64,000 nucleotides of DNA from Chromatiales bacterium (lineage in GTDB: Bacteria > Pseudomonadota > Gammaproteobacteria > UBA6429 > Thiohalophilaceae). The stretch spans positions 1 through 64,000 of the forward strand of contig JALSSV010000019.1 of the NCBI GenBank assembly GCA_026984045.1. Direction: 5' to 3'. The notes under the pieces were generated by a model that saw only the letters and a program-made list of their open reading frames with translations, did no database searches and was not told the DNA's origin. The position numbers and the translations under genes were made by a program. This document shows, piece by piece, positions 1 through 64,000 of the stretch; the stretch's first letter is position 1, and every line of letters begins with the position of its first letter.

Positions 1-492
1 CACCCAGTCGCGCAACTGCACCGAATCGCGTCCGCGGGAGCTGACCGCCAGCTCCAGCACCGGGATCTGGGCCGGATCCCGCTTGTAGATGATGGGCGGC
101 TCGATGCCGGTGGGCAGGAAGCGCCGGGCGCGATCCAGACGGGTGCTGGCGTCGCGCAGGGCACGGTCGATGTCGGTGCCGTAGGGGAAACTCAGATCCA
201 CCGAAGAACGTCCTTCGGTGGTGGTGGATTGCACGGCGATGGCGTTCTCGGTGATGGCGAGCTGTTCCTCGAGCTGGCGGGTCACTTCGTCTTCCATGAT
301 CCGGGCCGGCACGCCGGGATTGAGCACCCGTACCCGCACTTCCGGGTAGATGATGTGGGGCAGCAGATCCACCGCCAGGCGATCGAGGGAGAACAGCCCC
401 AGCACCACCACCGTCAGCGCCAGCATCACCGTGGCCACGGGACGGCGGATGGACCAGGCGGCGAGCCCCCCGGTGCGCGGGCGTGCGGCCAT
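1..492 (-). CDS. RND-family efflux permease, N-terminal part (cut by window edge)
   Basis: The minus strand reads open from an ATG at 492 to the window edge, giving the first 164 residues of an AcrB/HAE1-like inner-membrane pump. The protein starts with a short basic stretch, then a first membrane helix (about residues 18-36, rich in Val and Leu) and the periplasmic porter-domain start, with the family pattern PEVRVRVLNPGVPA and a later TTTEGRSSVDLSF stretch. Its ATG lies 2 bp after the stop of the membrane-fusion protein gene, so the two form an operon and one proton-driven tripartite pump. Substrate cannot be told. The rest of the gene lies outside the window. Confidence 0.88.
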   Translation of the reverse strand, partial: MAARPRTGGLAAWSIRRPVATVMLALTVVVLGLFSLDRLAVDLLPHIIYPEVRVRVLNPGVPARIMEDEVTRQLEEQLAITENAIAVQSTTTEGRSSVDLSFPYGTDIDRALRDASTRLDRARRFLPTGIEPPIIYKRDPAQIPVLELAVSSRGRDSVQLRDWV

Positions 493-494
493 GT

Positions 495-1541
495 TCAGTC
501 GTCCCCGCCGGCCACGCGGACGGCCCGTCCGTCACGCAGCCCGGTGAAGCCCTTCACCACCACCCGCTCGCCCGCGGCCAGACCTTCGCGCACGGCGATG
601 TGCTCGCTCAGTTGCAGCCCGGTGACGATCCGCACCTTGCGCACCCGATTGTCGTCATCCAGGCGGTAGACGTAGGCGCCGTGGCTGTCGTGGCGCACGG
701 CAAGGAAGGGCACGTGCAGCCTGGCGGCGGTGCGCACCGGCAGGCGCACGCGCACGAATTGGCCGGGCAGGGCGCCGGCGGGCGGCGTGAAGGCGATTTC
801 GATCCGTCGCTTGAGGTTGCGCGTGTCCACGCCCGGCGTCAGGCGCAGAATGCGACCGTCGAGGAAGCGGTTGCCCAGGGCATCGATCCGCAGGCGGACC
901 GGCTGGCCGGGGGCAAGGCCGTCGGCGAGCAGCTCCGAGAGAAACACCATGGCCTTGAGCCGGGCCGGATCGATGAGGGTCAGCAGATGGGTGTGCAGGG
1001 GCGCCACGTCGCCCGGCTCGAGACGCCGTTCGCTGACGAGGGCGTCGAACGGCGCCAGGATGCGGGTGCGGGTGAGGCGGGTCTCGAGCTGGCTGACTTC
1101 GGCCTGGGCCAGCTTGATGGCCGTATCGGCCCGGGCGATGTCCTCTTCCGAAACCAGTTTCTGACGAAACAGGGATTCGAGCCGCTGCCGGTCGCTGCGC
1201 GCCTGGGCGAGATTCGCCCGGGCCTTGCGCAACTGGGCCTGGATCAGCCGATCGTCGATGCGCACCAGCAGTTCGCCGCGGCGCACCCGGTCGCCCGCAT
1301 GCCAGGGCAGCTCGAGCACGCGGCCCGCTTCCTGGTTGAAGATCTGCACCCGGCGGCTGGCTTCGAGCCGGCCACTCGTGGTTTGTTCGCCCTCGAGCGG
1401 ACCGTCGCCGACCGTGGCCACGGCCACGGTAACCGGCGGACGTTCGCGTTTCCCGTTGCGCGCCTCGTGACCGTCGTCACTGCAGGCTTGCAGGAAGGCC
1501 AGGGCAAGGGTGAACAGCCAGAGGCGGGCAATCCGGGACAT
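495..1541 (-). CDS. RND efflux membrane-fusion (periplasmic adaptor) lipoprotein
   Basis: The product is a 348-aa HlyD/AcrA-type adaptor that bridges the inner-membrane pump encoded just downstream and an outer-membrane channel. I place the start at 1541 because the protein then begins with a lipoprotein signal (hydrophobic core ending LAFLQAC, Cys 21-22 region) while the longer frame adds a non-signal leader. A lipoyl-like half motif, an alpha-helical hairpin (about residues 90-150, KARANLAQARSDRQRL) and beta-barrel segments follow in the normal order. No outer-membrane factor gene is next to it on this side. Confidence 0.9.
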   Translation of the reverse strand: MSRIARLWLFTLALAFLQACSDDGHEARNGKRERPPVTVAVATVGDGPLEGEQTTSGRLEASRRVQIFNQEAGRVLELPWHAGDRVRRGELLVRIDDRLIQAQLRKARANLAQARSDRQRLESLFRQKLVSEEDIARADTAIKLAQAEVSQLETRLTRTRILAPFDALVSERRLEPGDVAPLHTHLLTLIDPARLKAMVFLSELLADGLAPGQPVRLRIDALGNRFLDGRILRLTPGVDTRNLKRRIEIAFTPPAGALPGQFVRVRLPVRTAARLHVPFLAVRHDSHGAYVYRLDDDNRVRKVRIVTGLQLSEHIAVREGLAAGERVVVKGFTGLRDGRAVRVAGGDD

Positions 1542-1659
1542 GCAGTGTTCCATTCGGGTCGGGCTTTCCCACAAGGTTGACAGGGAGATGCCGCAACGGT
1601 TCAGGGAGTGGTTCGGCCGTATGATAATATCTCCCACCCTTCTTCGATAGCCGGGAACC

Positions 1660-3492
1660 ATGCGCATCGAACGTTACACCGAAGCCCCCACGGTCGGCAG
1701 CCAGGAGTTGCGCAATCTCAAGCGCATGTTTCCCTATGTCTGGCAGTACCGCGGCCGGGTGCTGCTGGCGCTGGCCAGCCTGATCCTGGCCAAGGTCTCC
1801 ACGGTGGGGATCCCCGTGGTGCTCAAGCACATCGTGGATGCCCTCGACACCAGCCACGGTCGCCTGCTGGCCCTGCCCATCGTGCTGTTTCTGGCCTATG
1901 GTGCCCTGCGCCTGGGCAGTTCCCTGTTCAACGAACTGCGCGACGCGATCTTCGCCCGGGTGCGCTATCACGCCATGCGCCGGCTCTCGCGGCAGGTGCT
2001 CGAACACCTGCACCGGCTGTCGCTGCGCTATCACCTGGAGCGGCGCACCGGCAACATCATCCGCGATCTGGAGCGGGGCACCCAGAGCATCAGCTCGATT
2101 CTCAATTACCTGGTGTTCAACATCCTGCCCACGGCCGCCGAATTCGTGCTGGTGGCCTTCCTGCTGCTGGGCCAGTACGACTGGCACTTCGCCCTGGTGA
2201 CCTTTCTCACCGTGGCCGTGTACATCGCCTTCACCCTGGCGGTGACCGAATGGCGCATGCACTTCCGGCATACCATGAACCGCCTCGACTCCAAGGCCAA
2301 CGGCCAGGCGGTGGACAGCCTGCTCAACTACGAGACGGTGAAATACTTCAACAACGAACGCTTCGAGCTGCAGCGCTACGATCGCACCCTGGGCGAGTGG
2401 GAGAACGCGGCGGTCAAGAGCCAGACCTCCATGGCCCTGCTCAACTTCGGCCAGGGGGCGATCATCGCCGTGGGCGTGACCCTGATCATGATCTACGCCG
2501 GGCAGGGCGTGGTGGACGGCAGCATGACCCTCGGCGATCTGGTACTGGTCAACACCCTGATGCTGCAGCTGTTCATTCCGCTGAATTTCCTCGGCATCGT
2601 CTATCGCATGCTCAAGCACACCCTGGCCGACATGGATCGGGTCTGGAAGCTGCTCGACGAGACGCCCGAGATCGGCGATGCGCCCGACGCCCGGCCGCTG
2701 GTGGTGCGCGAGGGCGAAGTGGCATTCGAGCACGTGGCCTTCGCCTACCAGCCCGAGCGGCGGATCCTCGAAGACGTGAGCTTCACGATTCCCGCCGGTC
2801 ACAAGGTGGCCGTGGTGGGGCCGTCGGGCGCCGGCAAGTCCACCCTGGCGCGGCTGCTGTACCGCTTCTACGACGTGGAGCGCGGGCGGATCACCATCGA
2901 CGGCCAGGACATCGCCCACGTCACCCTCGACAGCCTGCGCCAGGCCATCGGCATCGTGCCCCAGGATACGGTCCTGTTCAACGAATCGATCTATTACAAC
3001 ATCCTCTACGCCCGGCCCGACGCCAGCCGCGAAGAGGTGGAGCAGGCGGCGAAACTGGCGGCCATCCACGACTTCATCGTCAGTCTGCCGGAAGGCTACG
3101 ATACCCTGGTGGGCGAACGGGGCCTGAAACTCTCCGGTGGCGAGAAGCAGCGCATCGCCATCGCCCGGGTGATCCTCAAGAACCCGCCGATCCTGATCTT
3201 CGACGAGGCCACCTCGTCCCTCGACTCCCGATCCGAGCGGGCCATCCTCGACGCTCTCAGTCAGGTGGCCGAACAGCACACCACCCTGGTCATCGCCCAC
3301 CGCCTCTCCACCATCGTCGATGCCGATCGGATCCTGGTGATGGAGCAGGGCCGCATCGTCGAACAGGGCACCCACGCCGAACTCCTCGCCCGGGGCGGCC
3401 TCTACGCCCAGATGTGGGAACTGCAGCAGGAGGAACGACAGGTGGCCGTGAAGGAAGCCGAGCTGGAGGTGGGGGAGGAAATCTCCCTGTAG
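1660..3492 (+). CDS. Atm1/HMT1-type ABC exporter (half transporter, TMD-NBD)
   Basis: This 610-aa half transporter has six predicted membrane helices in the first ~320 residues and a C-terminal ATPase domain with Walker A GPSGAGKST near residue 388, signature LSGGEKQR near 491, and Walker B ILIFDEATSSLD. The stretch NYETVKYFNNE near residue 223 is the hallmark of the Atm1/ABCB7 branch, which exports glutathione-linked persulfides or metal-thiol complexes for Fe-S cluster homeostasis. That would fit a sulfur-oxidising cell handling reactive sulfane sulfur, but the substrate is inferred. It is divergent from the RND operon, 118 bp apart. Confidence 0.92.
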   Translation: MRIERYTEAPTVGSQELRNLKRMFPYVWQYRGRVLLALASLILAKVSTVGIPVVLKHIVDALDTSHGRLLALPIVLFLAYGALRLGSSLFNELRDAIFARVRYHAMRRLSRQVLEHLHRLSLRYHLERRTGNIIRDLERGTQSISSILNYLVFNILPTAAEFVLVAFLLLGQYDWHFALVTFLTVAVYIAFTLAVTEWRMHFRHTMNRLDSKANGQAVDSLLNYETVKYFNNERFELQRYDRTLGEWENAAVKSQTSMALLNFGQGAIIAVGVTLIMIYAGQGVVDGSMTLGDLVLVNTLMLQLFIPLNFLGIVYRMLKHTLADMDRVWKLLDETPEIGDAPDARPLVVREGEVAFEHVAFAYQPERRILEDVSFTIPAGHKVAVVGPSGAGKSTLARLLYRFYDVERGRITIDGQDIAHVTLDSLRQAIGIVPQDTVLFNESIYYNILYARPDASREEVEQAAKLAAIHDFIVSLPEGYDTLVGERGLKLSGGEKQRIAIARVILKNPPILIFDEATSSLDSRSERAILDALSQVAEQHTTLVIAHRLSTIVDADRILVMEQGRIVEQGTHAELLARGGLYAQMWELQQEERQVAVKEAELEVGEEISL

Positions 3493-3523
3493 ACGCGGCG
3501 CAAGCCGCGATGCGGCGGTAGCA

Positions 3524-3598
3524 GGTGGCTGGTAGCTGGTAGCTGGAAAAAAACCGTCAACACTTGTTCCAGCTACCCGGCCCCAGCTACCAGCCACC
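3524..3598. repeat. TAGCTGG-armed inverted repeat
   Basis: A left arm of tandem GGTAGCTGGT units (3524-3546) pairs with a right arm CCAGCTACC..CCAGCTACCAGCCACC (3569-3598) around a 22-bp centre. It lies just after the ABC exporter stop and is followed 6 bp later by a REP unit. A related half arm (CCAGCCACCCG repeats) lies at 31479-31501, again beside a REP unit. Confidence 0.7.
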
Positions 3599-3604
3599 AA
3601 CTTG

Positions 3605-3628
3605 TCGCGGCGAGGGCGCCGCTCCTAC
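3605..3628. repeat. REP-like unit (GTAGGAGCGGCG family)
   Basis: The 24-bp unit TCGCGGCGAGGGCGCCGCTCCTAC folds as a GC hairpin (the sequence is longer than shown elsewhere only by its flanks). Further copies are at 24361, 24473, 28189, 28228, 31339, 31383, 43579, 43622 and 43667, in both orientations and only between genes. Confidence 0.85.
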
Positions 3629-3643
3629 GGGTGCAGATCCGGC

Positions 3644-3649
3644 TATAAT
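3644..3649 (+). promoter_or_regulatory. Perfect -10 box (TATAAT) upstream of the S24-like gene
   Basis: TATAAT stands 27 bp before the ATG at 3676, with AGGAG at 3664-3668 between them. No good -35 box is visible at the right spacing because a REP unit occupies that position, so the call rests on the -10 box alone. Confidence 0.4.
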
Positions 3650-3675
3650 GGATGTTCACAGCGAGGAGAATTGTC

Positions 3676-4089
3676 ATGGCCGAGATGAAACGTTCCCAGA
3701 TGGCGCCGGCGCCCGATGAGCTCAGCGGCTGCGCGTCGGCCGAGCCGTTCGCCCTGCAGGTGATCGACGACAGCATGGAGCCCGAGTTCAAGAAGGGCTG
3801 CATCATCATCATCGATCCGGAAGGCCTGGCCACCGATGGTTCCTACGTCATCGCTCTGATTGAAAACGGCTATATCTTCCGCCAGCTCCGCCGCCACGAG
3901 GACAAGTACTACCTCGTGCCCCTCAACGAAGCCTATGCCCACGAAGCCCGCGAAATCGCCATTGAGCAAGTCAAGGGCGTGATCATCCAGCAGGCCGCCC
4001 CCAACGGCCGGCGCAAGGACCGCAAGAAGTACGAATACCGCACGAAGAGCGAGGTCAATCCCGGGTGTGGGACCTGCGGGCAGGGGTGA
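3676..4089 (+). CDS. Stand-alone S24/LexA-fold protein, catalytic Lys not visible
   Basis: The 137-aa product has the C-terminal LexA/UmuD peptidase fold without any DNA-binding domain. The nucleophile motif DSMEP is present (Ser33 in VIDDSMEPEFKKG), followed by the usual IIIIDPEG and VIALIENGYIFRQL strands. In LexA the general-base lysine sits in the position that here reads IFRQL (Arg69), so self-cleavage may be lost. AGGAG 7 bp upstream supports the start at 3676 over the upstream Met at 3652. The tail has two Cys (CGTCG). Function is unknown; neighbours give no operon. Confidence 0.75.
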   Translation: MAEMKRSQMAPAPDELSGCASAEPFALQVIDDSMEPEFKKGCIIIIDPEGLATDGSYVIALIENGYIFRQLRRHEDKYYLVPLNEAYAHEAREIAIEQVKGVIIQQAAPNGRRKDRKKYEYRTKSEVNPGCGTCGQG

Positions 4090-4114
4090 GAACGTATACA
4101 GGCTCGGTGGAAGG

Positions 4115-4278
4115 AACGCAGAGGGCGCAGAGACGCAGAGGACGCGGAGATTTGTTTTGATGGCCTGTGGCGGGTGTAGGCCGGCTCAAGCGTAGCGGAG
4201 CCGGTAAAAAACGTGTCATCCCGACATGGCGGCTCCGCTACGCTTGAGCCGCCCTACGGTGTCCACGCCCTCTGCGTT
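4115..4278. repeat. GCAGAG-armed inverted-repeat element, copy 1
   Basis: The left arm AACGCAGAGGGCG and following GCAGAGACGCAGAG units (from 4115) are complementary to CGCCCTCTGCGTT at 4266-4278. The left boundary GGTGGAAG and right boundary GTTTGCAG recur in other copies (45266, 53986, 56014). This copy encloses a second palindrome at 4176-4257. It fills most of the 206-bp gap between the S24-like gene and the rhodanese gene. Confidence 0.8.
4176..4257. repeat. Long inverted repeat nested inside the GCAGAG element
   Basis: GTAGGCCGGCTCAAGCGTAG (4176-4195, continuing CGGAGCCGG) pairs with the complementary stretch 4229-4257 ending GAGCCGCCCTAC. Arms are about 28 bp with few mismatches around a ~25-bp centre. 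It is a different repeat family from the element that surrounds it. Confidence 0.8.
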
Positions 4279-4295
4279 GTTTGCAGACAGCCTGA

Positions 4296-4763
4296 TTATT
4301 TCGCATTGCTGCTGAGCTGCTCCGGGCGCAGGCGGGGGGTGAAGTATTCGTCGGCTTCGTCCTCGGAGACCGGCTGGCCCTGGCCGTTGACCATGGGCTG
4401 TTCGTAGTCGGCCCAGCCGCGCAGGCCGGTCTTGAGGGAGACGACGTTGGTGTAGCCCATCTTCTGCATCACTTCGCAGGCGAACACGCTGCGGTTGCCG
4501 GAGCGGCAGATCACCACGATTTCCCTGTCCCGGGCCTCGACCAGTTCGGGGACGGTTTCCTCGTAGTCGTATTCGCAGGCGGTTTCGAGCACGCCGCGGG
4601 GCACGTTGAGGGAGCCTTCGATGTGCATGGCCTCGAATTCGTAGGGCTCGCGCACGTCGAGCAGCATCACTTCCCGTTCCTGAAGGATTTCCTCCAGATC
4701 CCAGGGAAAGATTTCCCTGACGTGTTCGGCCGCCTCGGCGACCAGTTCATTGAAGCGTTTCAT
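4296..4763 (-). CDS. Rhodanese-domain sulfurtransferase
   Basis: The 155-aa cytoplasmic protein carries one rhodanese domain (about residues 22-125) with the active loop CRSGNR at 86-91, Cys86 being the persulfide-carrying residue, and the usual LLDVREPYEFEAMHI start of the fold. It would move sulfane sulfur between thiols. It lies downstream of the dsr/two-component run on the same strand but is separated from it by a 110-bp palindrome, so it may be a separate transcript. A link to the sulfur-oxidation pathway is inferred from context only. Confidence 0.88.
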   Translation of the reverse strand: MKRFNELVAEAAEHVREIFPWDLEEILQEREVMLLDVREPYEFEAMHIEGSLNVPRGVLETACEYDYEETVPELVEARDREIVVICRSGNRSVFACEVMQKMGYTNVVSLKTGLRGWADYEQPMVNGQGQPVSEDEADEYFTPRLRPEQLSSNAK

Positions 4764-4823
4764 GAGGTTTCACTCGAAACAGATGTTCCAGATATTTGTC
4801 CATGGTGCAATGTGTGCACTGAG

Positions 4824-4933
4824 CCCTGCGGGCCAAGGGGATGTTTTGTGACCGTCGGCCGCAGGGATGCGGCCTTCGAGCCTACAGGGACGTATTTACG
4901 GCGTGTCACGAAACATCCCCTTGGCCCGCAGGG
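4824..4933. repeat. Long palindromic element with conserved core and variable arms, copy 1
   Basis: Arms CCCTGCGGGCCAAGGGGATG (4824-4843) and its complement at 4914-4933 enclose a 60-bp core that starts GTGACCGTCGGCCGCAGGG and ends GGCGTGTCAC. The same core, inverted, is at 47056-47112, but with quite different, again self-complementary, outer arms. It sits between the response regulator stop and the rhodanese start and could fold into a very stable terminator-like hairpin. Confidence 0.85.
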
Positions 4934-4986
4934 CGATGCCGATGACCAGGATCCTTCATGATCGATCTGGTATCAGACATTGCCAT

Positions 4987-5661
4987 TCAGCCGTTGTTGC
5001 CGGAGGCGTTGCGGGAGAAGCCGTGTTCGACGGCCATCACGGCGGCTTCCACGCGCGAGTGCACGTCGAGCTTGCGCAGGATGGCCTTCACGTGCAGCTT
5101 GACGGTGCCGTCGGAGATCCCGAGGTTGCGGGCGATGGCCTTGTTGCTCTGGCCCTCGGCGAGCAGGCCGAGGATTTCGGTCTCGCGCGGGGTCAGTTCC
5201 GAGAAGGGGCTGTCGTCTTCCGGCTCCTCGGGCTCGCCGCCACCGCCCTGCACGGCCTTGGCCAGGATCGGCGCGAGATCGGGGGCCACCACCGTCTTGC
5301 CGGAGACGATGTCGCGCAGGGCCAGCACCAGCTCGTCCGGCTCCATGTCCTTGAGCAGATAGCCCTGGGCGCCCTGACGCAGGGATTCGAGCAGATCGCT
5401 CTCCTCGGTGCTGGTGGTGAGCATGACGATGGGCAGTTCCAGCCCCTCCTGGCGCAGCATCTTCAGCACGCCCAGGCCGTCGATGCCGGGCATGCGCATG
5501 TCGAGCAGGATGACGTCCGGTTGCAGTTCCTCCACCAGGCGCAGGCATTCCTGGCCGCTGCCCACCGAGGCCACCACCTCGATTCCGCGGCTGGCCAGCA
5601 GGCCTTCGAGGCCCACCCGGAACAGGGTGTGATCGTCGATCAACAGCACGCGCAGACTCAT
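4987..5661 (-). CDS. NarL/FixJ-type response regulator
   Basis: The 224-aa regulator has a receiver domain (Asp9, Asp10, phospho-acceptor Asp54, Lys104) and a C-terminal LuxR/NarL helix-turn-helix (about residues 158-215). The recognition helix reads TVKLHVK, nearly the same as NarL (TVKVHVK), so it should bind NarL-like heptamers. The start at 5661 overlaps the kinase stop in an ATGA arrangement, showing translational coupling. The pair is the last part of the minus-strand run that begins with dsrA; a candidate target palindrome lies upstream of dsrA at 20171-20186. Confidence 0.92.
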   Translation of the reverse strand: MSLRVLLIDDHTLFRVGLEGLLASRGIEVVASVGSGQECLRLVEELQPDVILLDMRMPGIDGLGVLKMLRQEGLELPIVMLTTSTEESDLLESLRQGAQGYLLKDMEPDELVLALRDIVSGKTVVAPDLAPILAKAVQGGGGEPEEPEDDSPFSELTPRETEILGLLAEGQSNKAIARNLGISDGTVKLHVKAILRKLDVHSRVEAAVMAVEHGFSRNASGNNG

Positions 5662-7319
5662 GGCAACACCTTGGCCGTGGGCAGGTCGACCCGCACGCTG
5701 TGGGTTCCGTCCTCGGGGGCCGGTTCGGGATAGCGGAAGTGCAGGATGACCCGGGTGCCTTCGCCCTGTTCGCTCTCGATGCGCACGGTGCCGCCGATCC
5801 GCTTGGCCCGCTCTTCCATGATGGACAGGCCCAGGTGATCGCCCGAGGTGCGATCCGATTCGGGCAGCAGGGTCATGCCCACGCCGTCGTCCTCGATCAG
5901 GATGTGGCAGTCGCCCTGCACGTCGGAGCGCATGATCACCCGCACCGCATGGGCCTGGCTGTGCTTGCGGATGTTGTTGAGGGCTTCCTGGATGATGCGC
6001 AGGGCCTGGACCTCGACGCTGGCCGGCAGTTGCAGCACGTTCCACTCCTTTTGCAGGAAGATGGAAATCTCGCTCTGGTTGCGGAAGCGCTCCACCAGAT
6101 GCTCCACGGCCGGCACCAGGCCGCGCTTGTCGATGGGCGCGCGGAAGTGCGTGATCAGCTCGCGCAGCTCGGCGTAGGCCTCGTCCAGGTTGTTTTCGAT
6201 CTTCTCCAGTTCGTACCAGATGGCCGGTTCCTGGCCCTGGCGCAGGGTCTCGTCCAGCACCCGCACCTGGAAGCGCAGGCTGGCCAGGGTCTGGGCCAGG
6301 GAGTCGTGCAGTTCATGGGCCAGGCGGGTGCGTTCTTCCATGATCGACAGGCGGTTGGATTCGTCGTCATGACGGGCCTTGTCGATGGCCATGCCGAGGT
6401 GGCGGCCAATGGAAGTGAGCAGGCCCACCATGTCTTCCTGATCGGCGAAATCCTCGTGATCCACGAACAGGTTGTATACGCCCAGGGTCTTGTCCCGGTA
6501 CTGCAGGGGCACGGCGATCATGCCGATGTTGTCGTCGTTGAAGAAGGAGCGGCCGACGATCTTGTCGCAGTGGGTGATGTTCTTCTCGAACAGCACCGTG
6601 CCGTCGCGATAGGCGCTGCCGCACAGGCAGCTTTCGGAGGGAATGAGCTGCTCGCGCTTCATCAGATCCTCGTCGAGGCCGATGCTGGAGACCAGGCGCA
6701 TCTGGCCGTCGTCGGTCATCAGCCGGACCACGGCGGCGCGGGCATTCACCACGTCGCGCAGGGTGTGCAGGAAGCGGGTCAGCAGATCCTCCAGATCCCG
6801 GGAGACGTTGATGCTGGCGGCCACGTCGTAGATGATTTCCAGCGAATGGGTCTTGCGCTCGATGTGCTCGGTCTGGGCGCGTACCTGGCTCTGCATGTCG
6901 TGGGTGAGGGCCTGCAGCTTGTCGCTCAGTTCGTTGATGTCGGCATACAGGGCATTGAAGTCGCGGGAGGCGGTGCGGGGGAGGCGGGCCCCCAGTTTGC
7001 CTTCCCGCAGATCCTGGGCCCACTGGCGCAGGGCGGTGAGGGGTTCGAGCAGGGTGCGCTGGATCTGCCGTACCAGACGGGTGGTGAGTCCCAGGCCGAA
7101 GAGGGTCGGCAGCCAGATCAGCAGGTGGCCGGTGGGCGGATAACCTCCCTGGGTCAGAAGCCAACTGCCGGCGGCGGCCGTCAGGATCAGGAGCCCGGCG
7201 ATGCTGAAGATCAGCACGCACAGATGGCTGCGCCACAGGCGGCCGCGCCGACCACAGCATTCCGTCGCGAAGGCCTTGCCGTCGTCGGGATGTCGGATCT
7301 GATCGGGAGGGGTCGCCAT
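5658..7319 (-). CDS. NarX-like sensor histidine kinase with GAF domain
   Basis: This 553-aa membrane kinase has two helices (about 33-55 and 66-84) with almost no periplasmic loop, a HAMP region (85-140), a coiled coil, a GAF domain (about 170-315), a HisKA_3 dimerisation box with ELHDSLAQ (His338) and a C-terminal HATPase. The GAF domain carries Cys231, Cys233 and Cys251 (ESCLCG and THCDK), and Cys21-Cys22 precede the first helix, so redox or sulfur sensing is possible but unproven. It starts 38 bp after dsrR. In Allochromatium this position holds dsrS instead. Confidence 0.9.
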   Translation of the reverse strand: MATPPDQIRHPDDGKAFATECCGRRGRLWRSHLCVLIFSIAGLLILTAAAGSWLLTQGGYPPTGHLLIWLPTLFGLGLTTRLVRQIQRTLLEPLTALRQWAQDLREGKLGARLPRTASRDFNALYADINELSDKLQALTHDMQSQVRAQTEHIERKTHSLEIIYDVAASINVSRDLEDLLTRFLHTLRDVVNARAAVVRLMTDDGQMRLVSSIGLDEDLMKREQLIPSESCLCGSAYRDGTVLFEKNITHCDKIVGRSFFNDDNIGMIAVPLQYRDKTLGVYNLFVDHEDFADQEDMVGLLTSIGRHLGMAIDKARHDDESNRLSIMEERTRLAHELHDSLAQTLASLRFQVRVLDETLRQGQEPAIWYELEKIENNLDEAYAELRELITHFRAPIDKRGLVPAVEHLVERFRNQSEISIFLQKEWNVLQLPASVEVQALRIIQEALNNIRKHSQAHAVRVIMRSDVQGDCHILIEDDGVGMTLLPESDRTSGDHLGLSIMEERAKRIGGTVRIESEQGEGTRVILHFRYPEPAPEDGTHSVRVDLPTAKVLP

Positions 7320-7328
7320 AAGCCGTTG

Positions 7329-7334
7329 ATTATA
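7329..7334 (-). promoter_or_regulatory. Perfect -10 box just before the NarX-like kinase
   Basis: On the minus strand GGTATAATC ends 9 bp before the kinase ATG at 7319. A start of transcription 6-7 bp downstream would leave a leader of only 2-3 bases. No convincing -35 box is seen, so this may be a chance match, but it would give the pair its own promoter inside the dsr run. Confidence 0.3.
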
Positions 7335-7357
7335 CCCCGGAACCGTCCCGGAACGGA

Positions 7358-7699
7358 TTACAGGGCGTGTTCCGTGCCCGAATCGTCGCCCTGGGGCGGG
7401 GTGTAGTTGGGATCGTTGGGGTTGAGGAAGATGAAATTGTACTCGCCGTCGTCGAGTTGGACGAAATCGAGCGTGCAGCCATTGAGCAGATCGATGCTGG
7501 ACGGGGCGATGACGATGGTAACGCCCGATTCACTGAAAGCGAGATCGTTTTCCGTGGTCTCGTCGGCGAAGCCCATGGCGTACTGGATGCTGCCATCGGT
7601 TTCCCGGCGGGCGGCGATGCGCAGGGGCATGCCCTCCATCTGGCCTTCGCGAGCCGATTTGACGATCTGTTCCGCGGCGGCGGGGGTGACTGTGAACAT
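7358..7699 (-). CDS. dsrR: DsrR, IscA-like protein lacking cluster cysteines
   Basis: The 113-aa product has the A-type carrier (HesB/IscA) fold (VTPAAAEQI start, LDFVQLDDGEYNFIFLNPN end) but not the three ligand cysteines; the only Cys (NGCTLDF) is at a different position from those. This is the known state of Allochromatium DsrR, a cytoplasmic protein reported to act on dsr expression after transcription rather than to carry clusters. AGGAG lies 7 bp before the ATG at 7699, which favours this start over 7723. It follows dsrN by 44 bp. Confidence 0.87.
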   Translation of the reverse strand: MFTVTPAAAEQIVKSAREGQMEGMPLRIAARRETDGSIQYAMGFADETTENDLAFSESGVTIVIAPSSIDLLNGCTLDFVQLDDGEYNFIFLNPNDPNYTPPQGDDSGTEHAL

Positions 7700-7743
7700 G
7701 ACGACACTCCTGATGGAAATCAAAAACCTAGTGGATTGGTCAA

Positions 7744-9126
7744 TTATACACGCTTCCGGTTCCGGCAGGAACGCACGAAGGCCACGAACCGGCCGGCCCA
7801 GTGGTTGTGGGAAGTGTCCCGCAGGTGGGCATAACCGGCCAGCAGATTGCGATAGACGATGCCGTCGTGGTTGCCGTCGACGCCCATCCCGCGGTGAACC
7901 CGGTAGGCGTAGCGGGTCTCCTCGGGGAGGGAGTCCAGGGCCGAGTAATGGAATTCGTGGGCCGGGAAAATCCGCTGGTTCGGCGCGCCGGGCCAGGGGT
8001 GGTCGGCCGTTTCCTCGAGCTGAACGTAACCCCGGCCCACGGGCCGTTCGTGCATGACCACGGAGGCAGGCAGCGTGCCGGTCATCTCGGCTTCACGTCC
8101 CTTCCAGCGCAGGCTGCGCGCCAGATACATCAATCCGCCGCATTCGGCATAGGCCGGCAAATCGGCCTCGATGGCCTGGCGGATGGCGGTGCGCATGGCC
8201 CGGTTGGCGGCCAGTTGCTCCATGTGGGTCTCGGGAAAGCCGCCGCCCAGGAAGAGGCCATCGCAGTCGGGCAGACGGCTGTCGGTGAGGGGCGAGAAGG
8301 GCAGCAGCTCGGCACCGGCGGCTTCCAGGGCCTCGAGATCGTCCGGATAGTAGAAACCGAAGGCGGCGTCCCGGGCGATGGCGATGCGCACGTCCCGGCG
8401 GGCAGCGGGCTCGGGCCCGGCGAACTGGCTGGACGGCAGGGGCGGGGCGCTGCCCGCAATGTTCCGGATGGCCTCCAGATCGACCTGGGCGGCAATCCGC
8501 TCGCCGATGTGCGCGACGAAGGCGCGGGCATCGCCGCTCTCGTTGCTCGGCACCAGGCCCAGATGACGCTCGTGGATGGTCATGGCCGGGTCGTGATAGA
8601 CGGCGCCGACCACCGGCACCTCGGTGTAGTGTTCCAGCACGGCACGCAGCTTGGCCTCGTGGCGGGAGCCGCGGATCTGGTTGAGAATGATGCCGGCGAT
8701 GCGCACTTCCGGCTCGAAGGCCTGGTAACCGAGCACCAGGGGGGCGATGCCCCGGGTCATGCCCTGGACGTTGATCACCAGCACCACCGGGGTCCGGGTG
8801 AGGCGGGCGAGGGCAGCGTTGCTGTTGCTGCCCTCCAGATCAAGGCCGTCGTAGAGCCCCTTGTTGCCCTCGATGAGCGCCAGATCGGCATGACCGGCGT
8901 GTCGGTTCAGACTGGCGAGGATCTCTTCCCGTTCCTGGGTGTAGAAATCGAGGTTGTAGCAGGGCCGACCGGCAGCCAGGCCCAGCCACATGGGATCGAT
9001 GTAGTCGGGGCCCTTCTTGAAGGGCTGGACCGTCTGGCCCCGATCCCGCAGGGCGCGACACAGACCGATGCTGAGCGTGGTCTTGCCAGAGGATTTGTGC
9101 GCAGCGGAGATCAGCAGTCGGTGCAT
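7744..9126 (-). CDS. dsrN: DsrN, siroheme amidase (CbiA-like)
   Basis: The 460-aa enzyme resembles cobyrinic acid a,c-diamide synthase. It has an N-terminal P-loop (AAHKSSGKTT, residues 9-18), the GPDYIDP motif, and a C-terminal class I glutamine amidotransferase domain with nucleophile Cys329 in AECGGLMYL and a late HEFHYS histidine. It is thought to amidate siroheme to siroamide for DsrAB. I chose the ATG at 9126 because the longer start at 9159 falls inside a 28-bp perfect palindrome. Confidence 0.92.
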   Translation of the reverse strand: MHRLLISAAHKSSGKTTLSIGLCRALRDRGQTVQPFKKGPDYIDPMWLGLAAGRPCYNLDFYTQEREEILASLNRHAGHADLALIEGNKGLYDGLDLEGSNSNAALARLTRTPVVLVINVQGMTRGIAPLVLGYQAFEPEVRIAGIILNQIRGSRHEAKLRAVLEHYTEVPVVGAVYHDPAMTIHERHLGLVPSNESGDARAFVAHIGERIAAQVDLEAIRNIAGSAPPLPSSQFAGPEPAARRDVRIAIARDAAFGFYYPDDLEALEAAGAELLPFSPLTDSRLPDCDGLFLGGGFPETHMEQLAANRAMRTAIRQAIEADLPAYAECGGLMYLARSLRWKGREAEMTGTLPASVVMHERPVGRGYVQLEETADHPWPGAPNQRIFPAHEFHYSALDSLPEETRYAYRVHRGMGVDGNHDGIVYRNLLAGYAHLRDTSHNHWAGRFVAFVRSCRNRKRV

Positions 9127-9144
9127 GGCGGGGATCCCAAAATG

Positions 9145-9172
9145 CGAAAGGGGATGCATGCATCCCCTTTCG
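9145..9172. promoter_or_regulatory. Perfect 28-bp palindrome between dsrP and dsrN
   Basis: CGAAAGGGGATGCA is followed at once by its exact complement, giving a 28-bp perfect palindrome 18 bp before the dsrN ATG. In the dsr mRNA it would form a 14-bp stem with a minimal loop. The minus-strand flank continues GCATTTTGGG, a weak U-tract, so it could attenuate transcription, mark an RNA-processing site, or bind a dimeric protein. Confidence 0.75.
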
Positions 9173-9198
9173 TACGGAGTCAGACCGGTGGCGAGCCG

Positions 9199-10404
9199 TT
9201 ACTTGTGGTGGGGATCCACCACTTCGTCAGCCAGACTTTCCGGCAGGAACTGCAGTACCTTCAGGGCTAGGGCCACGATGATCAGGGCCACCGCCATCCC
9301 GCCGATGCCAAGCACGAATTCCACCAGGCTGGGGGTGTAACTGTTGATGATGCCGTCGGAGAAGCTGCTGGCCACTTCCTTGCCCGGGAAGATGAGCAGC
9401 GGATAGGCCTGGCCGCCGATGATGATGACGTACATGGCCGCCAGTCCGCCCAGCACGACCAGGACGGAGGCAAAGCCGATGAGGCTGCGATTCCTGCCCC
9501 AGCTGGGATGGTAGAGGATGGCCAGGGGCACCAGGCTGCCCAGCAGCATCCAGCCGATCCAGAAGAGTTGGGTATAGACGCCACCGTTGAGCAGGATGAA
9601 GGCTTCAACGCCGTGGTACTGGGTGATGTAGAGCTTGGTCAGGTGATAGGCCAGCAGCAGGAGCAGGGTACCGGCCACGAACACCCCCAGCAGATTCTTC
9701 AGTCGCCGCAGCAGCGCGTCGCCCAGCGGTCGGCCGGTCCACTTGCAGGCGGCCATGGTCACGAGGATCAGGATTGCCAGGCCAAAGGCGAAGGACATGA
9801 CGATGAACAGGGGGGCCATGATGGCTTCGTTGTAGGCCAGACGGGCCACCAGGAAGCCGAAAATGGAGCCGGTACCGGTGGTGAGAATCAGACGCCAGAC
9901 GAAGGCGCTGAAACCGGCGACCTTGGTGTACTGGGTCTTGGTGGGATCCATCATGGTCCACAGGTAGATGGCCACCAGGAGGAAGAAGCCATTGTAGAGG
10001 ATGATGTTCCAGGCGAAGATCGACTTGAAGTTGTAGTAGGTCATGGCCACGATGAGCCGGTCGGCGCGGCCGAGATCCAGCACCAGGATCGTGAGACCGC
10101 CGGCCAGCAGCGCGATGGCCAACAGACCGGAGAGCCGGGCCAGGGGCTTGTAGGCGGTCTTGCCGAACACCGAGGCGATGGAGGCGGTGTTCAGGGCCCC
10201 CGAGGCGGCCACGATCAGGAAGACCGCGAACACGTGTGGGGTCCCCCAGACGATCTGCTGGTTCATGCCGGTGATGAAGTGGCCGTAGTGTTCCATCATG
10301 AACGCGGCAACCAGACCGGCACCGGCAATGGCGCCGAGTAGTGCCAGCAGGGCAAGATAGCCTGCGCTGTTCCCCTTGATGGTGCTGTAGCGGATGTTTT
10401 TCAT
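9199..10404 (-). CDS. dsrP: DsrP, NrfD-type quinone-interacting membrane subunit
   Basis: The 401-aa polytopic protein belongs to the NrfD/PsrC family, with about ten hydrophobic helices spread along its whole length. It is the second membrane anchor of the DsrMKJOP complex and exchanges electrons between the periplasmic DsrJ/DsrO side and quinone. A GTG at 10413 in frame could also start it; neither start has a strong Shine-Dalgarno site, so the N-terminus is uncertain by three residues. It follows dsrO by 24 bp. Confidence 0.94.
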   Translation of the reverse strand: MKNIRYSTIKGNSAGYLALLALLGAIAGAGLVAAFMMEHYGHFITGMNQQIVWGTPHVFAVFLIVAASGALNTASIASVFGKTAYKPLARLSGLLAIALLAGGLTILVLDLGRADRLIVAMTYYNFKSIFAWNIILYNGFFLLVAIYLWTMMDPTKTQYTKVAGFSAFVWRLILTTGTGSIFGFLVARLAYNEAIMAPLFIVMSFAFGLAILILVTMAACKWTGRPLGDALLRRLKNLLGVFVAGTLLLLLAYHLTKLYITQYHGVEAFILLNGGVYTQLFWIGWMLLGSLVPLAILYHPSWGRNRSLIGFASVLVVLGGLAAMYVIIIGGQAYPLLIFPGKEVASSFSDGIINSYTPSLVEFVLGIGGMAVALIIVALALKVLQFLPESLADEVVDPHHK

Positions 10405-10428
10405 TTTCTGCACTGCTCGCTCTGGAGG

Positions 10429-11184
10429 TTAGAGACCCTGGTAACGGATGCCGGTGTTCAGACCCAGGTCGGCCCGGATCTGTTCGCCGCCGCGTTCCCG
10501 CAACTCGCGGGAGATGGCACTTTCCGGATCCTTGAGATCACCGAAGATCATGGCCTGCTCCGGACAGGCTTCGACGCAGGCCGGTTGCCGGCCGGCATCG
10601 ACCCGTTGCACGCACAGGGTGCAGGCTTCCACGGTGCCCTTGCCGCGGGGGGCATTGACCTTCTGATCGTGCAGTTCCTCATGGACGAAGGAACGGGCCT
10701 TGTAGGGGCAGGCCATCATGCAGTAACGGCAACCGATGCAGATGTGCTTGTCCACCAGGACGATGCCGTCGGCACGCTTCATCGACGCCCCGGTGGGGCA
10801 AACGTCCACACAGGGCGGATGTTCGCAGTGCTGGCACATCAGTGGCAGGGTCTGCACGTGACCGGTCTGCTTGTCGGTCAGTTTCACCTTGCGGATCCAC
10901 TGGGCCTTCTGGTTGGGGGCCGAGTGCTTTTCGTTGGGGCTGTCGGGGCCCCAGCCAAACTCGTCCTGGCAGGCGGTAACACAGGCGTCACAACCTTCGG
11001 CACACTTGTTGGTGTTGATCAGGATCCCCCAGCGTTGCCGATCACTGGCCGGCAGTTCCGGCGCCCGGGCGTGGGCCACCTGCTGGAGGATGATGCCGGG
11101 GGCCACGGTCAGGCTGGCCACGGCGGCCACCTGGCCGAAGAAACGGCGGCGGGCCTGGTCGGTGGGATTCGTCTTCTTGTCCAT
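10429..11184 (-). CDS. dsrO: DsrO, periplasmic ferredoxin-like Fe-S subunit
   Basis: The 251-aa protein starts with a Tat signal (ARRRFFGQVA, then a hydrophobic stretch ending before AHA) so it is exported folded. It then shows repeated four-Cys ferredoxin motifs (NKCAEGCDACVTAC, CQHCEHPPCVDVCP, CIGCRYCMMACP, CTLCVQR..CVEACP) for several [4Fe-4S] clusters. It links triheme DsrJ to membrane DsrP. The start codon overlaps the dsrJ stop by one base (TAATG), indicating coupled translation. Confidence 0.95.
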   Translation of the reverse strand: MDKKTNPTDQARRRFFGQVAAVASLTVAPGIILQQVAHARAPELPASDRQRWGILINTNKCAEGCDACVTACQDEFGWGPDSPNEKHSAPNQKAQWIRKVKLTDKQTGHVQTLPLMCQHCEHPPCVDVCPTGASMKRADGIVLVDKHICIGCRYCMMACPYKARSFVHEELHDQKVNAPRGKGTVEACTLCVQRVDAGRQPACVEACPEQAMIFGDLKDPESAISRELRERGGEQIRADLGLNTGIRYQGL

Positions 11185-11672
11185 TATCGGGCTTCTCCGA
11201 CGGTGGCAGATAGGGGCGCCACGTCCTTCCGGGTCAGTTTCAGGCCGGCATGGGGATTGTGCATGGCACTTTCCTGAATCTTTTCCGGATCCGGCGTGTC
11301 GCGATGACACTCGAAACAGTCGATATGGACCGCGGCATAGGTGTGGCAACTGCTGCAGAAGTGCTCCTTCTCGCCGAAGCGGGCGTACTGGCCGTCCGGC
11401 TTGGGCGTGATGTGGCAGTTCACGCACTCGGCGAGACTGAACTGCTTGGTGCGGATCCCCTGACGCAGGGTTTCGTCACGGTGATGCAGGAGGTACTGCA
11501 TGTGATGCTTGCGCATGTCCTCCTCGGGACGAACGCAGCCAAACTCCGGGTTGGCCTTGGCGCGGGGTTTGGGCACCCCGGCCAGCGGACCGGTGTCGTC
11601 GGCGATGGCCGGCAGGGCCAGGAACAGCCCTGCCACCATGAGGCACTGCCTGCTCAGTTGTCCAAAAGTCAC
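11184..11672 (-). CDS. dsrJ: DsrJ, periplasmic triheme cytochrome c
   Basis: The 162-aa protein has a Sec signal (hydrophobic core, AIADD after it) and three heme c sites: CVNCH at 83-87, CSSCH at 106-110 and CFECH at 119-123. Cys46, present here (FGCVRP), matches the residue known in Allochromatium DsrJ as an unusual Cys ligand of one heme. The start is GTG at 11672, supported by AGGAG eight bases upstream. It is the periplasmic redox end of DsrMKJOP. Confidence 0.95.
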   Translation of the reverse strand: MTFGQLSRQCLMVAGLFLALPAIADDTGPLAGVPKPRAKANPEFGCVRPEEDMRKHHMQYLLHHRDETLRQGIRTKQFSLAECVNCHITPKPDGQYARFGEKEHFCSSCHTYAAVHIDCFECHRDTPDPEKIQESAMHNPHAGLKLTRKDVAPLSATVGEAR

Positions 11673-11692
11673 GATCCGGACTCCTATGATTG

Positions 11693-13636
11693 TTATTCAC
11701 CCATGGCCATGTCGATGTAGCCGGTCGGGCAGACGTCGGCACAGATGTGGCAGCCGATGCACTTCTTGTAGTCGGTGGCCACGTAACGACCCATGGTGTG
11801 CTTGTCCTTCGGGACGCGGTAGACGGCGTCCTGGGGACAGAAGATCACGCAGTTGTCACACTCGAAGCACATGCCGCAGCTCATGCAGCGATCGGCTTCC
11901 TTGACGGCTTCCTCTTCCGGCAGCGGCTTCATGCGCTCGGTGAAGTGACCCAGTACCTCCTCGGCGGTGGGCACGTCTTCCTCGCGCTTGTGGCGCGGGG
12001 TGTATTCGAAGTGACCCAGGAACAGCTTCTCGGCCGGAATGATCTCCTGCTTGGCACGATCCTCGAAGTTGTGGATGGCGAAGTCGGACTCGGAGGTACC
12101 CCATACGGAGCTGTGATCGTATTCAGCGGGGGCCAGACCGGCTTCCTGCATCTTCTCCAGCAGGTTGAAGTGGTGCTTGTCCACCTTAGGTCGCTTGCCC
12201 AGCTCTTCGTGCTTGAGGAAGTGGTCGACGCTTTCGGCGGCGATGGAAGCCTGGCCGATGGCGGTGGTCAGCAGGTGCGGACGCACGATGTCGCCTGCGA
12301 CGAAGTGACCGGGACGGCCGGGAACCTGGTAGTGCTGGTCGGCGTCGATCAGCTTGCGCTCGTTGCCGATGTCCTCGAAGCCGTCAAGCTTGCCGCCCTG
12401 GCCGATGGCGGCGACGATGAGATCCAGGTCGATGTCGTATTCGGAACCTTCGATGGGGGTCTTGCCGTCGCTTTCCAGCTTCTGCACGCGGACCGCCTTG
12501 GCGCGGCCATTGTCGTCGAGGACCAGCTCTACGGGGTTCACGCAGTCGATGATCTCGATGCCTTCACGCTGGGCATCGTGAATTTCGTGCTCGGCGGCGT
12601 TCATCTTGTCGATGGGCGAGCGGCTGAGCAGGATGACCTTGGCCGGCTTGCGCTTGGCGTCGTCGCCGTAGTTGTGGGTGGTCTTGCCGGCGATGACGTT
12701 CTCGGGATACTCGTCTTCCGACATGCCTTCGATGGTGCCGAGGCGGCGGGCCACGGAGGCCACGTCGATGGAGGTATCACCACCACCGACCACGACCACG
12801 GTGGGGCTCACGGCCTGCAGGCGGCCCTGGTTGAAGGCTTCCAGGTACTCGATACCGATGACGGCGTTGGGCGCCTTGTCGGCACCGGGGATCGGGAGCT
12901 GGCGGCCGGACCAGGCGCCCACGGCCCAGACAATGGCGTCGAAGTCCTTTTCCAGATCCTCGACCTTCACGTCCTGGCCGACGCGGGTGTTGAGCTTGAG
13001 TTCCACGCCCATGTCGATGATGCGGTTGATCTCGCCGTCCAGCACGTTGCGCGGCATGCGGTAGCCGGGGATGCCGAAGCGCATCATGCCGCCCAGGCTG
13101 TCGTGATCGTCGAACAGGGTGACGCCGTGGCCGCGGCGACGCAGCTGGTAGGCCGCGGCCAGCCCGGCAGGGCCACCACCGATCACGGCCACCTTCTTGC
13201 CGGTGTCGGGGCCGGCTTCGAACTGGAAGCCGCCTTCCAGGGCCTGGTCACCGATGTACTGTTCCACCGAGTTGATGCCGACGTGGTCTTCCACCTCGTT
13301 GCGGTTGCAGCCGTCTTCACAGGGCGCAGGGCAGACCCGGCCCATGACCGAGGGGAAGGGGTTGGCGTCGGTGGAGCGGCGGAAGGCGTATTCCTGCATG
13401 CTCATGCCCTCGGCCGGCTTCTCGATGCCGCGCACGATGTCCAGCCAGCCACGGATGTCCTCCCCGGAGGGGCAGCTGCCCTGGCACGGCGGCGTCCGGT
13501 GTACATAGGTCGGGCACTTGTGGGAGGTGTCCTGAACGAAAATCTTGTCCGCCCAGCTTTCCCACTGGTTTTCGCCGTCCTTGAAGCGCCGGAACGTGAG
13601 CTTTTCGTTTTGCATATCGTCGCGGGAAGTAGCCAT
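11693..13636 (-). CDS. dsrL: DsrL, NAD(P)H:acceptor oxidoreductase of the rDsr pathway
   Basis: The 647-aa iron-sulfur flavoprotein resembles glutamate synthase small subunits. Residues 41-110 hold cysteine pairs for N-terminal Fe-S clusters (CQGSC, CPAPCEDGC), residues 150-160 the FAD-binding GGGPAG, a second nucleotide-binding GGGDTS follows near 300, and the C-terminus carries two ferredoxin motifs (CMSCGMCFECDNC and CIGCHICADVCP). DsrL is essential for sulfur oxidation in Allochromatium and couples DsrAB to NAD(H). AGGAGAA before the ATG supports the start. It is a marker of the oxidative direction. Confidence 0.95.
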   Translation of the reverse strand: MATSRDDMQNEKLTFRRFKDGENQWESWADKIFVQDTSHKCPTYVHRTPPCQGSCPSGEDIRGWLDIVRGIEKPAEGMSMQEYAFRRSTDANPFPSVMGRVCPAPCEDGCNRNEVEDHVGINSVEQYIGDQALEGGFQFEAGPDTGKKVAVIGGGPAGLAAAYQLRRRGHGVTLFDDHDSLGGMMRFGIPGYRMPRNVLDGEINRIIDMGVELKLNTRVGQDVKVEDLEKDFDAIVWAVGAWSGRQLPIPGADKAPNAVIGIEYLEAFNQGRLQAVSPTVVVVGGGDTSIDVASVARRLGTIEGMSEDEYPENVIAGKTTHNYGDDAKRKPAKVILLSRSPIDKMNAAEHEIHDAQREGIEIIDCVNPVELVLDDNGRAKAVRVQKLESDGKTPIEGSEYDIDLDLIVAAIGQGGKLDGFEDIGNERKLIDADQHYQVPGRPGHFVAGDIVRPHLLTTAIGQASIAAESVDHFLKHEELGKRPKVDKHHFNLLEKMQEAGLAPAEYDHSSVWGTSESDFAIHNFEDRAKQEIIPAEKLFLGHFEYTPRHKREEDVPTAEEVLGHFTERMKPLPEEEAVKEADRCMSCGMCFECDNCVIFCPQDAVYRVPKDKHTMGRYVATDYKKCIGCHICADVCPTGYIDMAMGE

Positions 13637-13690
13637 GCCAATTCTCCTGTGTAAGCGATTCTTCTGAATTCGATGGGATTCGTTGTTCGG

Positions 13691-15214
13691 TTATTCGTCG
13701 TCGGCCTCGTCACCGGCGTCTTCGGATGGCGCATCACTGAGGATGAGCGCATCGCCGACCAGCTGGTGGACGCTGACGATCTGATCCATGGTGAAGCCGT
13801 AGTAGGGCAGCACCTTGGCAAACTGGGTCTTGCAGATGGCGCAGATGGCGGCCAGATTGGTCACGCCATACTCGTCCACCACGCTCTTGTAGGCGGCCAT
13901 GCGCGGCATGGCGCCCTTGACGCGCAACTCCATGAGGTCGTCGGTCAAAAGACCGCCACCGCCGCCGCAGCAGAAGGTGGCTTCGCCGATGGTGTTCTCC
14001 GGCATGTCCACGTAGTTGTTGCACACGGTCTTGATGATGTTGCGCGGAATTTCCAGCTGACCACCCGGCTTGTCGCCCATGCGCGAGGCACGGGCCACGT
14101 TGCAGGAATCGTGGAAGGTCAGGGTCATGTGGTCGTTTTCGCTGGGGTCGAACTTCAGCTTGCCCTTCTGGATGGCGTCCCAGGTGTATTCGCAGATGTG
14201 CTGCGGTACGGGATAGTTGGGATCCAGGAAGTCCCAGGGACCGGCCAGGGTGTTGAGGAAGCTGTAGGCGACACGCCAGGCGTGGCCGCACTCGCCGAAG
14301 ATGATGCGCTTGACGCCCAGTTCCTTGGCGGCCTTGCGGATACGCCGGGAGACGCGGCGCATGTTCTCGTAACTGCCGATGAACATGCCGAAGTTGGCCG
14401 CTTCCGAGGCGTAGGAACTGAGGGTCCAGCTGGCGCCGGTCTCGTGGAAGACCTTGGCATAGCCGATCAGGCCGTCCACGTGGGGCTCGGCGAAGAAGTC
14501 GGCCGAGGGGGTGACCAGCAGGATGTCGGCCCCCTTGACGTCCAGCGGGAACTTGATGTCCACGCCCGTATCGTCCTTGACCTCTTCTTCGAGGCCCTCG
14601 AGGGTGTCGGCCAGGGCCGGCTCGGGCAGGCCGAGGTTGTTGCCGATCTTGTGGACCTTGGCGATGATTTCGTTACAGTACTTCTGGCCCAGGCCCACGG
14701 CGTCCATGATCTCGCGTGCGGCCATGGAGATTTCGGCGGTGTCGATGCCGTAGGGGCAGTAGACGGAACAGCGGCGGCACTGGGAGCACTGGTGGAAGTA
14801 GCTGTACCACTCGTCCAGCACCTCGCGGGTCATGTCCACGGCGCCAACCAGCTTGGGGAAGAACCTGCCGGCGAAGGTGTAGTAACGGCGATAGACCTTG
14901 CGCAGCAGATCCTGCCGGGCGACCGGCATGTTCTTGGGATCGGCCGTGCCCAGGAAGTAATGGCACTTGTCGGTGCAGGCACCGCACTTGACGCAGGAAT
15001 CGAGGAACACCTGCAGGGAACGGAACTTGCCCTTCAGTTCCCCCAGCTTCTTGACGGCAACGTCTTCCCAGTTGTCGATCAGCTCTCCAGGAAATCCCAG
15101 GGCTTCCTGAAACTCCGCCTTGGCCACGTAGGGCTTGCTGTGCGCCATGGCGTCCTCCTTGAGAGGAGGGATCTCGAGAGTCTCTTTCAGTTCGGGAATG
15201 TCAAAATCGGCCAC
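13691..15214 (-). CDS. dsrK: DsrK, HdrD-like catalytic subunit of DsrMKJOP
   Basis: The 507-aa cytoplasmic protein has two [4Fe-4S] motifs (Cys74, 77, 80, 84 and Cys143, 146, 149, 153) and the CCG-domain pattern of heterodisulfide reductase subunit D (FCCGGGGG in the C-terminal third) that binds the non-cubane cluster. It acts on the DsrC disulfide/trisulfide redox state and passes electrons to DsrM. A second Met at residue 23 is possible as start, but the longer form is kept because the family often has this leader. Confidence 0.95.
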   Translation of the reverse strand: MADFDIPELKETLEIPPLKEDAMAHSKPYVAKAEFQEALGFPGELIDNWEDVAVKKLGELKGKFRSLQVFLDSCVKCGACTDKCHYFLGTADPKNMPVARQDLLRKVYRRYYTFAGRFFPKLVGAVDMTREVLDEWYSYFHQCSQCRRCSVYCPYGIDTAEISMAAREIMDAVGLGQKYCNEIIAKVHKIGNNLGLPEPALADTLEGLEEEVKDDTGVDIKFPLDVKGADILLVTPSADFFAEPHVDGLIGYAKVFHETGASWTLSSYASEAANFGMFIGSYENMRRVSRRIRKAAKELGVKRIIFGECGHAWRVAYSFLNTLAGPWDFLDPNYPVPQHICEYTWDAIQKGKLKFDPSENDHMTLTFHDSCNVARASRMGDKPGGQLEIPRNIIKTVCNNYVDMPENTIGEATFCCGGGGGLLTDDLMELRVKGAMPRMAAYKSVVDEYGVTNLAAICAICKTQFAKVLPYYGFTMDQIVSVHQLVGDALILSDAPSEDAGDEADDE

Positions 15215-15269
15215 AGTGTTGTCCTCAATCGTTTTTGTCGCGGCGAGGTTTTCGGGTCAACCGTCGTTG

Positions 15270-16013
15270 TCAGTTGCCGGATTCGGCAGCGTCGAGCTCG
15301 GCTGCCCAGGGCGCGATGTGCCGTTTTTCGCGCGCATTGTCGACCTGATTGCGGGTCGGGCTGAAGAACACGCCAGGGGCATGCAGCAGCTTGCTGATGG
15401 GGAAGACGATCAGCAGCGTGGCGACCAGCGCCAGATGCAACAACAGGTTGAGGTCATCGGGGAGCGGCCGGATGCTGCCGGTCATGAGACCCCGGAAGAA
15501 ATCCTTGACCATGACGATGTCGGTGTGAGAGACGAAGGTCATGGACATGCCGGTAATGACGATGCCGAGCAGCAGGGCCAGCATCAGGTGATCGGAGGGG
15601 CTGGTGATGTAGCGGATCCGCTCGACGAAGAAGCGGCGGCCCCAGAGGCCGAGCAGGCCGAGCAGCATGCCGAAGGCGGCATACTTGCCGAAGGGCTGAA
15701 TCAGGTTGACCCACCACCAGACGGGATCGGTGAAATAGCGCAGATGGCGGGCCAGCACCAGGAACATGGCCATGTGGAAGAGCCAGCCGAACAGCCAGAT
15801 CCACTTGTTGGACTTGAACAGAGAGGCGAACAGGACGACTTCCCGTGCCATGCGCAGAACCACGCCGGTCTGGGTGACAGGGGCCGGCATGGTGGGAATC
15901 TTGAGGGGAGCGGGTGTCTTGGCGTAAATCCAGATCTTACGACCGACGCCGACCAGGAAAATCAGGGTCGCGGCGTAGAACAAAAGCGCATAGATAACGG
16001 ACAGGGCAGACAT
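15270..16013 (-). CDS. dsrM: DsrM, NarI-like cytochrome b membrane subunit
   Basis: The 247-aa integral membrane protein has five or six hydrophobic segments and histidines in helices suited to bind b hemes (FGWLFHMAMFLVLARHLRY, SDHLMLALLLG). It anchors DsrK and reacts with quinone. I trimmed the frame to the ATG at 16013 because the upstream extension is the sequence of a hairpin and not conserved protein. It follows dsrC after an 85-bp gap that contains a strong stem-loop. Confidence 0.94.
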   Translation of the reverse strand: MSALSVIYALLFYAATLIFLVGVGRKIWIYAKTPAPLKIPTMPAPVTQTGVVLRMAREVVLFASLFKSNKWIWLFGWLFHMAMFLVLARHLRYFTDPVWWWVNLIQPFGKYAAFGMLLGLLGLWGRRFFVERIRYITSPSDHLMLALLLGIVITGMSMTFVSHTDIVMVKDFFRGLMTGSIRPLPDDLNLLLHLALVATLLIVFPISKLLHAPGVFFSPTRNQVDNAREKRHIAPWAAELDAAESGN

Positions 16014-16053
16014 GCTACTGTTCCCTCTATCTGTGAAATCGGGTGTTGTGGTT

Positions 16054-16088
16054 GAAAATGTGGGGAGCCGGAGCTCCCCGCCATTTTC
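16054..16088. promoter_or_regulatory. Stem-loop between dsrC and dsrM
   Basis: GGGGAGC (16062-16068) pairs with GCTCCCC (16073-16079) around a 4-base loop, and the stem is extended after a small bulge by GAAAATG/CATTTTC. On the transcribed (minus) strand no U-run follows, so it is not a classical terminator. It fits a processing or 3'-protection hairpin that would raise the amount of upstream dsrABEFHC mRNA over dsrM and later genes. Confidence 0.7.
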
Positions 16089-16098
16089 GGGTACGGCG

Positions 16099-16431
16099 TT
16101 ATACGCAGCCGGTCGGCTTCGGCAGACCGGCGTACTTGCACGCCTGCTTGCCGGGGCCATAGGGGAACAGTTCGTACAGGTACTTGCTGTTGCCCTTTTC
16201 CTTGCCCAGCTTCTTGCCGATGGCCTTGGTCAGAACACGAACGGCCGGAGCGATCTGGTACTCGTCATAGTACTCACGCAGGAAGTTGATCACTTCCCAG
16301 TGGGCATCGGTCAGTTCGGTACCGTCTTCCTTGGCCATGGCTTCGGCCACGGCGGGGGTCCAGTCGTTCAGGTTGGCCAGGTAGCCTTCCTCATCAGTCT
16401 CGATGGTCTTACCTTCTACTTCGATAGGCAT
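16099..16431 (-). CDS. dsrC: DsrC, sulfur-carrier protein with both C-terminal cysteines
   Basis: The 110-aa protein ends in CKYAGLPKPTGCV, keeping both redox-active cysteines (Cys98 and the penultimate Cys109). This defines true DsrC rather than TusE. Loaded with sulfane sulfur, it is the substrate of DsrAB and its trisulfide/disulfide states are handled by DsrK. It lies 46 bp after dsrH. A cysteine-free paralogue is encoded at 22386-22727 on the other side of the dsr promoter region. Confidence 0.97.
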   Translation of the reverse strand: MPIEVEGKTIETDEEGYLANLNDWTPAVAEAMAKEDGTELTDAHWEVINFLREYYDEYQIAPAVRVLTKAIGKKLGKEKGNSKYLYELFPYGPGKQACKYAGLPKPTGCV

Positions 16432-16477
16432 GGTCGATCTCCTCGTTTGAAAACTTGAAACAACAACTCAACAATGG

Positions 16478-16786
16478 TTACAGCCAGGCATTCACCTTGT
16501 CGTTTTCCACCGTCAGCTCCACGAAGCCCTTGTAATCGACGATCTTGATCCCGTCGATCAGCTTGTCTTCGGACAGTCCACGGGCCTTCAGATCGGCGCC
16601 GAGAACGTAGATGGAAACGGTGTCCAGGGCCTTCTTGACGGTATCGGCGACCGTGGACCCCTGCAGGGCACCGTACACGCCGTCTTCGAACAGCAGAACG
16701 GCGTGGTCTTTCCCGGCAAGACGCAGGCAGGTCTGCAGAGAAGGACGGTCGAACGGTGACTTGTTCACAGTGTGCAATGTGGACAT
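16478..16786 (-). CDS. dsrH: DsrH subunit of the DsrEFH sulfurtransferase
   Basis: The 102-aa TusB-like subunit has the family's conserved Cys at position 20 (SLQTCLRL). With DsrE and DsrF it forms the E2F2H2 hexamer that passes sulfane sulfur to DsrC. Presence of dsrEFH is a marker of sulfur oxidisers rather than sulfate reducers. It is 17 bp after dsrF. Confidence 0.95.
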   Translation of the reverse strand: MSTLHTVNKSPFDRPSLQTCLRLAGKDHAVLLFEDGVYGALQGSTVADTVKKALDTVSIYVLGADLKARGLSEDKLIDGIKIVDYKGFVELTVENDKVNAWL

Positions 16787-16803
16787 GGTTTTCCTACCCT
16801 CTC

Positions 16804-17211
16804 TCAGAAGCTCAGAACAACGTCTTGCTGTTCGAGAATTTCCGCCATTTCGGCAGCGGTCACGACGCGAATGGAATCCTTTTCGGCCCAGTCGTCGTCC
16901 TCGTCCTCGTAGGTGAGGGGCATGAGGTCGTCGATGGTGAGGCCGCGGGCGTCCAGGGACTCCTTCTCGACGTAAATCTTGTTCACGTCGTAATCGCCCA
17001 GGGCCGAGTAGGTCGGCGAGAAGTTCTTGATGCCGAGCTCGGTGGTGTCCTGGCCCTTGACCAGCTGGAACACGCCATCGTCCACGAACGCCAGACTCAC
17101 GTCCTGTTCGAAGGCAGCGCCGATCAGCACGACTTCCAGGGCTTCCCAGGCGTAGATGGTGCCGTAAGGGGCCTTGCGGTTGACATACATGAATTTCTTG
17201 ACATCAGACAT
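16804..17211 (-). CDS. dsrF: DsrF subunit of the DsrEFH sulfurtransferase
   Basis: The 135-aa TusC-like subunit has the DsrE-fold core (FMYVNRKAPYG, VVLIGAAFEQDVSLAFVDDGVFQL) and no obvious catalytic cysteine, as is normal for DsrF, which is structural in the hexamer. It lies between dsrE and dsrH with gaps of 11 and 17 bp. Confidence 0.95.
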   Translation of the reverse strand: MSDVKKFMYVNRKAPYGTIYAWEALEVVLIGAAFEQDVSLAFVDDGVFQLVKGQDTTELGIKNFSPTYSALGDYDVNKIYVEKESLDARGLTIDDLMPLTYEDEDDDWAEKDSIRVVTAAEMAEILEQQDVVLSF

Positions 17212-17222
17212 GGCTAATCCCC

Positions 17223-17615
17223 TTAGTCGCCGAACACGACGAGACGGTCACACTGGATCCCGGCTTCGATCAGCTGGCCGAGGCCGGAGATTCGGAAGCC
17301 CGGGGCGATGTTGTTGGCATCCTTCCCGTTGCGCTCCTGCTCGCCTTCGTCCACGATGCCGCGCCGCTGGGCAGCCGCCACGCACACCACCAGATCGATG
17401 TTGTGCTTTTCGGCCAGTTCGGACCAGCTCTGGACGATGTTGATGTCGTCCTGGGGCGGCGTGGTCAGGCGGGTGCCGTTGTTGACGCCGTCATGATAGA
17501 AGAACACGCGGAAGATCTCGTGCCCCGCGTCCAGCGCGGCCTTGACGAAATTCAAGGCCGACACGGACGCTTCGTGGGTGTAGGGACCTTCGTTTACCTG
17601 TATCCCAAACTTCAT
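17223..17615 (-). CDS. dsrE: DsrE subunit of the DsrEFH sulfurtransferase
   Basis: The 130-aa TusD-like subunit carries the active cysteine at position 78 (DLVVCVAAAQRRGI), the residue that binds sulfur in Allochromatium DsrE. It receives sulfur from upstream carriers such as rhodaneses or TusA and passes it towards DsrC. It follows dsrB by 11 bp. Confidence 0.96.
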   Translation of the reverse strand: MKFGIQVNEGPYTHEASVSALNFVKAALDAGHEIFRVFFYHDGVNNGTRLTTPPQDDINIVQSWSELAEKHNIDLVVCVAAAQRRGIVDEGEQERNGKDANNIAPGFRISGLGQLIEAGIQCDRLVVFGD

Positions 17616-17626
17616 CAGCAGATTCC

Positions 17627-18703
17627 TCAGAAGCGGATGTGGGTCGAGGCGTTGAGGCTAGCCCGGGCACCACGCCAGTTGTCGATGTGGTACTTGGTGA
17701 AGGGCAGACCGGTCTTCTCGAAGAAGCGCGGCCAGCCGATGCGCTCGATCCAGTCGTTGATCCGCTCCCAGTCCTTGGCGTCTTCCTTGTAGGTGCGCAG
17801 GATCTGCTTGACGATGGCCGTGGCTTCCGGCCAGCGCGGCGGGTTGTTGGGGATGCCGGCGGCAACCAGCTTCTGGAAGGTGGGCTTGCCACGGGCATTG
17901 GAGTGGTTGCCCCCGACCCAGATGGCCAGCTTGGTGTGCTCCGGATCGTTGATCTGCATGGGCGGGCAGGGCGGGAAGCAGGCGCCGCAGCAGATGCACT
18001 TCTTCTCGTCCACTTCCAGCGAAGGCTTGCCGTTGACCATGGCCGGACGGATGGCGGCAACCGGGCAGCGGGCCACGACCGACGGGCGCTCGCACACGTT
18101 GGCGACCAGATCGTGGGCGATCTTCGGCGGCTTGGTGTGCTGAACGTTGATGGCGATGTCCCCCTGGCCGCCGCAGTTGATCTGGCAGCAGGAGGTGGTG
18201 ATGTGCACGCGGTTGGGCATGTTGCAGTTCTTGAACTCGTCGATGAGCTCGTCCATCATCGCCTTGACCACGCCGGAAGCGTCGGTGCCGGGGATGTCGC
18301 AGTGCAGCCAGCCCTGGGTGTGGGAGATCATGGCCACCGAGTTGGCGGTGCCGCCGACCACGAAGCCGGCTTCTTCCAGGGCGTCGATCAGCGGCTGGAC
18401 CTTGGCTTCGTCGGCCACCATGTACTCGATGTTCGAGCGGATGGTGAAGCGCACGTAGCCTTCGCCGTACTTGTCGCCGATTTCGGTCAGCTTGCGCAGG
18501 GTGAACAGGTCCAGGATGCGCTGGGTGCCGGCCTTGACGGTCCAGATCTCGTCACCACTGTGGGCCACGTGACGCAGCACGCCGGGACGCGGATGCTCGT
18601 GGTACTTCCACTGGCCGAAGTTCTTGCGCATGACCGGATGCATGTACTGGAAGCCGTCAGGGCAACCGGATTCGATCGGCTGACGCATTTCTTCTAATGC
18701 CAT
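17627..18703 (-). CDS. dsrB: DsrB, beta subunit of reverse dissimilatory sulfite reductase
   Basis: The 358-aa subunit has the sulfite-reductase core with the cysteine cluster TSCCQINCGG (Cys172, 173, 177) and a later CPVAAIRP for the siroheme-[4Fe-4S] site, followed by an inserted ferredoxin domain with CICCGACFPPCP (from Cys236). With DsrA it forms the cytoplasmic alpha2beta2 enzyme that oxidises DsrC-bound sulfur to sulfite. Oxidative direction is inferred from the dsrL, dsrEFH and dsrR genes in the same operon. It follows dsrA by 50 bp. Confidence 0.97.
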   Translation of the reverse strand: MALEEMRQPIESGCPDGFQYMHPVMRKNFGQWKYHEHPRPGVLRHVAHSGDEIWTVKAGTQRILDLFTLRKLTEIGDKYGEGYVRFTIRSNIEYMVADEAKVQPLIDALEEAGFVVGGTANSVAMISHTQGWLHCDIPGTDASGVVKAMMDELIDEFKNCNMPNRVHITTSCCQINCGGQGDIAINVQHTKPPKIAHDLVANVCERPSVVARCPVAAIRPAMVNGKPSLEVDEKKCICCGACFPPCPPMQINDPEHTKLAIWVGGNHSNARGKPTFQKLVAAGIPNNPPRWPEATAIVKQILRTYKEDAKDWERINDWIERIGWPRFFEKTGLPFTKYHIDNWRGARASLNASTHIRF

Positions 18704-18753
18704 TCGTCTTCTCCTGATTAACTTGATACGTTAGTGAATCGACAAACCCGGGA

Positions 18754-20010
18754 TCAGCCGGCAGCCTGTTCGGCCTTGCGGGCAAACCACTTCTCGGCTT
18801 CCTCGTCCCAGCCGTCCATGCGGACGTAGGAGGACTGGCGCGGGTTGTTGACCATGTGCGGATCCACTTCGACGCCGATGCCTTCGAGGAAGTTGACCAG
18901 GCCGATGCGCTCGATCATCTCACCGGTACGCTCGTGCTCGAGCGCGTTCTCGGCAAAGAAGTCGATGACCTCTTCGGCCAGTTCGACCAGGCTCTCGTAG
19001 TCCTCTTCGGTTTCCAGCTTCTTGAAGGGCACGATGACGGTCCCCATCAGGTCGCCGATCTTCAGGGTGCGCTTGCCGCCGATGAGGATGGTGACGCCCT
19101 TGTCGTCCCCCGGGGAGAGGGCCTTGTTCATGACGTTCAGGCAGTGCATGCAGCGCACGCAGTCATGGTTGTTGACGTCCAGGGTGTCGTCGTCGTTCAG
19201 GGTCATGCACTGGGTCGGGCAGCGGGTGATGACGTTGTCGATCACGTACTGACGGCCCTTGGCCTCGATGAACTTCTTGACTTCGTCCTGATCGATCTTC
19301 ATGTCGTCACGCCAGGTGCCGATGACGGCGAAGTCGGAACGCTCGATGGCGTTCTGGCAGTCGTTGGGGCAGCCCGAGACCTTGAACTTGAATTTGTAGG
19401 GCAGGGCCGGACGGTGCACGTCGTCGGTGAAGTTGTTCACCAGCCAGCGCTGGATGGCGTGCTCGTTGGCGCAGGACTGTTCGCAGCGGGCGGCACCGAC
19501 GCAGGACATGGCGGTACGCACGCAGGGACCGGCACCGCCGAGGTCCCAGCCGTATTCGTTGATCTCGTCGAAGAAGTGCTGGGTGTTTTCGGTGGTGGTG
19601 CCGATGAACATGATGTTGCCGGTCTGGCCGTGGAAGGTGATGAGGCCGGAACCGTACTTCTCCCAGCTGTTGGCCAGCTGGTTCAGCATGTCGGTGGTGT
19701 AGTAGTTGCCGGCGGGCGGCTGAACGCGGAGGGTGTGGAATTCCTTGGACTCGGGGAAGGCATCGGCGACTTCGGAGAAACGGGGAATGATGCCGCCGCC
19801 ATAGCCGAAGACGGAAACGGTGCCGCCTTTCCAGTAACCCTTGCGGGTTTCATAGGAGTGTTCCAGCTGACCGAGCAGGGAACCAACGGTTTCGTTGATG
19901 CGCGGATCCGGATGCTGGTCACGCAGGCGCTTGAAGCCGGAGATGAAGCTGGGCCAGGGACCCTTTTCCAGCTCGTCCAGCATCGGGGTGTCATGAATCT
20001 TCTTCGCCAT
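18754..20010 (-). CDS. dsrA: DsrA, alpha subunit of reverse dissimilatory sulfite reductase
   Basis: The 418-aa subunit, usual for the family, has the siroheme-[4Fe-4S] motifs CX5C (Cys170-Cys176) and CX3C (Cys214-Cys218) and an inserted ferredoxin domain (Cys264, 268, 284, 287, 290). It is the first gene of the operon; AAGGAGAA a few bases before the ATG is the best ribosome site in the run. The upstream region holds a NarL-like palindrome about 160 bp from the start codon. Confidence 0.97.
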   Translation of the reverse strand: MAKKIHDTPMLDELEKGPWPSFISGFKRLRDQHPDPRINETVGSLLGQLEHSYETRKGYWKGGTVSVFGYGGGIIPRFSEVADAFPESKEFHTLRVQPPAGNYYTTDMLNQLANSWEKYGSGLITFHGQTGNIMFIGTTTENTQHFFDEINEYGWDLGGAGPCVRTAMSCVGAARCEQSCANEHAIQRWLVNNFTDDVHRPALPYKFKFKVSGCPNDCQNAIERSDFAVIGTWRDDMKIDQDEVKKFIEAKGRQYVIDNVITRCPTQCMTLNDDDTLDVNNHDCVRCMHCLNVMNKALSPGDDKGVTILIGGKRTLKIGDLMGTVIVPFKKLETEEDYESLVELAEEVIDFFAENALEHERTGEMIERIGLVNFLEGIGVEVDPHMVNNPRQSSYVRMDGWDEEAEKWFARKAEQAAG

Positions 20011-20446
20011 GGCATTCTCCTTGAGGGGTTAGCCGTTAAGCCTTGGGTTGAATCGAAAAACCTTGCACATCCCGCCGCGGCGGAATGCGACGTATCCGAG
20101 TTGCTGCGAAGTCTAGGGCGGCCGGAAAAATGTGACCACCTTCCTCATGGGGGAGTGGGGCGTATCCCCTTATCCCCAATGGGGTATGGTCGACCCCGTC
20201 CGGATTTTCGTCCTGCCTCCGCCGGCAAGCCCCGCCGGCCGTATCACCAGCAGGATATACCGTGCGGGGACAGGCCGTGTTTCAATCCCCGTCCGCAAGC
20301 GGCCCGGCCGACGCCCCCTTGAAACGGGCGGCGCCGGTGCCCATGAAGCCTAGTTGAACTTGCGGCGTTTGCCAATCCCTAGTAATTTACTCAGGAAAGC
20401 CGCGCAAACTGTGGGCGTATTCTACTCGGGGCCGCCAGGAAAGCAA
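20011..20446. other. Divergent control region between dsrA and the TauD-like gene
   Basis: This 436-bp gap holds no gene I can support. It contains the heptamer palindrome listed separately. Neither a convincing dsrA promoter nor one for the plus-strand cluster was identified; a possible dsrA -10 box (TAGACT on the minus strand near 20113) has only a weak -35 partner (GGTCAC). Confidence 0.6.
20163..20186. promoter_or_regulatory. Candidate NarL-type operator (7-2-7 plus a third heptamer)
   Basis: TATCCCC (20171-20177), two bases, then TGGGGTA (20180-20186) form an inverted 7-2-7 arrangement like the NarL consensus TACYYMT-NN-AKRRGTA, with mismatches. A further TATCCCC direct copy lies at 20163-20169. 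It stands about 155-175 bp upstream of dsrA. The adjacent regulator has a NarL-like recognition helix. Binding is inferred. Confidence 0.45.
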
Positions 20447-21358
20447 ATGTCCGATCCGTCAGTCCATTCCGTCCGATTTGCCGGGGGCTCGCCCTTCGAT
20501 CCCGACGCCGGCGATGCATGGCGCCGCTGGCGGGATGCAAAGCTGGCCGGCTATCCGGCCAGTGCCGCCGATCTGCTGGTGGAAGTGCGCGACGGCTTCC
20601 GCCTGCGCGAGAGCGAGCTGGCGGCCCTGCGGGATCGGGTGCGGCGCGCCGGTTTTGCCCTCTACCAGGTCCCGGCCCGTCAGGCGGAGGACAAGAGCCT
20701 GGTGCGGGCCATCGGCCGGCAACTCGGCCTGCGGCGCCTGGATGGCAACCTGTGCGCCGACGAGGACAACATCACCGCGCTGCGGGTGACGGACGCGGGC
20801 CGGCAGCGGTTCTACATTCCCTACACCGACCGGCGCCTGAGCTGGCACACCGACGGCTATTACAATGCGCCGGCGCAGCGCATCCGGGGGATGGTGCTGC
20901 ACTGCGTGCGGCCGGCGGCGCGGGGCGGCGAGAACCTGCTGCTGGATCACGAGATGGCCTGGCTGGATCTGCGCCAGCGCGATCCGGACCTGGTCCGGGC
21001 CCTGATGCATCCCGCGGCCATGACCATCCCGCCCAACGTGGAGAACGGGGTGGAGATCCGCGGGGCGCTGCGTGGCCCCGTGTTCAGCGTGGACGCGGGC
21101 GGCGCCCTGCACATGCGCTACACCGATCGCACCCGCAGCATCGCCTGGCGGGACGACGCGGCCACGCGTGCCGCCCGCGAGCGCCTGCGGGCGCTGCTAC
21201 ACAGGGATTCCCCCTGGATTCTGCGTCACCGCCTCGAGCCGGGGCAGGGCGTGCTGAGCAACAACGTGCTGCACGCCCGCACCGCCTTCGAGGACGATGA
21301 CGGCCCGGGCCGCCTGCTGTACCGGGCCCGCTATTACGACCGAATTGCCGAAACCTGA
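20447..21358 (+). CDS. TauD/TfdA-like Fe(II)/2-oxoglutarate oxygenase
   Basis: The 303-aa product has the facial triad HxD..H (His134 and Asp136 in WHTDGYYN; His276 in NNVLHARTAF) and the 2-oxoglutarate Arg293 (LLYRARYYD). It is the jelly-roll dioxygenase family that hydroxylates and cleaves small organosulfonates, betaines or similar; the substrate here is unknown. AGGAAAG before the ATG at 20447 decides this start over upstream ATGs. It opens a plus-strand cluster divergent from dsrA; the next gene begins 16 bp later. Confidence 0.85.
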   Translation: MSDPSVHSVRFAGGSPFDPDAGDAWRRWRDAKLAGYPASAADLLVEVRDGFRLRESELAALRDRVRRAGFALYQVPARQAEDKSLVRAIGRQLGLRRLDGNLCADEDNITALRVTDAGRQRFYIPYTDRRLSWHTDGYYNAPAQRIRGMVLHCVRPAARGGENLLLDHEMAWLDLRQRDPDLVRALMHPAAMTIPPNVENGVEIRGALRGPVFSVDAGGALHMRYTDRTRSIAWRDDAATRAARERLRALLHRDSPWILRHRLEPGQGVLSNNVLHARTAFEDDDGPGRLLYRARYYDRIAET

Positions 21359-21374
21359 GCCGGGAGGCCAAGAC

Positions 21375-21563
21375 ATGCTGTATCTGAGCGAACTGTTGTT
21401 GCAACGGCACGATCTGGAGAATTTCGAGGAACTCTGCCAGGCGGTGGCCGCCAAGGCCCGGGAGGGCGAGATGTTCTTCCGCATGGACGTACGCCCGCCG
21501 TTTCCCGACACCCCCGAGGACTGGGAGGAGCGCCTCGAAGCGCGCTTCACCTCGGCCCGCTGA
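21375..21563 (+). CDS. Conserved-looking 62-aa protein of the orphan Cas6 cluster
   Basis: This small acidic protein starts MLYLSELLLQRHDLENFEEL and includes PPFPDTPEDWEERLEARF near its end. It has no signal peptide, membrane helix or cysteine. GGGAGG stands before its ATG, and it sits between the oxygenase (16 bp) and the Cas6-like gene (14 bp), so it is very likely translated and co-transcribed. I do not recognise a family. Confidence 0.75.
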   Translation: MLYLSELLLQRHDLENFEELCQAVAAKAREGEMFFRMDVRPPFPDTPEDWEERLEARFTSAR

Positions 21564-21577
21564 GCGGAGGTGGCGGC

Positions 21578-22267
21578 ATGAGTGATCAGAACCTGTTCTG
21601 GAGCGAGGATCGGGACGAGAAGGAAACCTGGCAGGTCCCGGATCGGGTCCAGGACGTGATCTTCCGCATCGAGTGCAAGTCCATCCCCCAGGAACACGCC
21701 CATCTGCTGGCCGAGGCCCTGCAGCAGGCCCTGCCGTGGCTGGCCGACGAGCCGCAGGCCGGCATCCATCCGCTGCTCGGCGCCGAGTCGGGCAACGGCT
21801 GGGAACGGCCGGATACGGAAATCCTCTACCTTTCGCGCCGTCAGCGCCTGACCCTGCGTTTGCCGAAGACCCGCCTCGAAGACGTGCGGGCCCTGGTGGG
21901 ACAGACGCTGGACATCGGCGGCCATCCCCTCAAGGTGGGCGAGTTCACCACCCGCAAGCTCAGCGATCTGCCGACCCTGTTCGCCAAGGGCGTGATCAGC
22001 GAGCCGGGGCAGAGCGAGAGTGATTTCCTGCAGGCCGTGGCCGAACGCCTCAAGGCGCTGGACATCCGGATCCGCAAGATGCTGTGCGGCAAGGAGGGCC
22101 AGATCGTCGTGCCCGACGGCATCCTGCACACCCGGTCCCTGATGCTCGCGGAGCTGGACAGGGAGGAATCGGTGCGCCTGCAGGAGGCGGGGATCGGCCC
22201 CGGCCGCCAGTATGGCTGCGGCCTGTTCCTGCCCCAGAAGGACATCAAGCCGGTCCGCCCCGACTGA
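21578..22267 (+). CDS. Orphan Cas6/Cmx6-like RNase-fold protein
   Basis: The 229-aa protein has the layout of the Cas6/Cmx6 family seen in type I-MYXAN CRISPR systems: a first ferredoxin-like half with EHAHLLAEALQQALPWL (candidate catalytic His40/His42), IHPLLG, LSRRQRLTLRLP, and a C-terminal glycine-rich RNA-binding loop GIGPGRQYGCGLF (about 205-217). Cas6 proteins cut RNA next to hairpins. There is no CRISPR array or any other cas gene in this window, so it must work on other RNA or be a non-nuclease relative. It is co-oriented with the oxygenase and 62-aa genes. Confidence 0.78.
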   Translation: MSDQNLFWSEDRDEKETWQVPDRVQDVIFRIECKSIPQEHAHLLAEALQQALPWLADEPQAGIHPLLGAESGNGWERPDTEILYLSRRQRLTLRLPKTRLEDVRALVGQTLDIGGHPLKVGEFTTRKLSDLPTLFAKGVISEPGQSESDFLQAVAERLKALDIRIRKMLCGKEGQIVVPDGILHTRSLMLAELDREESVRLQEAGIGPGRQYGCGLFLPQKDIKPVRPD

Positions 22268-22385
22268 GCCGACCCTCCCGGTGGGGATATTGCCTCTCGC
22301 CGTGGATCGGGTTTAATTGCGCCCGTTCGAATTTTTGCAACCTTTCGTTTCCGGGGCCCGGCCCCGCATCCAAGAGGAAATCGAC

Positions 22386-22727
22386 ATGTCCTTTGAATTC
22401 AATGGCAAGACCATCGAAACCACCGAAACCGGCTATCTGGTCGATCCCAACGACTGGACCGAGGAGATGGCCCAGTACCTGGCCGATCAGGAAGGCCTCG
22501 GCGAGCTGACCGAGCGCCACTGGGACATCATCAACTACCTGCGTGACGAGTACTTCAACAACAACCAGAACCAGCCCAACGAACGCGCCATCCTCAAGGC
22601 CATGAGCAAGAAGTGGGGCCAGAAACTGGCGCAGAAGGACACCTTCGCCCTGTTCCCCAAGATGCCTTCCAAGCAGGGCGGCAAGGTGGCCGGGCTGCCG
22701 GAAAGCCGGCGCAAGGGCGGCTACTGA
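22386..22727 (+). CDS. Cysteine-free DsrC/TusE homologue (RspA type)
   Basis: The 113-aa protein aligns along its length with DsrC (MSFEFNGKTIETTETGYLVDPNDW start, ERHWDIINYLRDEYF middle, KVAGLP near the end), but the C-terminal arm reads KQGGKVAGLPESRRKGGY: both redox cysteines are replaced and no Cys is present at all. Such proteins have been grouped as RspA, proposed to be regulatory. GAGGAAAT before the ATG at 22386 supports the start over 22317. It could compete with DsrC for DsrEFH, DsrAB or DsrK. It follows the Cas6-like gene by 118 bp. Confidence 0.9.
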   Translation: MSFEFNGKTIETTETGYLVDPNDWTEEMAQYLADQEGLGELTERHWDIINYLRDEYFNNNQNQPNERAILKAMSKKWGQKLAQKDTFALFPKMPSKQGGKVAGLPESRRKGGY

Positions 22728-22849
22728 TCCCGGGATAGCCTTATAGACCAAAGTGGATATGGCCAGCCCGTGCGGCCACTGCTAGATTTGCCGCCACGGA
22801 TTTCCGGTCCACCCGTTTTCCATATACCTTTAATATACAGGGGCAGAAA

Positions 22850-23059
22850 ATGAGCGAAAAAGCCAAACTGATCCAGGAAATGCTCGAATTGCAGAAGAAG
22901 TTCATGGCATACGAGCACGAGCACGGCGTGACCGCCGAAGAATACTACGTGCCGAAGGAAGGCCACCCGCTGCACGGCTACCGTGAGCGCTATGCCGAGC
23001 TGGCCGACAAGGTCAACGCCCTGGCGCACGCGGAAAAGGGCTCCAAGCGCTTCTACTGA
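22850..23059 (+). CDS. Small charged 69-aa protein downstream of the RspA-type gene
   Basis: The protein is highly charged and helical (KAKLIQEMLELQKKFMAYE, then ERYAELADKVNALAHAEKG), with an EEYYVPKEGHPL turn between. This looks like a two-helix coiled coil. It has no Cys and no signal. AGGGGC precedes the ATG and a clear terminator follows 21 bp after the stop, so it is a real gene. I do not recognise the family; an FeS or cofactor role cannot be read from it. Confidence 0.8.
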   Translation: MSEKAKLIQEMLELQKKFMAYEHEHGVTAEEYYVPKEGHPLHGYRERYAELADKVNALAHAEKGSKRFY

Positions 23060-23080
23060 GATTCCCTTCGCCGGGACGAA

Positions 23081-23110
23081 AAAGGGCCGCTATGCGGCCC
23101 TTTTTATTTG
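23081..23110 (+). terminator. Rho-independent terminator
   Basis: AAAGGGCCGC and GCGGCCCTTT form a 10-bp stem around a 3-base loop, followed by TTTATTTG. It closes the plus-strand cluster that starts with the TauD-like gene. Confidence 0.92.
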
Positions 23111-23166
23111 TCGGAAAATCTTCAATATCAATAATATATGATAAGAAGTTAATGTATATTCAAGGA

Positions 23167-23251
23167 CTGGATACAAGAGGAAAGAAACAAGATACAAGGT
23201 AGAGCTGACGGCCATCTTGTATCTTGAATCTTGTATCTTTTCTTTCTTCTC
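23167..23251. repeat. CTTGTATC/GATACAAG inverted-repeat element
   Basis: GATACAAGAGGAAAG..AACAAGATACAAG on the left is complementary, with gaps, to CTTGTATCTTGAATCTTG..TTTCTTTC on the right. It directly follows an AT-rich tract (23101-23166) and touches the stop codon of the PKHD gene at 23252. It is AT-rich unlike its surroundings. Confidence 0.65.
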
Positions 23252-23926
23252 TCATGTCTCCGCCCACATCCGCACCAGGTTCACGTAGGCCACGTCCACC
23301 CGTTTGGTCTCCGGCTCCTCGGGGCGGTGTTTGAGCAGGCTCTCGCGGGCCTGGTTGAGCTCGTAGAGCAGTTCCCGGCGGGCCGGATCGCGGACCATGC
23401 TCTGGGCCCAGGTCACGGCCACCAGGCGCTCGCCGCGGCTCACCTCGGCCACGTGGTGGAGGCTGGAGGAGGGGTAGACCACGGCGTGCCCTGCCGGCAG
23501 CTTCACCCGTTGATCGCCGAAGGGGGTGCGCACCACCAGTTCGCCGCCGTCGTATTCGTCCGGTTCGCTGAGGAACACGGTGGTGGATACGTCGGAGCGG
23601 TAGCGGCCCTGGGGCGGCCCCATGACCGGATCGTCCACGTGATCGCCATAGGTCATGCCGGGCGCGTAGCGGGCGTAGAAGGGGCTGGCGACCTTCAGCG
23701 GCAGCACCGCCGACTGGTAGACGGGATGCTGCACCAGGCTGCCCATGACGATCCGGTTGAGGGGCTGGATGAGCCGATCCTCCGGCCCCAGTTCCTCGTT
23801 GTGCTTGACCCGCCTGGCCGCCTTGCCGGCGGACAGGCGGCCGTCGATGAAGCGGCCGCGGGCCAGGAGATCGCGCACCTCGCGAAGCTGCTCGGGGCGC
23901 AGAACGGCGGGTATTTCCAACAACAT
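23252..23926 (-). CDS. PKHD-type Fe(II)/2-oxoglutarate hydroxylase
   Basis: The 224-aa protein matches the YbiX/PiuC family: HxD at His96/Asp98 (YGDHVDDPVM), distal His157 (SSSLHHVAEV) and Arg167 (RGERLVAVTW), with the family landmark YDGGELV and length near the usual 225. It is a cytosolic oxygenase often linked to iron uptake; its substrate is not known. It converges with the Cas6-like cluster and is divergent from the 111-aa gene at 24009. Confidence 0.92.
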   Translation of the reverse strand: MLLEIPAVLRPEQLREVRDLLARGRFIDGRLSAGKAARRVKHNEELGPEDRLIQPLNRIVMGSLVQHPVYQSAVLPLKVASPFYARYAPGMTYGDHVDDPVMGPPQGRYRSDVSTTVFLSEPDEYDGGELVVRTPFGDQRVKLPAGHAVVYPSSSLHHVAEVSRGERLVAVTWAQSMVRDPARRELLYELNQARESLLKHRPEEPETKRVDVAYVNLVRMWAET

Positions 23927-24008
23927 TGCTCAGGTACTCATCGGCGACGGTTCGCGCTAGAATAGCACAGCGAATTTCCCCAACCCCTTTTCTGATCTGG
24001 AGCCTGGC

Positions 24009-24344
24009 ATGATTCTCAACGTCGTCGTCGATGGAAACACCTTTCCCGTGGAAGTCCCGGATCACCTGGTGCGGGAGGCCGGCGAGTTCTTCGACAAGAT
24101 CGATGCCGACATGGACAAGGGCTATCTCGTCGGCCGCGAGTGGGTGGACAACCCCAGCCTGGAACACCGCGTGCAGGTGGTGGCCGACCGCATGCTCACC
24201 GCCATGGAGACCGAAAACGAATCCATGCGCGTGATGATGGCCGCCTACATCCTCAACCGCGTGCCCGGCATCAAGGGCGTGCGCGTCGCCACCGATGGCG
24301 ACATCATGGAATCGGAGCTGCTGATGGATCTCTCCCAGTTCTGA
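24009..24344 (+). CDS. Conserved-looking 111-aa protein of unknown function
   Basis: The protein is acidic and cysteine-free. It starts MILNVVVDGNTFPVEVPDHL, has a Met-rich helix (VVADRMLTAMETENESMRV) and ends EDLLMDLSQF-like (ELLMDLSQF). AGCCTGGC stands before the ATG and the codon use fits the genome. A weak -10 box (TAGAAT, 23958-23963) lies upstream. I do not recognise the family and the neighbours do not suggest a role. Confidence 0.72.
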   Translation: MILNVVVDGNTFPVEVPDHLVREAGEFFDKIDADMDKGYLVGREWVDNPSLEHRVQVVADRMLTAMETENESMRVMMAAYILNRVPGIKGVRVATDGDIMESELLMDLSQF

Positions 24345-24360
24345 GCGCGCACGGTCCCCA

Positions 24361-24384
24361 GTAGGAGCGGCGCCCTCGCCGCGA
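24361..24384. repeat. REP-like unit
   Basis: GTAGGAGCGGCGCCCTCGCC then GCGA, 17 bp after the 111-aa gene. Similarity to the copy at 31383 continues for about 70 more bases (shared GGCTGACGACCGGGAAAACC), so the repeat is larger than the hairpin. Confidence 0.85.
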
Positions 24385-24472
24385 CGAACGCTGCCCGCCA
24401 ACGCCGGTCATTGACGAGTGGCTGACGACCGGGAAAACCAGCGCCTTCCCCTGTCACCCGTCCACCGCATGT

Positions 24473-24494
24473 TCGCGGCTTGCGCCGCTCCTAC
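24473..24494. repeat. REP-like unit, TTG variant
   Basis: TCGCGGCTTGCGCCGCTCCT then AC. It faces the unit at 24361 in inverted orientation, in the gap between two convergent genes (the 111-aa gene and mfd). Confidence 0.8.
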
Positions 24495-24554
24495 AGGATG
24501 GAGAATGCATCGAACCCCGCAGTAGGTCGGCCTTCAGGCCGACATCTCGCGCCC

Positions 24555-27500
24555 CTATGCCGCTTCGCTCTTCTTGCCGAGTTCCGTCAACAGTTCCTCA
24601 AGGATGGCAAAACGATCCTCGGCGTCCGGCAAGTTTCTGACGATGCGCAGCTTGTCGTTGCCGTCGAGGCGGTAGGTGTCGGGCTGGCGCTGGATGAGCT
24701 GGATGATGCGTATCGGGTCGATGTCGGGTTGCTCGCCGAAGACGAGGCGTCCGCCGCTGGCGCCGAGATCGATCTTCTCGATGCCGAGGGGCGTGGCCAG
24801 CAGCTTGAGGGCGGTGATCCGGAACAGGGTGCGCAGGGCCTCGGGCAGCAGGCCGAAGCGGTCGATCATCTCCACCTGTAGTTCGTGCAGTTCGGCCTCG
24901 CTTTCGGCGCTGGCGATGCGCTTGTAGAGGATCAGGCGCTCGTGCACGTCGGGCAGGTAGTCCTCGGGAATCAGCGCCGGCACGTGCAGGTTGATCTCGG
25001 TGGCGTGGTGCAGGGGCTGTTCCAGATCCGGTTCCCTGCCTTCTCTCAGGCTCTGTACGGCGCGCTCCAGCAGTTCCGTGTAGAGGGAATAGCCGATCTC
25101 CATGATCTGCCCGCTCTGTTCGTCGCCCAGCAGTTCGCCGGCGCCGCGGATCTCGAGGTCGTGGGTGGCCAGGGTGAAGCCGGTGCCCAGGGATTCGATG
25201 GATTCGATGGCCTCCAGGCGCTTGCGGGCGTCTTCCGAGAGGGTCTTGCGGTTGGGCACCAACAGGTAGGCGTAGGCGCGGTGGTGGGAGCGGCCGATCC
25301 GGCCGCGGATCTGGTAGAGCTGGGCGAGGCCGAACCTGTCGGCCCGATCCATGATCAGGGTGTTTGCGGTGGGAACGTCGATGCCCGTTTCGATGATGGT
25401 GGTGCACACCAGCAGGTTGAAGCGCTGGTGATAGAAGTCGGACATCACCTGTTCCAGCTCCCGCTCGCGCATCTGGCCGTGGGCGATGCGCACGCTGGCC
25501 TCGGGCACCAGTTCGGCCAGTTTCTGCGCCGTCTTCTCGATGGTCTCCACCTCGTTGTGCAGATAGTAGATCTGGCCGCCGCGCCGGATCTCGCGCAGGC
25601 AGGCCTCGCGGATCAGCGCCGGCTTGGGCTCGGCGACGAAGGTCTTGATGGCCAGCCGCCGCGCCGGCGGGGTGGCGATGATGGCCAGATCGCGGATCCC
25701 CGACATGGCCATGTTGAGGGTGCGCGGGATGGGCGTGGCGGTGAGGGTCAGCACGTCCACCTCGGCGCGCAGGGCCTTGAACTTCTCCTTCTGGCGCACG
25801 CCGAAGCGGTGTTCCTCGTCGATGATCACCAGCCCCAGATTTTTGTATTTCACGTCGTCCTGGAGCAGCTTGTGGGTGCCGATGACGATGTCCACCTTGC
25901 CGGCGGCGAGATCGGCGATCACCCGATCCTGGGCCTTCTTGCCGCCGAAGCGTGACAGGGCCTCGATGCGCACCGGCCAGTTGGCGAAGCGGTCGCGGAA
26001 GTTTTCCAGGTGTTGCCGGGTGAGCAGGGTGGTGGGGGCGAGCAGGGCCACCTGCCGACCGGCCTGCACGGCGACGAAGGCGGCGCGCATGGCCACCTCG
26101 GTCTTGCCGAAGCCCACGTCGCCGCAGACCAGCATGTCCATGGGCTTGTCGTCCTGCATGCGGGCCAGCACCTGATCGATGGCCGCCTGCTGATCCGGGG
26201 TCTCCTCGAAGGGGAACTCGGCGGCGAAGGCCCGCCAGGCCATCTCGTCGAGGGGATAACGGAAGCCGGTGCGGGCCTCGCGTTTGGCGTAGATGGCCAA
26301 AAGCTCCGCGGCCACGTCGCGCACCTTTTCCCGGGCCTTGCGCTTGGCCTTTTCCCACTGGCCCGAGCCGAGCTTGTGCAGGGGGGCGTTCTCGGGCGCG
26401 GCACCCGTGTAGCGGCTGATCAGGTGCAGGGAGGCCACCGGCACGTAGAGCTTGTCGCCGCCGGCGTATTCCAGGGTCAGGAACTCGGTGGGCGCGCCGC
26501 CCACCTCCAGGGTCTGCAGGCCGAGATAGCGGCCCACGCCATGGTCCTCGTGGACCACGGGGGCGCCCACGCTCAGCTCGGCCAGGTTGCGGATGATGGC
26601 GTCGCTGTCGCGGGTGGACTTGCGCCGCCGCCGGCGCTGCAGCACCTGCTGGCCGAAGAGCTGGGGCTCGGCGATCACGGCCAGCGGCGGATCGGTGAGC
26701 AGCAGGCCCTTCTCGAGCGGAGCCACAGTGATGGCCAGCGGCACGGCGCTGTCGAGGAAGGCGGGCCAGTTGTCCACGGCGGCGGGGTGAATGTCGTGGC
26801 CGCGCAGCAGATCCAGCAGGTATTCCCGGCGGCCGGTGGTTTCGGCGGCGAACAGCACCCGGCCGTCGAAGCCGCTCAGGAAGTCTTCCAGCGCGGCCAC
26901 CGGATTCTCGGCGCGCACGTCGAGAGTGAGTTCCGGCGGCTTGCCGGTGGCGAAGTTGTCGCCGGCCTTTTCCAGCTCGAAGGCCTGGTAGCGGATCCGC
27001 GGCCGGGCGCGGAAGGCGGCGAACAGTTCGGGCACCGGCAGGAAGACCTCGGCGGGTGGCAGCAGGGGGCGTTCGCGATCGTGGCGCAACTGTTCGTGGC
27101 GCTCGCCGATTTCGGCCCAGTGGGCCTCGGCGGCGCCTTCCACCGAGTCGGTGGTGACGATGGTGGCCGAATCGGGCAGATAGTCGAACAGGGTGGCGGT
27201 GCGTTCGAAGAACAGCGGCAGGTAGTAGTCGATGCCGCCGGGCGCCATGCCGTTGCTCACCTCGCGGTAGAGAGGCGACTCCTGCGGGTTGCCCTCGAAA
27301 CGGGCGCGGAAGGCCTGGCGGAAGCGGCTGATGCCGTCCGGATTGAGGGGGAATTCCCGGGCCGGCAGCAGTTCGATGCGCTCCACCTTTTCGATGGAGC
27401 GCTGGGATTCGGGGTCGAAGCGGCGGATGGAGTCGATTTCGTCGTCGAACAGCTCGATGCGGTAGGGCAGGGGGTTGCCCATGGGATAGAGATCCAGCAG

Positions 27501-28022
27501 GGCGCCGCGCACGGCGAATTCGCCGTGCTCCATCACCGTGGTCACGCAGCGGTAACCGCTGCGCTCCAGGCGCTGGCGCATGGCTTCCAGATCCAGGGTA
27601 TCGCCGGTGGCCAGCAAGAGGCTGTGGGCCTGCAGGTACTCGGGCGGCGCCAGGCGCTGCATCAGCGTCTGGGCCGGCGCCAGCAGGATCCCCTGGCGCA
27701 GATCCGGCAGCCGCGCCAGACAGCGCAGCCGCTCGGAGACGATGTCCTGGTGAGGAGAGAAGACGTCCCAGGGCAGGGTTTCCCAGTCGGGGAAGGGGAG
27801 GATCGGCAGATCCGCCCCGTCGAGGAAGAAGTGCAGGGCGGTCTCGAGCTGCTGGGCCTCGGCCGGGCTGCCGGTGACCACCAGCAACGGCCCGCCGGCC
27901 CCGCGCGCCGCCGAAGCGATGGCCAGCGCCGGCCCGTTGCCGTACAGATGCCCCCAGTCTCGGATTTCGCCGGGTTTTTCGGGCAGGCGGGGGTGAAGGG
28001 GGCTGATGCGATCGTGAGTCAT
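24555..28022 (-). CDS. mfd: Mfd, transcription-repair coupling factor
   Basis: The 1155-aa protein has the full Mfd layout: UvrB-like N-terminal domains, an RNA-polymerase-interaction domain (about residues 480-560, HEDHGVGRYLGL), and a RecG-like translocase with Walker A GDVGFGKTE near 632, DEEH box near 735 and QIRGRIGRS motif VI, then a C-terminal UvrA-binding domain. It removes stalled RNA polymerase and recruits UvrABC. It stands alone between two repeat-rich gaps. Confidence 0.97.
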   Translation of the reverse strand: MTHDRISPLHPRLPEKPGEIRDWGHLYGNGPALAIASAARGAGGPLLVVTGSPAEAQQLETALHFFLDGADLPILPFPDWETLPWDVFSPHQDIVSERLRCLARLPDLRQGILLAPAQTLMQRLAPPEYLQAHSLLLATGDTLDLEAMRQRLERSGYRCVTTVMEHGEFAVRGALLDLYPMGNPLPYRIELFDDEIDSIRRFDPESQRSIEKVERIELLPAREFPLNPDGISRFRQAFRARFEGNPQESPLYREVSNGMAPGGIDYYLPLFFERTATLFDYLPDSATIVTTDSVEGAAEAHWAEIGERHEQLRHDRERPLLPPAEVFLPVPELFAAFRARPRIRYQAFELEKAGDNFATGKPPELTLDVRAENPVAALEDFLSGFDGRVLFAAETTGRREYLLDLLRGHDIHPAAVDNWPAFLDSAVPLAITVAPLEKGLLLTDPPLAVIAEPQLFGQQVLQRRRRRKSTRDSDAIIRNLAELSVGAPVVHEDHGVGRYLGLQTLEVGGAPTEFLTLEYAGGDKLYVPVASLHLISRYTGAAPENAPLHKLGSGQWEKAKRKAREKVRDVAAELLAIYAKREARTGFRYPLDEMAWRAFAAEFPFEETPDQQAAIDQVLARMQDDKPMDMLVCGDVGFGKTEVAMRAAFVAVQAGRQVALLAPTTLLTRQHLENFRDRFANWPVRIEALSRFGGKKAQDRVIADLAAGKVDIVIGTHKLLQDDVKYKNLGLVIIDEEHRFGVRQKEKFKALRAEVDVLTLTATPIPRTLNMAMSGIRDLAIIATPPARRLAIKTFVAEPKPALIREACLREIRRGGQIYYLHNEVETIEKTAQKLAELVPEASVRIAHGQMRERELEQVMSDFYHQRFNLLVCTTIIETGIDVPTANTLIMDRADRFGLAQLYQIRGRIGRSHHRAYAYLLVPNRKTLSEDARKRLEAIESIESLGTGFTLATHDLEIRGAGELLGDEQSGQIMEIGYSLYTELLERAVQSLREGREPDLEQPLHHATEINLHVPALIPEDYLPDVHERLILYKRIASAESEAELHELQVEMIDRFGLLPEALRTLFRITALKLLATPLGIEKIDLGASGGRLVFGEQPDIDPIRIIQLIQRQPDTYRLDGNDKLRIVRNLPDAEDRFAILEELLTELGKKSEAA

Positions 28023-28188
28023 GCAGGCGCGGCGCTTGAATGGTGAAAACCCCGTATTTTACACCGCAAACGGTTTTTCAGGGGCGATTTCAACGGGAAG
28101 ATGATCGGGGCAGCGGCGAGAGCCGCGACAGGCGGGCCTGCCAGGATTTTTTCCAGTACCCGCCACCCAGCTACCTGTCAGCGGAATA

Positions 28189-28249
28189 TCGCGGCGGGGG
28201 CGCCGCTCCTACCGGGGTAGAGTACGGTCGCGGCTTGCGCCGCTCCTGC
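28189..28249. repeat. Pair of REP-like units upstream of mfd
   Basis: One unit is TCGCGGCGGGGGCGCCGCTC (28189, ends CTAC at 28212) and the second the TTG variant at 28228-28249. Both have the same orientation, 15 bp apart, in the 273-bp gap between mfd and the DsrE-like gene. No gene is seen in this gap. Confidence 0.8.
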
Positions 28250-28295
28250 GGTTTTCGGAGACCTATGGCGTGTGTCTGTAAAGCCCCTGAACGAA

Positions 28296-28799
28296 TCAGC
28301 GGATCTCCTCGAGACTGAAGCGTTTTTCCATGACGGTGGGGGCGATGAGGGCGTAGCCCTGCTGTTGCCAGTGGGCCAGTTCGGTGATGGCGGAGGGGAC
28401 CACTTCGATGAAGTCCTGGAAGTCGTCGATCCGGTAACCGTAGTCGGCGGCGGCCAGGCCGCAGACCTTGAAGCGGACGCCGAGCTGGGCGTAGTAGCGC
28501 ATGCGATCCACGGCATTGCGGTATTTTTCGTAGTTGTGTTTCGCCACGGTGACGATTTCGGTGCCGTGGATGACGACCACCAGATCCATCATCTCCGGGG
28601 CGAAGCCGTAGGGTTCTTCCATCAGGGGGTTGATCAGGGAGCGGATCCAGTAGAGGGCGGCGTGGATCTTCTGCGGATCGTCGAAATAGAAGTCGAAGAC
28701 CACCTTCGGCTCTTCATAGGGGGTGGCGACGAAGCGGGCCGGGTCGGCGCGCGCGGGTAACAGGAACAGCAGGAGGAGACAGGCAGTGAGAGAGCGCAT
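28296..28799 (-). CDS. Periplasmic DsrE-family protein
   Basis: The 167-aa protein has a short Sec signal (residues 1-18, ending PARAD) and a DsrE/F-like core: VVFDFYFDDPQKIHAALYWI, MDLVVVIHGTEI, and Cys113 in FKVCGLAAADYGY at the position of the catalytic cysteine. Such exported DsrE-like proteins could bind sulfane sulfur in the periplasm, but no function is established. It is downstream of a barrel protein gene on the opposite side of a 105-bp GC-rich gap and probably has its own promoter. Confidence 0.82.
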   Translation of the reverse strand: MRSLTACLLLLFLLPARADPARFVATPYEEPKVVFDFYFDDPQKIHAALYWIRSLINPLMEEPYGFAPEMMDLVVVIHGTEIVTVAKHNYEKYRNAVDRMRYYAQLGVRFKVCGLAAADYGYRIDDFQDFIEVVPSAITELAHWQQQGYALIAPTVMEKRFSLEEIR

Positions 28800-28904
28800 G
28801 GGACACCTCCATCGGGTGTCGGGGGATACGCTGAGTATAGACGGCCCGGCGGCCGGCGGCGGAGACGACGACGGACGGCACTGGCCGCCCGTCGCCGACC
28901 GGGA

Positions 28905-29642
28905 TCAGAACTTCAGGTACAGGCCGGCAAACGGGCCCTTGAACTCGATATTGCTGGTGGTGCCGGCCACGTCGTCGAGCTGGAACTTCTGGGCGCGATA
29001 GCCGGCTTCCACGCCGAGGAAGTAGCTGGTGGTGTAGGCCACCCTGGCGGTGAAGTCCGAAACGGTCGTGCCGCTGTAGGTGACGTAGGACATTTCCGCC
29101 GAGATCAGCAGATCGGGAAGGGGTGAGGCGCCAACCAGGCCGTAGACCATGGGGATGGTCTGGTTGATGCTGTCGGAATCCGAATTACCGGTCGAATCTT
29201 TGAATGTGTAGTCCAGTTTGAGTTGTTTGGCATTAAGCCCAAAATCCAGGCTGACTACGTTGTCCAACAATTCCCAGTACAGGGTTAGATCGAGTTGGTC
29301 GATGCTGGCATCGGTGGTGATCGTGTTCGAATAGGTCTTGCCGTTGAAGGTGAATGTTGTGGTTCCGGTGCCTCCATGATCCATGTTGGTCTTCATAATC
29401 CGGATATTGGGCAGGATCGGCACTGGATGTTCCAGTGTGGCAAAGAAATAGGACTGGTTCTCCTTGCCCCAGAACAGATCATCGGTCAGGCTGAGGTCGG
29501 CGGGATCGCCGGTCTTGCGGAAGGTCCCGCTCGGCGTTTCGTTCCAGACGCCGCCGCCGACGGCAAAGCCGATGAAGTCGGCCGAGGCCAGGCCCGGCGC
29601 AACGAGTGCGGTGGCCAGCAGGGCGATTCGCAGGGTTTTCAT
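28905..29642 (-). CDS. Outer-membrane beta-barrel protein (TIGR04219-like)
   Basis: The 245-aa protein has a Sec signal (MKTLRIALLATALVAPGLASA), then alternating beta strands and ends in an aromatic residue (GLYLKF), the signature of an outer-membrane barrel. The GFAVGGGVWNETPSGTFR start and YWELLDNVVSLDFGLNAKQL resemble the TIGR04219 family. GAGGAAACC before the ATG at 29642 supports the trimmed start. The central part (about 29170-29450) is richer in A+T and in Asn/Ser/Thr than its neighbours, as expected of surface loops. Confidence 0.82.
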   Translation of the reverse strand: MKTLRIALLATALVAPGLASADFIGFAVGGGVWNETPSGTFRKTGDPADLSLTDDLFWGKENQSYFFATLEHPVPILPNIRIMKTNMDHGGTGTTTFTFNGKTYSNTITTDASIDQLDLTLYWELLDNVVSLDFGLNAKQLKLDYTFKDSTGNSDSDSINQTIPMVYGLVGASPLPDLLISAEMSYVTYSGTTVSDFTARVAYTTSYFLGVEAGYRAQKFQLDDVAGTTSNIEFKGPFAGLYLKF

Positions 29643-29766
29643 GTTCGGTTTCCTCGTCTTGTTGTCGTCCATTGGCTGTGGCGCACTGGCGCCGGCTTCG
29701 AAGGCCGTTATCGGCACTGCGAACGGGGAACTTTAGCCGAAACGCCGGCGCAAAAAAATGGAACCT

Positions 29767-30675
29767 TCAGCGGTTTTTCGTCGTCGCCTCGTCCCGGTAG
29801 CGGCGCAGGAGGTCTTGGTAGGCATCGATGCGCCGGTCGCGCAGGAAGGGCCAGATCCGGCGTACCTGCTCGGCGCGGGACAGATCAATTTCCTGGATCA
29901 GGATTTCCGGATCGTTGGGCGGGGCCTCGGCGAGGATTTCGCCCTGGGGGCCGGCGATGAAGCTGTGGCCCCAGAAGTCGATGCTGCCGCTGCCATCGGG
30001 CGCGGTTTCGGTGCCGATCCGGTTGCAGGCGAGCAGGGGCAGGCCGTTGGCGATGGCGTGGCCGCGCTGCACGGTGCGCCAGGCGTCGAGCTGGCGGGCC
30101 TTTTCGTCCTCCTCGTCTTGCGGGTCCCAGCCGATGGCGGTGGGGTAGAGCAACAGGTCGGCGCCCGCCAGGGCCATCAGCCGGGCCGCTTCCGGGAACC
30201 ACTGATCCCAGCACACCAGCACGCCGAGTCGGCCCACGGCAGTGTCCACCGGCGTGAAGCCGAGATCGCCGGGCGTGAAATAGAACTTCTCGTAATACCC
30301 GGGATCGTCGGGAATGTGCATCTTGCGGTAGCGACCGGCCAGGCGGCCGTCGCGGTCGAAGACCACGGCGGTATTGTGATACAGGCCCGGGGCACGCCTT
30401 TCGAACAGGGAGGCGACGACGACCACTTCCAGTTCCCGGGCCAGGGCGCCGAGAGCCTCGCTGCGGGGGCCGGGAATGGGCTCGGCCAGGTCGAACAAGG
30501 CCGGATCCTCGGTCTGGCAGAAGTAGGGCGTATCGTGCAGTTCCTGCAGCAGAACGAGACGCGCACCGCGCGCCCGGGCCTCGCGCAGGGCGGCATCGAC
30601 GTGACGCCGGTTGGCGGCCGCATCGGAACTGCAGGCGTGTTGCACGAGGGCTACGGTCAACGAACGGGGGTTCAT
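29767..30675 (-). CDS. aguB: N-carbamoylputrescine amidohydrolase
   Basis: The 302-aa nitrilase-family enzyme has the Glu-Lys-Cys triad at Glu45 (LLQELHDTPYFCQ), Lys118 (YRKMHIPDD) and Cys155 (LVCWDQWFPEA). These neighbouring sequences are those of AguB, which turns N-carbamoylputrescine into putrescine, CO2 and ammonia. Its partner aguA is 0.8 kb away on the same strand, separated by a plus-strand lipoprotein gene, so they are not one transcript. Confidence 0.94.
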   Translation of the reverse strand: MNPRSLTVALVQHACSSDAAANRRHVDAALREARARGARLVLLQELHDTPYFCQTEDPALFDLAEPIPGPRSEALGALARELEVVVVASLFERRAPGLYHNTAVVFDRDGRLAGRYRKMHIPDDPGYYEKFYFTPGDLGFTPVDTAVGRLGVLVCWDQWFPEAARLMALAGADLLLYPTAIGWDPQDEEDEKARQLDAWRTVQRGHAIANGLPLLACNRIGTETAPDGSGSIDFWGHSFIAGPQGEILAEAPPNDPEILIQEIDLSRAEQVRRIWPFLRDRRIDAYQDLLRRYRDEATTKNR

Positions 30676-30773
30676 GGATGGTGGGCTCTAAAAGATAGAT
30701 GGGTTGGTGAATGAAGTCTCCGTTTCGGATGTCGACTCACGATATGGTTTGTATGCATGCATCGGGCACGCCC

Positions 30774-30812
30774 TTGAGGCCGGAGGGACGTTTCGTGACA
30801 CGCCGTGAATAC
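30774..30812. repeat. Truncated half of the long palindromic element
   Basis: GACGTTTCGTGACACGCCGT then GAATAC (30787-30812) equals the left half of the copy at 47047-47070; the other half is missing. Its arm (TTGAGGCCGGAGGGACG) differs from those of the two full copies. Confidence 0.75.
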
Positions 30813-30936
30813 TTCACCAACGGAAAATGCTGGTTTTGCTGAGCTTGAGCCTGGTTGCAAAGTGGAATCCGAAACAGCGACGCCGGCGCTTGCAGTATAC
30901 TGCTCCCCTGTCCGTCACGGAAAGCCGGAGGAAAAC

Positions 30937-31332
30937 ATGCCGTTCCCGCGTTACCTGTTGCTGATCCCCTTGCTGCTGTCCCTGCTGGGCTGCGCCGCCC
31001 AGGAACGGCAGCGTCATTTCAACGAGACCGCCTTCGCCTTCGAGCGGGCGATCCGCTGGCAGACGCTCGACGATGCCGCGGCCTTCCAGAAGGAACCCCA
31101 GTCCATCTCGCCACGGCAACGGGCGCTGATGAAGTCGATCAAGGTCACCGGCTACGACGTGATCCGCACCAGCCCGGCGGGCAAGAACAGGCTGCGGCAG
31201 GTGGTGGAGATCCGGTATTACAACGAGCACCGGGCCATCGAGCGGAACATGCGCGTGGAGCTGGAGTGGGAATACGATCCGGAACGGGAGCGGTGGCAGC
31301 TGGTGTCGAAGTTGCCGGAGTTTGGGGAGTGA
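30937..31332 (+). CDS. Small lipoprotein of unknown function
   Basis: The 131-aa protein has a lipobox (LLSLLGCAAQ, Cys at residue 19), then a charged soluble domain with HFNETAFAFERAIRWQ and VEIRYYNEHRAIERNMRVELEWEYD. GGAGGAAAAC precedes the ATG at 30937. A TATACT -10-like box lies at 30896-30901. It should sit in the outer membrane's inner leaflet or the periplasm. It lies alone between aguB and aguA, opposite in direction to both. Confidence 0.8.
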   Translation: MPFPRYLLLIPLLLSLLGCAAQERQRHFNETAFAFERAIRWQTLDDAAAFQKEPQSISPRQRALMKSIKVTGYDVIRTSPAGKNRLRQVVEIRYYNEHRAIERNMRVELEWEYDPERERWQLVSKLPEFGE

Positions 31333-31338
31333 GGCAAA

Positions 31339-31406
31339 TCGCGGCGAGGGCGCCGCTCCTACAGGGAGTGGTCGTTTTCAGAGTAGGAGCGGCGCCCTCG
31401 TCGCGA
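31339..31406. repeat. Inverted pair of REP-like units
   Basis: TCGCGGCGAGGGCGCCGCTC..CTAC (31339-31362) faces GTAGGAGCGGCGCCCTCGTC..GCGA (31383-31406) across 20 bp, so the pair could form one large cruciform. The second unit continues into a ~70-bp tail shared with 24385-24455 and then into CCAGCCACCCG repeats. Confidence 0.85.
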
Positions 31407-31511
31407 TGAACGATGCCCGGCACTGCCGGCCTTGGACGATTGGCTGACGACCGGGAAAACCGAACGCCTTTCCCAGCCACCCGCCCCCAGCCACCCGCTA
31501 CCCATGAAGGA

Positions 31512-32555
31512 TCAGGGAAGGGTAGCGGCAGGCAGTTGCATGGTGAGGCAGTGAAGGCTGCCGTTCTGGCGGATGAGGGGGCGGCAGTCGATGCCGATGA
31601 TCTCCCGGTCGGTGAAGGCCCCGGAGAGCGTGGCCATGGCCATGGCGTCGTGGGGATCGGCATACAGGGGGACCAGCACCGCCTCGTTGATGATCAGGAA
31701 ATTGGCATAGCTGGCGGGCAGGCGCCGGCCCCGGTCGAAAATGGGGGCCGGGATCGGCAGTTCGAGGAGGCGGTAGGGGCGGCCTTGGGCGTTGCGCAGG
31801 TCGGCCACTTCCTCGCGCAGGGCCCGCAGTTCCCGATAGTGCCGGTCGTTGGGATCGTCGCAGACGGTGACCGCCAGGGTGCCGGGATCGCAGAAGCGCA
31901 CCAGCATGTCCACGTGCCCGTCGGTATCGTCGCCATCCAGCCAGCCATGGGTCAGCCAGAAGATCCGATCGCAGCCCAGATGCCGGGCCAGGCGTTCGGC
32001 GAGGGCGGTCTGATCGAGACCGGGATTGCGCCGTCCCTCCAGCAGACAGGAGACGGTGGTCAGGAGGGTGCCTTCGCCGTCGGTGTCGATGGCCCCGCCT
32101 TCGAGCACCAGATCGATCCGTTCCAGGGGTACGTCGTCGAAGATGCCCTCGGCATGCAGGAGGGCGGTGATGGCGTCGTCCCGCGCATGGGGGTATTTTT
32201 CGCCCCAGCCGTTGAAGCGGAAGTCCAGGAGACGGGGCCGGCCATCCTCGTGCACGGTGAGGGGGCCGAAGTCGCGGGCCCAGGTATCGTCGGACGGCGC
32301 GATGGCGTAGCGGATCCGGCGCTGGTCGATGCCTTCGGCCTTGAGCCGGCGGGAGACATGGACCTGATGGGGGCCGTCATGGCAGACCACCAGCAGGCGT
32401 TCCCGCGGCGTGATGGCGCGGGCCAGGTCGAGACAGACGCCTTCGACGGCAGGCAGGTCTCCGGCCCAGTCGGTGCCGGCATGGGGCCAGACCAGCAGCA
32501 CGCCATCCTGCTCCGTCCATTCGGGAAGCAGGCGGCGCCGGGGGAAATCAGTCAC
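31512..32555 (-). CDS. aguA: Agmatine deiminase
   Basis: The 347-aa enzyme of the guanidino-group-modifying superfamily has DDTWARDFGP, EGGAIDTDGEGT, HGWLDGDDTDGHVD and the catalytic Cys336 in GSLHCLTMQLP. It turns agmatine into N-carbamoylputrescine for AguB. Its start overlaps the end of the upstream 129-aa gene by 8 bp, so the two are co-translated. Confidence 0.95.
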   Translation of the reverse strand: MTDFPRRRLLPEWTEQDGVLLVWPHAGTDWAGDLPAVEGVCLDLARAITPRERLLVVCHDGPHQVHVSRRLKAEGIDQRRIRYAIAPSDDTWARDFGPLTVHEDGRPRLLDFRFNGWGEKYPHARDDAITALLHAEGIFDDVPLERIDLVLEGGAIDTDGEGTLLTTVSCLLEGRRNPGLDQTALAERLARHLGCDRIFWLTHGWLDGDDTDGHVDMLVRFCDPGTLAVTVCDDPNDRHYRELRALREEVADLRNAQGRPYRLLELPIPAPIFDRGRRLPASYANFLIINEAVLVPLYADPHDAMAMATLSGAFTDREIIGIDCRPLIRQNGSLHCLTMQLPAATLP

Positions 32556-32937
32556 CCGGGGCCGGGGCGGGGGCAGGCGCCGGTTCGGCGTTCGGGACGC
32601 TGGGTCGGGGGATGCCGGCGGCGTTGGGTACGGCGTCGATGACGTATTCGTATTCGAAGTAGACGGTGAAGTCGTCGTAGACCCAGCGGGTGATGGGCGG
32701 ATCGCCCACCGAGGGCAGCCGTTCGCGGGGCGGGCCGAACTTCGCTTCCACCTGTTCCATGGTCATGCCGCGACCGGGCAGGGTGATGCGAATGCCTTTT
32801 GCCGGGGGTGCCGGCGGGGTGGCCGTGTCGCCAGTCTCGGCAGCCGGGGCGGGGGCCGGAATGCCGAGCGTTTCGGCCGGCAGCGGACCGGCGAAGACCA
32901 GGAACAGCAGGCTGAGAGGCAGCAGAGGGCGGGGCAT
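32548..32937 (-). CDS. Exported 129-aa protein with a SmpA/OmlA-like motif
   Basis: The product has a Sec signal (residues 1-21, ending LPAE), a Pro/Ala-rich linker, a short domain with RGMTMEQVEAKFGPP, the pattern found at the start of the BamE/SmpA/OmlA fold, then WVYDDFTVYFEYEYVIDAV, and an AP-repeat tail. It has no lipobox, so it is likely periplasmic. It is translationally coupled to aguA, a cytosolic enzyme gene, which is an odd pairing. Confidence 0.72.
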   Translation of the reverse strand: MPRPLLPLSLLFLVFAGPLPAETLGIPAPAPAAETGDTATPPAPPAKGIRITLPGRGMTMEQVEAKFGPPRERLPSVGDPPITRWVYDDFTVYFEYEYVIDAVPNAAGIPRPSVPNAEPAPAPAPAPGD

Positions 32938-33049
32938 CGCGGGCTCCTTGGTGATTTTTCAAAGGAATATACTCTATCAATGACTTGCAGGCAAAACCTC
33001 AGATCATGTCTCCATTTCATCACCGGCCGGCTGAACCGGCGCTGAACCC

Positions 33050-33763
33050 GTGCGTTTCTCTTCTCCCCTGATTCCCGCCACCCTGATCCGGCGCTACAAG
33101 CGTTTCCTGGCCGACGTGCGTCTGGACGACGGCCGCGAGCTGACGGTGCACACCCCCAACACCGGCGCCATGACCGGTTGCGCCGAGCCCGGCAGCCGGA
33201 TCTGGCTGCGCGACACGGGCAATCCCGCTCGCAAGTATCCCCTGGCCTGGGAGCTGTCCTCGGCGCCCGGCGGCGCCCTGGTGGGTGTCAATACCCATCT
33301 GGCCAACCGCCTGGTACGCGAGGCCATCGAGGGGGGCGTGATCACGGAACTGCGCGGCTATTCCCGGATCCGTCAGGAAGTGCGTTACGGCGAGGAGGGC
33401 AGCCGCATCGATCTGCTGCTGCAGGAACGGGGGCGGGCCGACTGCTACGTGGAGATCAAGAGCGTGACCCTGGTGCGGGGCCAGGGTGAGGCGGCCTTTC
33501 CCGATGCGGTGAGCGCCCGGGGCAGCAAGCATCTGCGGGAACTCGCCCACATGGTGCGCGGTGGCGACCGGGCGGTGCTGCTGTTCTGCGTGCAGCGGGC
33601 CGATGCGCGCCTCGTGCGCCCGGCCGCCGACATCGATCCGCGCTATGCCCGGACTCTGGCCGAGGCCCGGCAGGCGGGCGTGGAGATCCTTGCCTGGCGG
33701 GCCTCGGTGTCGCCTGATGCCATCGAACTCGACACCCGCCTGCCGGTGGAGATCGAGGGCTGA
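33050..33763 (+). CDS. sfsA: SfsA, sugar fermentation stimulation protein homologue
   Basis: The 237-aa protein shows the SfsA pattern: RRYKRFLADVRLDDG, VHTPNTGAMTGCAEPGS, and a PD-(D/E)XK-like core with RIDLLLQ..CYVEIKSVTLV and FPDAVSARGSKHLREL. The start codon is GTG at 33050 with no good ribosome site. Its molecular role (nucleic-acid binding or nuclease) is not settled. It lies 41 bp before lolC on the same strand. Confidence 0.94.
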   Translation: MRFSSPLIPATLIRRYKRFLADVRLDDGRELTVHTPNTGAMTGCAEPGSRIWLRDTGNPARKYPLAWELSSAPGGALVGVNTHLANRLVREAIEGGVITELRGYSRIRQEVRYGEEGSRIDLLLQERGRADCYVEIKSVTLVRGQGEAAFPDAVSARGSKHLRELAHMVRGGDRAVLLFCVQRADARLVRPAADIDPRYARTLAEARQAGVEILAWRASVSPDAIELDTRLPVEIEG

Positions 33764-33804
33764 GCGGTAACGGCGGGCGGCTTTTTGTGGTTTAATGCCG
33801 CCCC

Positions 33805-35052
33805 ATGTTCCGTCCCCTGGAAATCGCCATCGGCCTGCGCTACACCCGCGCCAAGCGCCGCAACCATTTCATCTCCTTCATCTCCCTGACCTCCATGCTC
33901 GGCATCGCCCTGGGCGTGACCGCGCTCATTACCGTGATGTCGGTCATGAACGGCTTCGAGAAGGAAGTCCGGGGACGCATCCTCGACATGGTCTCCCACC
34001 TGACCGTGACCGGTTTCGAGGGCCGTCTGCGGGACTGGTCCGACGTGGTCATGCAACTGCGGGAGAATCCCCAGGTGCTCGGCACGGCCCCCTACGTGGA
34101 AGCGCAGGGGATGCTGATCCACGGCCGCAAGGTCCGGGGCACCCTGATTCGGGGCGTCGATCCGGCGCTGGAGCCGGCGGTCTCCAACGTGGGCCGCAAG
34201 ATGGTGGAGGGGACGCTGGACGTATTGCAGCCGGGCCGATTTCGCATCGTGCTCGGCCGGGATCTGGCGCGCATCCTGCACGTGGAGGTGGGCGACAAGG
34301 TGACCCTGGTCACGCCCAGCGCCAACGTCACCCCGGCCGGGGTAATGCCGCGCCTCAAGCAGTTCACGGTGGGCGGGATCTTCTACGTGGGCATGTTCGA
34401 GTATGACAGTTCGCTGGCCCTGATCCATCTGGCTGATGCCCAGCGCCTGTTTCGTCTCGGCGAGGCCGTGACCGGGGTGCGGGCCCGGCTGAAGGATCTG
34501 TTCCTGGCCCCGCAGGTGCGCTACGAGCTGCAGCAGGGCGGCCTGATGGACTACTGGGTGCGGGACTGGAGTTCCTATCACGCCAACTGGTTTCGCGCGG
34601 TGAAGATCGAGAAGCGCATGATCTTCCTGCTGCTGCTGCTGATCGTGGCGGTGGCCGCCTTCAACATCGTCTCCACCCTGGTGATGCTGGTCACCGACAA
34701 GCAGAGTGACATCGCCATCCTGCGCACCCTGGGCGCCAGCCCGCGCAGCATCATGGGGATCTTCATGGTCCAGGGCACGCTGATCGGCTTCATCGGCACC
34801 CTGCTGGGGATCGTCGGCGGCGTGAGCCTGTCACTCAACCTGGACACGGTGGTGCCGTTCGTCGAGCGGCTGTTCGGCTTCCACATCCTCGATCCCGGCA
34901 TCTACTACATCAGCGAACTGCCCTCGGATCTGCACTGGGACGACGTGTGGACCATCGTCGGCGTGGCCTTCGTGCTGGGCCTGGTCTCGACCCTCTATCC
35001 GGCCTGGCGTGCCAGCCGCGTGCAGCCCGCGGAGGCCCTGCGTTATGAATGA
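33805..35052 (+). CDS. lolC: LolC/LolE-family lipoprotein-releasing membrane protein
   Basis: The 415-aa FtsX-type protein has one N-terminal helix (about 25-48), a large periplasmic domain, and three C-terminal helices (about 270-295, 320-345, 380-400), the layout of LolC/E. It works with LolD to release lipoproteins to LolA for transport to the outer membrane. No second lolC/E gene follows, so it may form a homodimer as in LolF-type systems or be paired elsewhere. Its last 8 bp overlap lolD. Confidence 0.94.
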
Positions 35053-35755
35053 ACGACGCTGCCCGGTCGTGCAGTGCACGGGACTGGTGAAAACCTTCCT
35101 CCAGGGGCCGCAGCCGGTGGAAGTGCTGCGCGGCATCGATCTGACCGTGGCCGCCGGCGAACAGGTGGCCATCGTCGGCGCCTCCGGCTCCGGCAAGAGC
35201 ACCCTGCTGCACCTGCTCGGCGGGCTGGACGTGCCGACTGCCGGCGAGATCAGCATCGGCGGCCAGTCCATGTCGGCCCTGGGTGAGACCGACCGGGGCC
35301 GGCTGCGCAACCGGATGCTGGGCTTCGTCTACCAGTTCCACCACCTGTTGCCGGAGTTCACCGCCCTGGAGAACGTCGCCATGCCGCTGCTGATCCGCGG
35401 CGAGCCGGTGTCCCGCGCCGAGGCGCGGGCCCGGGAGGTGCTGGCGCAGGTGGGGATCGGCCATCGCCTCGGTCACAAGCCGGGCGAGCTGTCGGGAGGC
35501 GAGCGTCAGCGGGCCGCGGTGGCCCGGGCCCTGGTCACCCGCCCCGCCTGCGTGCTGGCCGACGAACCGACCGGCAATCTCGACAGCCACACGGCCGCTC
35601 AGGTGCATGATCTGATGCTGGAGCTGAACCGCCGCTACACCACCAGTTTCGTGGTGGTGACCCACGATCCACGCATCGCCGCGCGCATGGACCGGGTGCT
35701 GAAGATGGCCGACGGCGTACTAGAAGAAGTTATGAATATCAAAGACCTGGATTGA
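35045..35755 (+). CDS. lolD: LolD, ATPase of the lipoprotein-release transporter
   Basis: The 236-aa ATPase has Walker [10 protein letters not shown] (about residue 45), signature LSGGERQR (near 148), Walker [12 protein letters not shown] and the [18 protein letters not shown] stretch typical of LolD. I chose ATG 35045, which overlaps the lolC stop. Its stop codon abuts the stop codon of the opposite-strand DUF2062 gene with no base between. Confidence 0.95.
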
Positions 35756-36322
35756 TTACTTCAAGCGGTCTTCAGAATCCACCTGAAGTTTCGCCGCTTC
35801 CCGTTCCAGCCGCCTCCGGCGCCGCTCCCGCAAGTGGGAAATCACGTGCAGCCGCCAGAACAGGCGGGTCAGGCCATAGCCGGTCGCCGCGGCCACGCTG
35901 CCGACGATGAAGCAGCCCAGCAACAGGGGCTGCCAGATCAGCCCCAGCTCGTGTTCCATCCACTCCCAGCTCAGGGAGAAGTCCACCGGCTGCAGCGGGG
36001 CGCCCAGGATCCAGGTACCCACCTTGTAGCAGAAGTAGAACATGGGCGGGATGGTGACCGGGTTGGTGAGCCACACCAGGCCCACGGCAATGGGCAGATT
36101 GACCCGGAACACGATGGCCGCGGCCGCGGCCACTAGCATCTGGGTGGGCAGGGGGATGAAAGCGCAGAACAGGCCTACCGCCATCGCCCCGGAGACGGAG
36201 CGGCGGTTGAGATGCAGCAGGTTGGGATCGTGCAGCAGCTTGCCGAACAGCCGGTTGAGCAGGCGGTGGTTGCGGATCTTCTCGTGATCCGGCATATAAC
36301 GTCTGAAGAACTTTCGGGACAT
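35756..36322 (-). CDS. DUF2062 membrane protein
   Basis: The 188-aa protein has the DUF2062 domain: PNLLHLNRRSVSGAMAVGLFCAFIPLPTQ, a first helix pair (about 45-90), the VWLTNPVTIPPMFYFCYKVG motif, and a last helix (about 145-168) before a basic tail (RERRRRRLEREAAK). It is an inner-membrane protein of unknown function. The ATG at 36322 is chosen for the family's usual start (MSRKFFRRYMPDHE); the ribosome site is weak. It ends tail-to-tail with lolD. Confidence 0.88.
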   Translation of the reverse strand: MSRKFFRRYMPDHEKIRNHRLLNRLFGKLLHDPNLLHLNRRSVSGAMAVGLFCAFIPLPTQMLVAAAAAIVFRVNLPIAVGLVWLTNPVTIPPMFYFCYKVGTWILGAPLQPVDFSLSWEWMEHELGLIWQPLLLGCFIVGSVAAATGYGLTRLFWRLHVISHLRERRRRRLEREAAKLQVDSEDRLK

Positions 36323-36384
36323 GGGGTTGGAATGGATACCGGCCTTCGACGCGCCATTATCGCCGATCTGCCAGGGAACGCCCA

Positions 36385-38694
36385 GTGAACCCCTGGCTGT
36401 TGCGCGGCCTGGCATTCGCCTGCGGTTGCCTGCTCCTGCAGGGATTCGCCGATCTGCCGCCAATGGGGCTGGCGGCGGCCTTGCCGCTGCTGCCGCTCGT
36501 GGCGCGATTCACTCCCTTGCCCCTGCCTGCCGGACTGCCGTGGCTGGCCGCCGGTTTCCTCTGGGCGCTGTTCCAGGCCCATCTGCTGCTCGACACAGGC
36601 CTGCCCCCGGAACGGGAAGGGGTGGATCTGTGGCTCGAAGGGCAAATCGTCTCCCTGCCGGCGCGCACCCCACGCCGGGTCCGATTCGAACTGGGCGTGA
36701 ATTCGGCGCGCCTGGCGGCGACGGGGCAGCCGCTGGCGATGGTCTCCCGGGTCCGGTTGAGCTGGTATGGCCGCTTTCCGGAACCCGTCCCCGGGGAGAC
36801 CTGGCGGCTGCGAGTTCGCCTCAAGCGGCCCCACGGCTTGCGCAACCCCGGCGGTTTCGACTACGAGCAATGGCTGTTCCGCCACGGGATCCGCGCCACC
36901 GGATACGTGCGCGCCGATCCGGGCAACCGGCGTCTGGCGATGGCCACGGGCCACTGGGCGAGCCGTCTGCGTTACGGGTTTCGTGAACGCCTGCGGGATC
37001 GGCTGCCCGAGATGCCCGCGGCCGGCCTGTTGCTTGCGCTGGTGGTGGGAGATCGCAGCGACATCGGCGAGCAGGACTGGGCGGTGCTGCGCGCCACCGG
37101 CACCAATCACCTGATGGCCATTTCCGGCCTGCACATCGGCCTGCTGGCCGGTCTGGGGTTCTGGCTGGGACGGTGGCTCTGGCGGTTCTCGGGACGGGGC
37201 CTGCTGTGGCTGCCGGCGCCACGCTTCGGCGTGCTGCTCGCCCTGATCCTGGCCAGCGGCTATGCGGCGCTGGCCGGGTTTTCGGTGCCCACCCAGCGGG
37301 CCCTGATCATGACGGCCGCGGCCCTGCTGGCCCTGTGGCATTATCGCCGGGTGGCGGCCGGCCAGACCCTGGGCCTGGCCCTGCTGCTGGTGCTGGTGCG
37401 CGATCCTCTGGCGGTACTGGACCCCGGTTTCTGGCTCTCGTTTGCTGCCGTGGGGCTGATCTTCCTTGGTCTGCGGGGGCGTCTGCGGGCCACCGGCCGA
37501 CTGCGCCAGGCGATCCAGGTCCAGTGGTGGATTTCCCTTGGCCTCCTGCCCCTGTTGCTGCTGCTCTTCAGCCAGGCCTCGCTGATTTCGCCGCTGGCCA
37601 ACCTGCTGGCGGTGCCCGTGGTGGGACTGCTGGTGGTGCCCCTGGCGCTGAGCGGGGGGCTCCTGGGGCTGGGCTGGCCGACGGTTGGCGGTCTGCTGCT
37701 CTCCGCTGCCGCCTGGCTCATGCAGGGGATCCTGGTCGTCCTCGGCTGGCTGGCCGCGCTGCCGTTCGCCCAGTGGAGCGGGGCACAGGTGTCATTGTGG
37801 GCCACGTTCCTGGCGTTTGCCGGCATGCTGATGTTGCTCATGCCCCGGGGAGTGCCCGGGCGGCTCGCCGGCGCGGTACTCCTGCTGCCGCTGCTGTTTC
37901 CGTCACCGGCACGGCCTCCCTTCGGACAGGCCGACTTCACCCTCCTCGACGTGGGACAGGGGCTCGCGGCAGTGATCCGTACCCGTCACCACACGCTGCT
38001 CTACGATGCCGGGCCCCGCTTCGGTCCGCACTTCGAGGCCGGCGGCGCGGTGGTGCTGCCGTATCTTCGGTCCGTGGGCCGCAACCGGATCGACCGCCTG
38101 GTGATCAGCCACGCCGACAGCGATCATCGGGGTGGCGCCGAGGCGGTGCTGCGGGGCCTGCCGGTGCAGGCGCTGAACGCCAGCCGTCCCCTGCAGCTCG
38201 CGGGCAGGCCGAGTCGGCCCTGCCTGGCGGGGGAGCACTGGACATGGGATGGCGTGCGCTTCGCCTTCCTGCATCCGGACGCCGGAATGCGGGGCCGCAA
38301 CAACGCCTCCTGCGTGTTGCGGGTGCGTGCCAGCCGGCATGTCCTGCTGCTGACGGGAGACATCGAACGGCCGGCGGAACGGCGGCTGATACGGCGCCTG
38401 GGGGACCGTCTGGCCGCCGACGTGCTGGTGGTGCCCCATCACGGCAGCAAGAGTTCCTCCAGTGCGGCCTTCCTGGACCGGGTCCGGCCTGCCTGGGCGC
38501 TGTATCCGGTGGGATACCGCAACCGCTTCGGCTTTCCCGCGCCGCCGGTGCGGGCCCGTTACCGGGCGCGGGGCATCGCCACCCTGGCCACGGCCAGCCA
38601 AGGCGCCATTACCCTCCGCCTCGGCGACGGGGAACTGCGACCCGAGGGTTACCGCCTCCAGACCCGTCGTTACTGGCATGATCGATCGCCTTGA
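36385..38694 (+). CDS. comEC: ComEC/Rec2-type DNA uptake channel
   Basis: The 769-aa protein has an N-terminal OB-like region, a multi-helix competence domain with MAISGLHIGLLAG near residue 245, and a C-terminal metallo-beta-lactamase domain with HADSDHRGG near 576 and VPHHGSKSSSS. It carries single-stranded DNA across the inner membrane during natural transformation. The start is GTG at 36385. The next gene, exbB, begins 149 bp later. Confidence 0.94.
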   Translation: MNPWLLRGLAFACGCLLLQGFADLPPMGLAAALPLLPLVARFTPLPLPAGLPWLAAGFLWALFQAHLLLDTGLPPEREGVDLWLEGQIVSLPARTPRRVRFELGVNSARLAATGQPLAMVSRVRLSWYGRFPEPVPGETWRLRVRLKRPHGLRNPGGFDYEQWLFRHGIRATGYVRADPGNRRLAMATGHWASRLRYGFRERLRDRLPEMPAAGLLLALVVGDRSDIGEQDWAVLRATGTNHLMAISGLHIGLLAGLGFWLGRWLWRFSGRGLLWLPAPRFGVLLALILASGYAALAGFSVPTQRALIMTAAALLALWHYRRVAAGQTLGLALLLVLVRDPLAVLDPGFWLSFAAVGLIFLGLRGRLRATGRLRQAIQVQWWISLGLLPLLLLLFSQASLISPLANLLAVPVVGLLVVPLALSGGLLGLGWPTVGGLLLSAAAWLMQGILVVLGWLAALPFAQWSGAQVSLWATFLAFAGMLMLLMPRGVPGRLAGAVLLLPLLFPSPARPPFGQADFTLLDVGQGLAAVIRTRHHTLLYDAGPRFGPHFEAGGAVVLPYLRSVGRNRIDRLVISHADSDHRGGAEAVLRGLPVQALNASRPLQLAGRPSRPCLAGEHWTWDGVRFAFLHPDAGMRGRNNASCVLRVRASRHVLLLTGDIERPAERRLIRRLGDRLAADVLVVPHHGSKSSSSAAFLDRVRPAWALYPVGYRNRFGFPAPPVRARYRARGIATLATASQGAITLRLGDGELRPEGYRLQTRRYWHDRSP

Positions 38695-38843
38695 AACGGG
38701 TTCGGCCCTTCCTGCACCTGGCGGTCTCTGTTAAAGTTGCGGCTGCACAAACATCCCGTCATCGCACCGGGACGGACGGCCGTCAACGGCTTGCCCCGCC
38801 GGTCCGGCATCCCGGTACATCAACCGCAAGGAACAATCACGTC

Positions 38844-39464
38844 GTGTTCGAGATGGTTCAAGCGGGCGGCTGGCTCATGCTGCCCATTCTGTTGTGTTCG
38901 GTCATCGCCCTGGCCATCGTCGGCGAACGCTTCTGGTCCCTGCAGACCCGCCGCATCACGCCGCCCAACCTGGTGGCCCAGGTCTGGCAATGGTACAAGT
39001 CCGGCAGTCTCGATGACGAGCACGTTCAGGCGCTGGCGAAGAACTCGCCGCTGGGCCGGATCCTGGCGGCCGGGCTGGTCAACCGCCACCATCCACGGGA
39101 GATCATGAAGGAGGCCATCGAGGACGTGGGCCGCCAGGTGGTGCACGAACTGGATCGCTATCTCAACACCCTGGGCACCGTGGCCGCGGTGACGCCGCTG
39201 CTGGGCCTGCTCGGCACCGTGATCGGCATGATCAAGGTCTTTGCTGCCATCACCACCCACGGCGTGGGCAATCCGGGCGTGCTGGCCGGCGGCATCTCCG
39301 AAGCCCTGATCACCACCGCTGCCGGCCTGTCGGTGGCCATCCCCAGCCTGATCTTCTACCGCTACTTCCGCGGCAAGGTGAACGCCCTGGTGCTGAAGAT
39401 GGAAGAGGAGGCCCTGAAGATGCTGGACGTGATGCACGGCGAGCGGGAAGCCCGGGAGCCCTGA
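38844..39464 (+). CDS. exbB: ExbB/TolQ-family proton channel subunit
   Basis: The 206-aa inner-membrane protein has three helices (about 8-30, 108-130, 150-175) with the ExbB/TolQ pattern TVAAVTPLLGLLGTVIGMIKVF and EALITTAAGLSVAIPSLI. I chose GTG 38844, ten bases after AAGGAA, because the family starts MFEMVQAGGWLM; the long upstream extension is not protein-like. It works with the ExbD gene 3 bp downstream to couple proton flow to an outer-membrane or envelope task. Confidence 0.93.
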   Translation: MFEMVQAGGWLMLPILLCSVIALAIVGERFWSLQTRRITPPNLVAQVWQWYKSGSLDDEHVQALAKNSPLGRILAAGLVNRHHPREIMKEAIEDVGRQVVHELDRYLNTLGTVAAVTPLLGLLGTVIGMIKVFAAITTHGVGNPGVLAGGISEALITTAAGLSVAIPSLIFYRYFRGKVNALVLKMEEEALKMLDVMHGEREAREP

Positions 39465-39467
39465 GTC

Positions 39468-39890
39468 ATGCGCCTGCAAGACAAGCGCCGGGACGAGGAG
39501 CCGGAGGTCAACCTCACGCCCCTGATCGACGTGGTGTTTCTGCTGCTGATCTTCTTCATGGTCTCCACCACCTTCGACAAGCAGGCCGAACTGAACATCG
39601 AGCTGCCGGAAGCCAGCGGCAAGGTCACCGAGACCAGGCAGTTCAAGGTGGAGATCAGCATCGACGCCCAGGGCCACTATTTCATCAACAACCGGCGGGT
39701 GCGCGACGAGAAGCTGGCCACCCTCAAGCGGGCCCTGTCCGACACGGTGCAAGGGCATGCCAGGCCGAAGCTGATCATCAGCGCCGATCGCAAGACGCCC
39801 CACGAATACGTGATCCGCGCCATGGATGCCGCCCGCCAGCTCGGCCTTACCCATCTGACCTTCGCCACCCGGCAGTCTGCCGGGGACTGA
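39468..39890 (+). CDS. exbD: ExbD/TolR-family biopolymer transport protein
   Basis: The 140-aa protein has a short cytosolic start, one helix with the proton-carrying Asp (LTPLIDVVFLLLIFFMVSTTF), and a periplasmic domain (KTPHEYVIRAMDAARQLG). It pairs with ExbB. It lies 3 bp after exbB and 4 bp before msbA, so this proton channel is co-expressed with lipid A export genes, a common arrangement in Gammaproteobacteria. Confidence 0.94.
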   Translation: MRLQDKRRDEEPEVNLTPLIDVVFLLLIFFMVSTTFDKQAELNIELPEASGKVTETRQFKVEISIDAQGHYFINNRRVRDEKLATLKRALSDTVQGHARPKLIISADRKTPHEYVIRAMDAARQLGLTHLTFATRQSAGD

Positions 39891-39894
39891 TGGC

Positions 39895-41639
<1,745 letters not shown>

Positions 41640-41643
<4 letters not shown>

Positions 41644-42641
41644 TCGCCCAGTGGTTGCCCCGGATCTGGTCTTCCCGCAACGGGTTCAGTCAGGCCCTGC
41701 GGCCCCTCTCGTGGCTGTTCTGTGGCCTGGTCATCCTGCGCCGTCTGCTCTACCGGCTGCGGATCCTGCCCTCTCGCCGTCTGGCCGTACCGGTGATCGT
41801 GGTCGGCAATCTCACCGTGGGCGGCACCGGCAAGACGCCGCTGGTGATTGCGCTCGCCCGCCTCCTGCGCGAACACGGTTACCGGCCCGGCATCGTCAGT
41901 CGGGGGTATGGCGGGCTGGCCCGCAGCTGGCCACAGCAGGTGCGCCCCGACAGCGATCCGGTGATGGTGGGGGACGAGCCGATTCTGATCGCTCGCCAGA
42001 CCGGCTGTCCCATGGCCGTGGGCCCCGACCGGGCCGAGGCCGGGGCGGCGCTGCTGCGCCATCATGATTGCGATATCCTGCTCTGCGACGACGGCCTGCA
42101 GCACTATGGCCTGCAGCGGGATCTGGAAGTCCTGGTCATCGACGGGGAACGGCGCTTCGGCAACGGCTTCTGTCTGCCGGCCGGCCCCCTGCGCGAACCG
42201 GTCCGCCGTCGCCAGACGGTGGACTTCATTCTCTGCAACGGTGCCTCGGCGTACTCGGGTGAATTGCCGATGCGCTATCGCATCGGTGATCTGGTCAACC
42301 TCGCCGATCCGGCCCGCCGGGCACCGCTTTCCGAGTGGCAGGGGCAGGCGGTGCATGGGGTGGCCGGCATCGGTCATCCGCCCCGCTTCTTCGCGATGCT
42401 GGAGCGGGCCGGATTGCAGGTGATCCGTCACCCCTTCGCCGATCATCACGCCTACCAGGCGGCCGATCTCGATTTCGGCGACGATCTCCCGGTGGTGATG
42501 ACCGAGAAGGATGCGGTAAAGTGCCAGCGCCATGCCCGCGAGAATTTCTGGTACCTGCCCATCGAGGCGCAACTGCCCGCGGGTTTCGCCCCGCATTTCC
42601 TCAACCGGATCGAGGCCATCCATGGACAAAAACCTGCTTGA
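41640..42641 (+). CDS. lpxK: LpxK, tetraacyldisaccharide 4'-kinase
   Basis: The 333-aa membrane-associated kinase has the P-loop [37 protein letters not shown] and the late [11 protein letters not shown]. It adds the 4'-phosphate of lipid A. The start is GTG at 41640 within the msbA stop (GTGA). Confidence 0.96.
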
Positions 42642-42801
42642 TATCCTCGCCTGCCCCGTGTGCAAGGGGCCGCTGATCTACGATCAGGAGAAACAGGAAC
42701 TGATCTGCAAGGCCGACCGCCTGGCCTTTCCCATTCGTGACGACATCCCGGTGATGCTGGAGGACGAGGCCCGCCAGCTCGACGCCGACGAGGTGGGCTG
42801 A
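42622..42801 (+). CDS. ycaR: YcaR/Trm112-family small zinc-ribbon-like protein
   Basis: The 59-aa protein begins [20 protein letters not shown] and keeps only the first CxxC pair plus Cys35-like LICKAD, ending EVG. It is always found between lpxK and kdsB in Gammaproteobacteria. It overlaps lpxK by 20 bp and precedes kdsB by 2 bp. The role is not firmly known. Confidence 0.93.
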
Positions 42802-42803
42802 GC

Positions 42804-43577
42804 GTGGCTTTCCGGGTCGTCATCCCGGCCCGGCATGCCGCCAGCCGGCTGCCGGGAAAGCCGCTGTTGCCGCTGGCCGGCCGGCCCATGATCGCCCATG
42901 TGCACGATTGCGCGCGCCGCAGCGGCGCGCAGACGGTGATCGTGGCCACCGACGATGCGCGCATCGAACGAGCGGCCCGGGATTTCGGCGCCGACGTGCG
43001 CATGACCGCCGACACCCATCGCTCCGGCACCGATCGCCTGGCGGAAGTGGTGGCCGCCGAAGGCTGGGCCGACGAGACCATCGTGGTCAACCTGCAGGGC
43101 GACGAGCCCCTGATGCCGCCGGCCTGCATCCGCCAGGTGGCCGAGGCCCTGGCCACCCATCCCGAGGCCGACGTGGCCACCCTCTGCACGCCGATCCACC
43201 ATCCGGCCGAGCTGTTCGATCCCCACGTGGTCAAGGTGGTGCGCGATGCGGCCGATCATGCCCTCTATTTCAGCCGCGCGCCGATCCCCTGGCACCGGGA
43301 CGAGTTCGCCGGCGATCCCGACGCGCTGCCCGCCGATACGCCCTTCCTGCGTCACATCGGCCTGTATGCCTACCGCGCCGGCTTCCTGCGCGACTATGTC
43401 GCCGCCGCCCCGGCGCCGCTGGAAGTGGCCGAGTCGCTGGAACAGTTGCGGGTGCTTTGGCACGGCGGGCGCATCGTGGTGCCCGTGGCGGTGGCCATCC
43501 CCGGCCCGGGAGTGGACACGCCGAACGATCTGGCGAGGGTGGAACGGATTCTGCTGGAGGAGGGGAAGGGGATGTGA
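42804..43577 (+). CDS. kdsB: KdsB, CMP-Kdo synthetase
   Basis: The 257-aa enzyme has the nucleotidyltransferase start [37 protein letters not shown] and the HIGLYAYR motif. It activates Kdo for lipopolysaccharide core assembly. It starts with GTG at 42804. It ends the comEC-to-kdsB run; a cluster of three REP units follows. Confidence 0.96.
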
Positions 43578-43578
43578 A

Positions 43579-43690
43579 TCGCGGCGGGGGCGCCGATTCT
43601 ACAGGGGGGTGGAATCGTGAATCGCGGCAGGGGGCGCCGATCCTACCTTGGAAACGGTCACCTCTTGTAGGAGCGGCGCCCCCGCCGCGA
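43579..43690. repeat. Cluster of three REP-like units
   Basis: Units at 43579-43602, 43622-43646 and 43667-43690 (two in one orientation, the third inverted) fill the gap between the convergent kdsB and the 88-aa gene. The first two carry a changed right side (GCCGATTCTAC, GCCGATCCTAC), showing drift from the common GCCGCTCCTAC. Confidence 0.85.
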
Positions 43691-43702
43691 CCTGCGGCTG
43701 AC

Positions 43703-43969
43703 TCACTCGATCAGATCCAGCGCCAGAAACTCGCTGGACAGCTCCGTGTGTTCCTCGTTGAGCACCGGAATGGTGTAGGTGACCGGCGAGCGGCGGGTGG
43801 CCTCCCCATGCTGGTTGGGCTGGATGGTGGGAGTCTCGTCGATACCCTGCAGCACGATGGATGGGCCGTCTTCGAGCACCTCGATGACCTGGCAGCGCAG
43901 GCCCTGATGGATCATGCGCAGGCCGATCAGGCTGCGCAACTGGTCAAGGGTGATGATGATTTCACTCAT
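43703..43969 (-). CDS. 88-aa protein of unknown function
   Basis: The protein begins MSEIIITLDQLRSLIGLRMI, continues with an OB- or SH3-like run of beta strands (CQVIEVLEDGPSIVLQG, RSPVTYTIPVLN) and ends LSSEFLALDLIE. There is no signal or membrane segment; one Cys. The frame extends upstream to 44089 but that part overlaps nothing useful and is low complexity, so ATG 43969 is kept. It ends 12 bp from a REP unit and follows the radical-SAM gene by 40 bp on the same strand. Confidence 0.72.
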   Translation of the reverse strand: MSEIIITLDQLRSLIGLRMIHQGLRCQVIEVLEDGPSIVLQGIDETPTIQPNQHGEATRRSPVTYTIPVLNEEHTELSSEFLALDLIE

Positions 43970-44009
43970 GGGACATGGCGGCGAAGGGGATACTGCCGAC
44001 CATTTGACC

Positions 44010-45125
44010 TCATGCAGCGAAATCCCGCAAGCGGATGGGGATGCGCTTGGCACCCCAGTCGCCGGGCCTGGCCTCGAACACGCCGGCACAGGGCGTGCCG
44101 CATTTGTTGCAGCGACCCTCGGCGTCCAGGTTCCAGGTGGAGAGTACGTACCAGTCCCGGCCGATCAGTTTCTGACCACACTGGTGGCACCAGGTGCTCT
44201 GGCCTTCCTCGTCGTGGACGTTTCCGGTGTAGGCGTAGCGGATGCCGTTGTCCATGGCGATCTTGCGGGCCTTGACCAGGGTTTCCAGCGGCGTCGGCGG
44301 CACGTCCAGCATCTTGTAGTCGGGATGGAAGGCGGTGAAGTGATGGGGCACGTCGGGCCCGAGTTCCTTGACCACCCACTTGGTCATCTCGTCGATTTCC
44401 TGATCCGAATCGTTCCAGCCCGGGATCAGCAGGGTGGTGATCTCGAACCAGACATCGGTCTCGTGCTTGAGATAGACCAGCGTGTCGAGCACCGGTTGCA
44501 GGTGACCGCCGGTGAGCTTGTAGTAGAACTTCTCGGTGAAGCCCTTCAGATCCACGTTGGCGGCATCCATGTGGGCATAGAACTCCTTGCGCGGCTCGGG
44601 GCTGACGTAACCGGCCGTGACGGCCACCGACTTGATGTCCTTCTCGTGACAGGCATCGGCCGTGTCGATGGCATATTCGTGGAAGATGACCGGGTCGTTG
44701 TAGGTATAGGCCACGCTGCGGCAACCGGTTTCCGCGGCGGCCCGGGCGATGGTCTCGGGAAAGGCCTCGTCCGCCAGGGTATCCACCTCGCGGGACTTGC
44801 TGATGTCCCAGTTCTGGCAATACTTGCAGGCCAGGTTGCAGCCCGCGGTGCCGAAGGAGAGCACGGGGGTGCCCGGCAGGAAGTGATTGAGGGGCTTCTT
44901 CTCGATGGGATCGATGGCAAAGCCGCTGGAGCGGCCGTAGGAGTTCAGCACGATCTGGTCGTGGCGGTTCTCCCGCACGAAACACAGGCCCCGCTGGCCT
45001 TCATGGAGCTTGCATTCCCGGGGGCACAGATCGCACTGGATGCGGCCGTCCTCCAGCTTGTGCCAGTAGCGGGTGGCGACGACGTGGGGATCCCCGTCGA
45101 TGATCTGGCGTTGGTGGTTGTTCAT
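44010..45125 (-). CDS. AmmeMemoRadiSam-system radical SAM enzyme
   Basis: The 371-aa protein resembles pyruvate formate-lyase-activating enzymes, with an N-terminal cysteine set (CDLCPRECKL, GLCFV), the radical-SAM motif CNLACKYC (Cys96, 100, 103), and a C-terminal zinc-like set (WCHQCG, CNKCGTPC). This layout marks the radical SAM member of the AmmeMemoRadiSam system, whose AMMECR1 and Memo partners are not in this window. Target unknown. ATG 45125 gives the family start. Confidence 0.86.
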   Translation of the reverse strand: MNNHQRQIIDGDPHVVATRYWHKLEDGRIQCDLCPRECKLHEGQRGLCFVRENRHDQIVLNSYGRSSGFAIDPIEKKPLNHFLPGTPVLSFGTAGCNLACKYCQNWDISKSREVDTLADEAFPETIARAAAETGCRSVAYTYNDPVIFHEYAIDTADACHEKDIKSVAVTAGYVSPEPRKEFYAHMDAANVDLKGFTEKFYYKLTGGHLQPVLDTLVYLKHETDVWFEITTLLIPGWNDSDQEIDEMTKWVVKELGPDVPHHFTAFHPDYKMLDVPPTPLETLVKARKIAMDNGIRYAYTGNVHDEEGQSTWCHQCGQKLIGRDWYVLSTWNLDAEGRCNKCGTPCAGVFEARPGDWGAKRIPIRLRDFAA

Positions 45126-45454
45126 GTGGCGATACGCGGTACGGGGGTTGCTGCATCGGATGACTTCAGAATGGGGACGAATCCGGGGCATTGCAAGGCC
45201 CGGCTGTCATGAAATACCGGTATGGAAATTGCGCGATCGGACAGTCGGCGAAGGGAGGTGGAAGTAACGCAGAGGGCGCAGAGACGCAGAGATCACTGAG
45301 GGCTGGTAAGTCTGTTCTGTCGGATTCGGATGATTCTGTTGAATCTGGCCAGCAATCTTGCTCGTCTTCGCCTTTCTCGGCGTTCTCCGCGTCTCTGCGC
45401 CCTCTGCGTTGTTTACAGTGTGCCGAAACGAAGCATCCCGGAACGAATTTCCTT
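45126..45454. other. Intergenic gap between the radical-SAM gene and galU
   Basis: No gene is seen in these 329 bp. Most of it is the GCAGAG element at 45266-45410. The rest shows no clear promoter. Confidence 0.6.
45266..45410. repeat. GCAGAG-armed inverted-repeat element, copy 2
   Basis: A 26-bp left arm AACGCAGAGGGCGCAGAGAC (continuing GCAGAG) matches the complement of 45385-45410 with one mismatch. The ~90-bp centre is unrelated to the centres of the other copies. GGTGGAAG borders it on the left and GTTTACAG on the right. Confidence 0.85.
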
Positions 45455-46321
45455 TCAGCCCTTCTTCACCAGGCTGGCCACCTCGGCCGGGGCGCGGGCC
45501 TTGCGGTAGAGGTGCTCGTAGCAGTAGTTGGTGGCCTCGACGAAGCCGTCCACGCTGCCGCAGTCGAAACGGCGGCCCTTAAAGCGGTAGGCCATCACGC
45601 AGCCGGTCTGGGCCTGGCGCATCAATGCGTCGGTGAGCTGGATTTCGCCCCCCTTGCCGACCGGGGTCTCGCGCAGCAGATCGAAGATGTCCGGCGTGAG
45701 GATGTAGCGGCCGATGATGGCCAGGTCGCTGGGCGCCTCGCCGGGCGCCGGCTTCTCCACCATGGTCTCGACCCGGTAGATATCGTCGCGGACTTCCTCG
45801 CCCTTGATGATGCCGTACTTGTCGGTCTCGCCGGCGGGCACCTCCTCGATGGCCACGATGGTGCAGCGGAACTGCTTGTAGAGCTGGACCATCTGGGCCA
45901 GGACGCCGTCGCCGTCGGTGATGCAGAGGTCGTCGGCCAGCACCACGCCAAAGGGCTGATCGCCGATCAGGGTCTCCCCGGTCAGGATGGCGTGGCCGAG
46001 CCCCAGCATCTGTTTCTGTCGGGTATAGGTGAAGGTGCAGTTCTGGATCAGGTGACGGATGTCGGTGAGGCGGTCTTCCTTGTCGGTGCCGGCGATCTGG
46101 GCTTCCAGTTCATAGCTGATGTCGAAGTGATCGGGAATCGCCCGCTTGCCGCGTCCGGTGACGAAGGCCATGTCGGTCATGCCGGCCTGAAAGGCTTCCT
46201 CGACGCCATACTGTACCAGGGGCTTGTTGACCACCGGCATCATTTCCTTGGGCATCGACTTGGTGGCGGGGAGGAAACGGGTGCCGTAACCGGCGACGGG
46301 AAAGAGGCATTTGCGGATCAT
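45455..46321 (-). CDS. galU: GalU, UTP-glucose-1-phosphate uridylyltransferase
   Basis: The 288-aa enzyme begins with the signature FPVAGYGTRFLPATKSMPKEM, has VVNKPLVQYGVEEA, LADDLCITDGDG and a late GRRFDCGSVDGF. It makes UDP-glucose for surface polysaccharide. It is divergent from the phosphatase gene at 46450. Confidence 0.96.
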   Translation of the reverse strand: MIRKCLFPVAGYGTRFLPATKSMPKEMMPVVNKPLVQYGVEEAFQAGMTDMAFVTGRGKRAIPDHFDISYELEAQIAGTDKEDRLTDIRHLIQNCTFTYTRQKQMLGLGHAILTGETLIGDQPFGVVLADDLCITDGDGVLAQMVQLYKQFRCTIVAIEEVPAGETDKYGIIKGEEVRDDIYRVETMVEKPAPGEAPSDLAIIGRYILTPDIFDLLRETPVGKGGEIQLTDALMRQAQTGCVMAYRFKGRRFDCGSVDGFVEATNYCYEHLYRKARAPAEVASLVKKG

Positions 46322-46449
46322 CGGTCCTTGTCCTTGTTCGGGTGTCCTGCTGCAACCCTTTCGAGTGTGCCAACATTCACTGGCCCCGGCAATAGTCCGA
46401 AGGCATAATGTCCGCCCCTTTCAGCACAACACGCAAAGGTGTCCGTTCG

Positions 46450-46941
46450 ATGAAAACCGAGAAGATTTCCGTGCTCTTCGTCTGCATGGGCAACATCTGT
46501 CGCTCGCCCATGGCCGAAGGCGTGTTCCGGCAGCGGGTGGCGGAGGCGGGCCTCGCCGAACGGGTACACATCGATTCGGCCGGCACCCATGCCTACCATG
46601 TGGGCGAGCCGCCCGATCCACGGGCCCGGGAGACGGCCTTACGGCGGGGCATCGAGCTGGACGCGCTCCGGGCCCGGCGCGTGACCCGGGAGGATCTGGC
46701 CCTGTTCGATTTCGTGCTGGCCATGGACAAGGGGAACCTGGCCATCCTGCAGGACATCGCCGACCCCGAGCACCACGAACGGATCCGGCTGTTCATGGAG
46801 TTTGCGCCGGAGATGAAGGTACGCGAGGTGCCCGATCCCTACTATGGCGGGCAGGGGGGCTTCGATCAGGTGTTCGATCTCGTGGAAGCGGCGGCCGACG
46901 GCCTGCTGGAGGCGATCCGCCAGCGTCTCGAATCCCGCTGA
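46450..46941 (+). CDS. Low-molecular-weight protein tyrosine phosphatase
   Basis: The 163-aa enzyme has the P-loop VCMGNICRS (Cys12, Arg18) and the general-acid Asp in VPDPYYGG. Such Wzb/Etp-like enzymes dephosphorylate polysaccharide-related tyrosine kinases or arginine-phosphate targets; the partner here is unknown. ATG 46450 is preceded by AAAGGTG and leaves the conserved core near the N-terminus as usual. Confidence 0.92.
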   Translation: MKTEKISVLFVCMGNICRSPMAEGVFRQRVAEAGLAERVHIDSAGTHAYHVGEPPDPRARETALRRGIELDALRARRVTREDLALFDFVLAMDKGNLAILQDIADPEHHERIRLFMEFAPEMKVREVPDPYYGGQGGFDQVFDLVEAAADGLLEAIRQRLESR

Positions 46942-46968
46942 CGGAGGTGCCGAGCGGTATCCGCAGGG

Positions 46969-47187
46969 CCTAAATAGATGTTCCAAATACCGAATCACTT
47001 AGGCAAGCGTGCCCGATTCCAACACCGCCCTCTGAGACAGAGAGTCGTTTCGTGACACGCCGTGAATACCTCCATGTAGGCTCGACGGCCGCATCCCTGC
47101 GGCCGACGGTCACGAAACGACTCTCTGTCCCAGAGGGCTCAGTACGCACAATGAACCATGGTCTGGTATTTGGAACTTTCATTTAGG
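46969..47187. repeat. Long nested palindrome containing copy 2 of the conserved-core element
   Basis: Outer arms CCTAAAT..GTTCCAAATACC (46969-46991) and GGTATTTGGAAC..ATTTAGG (47165-47187) enclose inner arms GCCCTCTGAGACAGAGAGTC (47027-47046) and their near complement (47119-47138), which enclose the core GTGACACGCCGTGAATACCT..GACGGTCAC. The core matches that at 4848-4909 in inverse orientation, the inner arms do not. Confidence 0.83.
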
Positions 47188-47197
47188 TCCGCGGCTG

Positions 47198-47222
47198 AAA
47201 AAGCCCATCCTTGGGCTTTTTT
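47198..47222. terminator. Bidirectional rho-independent terminator
   Basis: AAAAAGCCCA and TGGGCTTTTTT form a stem with a short loop, with A-runs on one side and T-runs on the other, so it can end transcripts from both the phosphatase gene (plus) and rne (minus). Confidence 0.9.
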
Positions 47223-47256
47223 CCGCCCGGGAACGGAAAACGCGGTTTCCCGTTCC

Positions 47257-47293
47257 CCCCATTTTCAATGACTTGCCGTCATTGAAAATGGGG
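47257..47293. repeat. Perfect 16-bp inverted repeat downstream of rne
   Basis: CCCCATTTTCAATGAC (47257-47272), a 5-base loop, and GTCATTGAAAATGGGG (47278-47293). It lies 55 bp after the rne stop. No U-run follows on the rne strand, so it may be a 3'-end protecting hairpin rather than the terminator. Confidence 0.85.
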
Positions 47294-47348
47294 ATGCTTC
47301 CCTGCATCGCACACCGGCTGCCGAAAAACGGCGTTTTTCAAGAGTCTG

Positions 47349-50207
47349 TTAGTGACTGCTGCTTTCGTCTGCGGCGCGGGCCGGCTTTTCCGGCTTTTCT
47401 TCGGCCGGTTTGAGGTATTCTGGCTTGGTGAACACCTGCTGGAGTTTCGGCTCTTCGCGTTTGGCTTGTGCAGCGGCCGGTTTGTCCGGGCTGGAGGGTG
47501 CCACCTCGCTCTTGGTGGCGGCGGCCGGCCTGGCCTGATCGGGAGTGTCGACCGGCCGGGTTTCGGCGGGCCCGGCTCCAGCGTGGTCGGCCGGTTTGGC
47601 CGCTCGTGCCGGCTGGGCAGCGGTGGCTTCGGCGGTCTGCTGCGTGGCTTTTTCCGGTACCTTCGAGGCGCTTTCGGGAACCGCCGCCGTTGCCGGGGCA
47701 GCCTTCGCCGGTTCTTCACGCTTCTCGACGGTCTTCGGGCGGTGTTCGCTCGGGGTTTCGGTCCCGGCCGAGGCCCGGGCTTCGGTGGTCGAAGCCGGGG
47801 AGGGTTCGCTCGTCGCCGCCGGAGTTTGCGGTGCTTTCTTCCCGGCGGCGGGCGCTTGCACCTCGCCCTCCGGGGCGGCGGTCTGGGGCTCGTTCGGAAC
47901 GTCCGTCGTGGCCGCGGCAGTTTCGCTCTGCGACTTGCGGCGCCGGCGACCGCCACGGCGGCCGCGGCGACTGCCGGAGCCGGTGCTGGCGCCCTGGGCC
48001 GGGCTGGCGGCTTCGGGGCGTTCGCCCGTGACGCCGGCTGCCGTCTCCGGGGCCGCAGTTTCGGCTCCGCCGTTGCCGCCACGGCGGGCCTGGCGGGCGG
48101 CCTGGGCTTCCTCGTTGGCTCGCTGCGCCATCTGCCGGCCCTGCTGGCGGGCCTGCACGCTTTCGTTGCGACGGGAGCCGGACTGGCCACCCCCCCCGCG
48201 GCGGCCACCTTGTCCCTGGCGTGGCTGAGCCGGCTTCTCGCCGCTGGCAGTGGCTGCTTCTGGCTTGTTGCGCGCCTGGCGGGGCTCCTTTTCCTGGGTC
48301 GGCGCCCGGCCTGCGCCCTGCTGGGCACCGCCGCGACCGCGACCGCCCTGCGGCTGACCCCGTCCGCGGGCCTGCTGGCCCCCACGGCCGCCGCGCGGAC
48401 CCTGCTGGGCACTCTTGCCGCGGCGTCCGTTGTTGCGGCCCTTGTTGCCGCTGGCGGCGGGCTTTGCTGCCGGTTCCGGCTGGCTGCCCTTGCCGAACAG
48501 GGCCCGCCACAGGCGCACGAACAGGCCTGGTTTCTCGACGTTGGGCGCCGTTTGTGCAGCCGTTGACCTGGGCGGCGTGCTGGGAGCGGGGCGGGGCGTG
48601 GCCGGCGCCACCGCTTTCACCGCCGGTTCCTCGATCGGTTTCGGCTCGCTGACGGCACCCGGCGTGGTCTCGGTTTCTTCTTCCGGGTTGTGGGTGGCCA
48701 GCTCGTAGCTCGGATGCTTGCTGATCTCGCCATCCTCACCCTCGCGGATCCGCTCCACGTCGTAATGGGGGGTTTCCAGATGGGTATTGGGCACCAGCAG
48801 GATCTGCACCTTCTGGCGCTTTTCGATGTCGGAGAGGATCCGGCGTTTCTCGTTGAGCAGGAAACTGGCCACGTCCACCGGTACCTGGGCGATGACCCTG
48901 GCGGTCTTCTCCTTCATCGCCTCTTCCTCGATCACCCGCAGGATCGACAGGGCGATGGATTCCACGCCCCGGATGGTGCCCTGGCCGCTGCAGCGGGGGC
49001 AGACCATCTGGCTGGACTCGCCCAGCGAGGGGCGCAGCCGCTGGCGAGACATCTCCAGCAGGCCGAAGCGGGAGATCCGGCCGACCTGGACCCGGGCCCG
49101 ATCCATCTTCAGGGCCTCGCGCAGGCGGTTTTCCACCTCGCGCTGGTTGCGGGCCGGAGTCATGTCGATGAAGTCGATGACGATCAGGCCGCCGAGGTCG
49201 CGCAGGCGGAGCTGGCGGGCGATTTCGTCGGCCGCCTCGAGGTTGGTGTTGAGGGCCGTTTCCTCGATGTCGCCGCCCTTGGTGGCGCGGGCCGAGTTGA
49301 TGTCGATGGAGACCAGGGCCTCGGTGTGGTCGATGACCAGGGCGCCGCCGGAGGGCAGGCGTACCTCGCGCTGGAAGGCCGATTCGATCTGCGACTCGAT
49401 CTGGTAGCGGGTGAACAGCGGCACCGGATCCTGATAGAGCTTGATCTTGTTCAGGTTGTGAGGCATCACCTGGGCCATGAACTCCTTCGCCTGCTCGTAG
49501 ACGGAGGGCTCGTCGATCAGGATCTCGCTGATGTCGTTGCGCAGGTAGTCGCGGATGGTGCGGGTGATCAGGTTGCTTTCCTGATAGATGAGGAAGGGCG
49601 CGGGACGCTCCTTGGCGGCTTCCTCGATGGAGCGCCAGAGGTTCAGCAGGTAGTCGAGGTCCCACTGCAGCTCCTCGACGCTCTTGCCCACACCGGCGGT
49701 ACGGATGATGACCCCCATGTCGGAGGGGATCTGAAGCTGGTTGAGGGCTTCCCGGGCCTCGGCCCGTTCCTCGCCCTCGATGCGCCGGGAGACCCCCCCG
49801 GCGCGGGGATTGTTGGGCATCAGCACCAGGTAGCGGCCGGCCAGGCTGATGAAGGTGGTCAGGGCCGCGCCCTTGTTGCCGCGCTCTTCCTTGGCCACCT
49901 GCACGACCACTTCCTGACCCTCGCGCAGCACGTCCTTGATGTTGACCCGGCCGGAGGTGTCGGCGTCGGGGCGGAAGTAGGTGCGGGAGATTTCCTTCAG
50001 GGGGAGGAAGCCGTGGCGTTCGGCGCCGTAGTCGACGAAGGCGGCTTCCAGGCTGGGCTCGATGCGGGTGATTTTGCCCTTGTAGATGTTGGATTTCTTG
50101 CTTTCCCGCTGAGCGGTTTCGATGTCGAGATCATAGAGTTTCTGACCATCGACGAGCGCCACACGCAGCTCTTCCGGCTGCGTGGCGTTGAACAGCATTC
50201 TTTTCAT
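47349..50207 (-). CDS. rne: RNase E
   Basis: The 952-aa endoribonuclease starts [22 protein letters not shown] like E. coli Rne, then has the S1 domain, the DNase I-like catalytic core with [18 protein letters not shown], and the Zn-link CPRCSGQG (CPxCxGxG). Residues after ~530 are a disordered Ala/Pro/Glu-rich tail with an Arg/Gly-rich block ([18 protein letters not shown]) likely to bind RNA and degradosome partners. It initiates mRNA decay and rRNA/tRNA processing at the membrane. It is divergent from rluC, as in enteric bacteria. Confidence 0.97.
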
Positions 50208-50626
50208 GACAAAACCTTGCGTGTTGGCGCTCGACCACGGTCATGAATCGACCAGTGGGATCTGCCAGACCGGTATCTGTGCTCGCATGACCTTGCCGCC
50301 GAAGGGGGCGGTGTGCGCGAATGTGCCTGCGCCCGATCATGCCCGGGCCTGCCCACCACAATCCGGAATCAACTCAGACAATGGGAGCGCGGTTGTTCAT
50401 CCAGGTTACTGACCGCAGCATTCGTGAAAATGTGGCGGGCAGTAGGTGTCGTTTCGGGTCACCGCGAAAGTGTCGCGTCGGTGACGGATCGCAAATGATT
50501 TCGGTTTGCACCGGCTGCGCGCCGTGATGCCGGTTTTCCGCGCAGCTTCCGGATTACCGGAATTTGAACACTATATCAATGATTTGTTCCCTCAGCAAAT
50601 GCGCGGGAACCTGATAGAATGGGTAA
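50208..50626. other. Divergent rne/rluC control region with a long rne leader
   Basis: These 419 bp hold no supported gene. In E. coli the same place gives a ~360-nt rne leader that folds and lets RNase E cut its own mRNA; a similarly long leader is possible here. A possible rluC -10 box is listed separately. Confidence 0.65.
50612..50620 (+). promoter_or_regulatory. Extended -10 box directly before rluC
   Basis: TGATAGAAT is an extended -10 (TGN-TAGAAT, 5 of 6 to consensus) ending 6 bp before the rluC ATG at 50627. If used, transcription would begin at or next to the start codon. No -35 box is seen at 17 bp. Confidence 0.35.
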
Positions 50627-51595
50627 ATGCAGGAAAACGACAGCAAACAGGCAACGAACGGGGTTCAACTTGTCGAGATCGGCCCGGATTTGGCCGGCCA
50701 GCGGGTGGACAACTACCTGCTGGGGCGGCTCAAGGGCGCGCCGCGCAACCTCATCTATCGCATCCTTCGCCGGGGTGAGGTGCGCGTCAACAAGGGGCGC
50801 ATCCGCCCCGACTATCGTTTGCGTGCCGGGGACGTGGTGCGGATCCCGCCGGTGCGGCTCGATGCCCGACCGGCGCCGGCGCGGCCGGCCAACGCGGTGC
50901 TGGAATTGCTCGCCGCGGCCGTTCTCCACGAGGATCCGCGCCTGCTGATCCTGAACAAGCCCAGCGGCCTGGCCGTGCACGGCGGCAGCGGGCTGCGCTA
51001 CGGGGTCATCGAGGGCCTGCGGGCCCTGCGCCCGGAGGCCCGCTACCTGGAACTGGTCCACCGGCTGGATCGGGAGACCTCCGGCTGCCTGATCATCGCC
51101 AAGCGGCGATCCACCCTGCGGATCCTGCACGACCTGCTGCGGCAGAATCGCATCGACAAGCGCTACCTGGCGCTGGTACGGGGGCGCTGGGAAGGGGGAA
51201 CCCGTACCGTGGATGCGCCCTTGCGCAAGAATGTGCTGCGCTCCGGCGAACGGATCGTGCGGGTCGATCCCGCCGGCAAGCCTTCCCGCAGCGTCTTCCG
51301 GCCGCTGGCCGTGGGGGAACTTGCCTCGCTGGTCGAAGTCCGACTCGAGACGGGGCGCACCCACCAGATCCGGGTCCACGCGGCCCATATCGGCCATCCG
51401 CTCGCCGGCGACGAGAAATACGGCGATGCCGGATTCAACCGGCAGATGCGGGAGCAGGGCTTGCAGCGGCTGTTCCTGCATGCCCATTCCCTGCGCATTC
51501 CGCTGCCGGGCGAGAAGCCGCTCGCGGTCCGCGCTCCGCTGGACGACGAACTGATCACTCTGCTCGACCGACTGGCACTGGAACATGACTTCTGA
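50627..51595 (+). CDS. rluC: RluC, 23S rRNA pseudouridine synthase
   Basis: The 322-aa enzyme has an N-terminal S4 RNA-binding domain (about 20-80, [32 protein letters not shown]) and the RluA-type catalytic domain with Asp148 in [10 protein letters not shown]. By family it modifies U955/2504/2580 of 23S rRNA. It overlaps the next gene by 11 bp. Confidence 0.95.
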
Positions 51596-52259
51596 ACCGA
51601 CCCGCCTCCTCGTCTTCGACTGGGACGGCACCCTGATGGACTCCCAGGCCCGCATCGTCGCCTGCCTGCGCGCGGCGATCCGTGAAACGGGCCTCCCGCC
51701 CCGGGACGAAGCGGCGCTGCGCAACATCATCGGCCTGGGCCTGCGCGAGGCGCTGATGGCGCTCTATCCCGAAGCGTCCGAATCCGAATGGGACGCCTTG
51801 GTGCACCACTACCGGCGCCACTTTCTCGAGCTGGACGACACCCCCAGCGTGCTGTTCGAGGGCGCCGAGGCGCTGATCCGGCGGCTTCACGAGCAGGGCC
51901 ATTTTCTGGCCATCGCCACCGGCAAGGGCCGCCAGGGGCTCGATCGGGTGCTCGCCGAAACCGGCCTGGCGCCATATTTCCACGCCACTCGCTGCGCCGA
52001 CGAGAGCTTCTCCAAGCCCCATCCGGCCATGCTGCTCGACATCCTCGACGTGACGGGCATGTCACCGGACCAGGCCCTGATGATCGGCGACACCGAATAC
52101 GATCTGCAGATGGCCAGCAACGCCGGCGTGCCGGCGCTGGGGGTCACCTACGGCGTGCACGATCGGGAACGCCTGCTGGCCTGCCGGCCGCTGGACTGCG
52201 TCGATTCCCTGGCGGAAGTGGGGCGCTGGCTGGACGGCTGGCTGAGCCGGGCGGCCTGA
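51585..52259 (+). CDS. HAD-family phosphatase (Gph-like)
   Basis: The 224-aa hydrolase has the HAD motifs [10 protein letters not shown] (nucleophile Asp), the KP lysine in SKPHPAM and the acidic [11 protein letters not shown]. This form, next to rluC and an SppA-like gene, is the phosphoglycolate-phosphatase-like YcbX-region protein of many Gammaproteobacteria; the true substrate is not known. Its start overlaps rluC. Confidence 0.92.
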
Positions 52260-52337
52260 ACCGGCATTGCAAAATCGTGCCAACCGGGCGATGCTTCCGC
52301 CTGATTTCCTCCAATACGAATCAGCAAGGAATCCCAC

Positions 52338-53309
52338 ATGACCGGCCAAACCGAACCGGAACATTCATCCCGGAACGACGACTGGCAGCGCGAGGTGGTC
52401 AACCGCCTGGCTTTCGCCGCCCTCAACGAACAGCGCCGGGCCCGGCGCTGGAACATTTTCTTCAAGGTGGTGCTGCTGGCCTACCTGTTCCTGATCTTCT
52501 TCGCCCTCTACCTGCCGCGCGAGGGTGGCAAGCCCCTGACCGTGGGCAAGCACACCGCGCTGGTGGAGGTGAAGGGCGTGATCGCCGCCGATGCCGAGGC
52601 CAGCGCCGACAACATCGTCAGCGGTCTGCGCGCCGCCTTCGACGACGAGAACACGGTGGGCGTGATCCTGCGCATCAACAGCCCCGGCGGCAGCCCGGTG
52701 CAGGCCGGCTATGTCTACGATGAAATCCGCCGCCTGCGGAAGAAACACCCGGACGTCAGGCTCTATGCCGTGGTCGCCGACATGTGCGCCTCCGGCGGCT
52801 ATTACATCGCGGCCGCTGCGGACGAAATCTATGCCGACAAGGCGAGCATCGTCGGCTCCATCGGGGTGCTGATGAACGGCTTTGGTTTCGTCGATGCCAT
52901 GAAGAAACTGGGCGTGGAGCGGCGCCTCTATACCGCCGGCGAGCACAAGGGGATGCTCGATCCCTTCTCGCCGGAGAAGCCCGACGAGGTGGCACACGTC
53001 AAGTCCATGCTCGCCGCCATTCACCGCCAGTTCATCGATGCCGTGAAGACGGGCCGCGGCGAACGCCTGGCCGACGATCCGACGATCTTCTCCGGCCTGT
53101 TCTGGACCGGCGAGGAGGCGAAGAAACTGGGGCTGGTGGACGGCCTCGGCAGCGCCAGCTACGTGGCCCGGGAGATCATCGGCGAGGAGAAGATCGTCGA
53201 TTACACGCCCCGCCCCGACTACCTGGAACGCTTCGCCGAACGCTTCGGCATGGCCATGGCCGAAACCCTGGCCCGGATCACCGGCGCGGAGAGCGCACGA
53301 CTGCGCTGA
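52338..53309 (+). CDS. sppA: SppA-type signal peptide peptidase (S49)
   Basis: The 323-aa protein has one N-terminal membrane helix (about 37-56) and a single protease domain with NSPGGSPVQAG, catalytic Ser151 in MCASGGYYIAAAAD and candidate Lys204 in GEHKGM. This is the short, octameric type rather than the fused E. coli form. It degrades leftover signal peptides in the membrane. AAGGAATCC precedes the ATG. Confidence 0.93.
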   Translation: MTGQTEPEHSSRNDDWQREVVNRLAFAALNEQRRARRWNIFFKVVLLAYLFLIFFALYLPREGGKPLTVGKHTALVEVKGVIAADAEASADNIVSGLRAAFDDENTVGVILRINSPGGSPVQAGYVYDEIRRLRKKHPDVRLYAVVADMCASGGYYIAAAADEIYADKASIVGSIGVLMNGFGFVDAMKKLGVERRLYTAGEHKGMLDPFSPEKPDEVAHVKSMLAAIHRQFIDAVKTGRGERLADDPTIFSGLFWTGEEAKKLGLVDGLGSASYVAREIIGEEKIVDYTPRPDYLERFAERFGMAMAETLARITGAESARLR

Positions 53310-53342
53310 TGCACGGATTCACCGTGTCGGCAAATCCTGCGC

Positions 53343-53918
53343 CTACAGGATGGGCATTCCCGCCTTCTCCAGCATGCGTACCAGGCGGATCAGGGGGAGG
53401 CCGATCAGGGTGTTGGGATCCTCGCCTTCCAGGCGCTCGAAGAGCACGATGCCCAGGGCTTCGGACTTGAAGCTGCCGGCGCAGTGGTAGGGCTGCTCAC
53501 GCTGCAGGTAGCGTTCGATCATCGTCTCCGACAGTTCCCGAAAGTGGACATGGAAGGGCACCACTTCCGACTGCACCTGGCCGCCTGCCGCATTCACCAG
53601 GGCCAGCCCGGTGAGGAAGGTGACGCGCCGGCCCGAGGCCTGTCGCAACTGTTCGACGGCCCGTTCGTGACTGCCGGGCTTGCCCAGAATCTCGCTATCG
53701 ATCACGGCCACCTGATCCGAACCGATCACCAGCCCCGCCTCCCGTTCCCGCGCCACGGCCCGTGCCTTGGCGATGGACAGCCGCTCCACCAGTTCTGCGG
53801 GCGTCTCGCCCGGGCGTGGGGTCTCGTCCACTTCGGGGGAGACCACGTCGAAGGGCAGGCCGAGCTTCTCCAGCACGGCGCGACGGAAGGGGGAGGTGGA
53901 GGCCAGCACGAGATCCAT
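53343..53918 (-). CDS. yceF: Maf-family nucleotide pyrophosphatase, YceF type
   Basis: The 191-aa enzyme starts [17 protein letters not shown], has VIGSDQVAV and the YceF-specific [12 protein letters not shown], where YhdE-type Maf proteins differ. YceF hydrolyses m7GTP and similar modified nucleotides. ATG 53918 is chosen; ATG 53927 and 53954 are in frame but add a non-conserved leader. In most relatives yceF is divergent from the yceD-rpmF operon; here a pyruvate carboxylase pair lies between them. Confidence 0.92.
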
Positions 53919-53985
53919 GACGGCCATTATCGGGGCAAAGTTGTGGTGATGCAAAGTGCGCTTCTTTAGCTGCCGTAGTGGAAGG

Positions 53986-54131
53986 AACGCAGAGAGCGCA
54001 GAGACGCAGAGGGCGCAGAGGGGTTTGTGAATGATCGAGTCAATTTTTCAAATTGCCACAAGATGACCGTGCAGCGCCATGACAAGGGCTGCCATTCTCT
54101 GTGGTCTCTGCGTCTCTGCGGCCTCTGCGTT
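53986..54131. repeat. GCAGAG-armed inverted-repeat element, copy 3
   Basis: Left arm AACGCAGAGAGCGCAGAGAC and following units to 54020; right arm to 54131 contains CTCTGCGTCTCTGCGGCCTC. Boundaries GTGGAAG and TTTTGCAG match the other copies. It fills the gap between yceF and oadA and could serve both ends as a hairpin. Confidence 0.83.
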
Positions 54132-54164
54132 TTTTGCAGCCAGGCCACTCGAACTGCCTGCGCT

Positions 54165-55991
54165 TCAGTCGATCACGATCAACGCCTCGTCCGGCGTCAC
54201 GCTTTCCCCCTTTTTCACGTGGATCTCGGTCACCACGCCGGCGATGGGGGCCTGGATTTCGGTTTCCATCTTCATGGCTTCGGTGATCAGCACCGGGTCG
54301 CCGGCCTGCACTTCGTCGCCGACGCTGACCAGGATGTCGACGATGGTGCCGGGCATGGTGGTGGTGACGTCGCCGGGGCGTGTGGCGCGGGGGCGAGCGC
54401 CGGCAGCCGTCGGCTGGCGGGGGCGTTCATCGCTGCCGCCGTCGCCGAGTTCGATCTCTTCCAGCGGTTCGATCAGCACTTCTTCCGGCACCCCGTCGAT
54501 GCTCAGGTAGTAGGGCCGCTTGTCGGCGCTGCCGTAGCCCTTGCCGGTGATCCGGATGTGATAGGTCTCGCCGTGCATGGTGACGTTGAACTCGGTGGCG
54601 GCCCGCTGGCCGCCGTTGGTGGGCGTATCGGCCGGCTCCAGGGGTTCGGGTACCAGGCTGCCGGCATCGCGCTGTTCGAGGAATTCGCGGCCGATGTCGG
54701 GGAACATGGCATAGGTGAGCACGTCCTCCTCCGAGTGGGCGAGGGGGCCGATCTCCTTGCGCAGTCTATCCAGCTCGTCCGGGATCAGATCGGCAGGCCG
54801 ACATTCGATTACCTCCTCGTTGCCGATGGCCATGTGCCGCACCTGTGGACTGACGGGGCCGGGAGGCTGGCCGTAACGGCCCTGGAGATAGAGTTTCACC
54901 TCGTTGGTGATGGTCTTGTAGCGTTCACCGGTGAGCACGTTGAGTACGGCCTGGGTGCCGACGATCTGCGAGGTGGGGGTGACCAGCGGCGGATAACCCA
55001 GCTCCTTGCGGACCTGCGGAATCTCCTCCAGGACCTCGTTCATCCGTTTCAGGGCTCCCTGTTCCTTCAGCTGGTTGGAAAGGTTGGAAATCATGCCTCC
55101 CGGTACCTGGTTCACCTGCACGCGGGTATCGAGGCCGGTGTACTCGCTCTCGAACTGATGATACTTCTTGCGCACCTCGCGGACATAGAAGCCGATTTCC
55201 TGCAACAGCGGCAGATCCAGGCCGGTGTCGTATTCGGTGTCGCGCAGGGCGGCGACCATCGACTCGGTGGGCGGATGGGAGGTGCCGCCGGCGAAGGCCG
55301 AGATGGCCGTGTCGAAGCCGGCCACGCCGTTCTCCACTGCCTTGAACTGACAGATGGCAGCCAGCCCCGAAGTGGCATGGGAATGGAGATACACGGGCAC
55401 GTCCAGCGCCTCCACCAGCGCCCGCACCAGCCGGGCCGTGACGTTCGGGGTCAGCAGGCCGGCCATGTCCTTGATGGCGATGCTGTCGCAGCCCAGACCC
55501 TGCATGGCCAGTCCCAGCTCCACGAACCGTTCCAGGGTGTGAATGGGACTGGTGGTGTAACAGATGGCCCCCTGGGCGTGTTTGCCGGCCGCCTTCACCG
55601 CCTCGACGGCGGTCTTCAGGTTGCGCACGTCGTTGAGGGCATCGAAGATGCGGAAGATGTCCATGCCGTTGTCGGCCGCCCGGTTCACGAAGGCGCGCAC
55701 CACGTCATCGGCATAATGCCGGTAGCCGAGCAGGTTCTGGCCGCGCAGCAGCATCTGCAACGGCGTGTTGGGCAGCGCCTCGCGCAGCTTGCGCAAGCGC
55801 TCCCAGGGATCCTCCTTCAGAAAGCGCACGCAGGCATCGAAGGTCGCCCCGCCCCAGACCTCCAGTGACCCGTAGCCGACCCGATCCAGCTTCTCGCAGA
55901 TGGGCAGCATGTCCTCGGTGCGCATCCGCGTGGCAATGAGCGACTGGTGGGCGTCGCGCAGGATGGTGTCGGTGATCTTGATCTTGGGCAT
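54165..55991 (-). CDS. oadA: Pyruvate carboxylase subunit B / oxaloacetate decarboxylase alpha
   Basis: The 608-aa protein has an HMGL-like carboxyltransferase domain (DTILRDAHQSLIATR at the start, then metal-binding His in YLHSHATSG), a PYC-OADA middle domain, and a C-terminal biotinyl domain with the biotin lysine in EAMKME. With the pycA gene upstream it forms a two-subunit pyruvate carboxylase that makes oxaloacetate; no beta or gamma decarboxylase gene is near, which argues against a sodium pump. ATG 55991 is used; the upstream frame is repeat sequence. Confidence 0.92.
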   Translation of the reverse strand: MPKIKITDTILRDAHQSLIATRMRTEDMLPICEKLDRVGYGSLEVWGGATFDACVRFLKEDPWERLRKLREALPNTPLQMLLRGQNLLGYRHYADDVVRAFVNRAADNGMDIFRIFDALNDVRNLKTAVEAVKAAGKHAQGAICYTTSPIHTLERFVELGLAMQGLGCDSIAIKDMAGLLTPNVTARLVRALVEALDVPVYLHSHATSGLAAICQFKAVENGVAGFDTAISAFAGGTSHPPTESMVAALRDTEYDTGLDLPLLQEIGFYVREVRKKYHQFESEYTGLDTRVQVNQVPGGMISNLSNQLKEQGALKRMNEVLEEIPQVRKELGYPPLVTPTSQIVGTQAVLNVLTGERYKTITNEVKLYLQGRYGQPPGPVSPQVRHMAIGNEEVIECRPADLIPDELDRLRKEIGPLAHSEEDVLTYAMFPDIGREFLEQRDAGSLVPEPLEPADTPTNGGQRAATEFNVTMHGETYHIRITGKGYGSADKRPYYLSIDGVPEEVLIEPLEEIELGDGGSDERPRQPTAAGARPRATRPGDVTTTMPGTIVDILVSVGDEVQAGDPVLITEAMKMETEIQAPIAGVVTEIHVKKGESVTPDEALIVID

Positions 55992-56013
55992 TTGGTCAGG
56001 CTCGGTGGAAGTG

Positions 56014-56173
56014 ACGCAGAGAGCGCAGAGACGCAGAGGGCGCAGAGACGTTTTGGTGGGAATACGTGACAGCATTGCGGGAAAGCTGACCCGGTGGAAT
56101 TCGGGCAACCATTCTTGATGAAATGTGCCTCATGATTCCTCCGCGTACGCTGCGTCTCTGCGCCCTCTGCGTT
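56014..56173. repeat. GCAGAG-armed inverted-repeat element, copy 4
   Basis: Left arm ACGCAGAGAGCGCAGAGACG and further units to 56050; right arm 56139-56173 with TGCGTCTCTGCGCCCTCTGC. It separates pycA from oadA, so the two subunits of one enzyme are split by a large potential hairpin. Confidence 0.85.
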
Positions 56174-56199
56174 GTTTTCCAGTGGATTCCGACCATGGC

Positions 56200-57618
56200 T
56201 CACAAGCCCATGTTGGCCGCCAGGGCGGCGGCGACGGCGGCGGCCATGTCGCGGGTGGAGCGGCGGACGGAGTAGGCGGTCAGTTCGGGATGGGCTTCGA
56301 CGAAGCCGGTGTCGAAGCGGCCGGCCTGGAATTCGGCGTTGCGCAGGATTTCCAGGTGATAGGGAATGGTGGTCTTGACCCCGAACACGCCGATGTCGCG
56401 CAGGGCGCGGCTGGCGCGGTCGAGAAGGCCGTCCCAGGTCAGGGCCCAGACGATCAGCTTGGCGCACATGGAATCGTAGAAGGGCGGGATCTCGTAGCCG
56501 GTATAGATGGCGCCGTCGGTGCGCACGCCGGGGCCACCGGGAGCGAAGTAGCGGCTGATCCGCCCGAAGCTGGGCAGGAAATCGTTCTTGGGATCCTCGG
56601 CGTTGATGCGAAACTCCATGGCGTAGCCGCGCTTCTGCACCTGGTCCTGTGTGTGGCTGAGCTTCAGCCCCGAAGCGATACGGATCTGTTCCTGGACGAT
56701 GTCGATCCCGGTGATGGCCTCGGTGACCGGGTGTTCCACCTGCAGGCGGGTGTTCATCTCCATGAAATAGAAGTTGTCGCCGCCGTCCATCAGGAATTCC
56801 ACGGTGCCGGCATTGGTGTAGCCGCAGGCGCGGGCGGCGCGCACGGCCAGATCGCCGAGGATCGTCCGCTGTTGGTCCGTGAGCTGGGGGGAGGGGGCGA
56901 TTTCGATGAGCTTCTGGTGACGGCGCTGGATGGAGCAGTCCCGCTCGAACAGGTGGATCACGTTGCCGTGATGGTCGGCCAGGATCTGCACCTCGATGTG
57001 GCGGGGATTGGCGATGAACTTCTCCAGGAACACCTCGGCCCGGCCGAAGGCCTTCTCGGCCTCGGAGATCACCCGGTCGTAGTGCCGGCGCAGATCCGCC
57101 TCGGAATCGCAGCGGCGGATGCCGCGGCCGCCGCCGCCGGAGGTGGCCTTGAGCATCACCGGATAGCCGATCTTCGCGGCGATGGCCAGGGCCTCCTCCA
57201 GGCTGGCAACGTTGCCTTCCGAACCCGGCGTGACGGGGATGCCGGCGGCGCGCAGGGTGTCCCGGGCCCGGGTCTTGTCGCCCATCATCCGGATCACCTC
57301 GGCGTCGGGGCCGATGAAACGGATTCCACGGCGCGCGCAGATCTCGGCAAGTTCCGGATTTTCCGCAAGAAATCCGTAGCCGGGATGGAGCGCGTCACAG
57401 CCGGTGGCCACCGCCAGGTTGACCAGCCGATGGGCGTTCAGATAGCCCGCAACCGTATCGGGCCCCAGACTGTAGGCCTCGTCGGCCTTCTTCACGTGCA
57501 GGCTGTAGCGATCGGCCTCGGCGAACACGGCCACCGAGCGGATCCCCATCTCGGCACAGGCGCGGACGATACGCACGGCGATTTCGCCGCGGTTGGCGAT
57601 GAGAATCTTGCGGATCAT
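56200..57618 (-). CDS. pycA: Biotin carboxylase subunit (pyruvate carboxylase subunit A)
   Basis: The 472-aa enzyme starts MIRKILIANRGEIAVRIVRAC and has the ATP-grasp parts KATSGGGGRGIR, FLEKFI and EMNTRLQVEHPVTE. It carboxylates biotin with ATP and bicarbonate. Although AccC is very similar, the partner oadA 208 bp downstream points to pyruvate carboxylase. ATG 57618 is used; a -35/-10 pair is found upstream. Confidence 0.92.
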   Translation of the reverse strand: MIRKILIANRGEIAVRIVRACAEMGIRSVAVFAEADRYSLHVKKADEAYSLGPDTVAGYLNAHRLVNLAVATGCDALHPGYGFLAENPELAEICARRGIRFIGPDAEVIRMMGDKTRARDTLRAAGIPVTPGSEGNVASLEEALAIAAKIGYPVMLKATSGGGGRGIRRCDSEADLRRHYDRVISEAEKAFGRAEVFLEKFIANPRHIEVQILADHHGNVIHLFERDCSIQRRHQKLIEIAPSPQLTDQQRTILGDLAVRAARACGYTNAGTVEFLMDGGDNFYFMEMNTRLQVEHPVTEAITGIDIVQEQIRIASGLKLSHTQDQVQKRGYAMEFRINAEDPKNDFLPSFGRISRYFAPGGPGVRTDGAIYTGYEIPPFYDSMCAKLIVWALTWDGLLDRASRALRDIGVFGVKTTIPYHLEILRNAEFQAGRFDTGFVEAHPELTAYSVRRSTRDMAAAVAAALAANMGL

Positions 57619-57664
57619 GGGGATGGCGCGGGTCCTGTGGAACGGTGCATGCCGACTGCCAACA

Positions 57665-57693
57665 GGTGTAGGGAGAAACCCCACCGATGTCAA
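57665..57693 (-). promoter_or_regulatory. Candidate pycA promoter
   Basis: On the minus strand TTGACA (57693-57688), 17 bp, then TACACC (57670-57665). The -35 box is perfect, the -10 box weak (3 of 6). It would start the transcript about 40 bp before the pycA ATG. Confidence 0.45.
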
Positions 57694-57745
57694 GTCTTGC
57701 CCGTCTCGAAAGCGTGACGGAACAGCCGGAAAATCAAGGATTTTT

Positions 57746-57775
57746 TTGACATCATGGGGACCGGATCGGTAGAAT
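57746..57775 (+). promoter_or_regulatory. Strong sigma-70 promoter of the yceD-rpmF-plsX-fab operon
   Basis: TTGACA (57746-57751), an 18-bp spacer, and TAGAAT (57770-57775). The predicted transcription start, 6-7 bp later, falls within about 3 bp of the yceD ATG at 57785, and no Shine-Dalgarno site lies between, so yceD may be translated from a nearly leaderless mRNA. Confidence 0.75.
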
Positions 57776-57784
57776 TCGCGGCTT

Positions 57785-58330
57785 ATGTCGAATCGGCAGG
57801 AACGTTTGCCCGTACAGGTGGATCCCTTCCGGATGGCGGAAGCGCGTCGGATCCTGGAAGGGGAGGTTCCCCTGCGCCAGATGAAACGCCTGGCTGCATT
57901 GCTCGAAGACGATTCGGGCCAGGCCCGGGTCCGGCTCGAGTTCGGGATCGACGAGATGGGCGCCCGTTTCCTGCAAGGGACGATCCGGGCCACCCTCGCC
58001 ATCCAGTGCCAGCGCTGTCTGGAACCCATGCCCTGGGAAGTGGATCTGGAACTGTCCCTGGGCTTGCTGCATCCGGGCGAAGACGAGGCCCGGGCCGGCG
58101 TGCATGAGCCGCTGATCGTCGACCCGGTGCCCATGCACCTGCTCGACCTGCTGGAAGACGAAATCCTGCTGGCGCTGCCGCAGATTCCGCGTCATCCCCT
58201 CGAGGCCTGCCCGGCCCGGGAATACGTGGAACCGGCAACGGCACCGGATTGGAACGACCCGGCCCGCGCGAAGGCCAATCCCTTCAGCGTGCTGGCCACG
58301 ATGAAAACCGCGACACCCAACGAGGAATGA
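57785..58330 (+). CDS. yceD: YceD/DUF177 protein
   Basis: The 181-aa protein has the YceD pattern: [15 protein letters not shown], a CxxC pair in [11 protein letters not shown], and the [14 protein letters not shown] motif. It is linked to 23S rRNA or ribosome biogenesis in other organisms. The N-terminus aligns with E. coli YceD from the ATG at 57785, so the short leader is not a start-site error. It precedes rpmF by 7 bp. Confidence 0.93.
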
Positions 58331-58337
58331 CGAGACC

Positions 58338-58517
58338 ATGGCTGTTCAACAGAATCGCAAGACCCCTTCCAAGCGCGGCATGCGCCGCTCCCACGACAGC
58401 CTGAAGAATCCGGCGCTGTCCATCGAGCCGACCACCGGCGAGACGCATCTGCGTCACCACGTGAGCCCTGACGGTTACTATCGCGGCCGCAAGGTCGTCG
58501 AAAGCGGCGAAGGCTGA
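58338..58517 (+). CDS. rpmF: Ribosomal protein L32
   Basis: The 59-aa protein starts [20 protein letters not shown], then has [17 protein letters not shown], the normal bacterial L32 without zinc cysteines. The gene lies between yceD and plsX as in most Proteobacteria. A hairpin (58561-58586) follows the stop. Confidence 0.97.
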
Positions 58518-58560
58518 GTCAGCCCGCCGCGGCAGCCGCCGCGGCCGCCTGCACCGGCAG

Positions 58561-58586
58561 ACGGGACAGGGGCGACCCTGTCCCGT
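58561..58586. promoter_or_regulatory. Perfect 11-bp stem-loop between rpmF and plsX
   Basis: ACGGGACAGGG (58561-58571), GCGA loop, CCCTGTCCCGT (58576-58586). No T-run follows. It could slow 3' decay of the rpmF part or attenuate read-through into plsX, separating ribosomal from lipid gene output. Confidence 0.65.
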
Positions 58587-58618
58587 GTCGTATTCACGGA
58601 CAGGACTTCTGCTCCGGC

Positions 58619-59653
58619 ATGAACCAAGAAAGCATCGTTGCACTGGACTGCATGGGCGGTGATTTCGGCCCCCCCGTGGTGGTGCCCGCCGCCCTGCGTG
58701 CCCTGGAGAAGCATCCCGAGCTGTCGCTGATCCTGGTGGGCCTGGAGGACCGCATCCAGGCCGCCCTGGACGAGTCGAAGCCCGGTGCCCTGACCAGCCG
58801 CCTGCGCATCCACCACGCCAGCGAGGTGGTGGGCTCCGACGAGCTGCCTTCCCACGCCCTGCGCAGCAAGAAGGACTCCTCCATGCGGGTGGCCATCAAC
58901 CTGGTCAAGGCCGGCGAGGCGGGCGCCTGTGTCAGCGCCGGCAATACCGGGGCCCTGATGGCCACCGCCCGTTTCGTGCTCAAGACCCTGCCCGGCATCG
59001 ACCGGCCCGCCATCTGCACCGTGCTGCCCAACATCCAGGGGGGGCACACCCACGTGCTCGATCTGGGCGCCAACGTGGACTCCAGCGCCGCCAGCCTGAT
59101 GGAATTCGCCGTGATGGGCGCGGCGCTGGCCCAGGCGGTGGACGACAACCCCCGCCCCAGCGTCGGCCTCCTGAACATCGGCGAGGAGGAGATCAAGGGC
59201 AACGAGCGGGTCAAGGAAGCCGCGCGCCTGCTGTCCGAGAGCACCCTCAACTACATCGGCTACGTGGAAGGCGACGGCATCTACATGGGTGATGCCGACG
59301 TGGTGGTCTGCGACGGTTTCGTGGGCAACGTGATGCTCAAGACCACCGAAGGGGTGGCCAGGATGATCGGCCACTTCATGAAGCAGGAGTTCCGGCGCAA
59401 TCCCCTGACCCTGCTCAGCGGGCTAGTGGCCATGCCGGTGCTGCGCCGCCTGCGCAAGCGCATCGATCCCCGCCGCTACAACGGCGCCAGCCTGCTGGGC
59501 CTGCAGGGCATCGTCATCAAGAGCCACGGCGGTGCCGATGCCTTCGCCTTCAGCCAGGCCATCGGCGAAGCGCTGGTGGAGATGCGCCAGAACGTGCCCC
59601 GGCTCATTACCGAGACCCTCGAGAACCAACTCGTGAAGAAGGAAGCCTCTTGA
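58619..59653 (+). CDS. plsX: PlsX, phosphate acyltransferase
   Basis: The 344-aa enzyme starts [19 protein letters not shown], with [12 protein letters not shown] and [19 protein letters not shown]. It makes acyl-phosphate from acyl-ACP for phospholipid synthesis. Its stop overlaps the fabH start (TTGA). Confidence 0.96.
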
Positions 59654-60615
59654 TCTATTCACGCATCGCCGGCACCGGCGGCCACCTGCCGGACCGCATC
59701 CTCACCAATCAGGAACTCGAGCGCATGGTAGACACCAGCGACGAGTGGATCACCGAGCGCACCGGCATCAAGAAGCGCCACATCGTGGAAGGGGAGACCA
59801 CCTGCGATCTGGCCGAACAGGCTGCCCGCAAGGCCATCGAGGCCGCGGGCATCTCGCCGGCCGACATCGATCTCATCATCGTCGCCACCACCACGCCCGA
59901 TCGGATCTTTCCCAGCACCGCCTGCCTGCTGCAGTCGCGGCTGGACGTGCACGGCAGCCCGGCGTTCGACGTGCAGGCGGTGTGCACCGGTTTCGTCTAT
60001 GCCCTGGGCGTGGCCGACATGTTCGTCAAGTCCGGCAAGGCGAAATACGCCCTGGTGGTGGGCGCCGAAACCCTGTCCAACATCGTCGACTGGACCGACC
60101 GCAGCACCTGCGTGCTGTTCGGCGACGGTGCCGGGGCGGTGGTGCTCTCGGCTGCCGAGGCGCCTGGCATCCTCTCCACCCACCTGCACGCCGACGGCCA
60201 GTACAAGGAGCTGCTCACGGTGCCGGCCGGGCTCTCGGAGCACCCGGAAGTGCTCAAGTCGGGCAAGGCCTTCATGGCCATGAAGGGCAACGAAGTGTTC
60301 AAGGTGGCGGTCAACACCCTGGGCCGGATCGTCGACGAGACCCTGGCCGCCAATGGCCTGCAGAAATCCGACATCGACTGGCTGGTGCCGCACCAGGCCA
60401 ACATCCGGATCATCGCCGCCACCGCCCGCAAGCTGGACATGCCCATGGACAACGTGGTGGTCACCGTGCACGAACACGGCAACACCTCCGCCGCCTCCAT
60501 CCCCCTGGCCCTTGACATCGCCGTCCGCGACGGCCGCATCCAGCGCGGCGACACCCTGTTGCTGGAAGCCTTCGGCGGCGGCTTCACCTGGGGCTCGGCT
60601 CTGCTCAAGTATTAG
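59650..60615 (+). CDS. fabH: FabH, beta-ketoacyl-ACP synthase III
   Basis: The 321-aa enzyme has the Cys112-His248-Asn278 triad ([26 protein letters not shown]) and the [14 protein letters not shown] start region. It begins fatty-acid synthesis by condensing acetyl-CoA with malonyl-ACP. The start codon is TTG at 59650, overlapping plsX by 4 bp. Confidence 0.96.
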
Positions 60616-60628
60616 ACTGCCTGCGAAG

Positions 60629-60755
60629 AACGCAGAGGGCGCAGAGACGCGGAGGACGCCGAGGCTTGCTGTTTTGAATTGGAATGCGAATCGCTGAAGG
60701 CAACGAGATCCAAGAAAAATCTCTGCGTACTCTGCGTCTCTGCGATCCCGGCGTT
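60629..60755. repeat. GCAGAG-armed inverted-repeat element, copy 5
   Basis: Left arm AACGCAGAGGGCGCAGAGAC and more to 60664; right arm 60721-60755 contains ACTCTGCGTCTCTGCG. It begins 14 bp after the fabH stop and lies within the fab operon, in the 174-bp fabH-fabD gap. Confidence 0.83.
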
Positions 60756-60789
60756 CCATTCACTACTTTTCAATGTGAGGTAGTTAAAG

Positions 60790-61725
60790 ATGTCATTGGG
60801 TTTTGTCTTTCCCGGCCAGGGATCACAGTCGGTCGGGATGTTGAAGGAACTGGCCGAGGCCCACCCGGAGGTGGGTCAGACCTTTGCCGAGGCCAGTGAG
60901 GCGCTGGACGAGGATCTGTGGGCCATCGTCCAAAACGGGCCGGCGGAGAAGCTCAACAGCACCGAGATCACCCAGCCGGCCATGCTCTCGGCCGGCATCG
61001 CCGTGTGGCGGGTGTGGCAGGCCAGCGGTGGCCCCGCGCCCGCGGTGATGGCCGGCCATTCGCTCGGCGAGTATTCGGCGCTGGTGGCCGCCGGCAGCCT
61101 GGAATTCGATCATGCCGTGCGGCTGGTGGCCGAGCGGGGGCGCCTGATGCAGGAAGCCGTGCCGGCCGACCGCGGGGCGATGGCGGCCATCCTGGGGCTC
61201 GACGACGAGGCGGTGATTCGGATCTGCGCCGACGCCGCCGGCGACGAGGTGGTGGAGGCGGTCAATTTCAACTCGCCCGGCCAGGTGGTGGTGGCGGGGC
61301 ACAAGAACGCGGTGGAGCGGGCCGTGGCCCTGGCCTCGGAGCGGGGCGCCAGGCGCGCGGTGATGCTGCCGGTCAGCGTACCCTCCCACTGTGCCCTGAT
61401 GAAACCCGCGGCCGAGAAACTGGCGGCCATCCTCGAGGACATTCCGGTCCAGGCCCCGTCCATCCCCGTGATCAACAACGTGGACGTGGCCGCGCCGAGC
61501 GATCCCGACGCCATCCGCGACGCCCTGGTGCGCCAGCTCCACAGCCCGGTGCGCTGGGTCGAAACCATCCGCAAGATGCGGGCCGAAGGCGTGGAGACGC
61601 TGGTCGACTGTGGCCCCGGCAAGGTGCTGGTCGGCCTGAACAAGCGCATCGAACGGCGCATGCCGGCCCTGCCGGTGTACGATCCCGACACCCTCGCCGC
61701 CGCCCTCGAGGCGGTGGCTTCCTGA
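60790..61725 (+). CDS. fabD: FabD, malonyl-CoA:ACP transacylase
   Basis: The 311-aa enzyme starts GFVFPGQGSQSVGMLKEL and has the nucleophile Ser91 in GHSLGEYSALVAAG and the His of VPSHCALM. It loads malonyl groups on ACP. It is followed by a degenerate inverted-repeat element and then fabG. Confidence 0.96.
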   Translation: MSLGFVFPGQGSQSVGMLKELAEAHPEVGQTFAEASEALDEDLWAIVQNGPAEKLNSTEITQPAMLSAGIAVWRVWQASGGPAPAVMAGHSLGEYSALVAAGSLEFDHAVRLVAERGRLMQEAVPADRGAMAAILGLDDEAVIRICADAAGDEVVEAVNFNSPGQVVVAGHKNAVERAVALASERGARRAVMLPVSVPSHCALMKPAAEKLAAILEDIPVQAPSIPVINNVDVAAPSDPDAIRDALVRQLHSPVRWVETIRKMRAEGVETLVDCGPGKVLVGLNKRIERRMPALPVYDPDTLAAALEAVAS

Positions 61726-61740
61726 GCTTCGGTGGAAGGG

Positions 61741-61816
61741 ACACGGAGGGCACGGAGACACGGAGAACACGGAATCGGGAAGTGAACTTATCCCCTTGCC
61801 CGCCGTGTTCCGTCCC
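61741..61816. repeat. ACACGGAG variant of the armed element, eroded
   Basis: ACACGGAGGGCACGGAGACA (from 61741) has the same spaced pattern as the GCAGAG arms with GCAGAG replaced by ACGGAG, again after GGTGGAAG. The right arm is short (CCGTGTTCCGTCCC, about 61803-61816). It lies in the fabD-fabG gap. Confidence 0.65.
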
Positions 61817-61857
61817 GGAGCGCCTGAACAACGATTTACCGAATGGGGAGGATTGAC

Positions 61858-62601
61858 ATGACACTGGAAAACGACATCGCCTTCGTCTCCGGCGCCAGCC
61901 GGGGCATCGGCCGGGAGATCGCCCTGGCGCTGGGGGCGCAGGGCGCAACCGTGGTGGGCACGGCGACCTCGGACAAGGGCGCCGGCAACATCAGCGCCTA
62001 TCTGCGCGAAGCCGGCATCACCGGCATGGGCGTGGCCATGGACGTGACCGATCAGGCCAGCGTGGAGGCGGCACTGGAGAAGGCCGGTGCCGAGTACGGC
62101 GCGCCCACCATCCTGGTCAACAATGCCGGGATCACCCGCGACAACCTGCTGATGCGCATGAAGGACGAGGAGTGGGAAGCCATCATCAATACCAATCTCA
62201 CCTCCATCTACCGTCTCAGCAAGGCCGTGCTGCGGGGCATGATGAAGGCGCGCCGGGGGCGGATCATCAGCATCGCCTCGGTGGTGGGGGTCTCCGGCAA
62301 TGCCGGCCAGACCAACTACGCGGCGGCCAAGGCGGGGGTGATCGGCTTCTCCAAGTCCCTGGCGCGGGAGGTGGGCAGCCGCGGCATCACGGTCAACGTG
62401 GTGGCCCCCGGTTTCATCGATACCGACATGACCCGGGCCCTGCCCGAGGCCCAGCGTGAGGCGCTGCTTTCGCAGATCCCGCTCGGTCGGCTCGGCGATC
62501 CGGCCGAGATCGCCCATGCGGTCACCTTCCTCGCCTCACCCGGCGCGGCCTACATCACCGGTGAGACGATCCACGTCAACGGCGGCATGTACATGGCCTG
62601 A
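61858..62601 (+). CDS. fabG: FabG, 3-oxoacyl-ACP reductase
   Basis: The 247-aa short-chain dehydrogenase has the GASRGIG cofactor loop, NNAG, and the Ser-Tyr-Lys triad (ASVVG, NYAAAKAG). It ends HVNGGMYMA. GGGGAGG seven bases before ATG 61858 decides this start over 61843. Confidence 0.96.
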   Translation: MTLENDIAFVSGASRGIGREIALALGAQGATVVGTATSDKGAGNISAYLREAGITGMGVAMDVTDQASVEAALEKAGAEYGAPTILVNNAGITRDNLLMRMKDEEWEAIINTNLTSIYRLSKAVLRGMMKARRGRIISIASVVGVSGNAGQTNYAAAKAGVIGFSKSLAREVGSRGITVNVVAPGFIDTDMTRALPEAQREALLSQIPLGRLGDPAEIAHAVTFLASPGAAYITGETIHVNGGMYMA

Positions 62602-62672
62602 GGCCTTCGACCCGGAGCGATAACCGGCTTGAAACCCTTGTAAAACAGCAGCTTGCCGACCCTGCGCCGAAT

Positions 62673-62702
62673 GTGGCATCGGGCCGGCATTTTCACTACA
62701 AT
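62673..62702 (+). promoter_or_regulatory. Candidate acpP promoter
   Basis: GTGGCA (62673-62678), 18 bp, then TACAAT (62697-62702, 5 of 6). It would start a transcript about 75 bp before the acpP ATG, giving this abundant protein extra mRNA as in E. coli. Confidence 0.45.
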
Positions 62703-62782
62703 AGCGGCCGCAGCGCGCCCTGCAACACATCCCGAGGGAGGCGGGCCGCGGCTGAACGATAACCACAAGAGGAAATGACGAC

Positions 62783-63016
62783 ATGAGCAGTGTTGAAGAA
62801 CGCGTTGAAAAGATCGTGGTCGAACAACTGGGCGTCAAGCCCGAGGAAGTCTCCCGCGAATCTTCCTTCGTCGACGATCTCGGCGCAGATTCCCTGGATA
62901 CCGTGGAACTGGTAATGGCCCTGGAAGAGGAGTTCGAAACCGAGATTCCCGACGAGGAAGCGGAGAAGATCACCACCGTCCAGCAGGCCATCGACTATAT
63001 CAAGTCCCACACCTGA
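62783..63016 (+). CDS. acpP: Acyl carrier protein
   Basis: The 77-aa acidic protein has the phosphopantetheine site [12 protein letters not shown] with Ser37. It carries growing acyl chains and reacts with FabD, FabH, FabG and FabF, all encoded around it. AAGAGGAAATG lies upstream of the ATG. Confidence 0.98.
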
Positions 63017-63038
63017 TCTTCCTGCTGTCACGATTTCC

Positions 63039-63081
63039 CGGCCGCACCACACGTGCCTGTGGGTGCGGCCGTTTGCATTTT
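63039..63081 (+). terminator. Partial terminator between acpP and fabF
   Basis: CGGCCGCACC pairs with GGTGCGGCCG around a ~12-base loop, followed by TTTGCATTTT. The broken T-run suggests partial read-through, so acpP mRNA would be more abundant than fabF mRNA. Confidence 0.65.
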
Positions 63082-63115
63082 CTGCAGCCAACTCCTGGAT
63101 GAAGAGGACACCCCG

Positions 63116-64000
63116 TTGAGCAAGCGTCGTGTTGTGATCACCGGACTGGGCATGGTCTCGCCGGTCGGACTGGACGTGAAGACGTCCTGGGAAAACGTGC
63201 TGGCCGGCAAGAGCGGTATCGGCCCCATCGAACATTTCGATACCACCGGCTTCCCGGTGACCTTCGGCGGCTCCGTGTGGGGATTCGACGTCTCCAGCGT
63301 GCTCACGCCCAAGGAAGCACGCAAGATGGATACCTTCATCCACTACGGCCTGGCGGCGGCGAAGGAGGCCATCGCCGACGCCGGCCTCGAGGTCACCGAA
63401 GAGAACGCCGAGCGCATCGGCGTGCACATCGGTTCGGGGATCGGCGGGCTGCCCGGCATCGAGAAGGGTCACAGCGCCTATCTCAAGGGTGGCCCGCGCA
63501 GGATCTCGCCCTTTTTCGTGCCCAGCAACATCATCAACATGATTTCGGGCAACCTCTCCATCATGTACGGCATGAAGGGCCCCAACCTGGCCATCGCCAC
63601 GGCCTGCGCCACGGCCACCCACAGCATCGGCGATGCCATGCGTCTCATCCAGTACGGCGATGCCGACGTGATGATCGCCGGGGGCGCGGAGATGGCCACC
63701 AGCCCCTGCGGCCTGGGCGGCTTCGCCGCGGCCAAGGCCCTGTCGACCCGCAACGACGATCCCCAGACCGCCTCGCGGCCCTGGGATCAGGACCGCGACG
63801 GCTTCGTGCTGGCCGATGGCGCCGGCGTGCTGGTGCTGGAGGAATACGAGTTCGCCAAACGGCGCGGCGCGAACATCCTTGCCGAGCTGATCGGTTTCGG
63901 CATGAGCGGCGATGCCTACCACATGACGTCGCCGGCCCCCGGCGGCGAGGGCGCCAGCCGCTGCATGAACGTCGCCCTGAAGAATGCCGGCGTGAATCCC
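63116..64000 (+). CDS. fabF: FabF, beta-ketoacyl-ACP synthase II (cut by window end)
   Basis: The open frame from TTG 63116 gives the first 295 residues. It starts [21 protein letters not shown], has the nucleophile Cys164 in [10 protein letters not shown] and ends within the window before the two catalytic histidines. It elongates acyl-ACP. GAAGAGGAC stands before the TTG. The rest of the gene is outside the window. Confidence 0.95.

Follow-up and report, generated by a model that had tools for sequence, protein, structure and literature searches.

In CRISPR immunity, guide RNAs are cut by proteins of the Cas6 family, enzymes that cleave at the 3' base of hairpins. The described members closest to the protein studied here are the Cas6/Cmx6 proteins of type I-MYXAN systems (TIGR02807, PF09559), which share with it the family, a DH motif on helix 1 and a G-rich loop of the form GxGxxRxxGCGxF, and the Cas6 of the type I-B CAST (8fcj/8fcu), which works in Cascade-TniQ. 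A precedent for a Cas6 that matures a regulatory RNA of metabolism genes is found in Haloferax volcanii, where Cas6 matures the non-CRISPR sRNA s479, which regulates zinc transport genes (PMC8155600). The Cas6 of H. volcanii is part of a working CRISPR system and s479 carries a crRNA-like handle, whereas the dsr-linked Cas6 that we describe stands apart from CRISPR. Two further genes of the locus have described relatives, one in the DsrC/TusE/RspA family (PF04358) and the other among the TmpA and gamma-butyrobetaine-type dioxygenases (PF02668).

The window, by which we mean the whole 64-kb stretch of Chromatiales DNA that was analysed, holds dsrA on the minus strand at 18754-20010 (TIGR02064, E = 1.3e-191 at C19:18769-19980), with the order dsrABEFHCMKLJOPN extending 3' of it by tblastn. 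As the original prediction stated, five genes run divergently from the dsr operon on the plus strand, and all five open reading frames are present in the order given, namely a TauD-like oxygenase (20447-21358), p62 (21375-21563), the Cas6-family protein (21578-22267), RspA (22386-22727) and p69 (22850-23059). They had been described as running to one terminator, and a hairpin of the rho-independent type, AAAAAGGGCCGC-TAT-GCGGCCCTTTTT, is found at 23079-23105 (fold z -3.1), and 62 loci have an equivalent hairpin 3' of p69 (mean z -3.5). A single transcript across the cluster is only putative, as the internal gaps ahead of RspA (~117 nt) and ahead of p69 (~128 nt) both hold conserved promoter-like motifs; a conserved promoter/operator-like block, ACCAAAGTGGATATGG, lies upstream of p69. 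We observe the identical gene order next to dsrA across the majority of the family's genomes and across many further families (~100 loci), a recurrence far beyond chance, and in distant families the arrangement dsrA<->Cas6-RspA-(rhodanese)-TauD. Two cultured bacteria, Thiothrix lacustris DSM 21227 and Thiohalobacter thiocyanaticus Hrh1, are among the carriers. The proposed search of other genomes thus recovered the gene set beside dsr across many genera, and the five genes are not neighbours in this genome only.

We found that the 229-aa protein is a true member of the Cas6 family. It matches PF09559 (E = 6.5e-60, 202.8 bits against a cut-off of 26.7 in the profile scan) and the NCBIfam model of the type I-MYXAN Cas6, TIGR02807 (126.3 bits against a cut-off of 98.85), the latter being matched by all 49 of 49 orthologues. 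Its AF2 model (pLDDT 90.8) has the tandem ferredoxin-like fold of Cas6 proteins, and the best PDB matches in Foldseek are all Cas6 proteins, the highest being the type I-B CAST Cas6 8fcu/8fcj (TM 0.78), with which residues 24-221 can be aligned by sequence. Profile and fold together place the protein inside the Cas6 superfamily and confirm the Cas6/Cmx6-like assignment made earlier. The candidate catalytic residue is His40, placed on helix 1 at the sequence level, which is kept in 131 of 133 dsr-type homologues and is a histidine in 6/6 other Cas6 proteins. The C-terminal G-rich loop reads GIGPGRQYGCG in the window protein, and its glycines G205, G207, G213 and G215 are kept in at least 131 of the 133. 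Two points weigh against an RNase model: an asparagine replaces H40 in 2/133 dsr-type proteins and also stands at this position in the nearest solved relative, the CAST Cas6 8fcj, and a largely similar pattern of conservation would be expected of a protein that binds RNA and does not cleave it.

Within the family, the dsr-type proteins form a clade separate from the CRISPR-linked Cas6, a single branch dividing the two in the tree (100/95). Invariants found only in this clade are R88 (133/133), W75, K167 and K221, and in comparison with the type I-MYXAN Cas6 the dsr-type proteins carry an insert, AESGNGWxR, together with a signature of R88, K167 and (H/Q)K221, and are encoded in single copy. 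The N-terminal MFW tail and the AESGNGW loop are strongly conserved and are of low confidence in the AF2 model. None of the Cascade-TniQ genes with which the CAST Cas6 works is present at the dsr locus, and across ~100 loci no cas3, cas8a1/cmx1, cas7 or cas5 is found as a neighbour of the Cas6-like gene, the neighbours being instead dsr, TauD, p62, RspA and p69.

Across 369 evenly sampled Gammaproteobacteria, the Cas6-like gene is found in 111 of the 119 genomes with dsrA and in 7 of the 250 without it (counts 111/7/8/243, OR 482, p-value 7e-75). Six of the eight dsrA-bearing genomes without Cas6 break at a contig edge. Carriers have one copy each, which in 82 of the 111 with dsrA lies at most 8 kb from that gene, usually divergently, and the gene is retained in reduced genomes of 1.0-1.1 Mb. 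The Cas6-family protein is therefore a near-universal companion of the dsr genes in Gammaproteobacteria, in the GTDB sense, this being the only class that a phylum-wide PF09559 search returned and the one to which the distribution applies. In the same genomes there is no significant association between Cas6 and Cas1 (counts 51/67/85/166, OR 1.5, p-value 0.08).

The original prediction that no array or other cas gene is present stands for the window, where no repeat array was found in 64 kb and other cas genes are missing as far as tested, and does not stand for the genome, which has a complete type I-G CRISPR-Cas locus with an array on another contig. The presence of that array, and a score above the cut-off of TIGR02807, would favour a CRISPR remnant or a Cas6 acting in trans on arrays elsewhere in the genome. 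The array, however, belongs to the type I-G system, which encodes its own Cas5-6 fusion, Csb2, and the lack of a significant association with cas1, the presence of the gene in 1-Mb genomes and its conserved place beside dsrA across families leave this reading with almost no probability; we ruled it out on the cas1 statistics and the separate I-G system with Csb2. Membership of a type I-MYXAN system was likewise rejected, with neither neighbouring cas genes, nor an array of its own in the window, nor a significant co-occurrence with cas1. The claim that this is not a CRISPR system thus holds. Inheritance of the Cas6-family protein with the dsr locus as a CRISPR-independent component is the best explanation, and this member of the family is almost certainly used outside CRISPR for a dsr function.

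The closest companion of Cas6 is p62, a 62-aa protein present in 106/369 genomes, 105 of which also carry Cas6, and we report it as a near-obligate partner of the dsr-type Cas6. It matches no Pfam or NCBIfam family, its predicted structure (AF2, pLDDT 90.6) has no fold match in the PDB, and a weak Cas8b match (E = 0.03) was treated as chance. The five-gene unit of the original prediction holds best for this pair: Cas6 and p62 are the tightest, whereas TauD, RspA and p69 are usual and not constant companions. The latter three are absent or located elsewhere in some genomes, and they may therefore lie outside one mechanism. Furthermore, in Beggiatoaceae p62-Cas6 occurs apart from dsr with neither TauD nor RspA alongside, and the cluster parts are scattered in the genomes G359 and G145; in these two and in G261, p62 and Cas6 are both present and not adjacent. 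Such cases would be expected if the neighbours were merely co-regulated, Cas6 and p62 being an unrelated RNA-processing pair that shares a promoter region, while RspA, as a DsrC competitor, and TauD, as a 2-oxoglutarate oxygenase acting on an organosulfur or protein substrate, did the sulfur-related work. We consider this unlikely, if deserving of real weight, because in the genomes sampled Cas6 and p62 hardly ever occur without dsr, which is present in G359 and G145 too, and this indicates that their function still depends on dsr.

The TauD-like protein is a TauD/TfdA-type 2-oxoglutarate Fe(II) dioxygenase by its match to PF02668 (E = 6.5e-21), in agreement with the earlier reading. The iron triad H134-x-D136...H276 and the 2-oxoglutarate ligand R289 are each at least 95% conserved among 72 relatives. 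It shares these ligands with TmpA and the gamma-butyrobetaine-type dioxygenases, TmpA (6npb) being the nearest solved relative, but falls far below every NCBIfam equivalog cut-off. RspA is a clear member of the DsrC/TusE family (PF04358, E = 9.4e-33) that aligns with DsrC and has the DsrC fold motifs, and, as had been noted, the window protein is free of cysteines. Its C-terminus is RRKGGY, and RKGGY is the ending of all 50 relatives compared, in contrast to the GC(V/I) of DsrC; lacking the C-terminal cysteines, RspA would be unable to carry sulfur as DsrC does. The name RspA and the idea of a regulatory role come from general knowledge and the original prediction, and the role is thus presumed here; our literature search found no paper that describes RspA as a cysteine-free DsrC homologue. 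The last gene encodes p69, a 69-aa helical, coiled-coil-like protein with 22 aligned relatives and no Pfam or NCBIfam family match.

We propose that, in Gammaproteobacteria, a Cas6-family protein was recruited to the dsr locus for sulfur oxidation, where it would serve as a domesticated endoribonuclease that, with p62 as its partner, processes RNA for dsr expression. That a dsr-dedicated Cas6 acts by processing cellular RNA seems to us a reasonable expectation, and the protein is probably an active RNase. It would be site-specific and cleave one or few cellular RNAs, and cleavage may set the stability or ratio of the Dsr proteins during sulfur oxidation. Dsr transcripts are the most likely of these RNAs, and the prediction that its main target is among them is close to an even call, leaning slightly against. 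The partner p62 may be bound through the N-terminal MFW tail or the AESGNGW loop. The dioxygenase would be a further control element providing an O2/Fe(II)/2-oxoglutarate-dependent input, and RspA another, a DsrC look-alike that could occupy the binding sites of DsrC without reacting. The originally suggested control of sulfur oxidation, whether post-transcriptional or allosteric, is consistent with all findings and is putative.

Hairpin scans of the dsr and cluster junctions found no RNA substrate common to all Cas6 carriers. There was no signal in the Cas6-RspA, TauD-p62 and p62-Cas6 regions when all cluster junctions were scanned, the dsrA leader has hairpins in some genomes with no common one (that of the window being no better than shuffles), and an Rfam scan gave nothing above gathering scores. 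The missing universal hairpin is what one would expect of a non-cleaving RNA- or protein-binding factor (a RAMP/RRM-like scaffold) with p62 as a subunit, such as one that assists the assembly of Dsr proteins or controls their translation, and two orthologues without H40, as well as a surface-type tail and loop conserved outside the presumed active site, point the same way. We nevertheless regard such a factor as unlikely, though not negligible, since almost every orthologue, and each of the CRISPR-linked relatives, retains H40 and the G-rich loop, which exceeds what a pure scaffold needs.

Returning to the endoribonuclease model, its best candidate target is a hairpin 3' of dsrC and before dsrM (16053-16088, minus strand; fold z -2.6). 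In 53/86 loci, compared with 7% of shuffles, a hairpin whose stem has 8 bp or more is present no more than 70 nt from the dsrC stop (mean z -2.2), with 38 different loop-proximal arms among the 53. Were this stem-loop the one dedicated substrate, a cut at its 3' base, as known for Cas6 enzymes, would yield a stable monocistronic dsrC mRNA and set the excess of DsrC over DsrMKJOP. We hold this to be improbable: among the reduced genomes that carry Cas6, L205 and L206 have no such hairpin and L204 has only a weak AU-rich one, the stem sequence is more variable than a fixed Cas6 site should be, and intercistronic hairpins of this kind also act as ordinary stabilisers or attenuators. As a universal substrate the hairpin was rejected, being missing from those genomes and not being a specific marker.

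The near-universal companionship with dsr and the lack of a link to CRISPR suggest that a CRISPR-type RNA cutter is in the service of bacterial energy metabolism. The complete reading, in which the domesticated endoribonuclease is a dedicated, near-universal RNA-processing control of dsr-dependent sulfur oxidation, with p62 (a new family) as obligate partner and the oxygen-dependent dioxygenase and cysteine-free DsrC as inputs, is one that we hold tentatively and with some doubt. A Cas6-family gene that accompanies a central sulfur-oxidation pathway so closely, with no significant association with cas1, would plainly show a CRISPR protein family in a housekeeping role, and would make a pathway of geochemical importance directly testable for post-transcriptional control. 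We know of no earlier description of a Cas6 lineage whose core role lies in energy metabolism, and in the open literature, with subscription journals mostly outside the scope, we found no description of a dsr-linked Cas6. Additionally, the label of type I-MYXAN Cas6 on dsr-linked genes is misleading and can yield false calls of orphan cas6 in CRISPR surveys.

Finally, the region between dsrA and the cluster holds a 16-bp palindrome, TATCCCCAATGGGGTA, at 20171-20186, of the form TAYCC-N6-GGRTA, which replaced an earlier model, TATCCC-N5-GGGATA, that was weak and had the wrong spacing. The palindrome is perfect in 67% of 70 dsrA|TauD intergenic regions compared with 0.3% of shuffles, which points to a putative operator-like site common to the dsrA and cluster regions, and the whole 2.98-Mb assembly contains only two such sites.

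We found that the five plus-strand genes are all present in the order originally predicted, divergent from dsrA (18754-20010) and closed 3' of p69 by a terminator hairpin (~23079-23105). These are a TauD-like gene (20447-21358; family scan PF02668, E 6.5e-21), p62 (62 aa; 21375-21563), a Cas6-like gene (21578-22267; PF09559, E 6.5e-60), RspA (22386-22727; DsrC family PF04358, E 9.4e-33) and p69 (69 aa; 22850-23059), with p62 and p69 matching no family in the scans. The 229-aa Cas6-like protein is a member of the Cas6 family, as had been read from the sequence. It scores 126.3 bits against TIGR02807 ('type I-MYXAN Cas6/Cmx6'; cut-off 98.85) and matches the type I-B CAST Cas6 8fcj in a search of solved-structure sequences (E 9e-11), and its AlphaFold model, built from 49 orthologues (pLDDT 90.8), has Cas6 structures as top PDB matches (8fcu/8fcj with TM 0.78, then Pyrococcus Cas6 and Cas6e).

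Next, we investigated its distribution across 369 evenly chosen Gammaproteobacteria genomes from more than 270 genera, calling true DsrA at a best E < 1e-30, a threshold we set at a gap in the score list. A Cas6-like orthologue was present in 118 genomes and DsrA in 119, with both in 111 (odds ratio 482; Fisher p 7e-75, inflated by genome relatedness), whereas the odds ratio against Cas1 was 1.5 (p 0.08). Among the eight DsrA-only genomes, six have a contig edge on the relevant side of dsrA, and in one of these (G159) TauD, p62 and a TPR-like gene are visible as far as the edge. Several of the seven Cas6-only genomes likewise end at contig edges, and one carries a dsrA fragment adjoining the cluster. 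The prediction that an array and further cas genes are lacking holds for the 64-kb window and not for the genome, because contig C13 carries a complete type I-G CRISPR-Cas locus (L182, G000:C13:80000-99999) with Cas4g/Cas1g, Csb2, Csb1, Csx17, Cas3g and an array of 18 repeats (L182 8243-9527), some segments of which look duplicated. That system has its own Cas5-6 fusion, Csb2, and together with the Cas1 comparison this upholds the view that the dsr-type Cas6, as we call the dsr-linked orthologues, is not a CRISPR component.

The dsr-type proteins are a non-CRISPR clade of the known Cas6 family, split from other Cas6 by one branch (support 100/95) in a midpoint-rooted tree, whose rooting gives no order of ancestry between the two. 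His40 lies where helix 1 begins; it is conserved in 131 of 133 dsr-type homologues, and all six comparison Cas6, five from CRISPR loci and one from a Gloeobacter plasmid, have a histidine at the aligned position. The C-terminal loop GxGxxRxxGCG is also conserved. The dsr type alone has R88 (133/133), W75 in an AESGNGW insert, K167, K221 and, at the N-terminus, an MFW motif. In the model, the low-confidence segments are this insert and the N-terminal tail, as would be expected of segments folding upon partner or RNA binding. Since the type I-MYXAN model of NCBIfam matches 49/49 tested orthologues, these are probably labelled CRISPR genes in public annotation. On the Gloeobacter morelensis plasmid pGMOR1 (L212, 4845-7043), the Cas6/Cmx6-family gene, the sole annotated cas gene there, has a PAPS-reductase-domain gene and hypothetical proteins as neighbours; this is possibly a second non-CRISPR context of the family.

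Upon examining gene order, we observed that adjacency of the five genes beside dsr extends beyond this genome, recurring in most genomes of its family and in the sulfur oxidisers Thiohalobacter thiocyanaticus, Thiothrix lacustris, T. fructosivorans and Thioalkalivibrio denitrificans. More distant families have dsrA divergent from Cas6-RspA-(rhodanese)-TauD, and several lineages insert a 235-aa protein without a Pfam match between p62 and Cas6 (L104:9297-10004, L141, L147). Its homologue lies away from the cluster in the window's own genome (C6:7635-8285) and elsewhere in other lineages, the L251 copy (6262-6969) overlapping an RNase D-like gene at that gene's start. Beggiatoaceae (Marithrix, Parabeggiatoa, Thiomargarita) retain p62 and Cas6 as a pair at a distance from dsr, and in two genomes (G359, G145) Cas6 sits by itself next to rnc (RNase III), with p62 and the gene for the 235-aa protein in a separate region. 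Genomes of 1.0-1.1 Mb retain the whole set, and p62 occurs in 106/369 genomes, 105 of which carry Cas6. These order variants, small-genome retention and co-occurrence point to Cas6 and p62 as the functional core and to a dependence on dsr, not on location alone. At two loci where Cas6 is unlinked from dsr (L202:9666-11044 and L203), it is divergent from rnc-era, with a thioredoxin-like gene adjacent and an ArsR-type regulator close by. One MAG contig titled 'Halobacteria archaeon' (L130, JABDRC010000157.1) bears a gammaproteobacterial dsr-Cas6 cluster and is probably mislabelled or contaminated.

Between dsrA and TauD, a palindrome TAYCC-N6-GGRTA is perfect in 67% of 70 loci versus 0.3% of shuffles, with degenerate copies upstream of p69, which suggests that dsr and the cluster probably share one regulator. 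The whole genome contains two sites, at 20171-20186 of the window and at G000:C67:32559-32574, and the second of these may point to a further gene under the same regulator. When all junctions were scanned for folding, signals appeared solely after p69 (the terminator) and dsrC, and partly in the dsrA-dsrB junction; an Rfam search returned nothing above gathering scores. The GC-rich hairpin 3' of dsrC, just before dsrM in most dsr operons (e.g. L040, L041, L042), reaches a stem length of 8 bp or more in 53/86 loci, constant in position and highly diverse in sequence (in the window 16053-16088, fold z -2.6), and is probably a stabiliser or attenuator of dsrC mRNA. It is ruled out as a universal Cas6 substrate because small Cas6-bearing genomes lack it.

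We favour, with moderate confidence, a mechanism in which the dsr system would have taken over a Cas6 endoribonuclease that, with p62, would act upon cellular RNA and so adjust dsr expression; the data show the family, the fold, the dsr association, the p62 partnership and the sequence conservation, and from these we infer RNA cleavage, its target and its consequence. Post-transcriptional regulation of dsr genes has been linked to DsrR and DsrS in A. vinosum, and such a role would agree with this. Maturation of a regulatory RNA by Cas6 in Haloferax, outside classic immunity, is a precedent (PMC8155600). Within the open literature searched, no paper reported a Cas6-dsr connection, and the dsr-type Cas6 would be categorically new should RNA control of sulfur oxidation be confirmed.

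Regarding the other proteins, TauD is probably an active oxygenase, since its HxD...H iron ligands and 2-oxoglutarate arginine are conserved; its closest solved relative is TmpA. RspA ends in GLPESRRKGGY in place of the GLPKPTGCV of DsrC, with RKGGY terminal in every relative, and its arm is similar in length to that of DsrC but lacks the thiol, so that it could occupy DsrC partner sites as a dummy. The predicted structure of p62 has no PDB match, making it a candidate compact, new fold. The genome encodes eight DsrC/TusE-family genes (L001-L008), among them RspA and another copy on the window's contig (C19:71402-71677). Beyond the cluster, at 23252-24344, a YbiX-like PKHD-type Fe(II) dioxygenase (minus strand) and a 111-aa family-less protein form a pair that is syntenic in many relatives.
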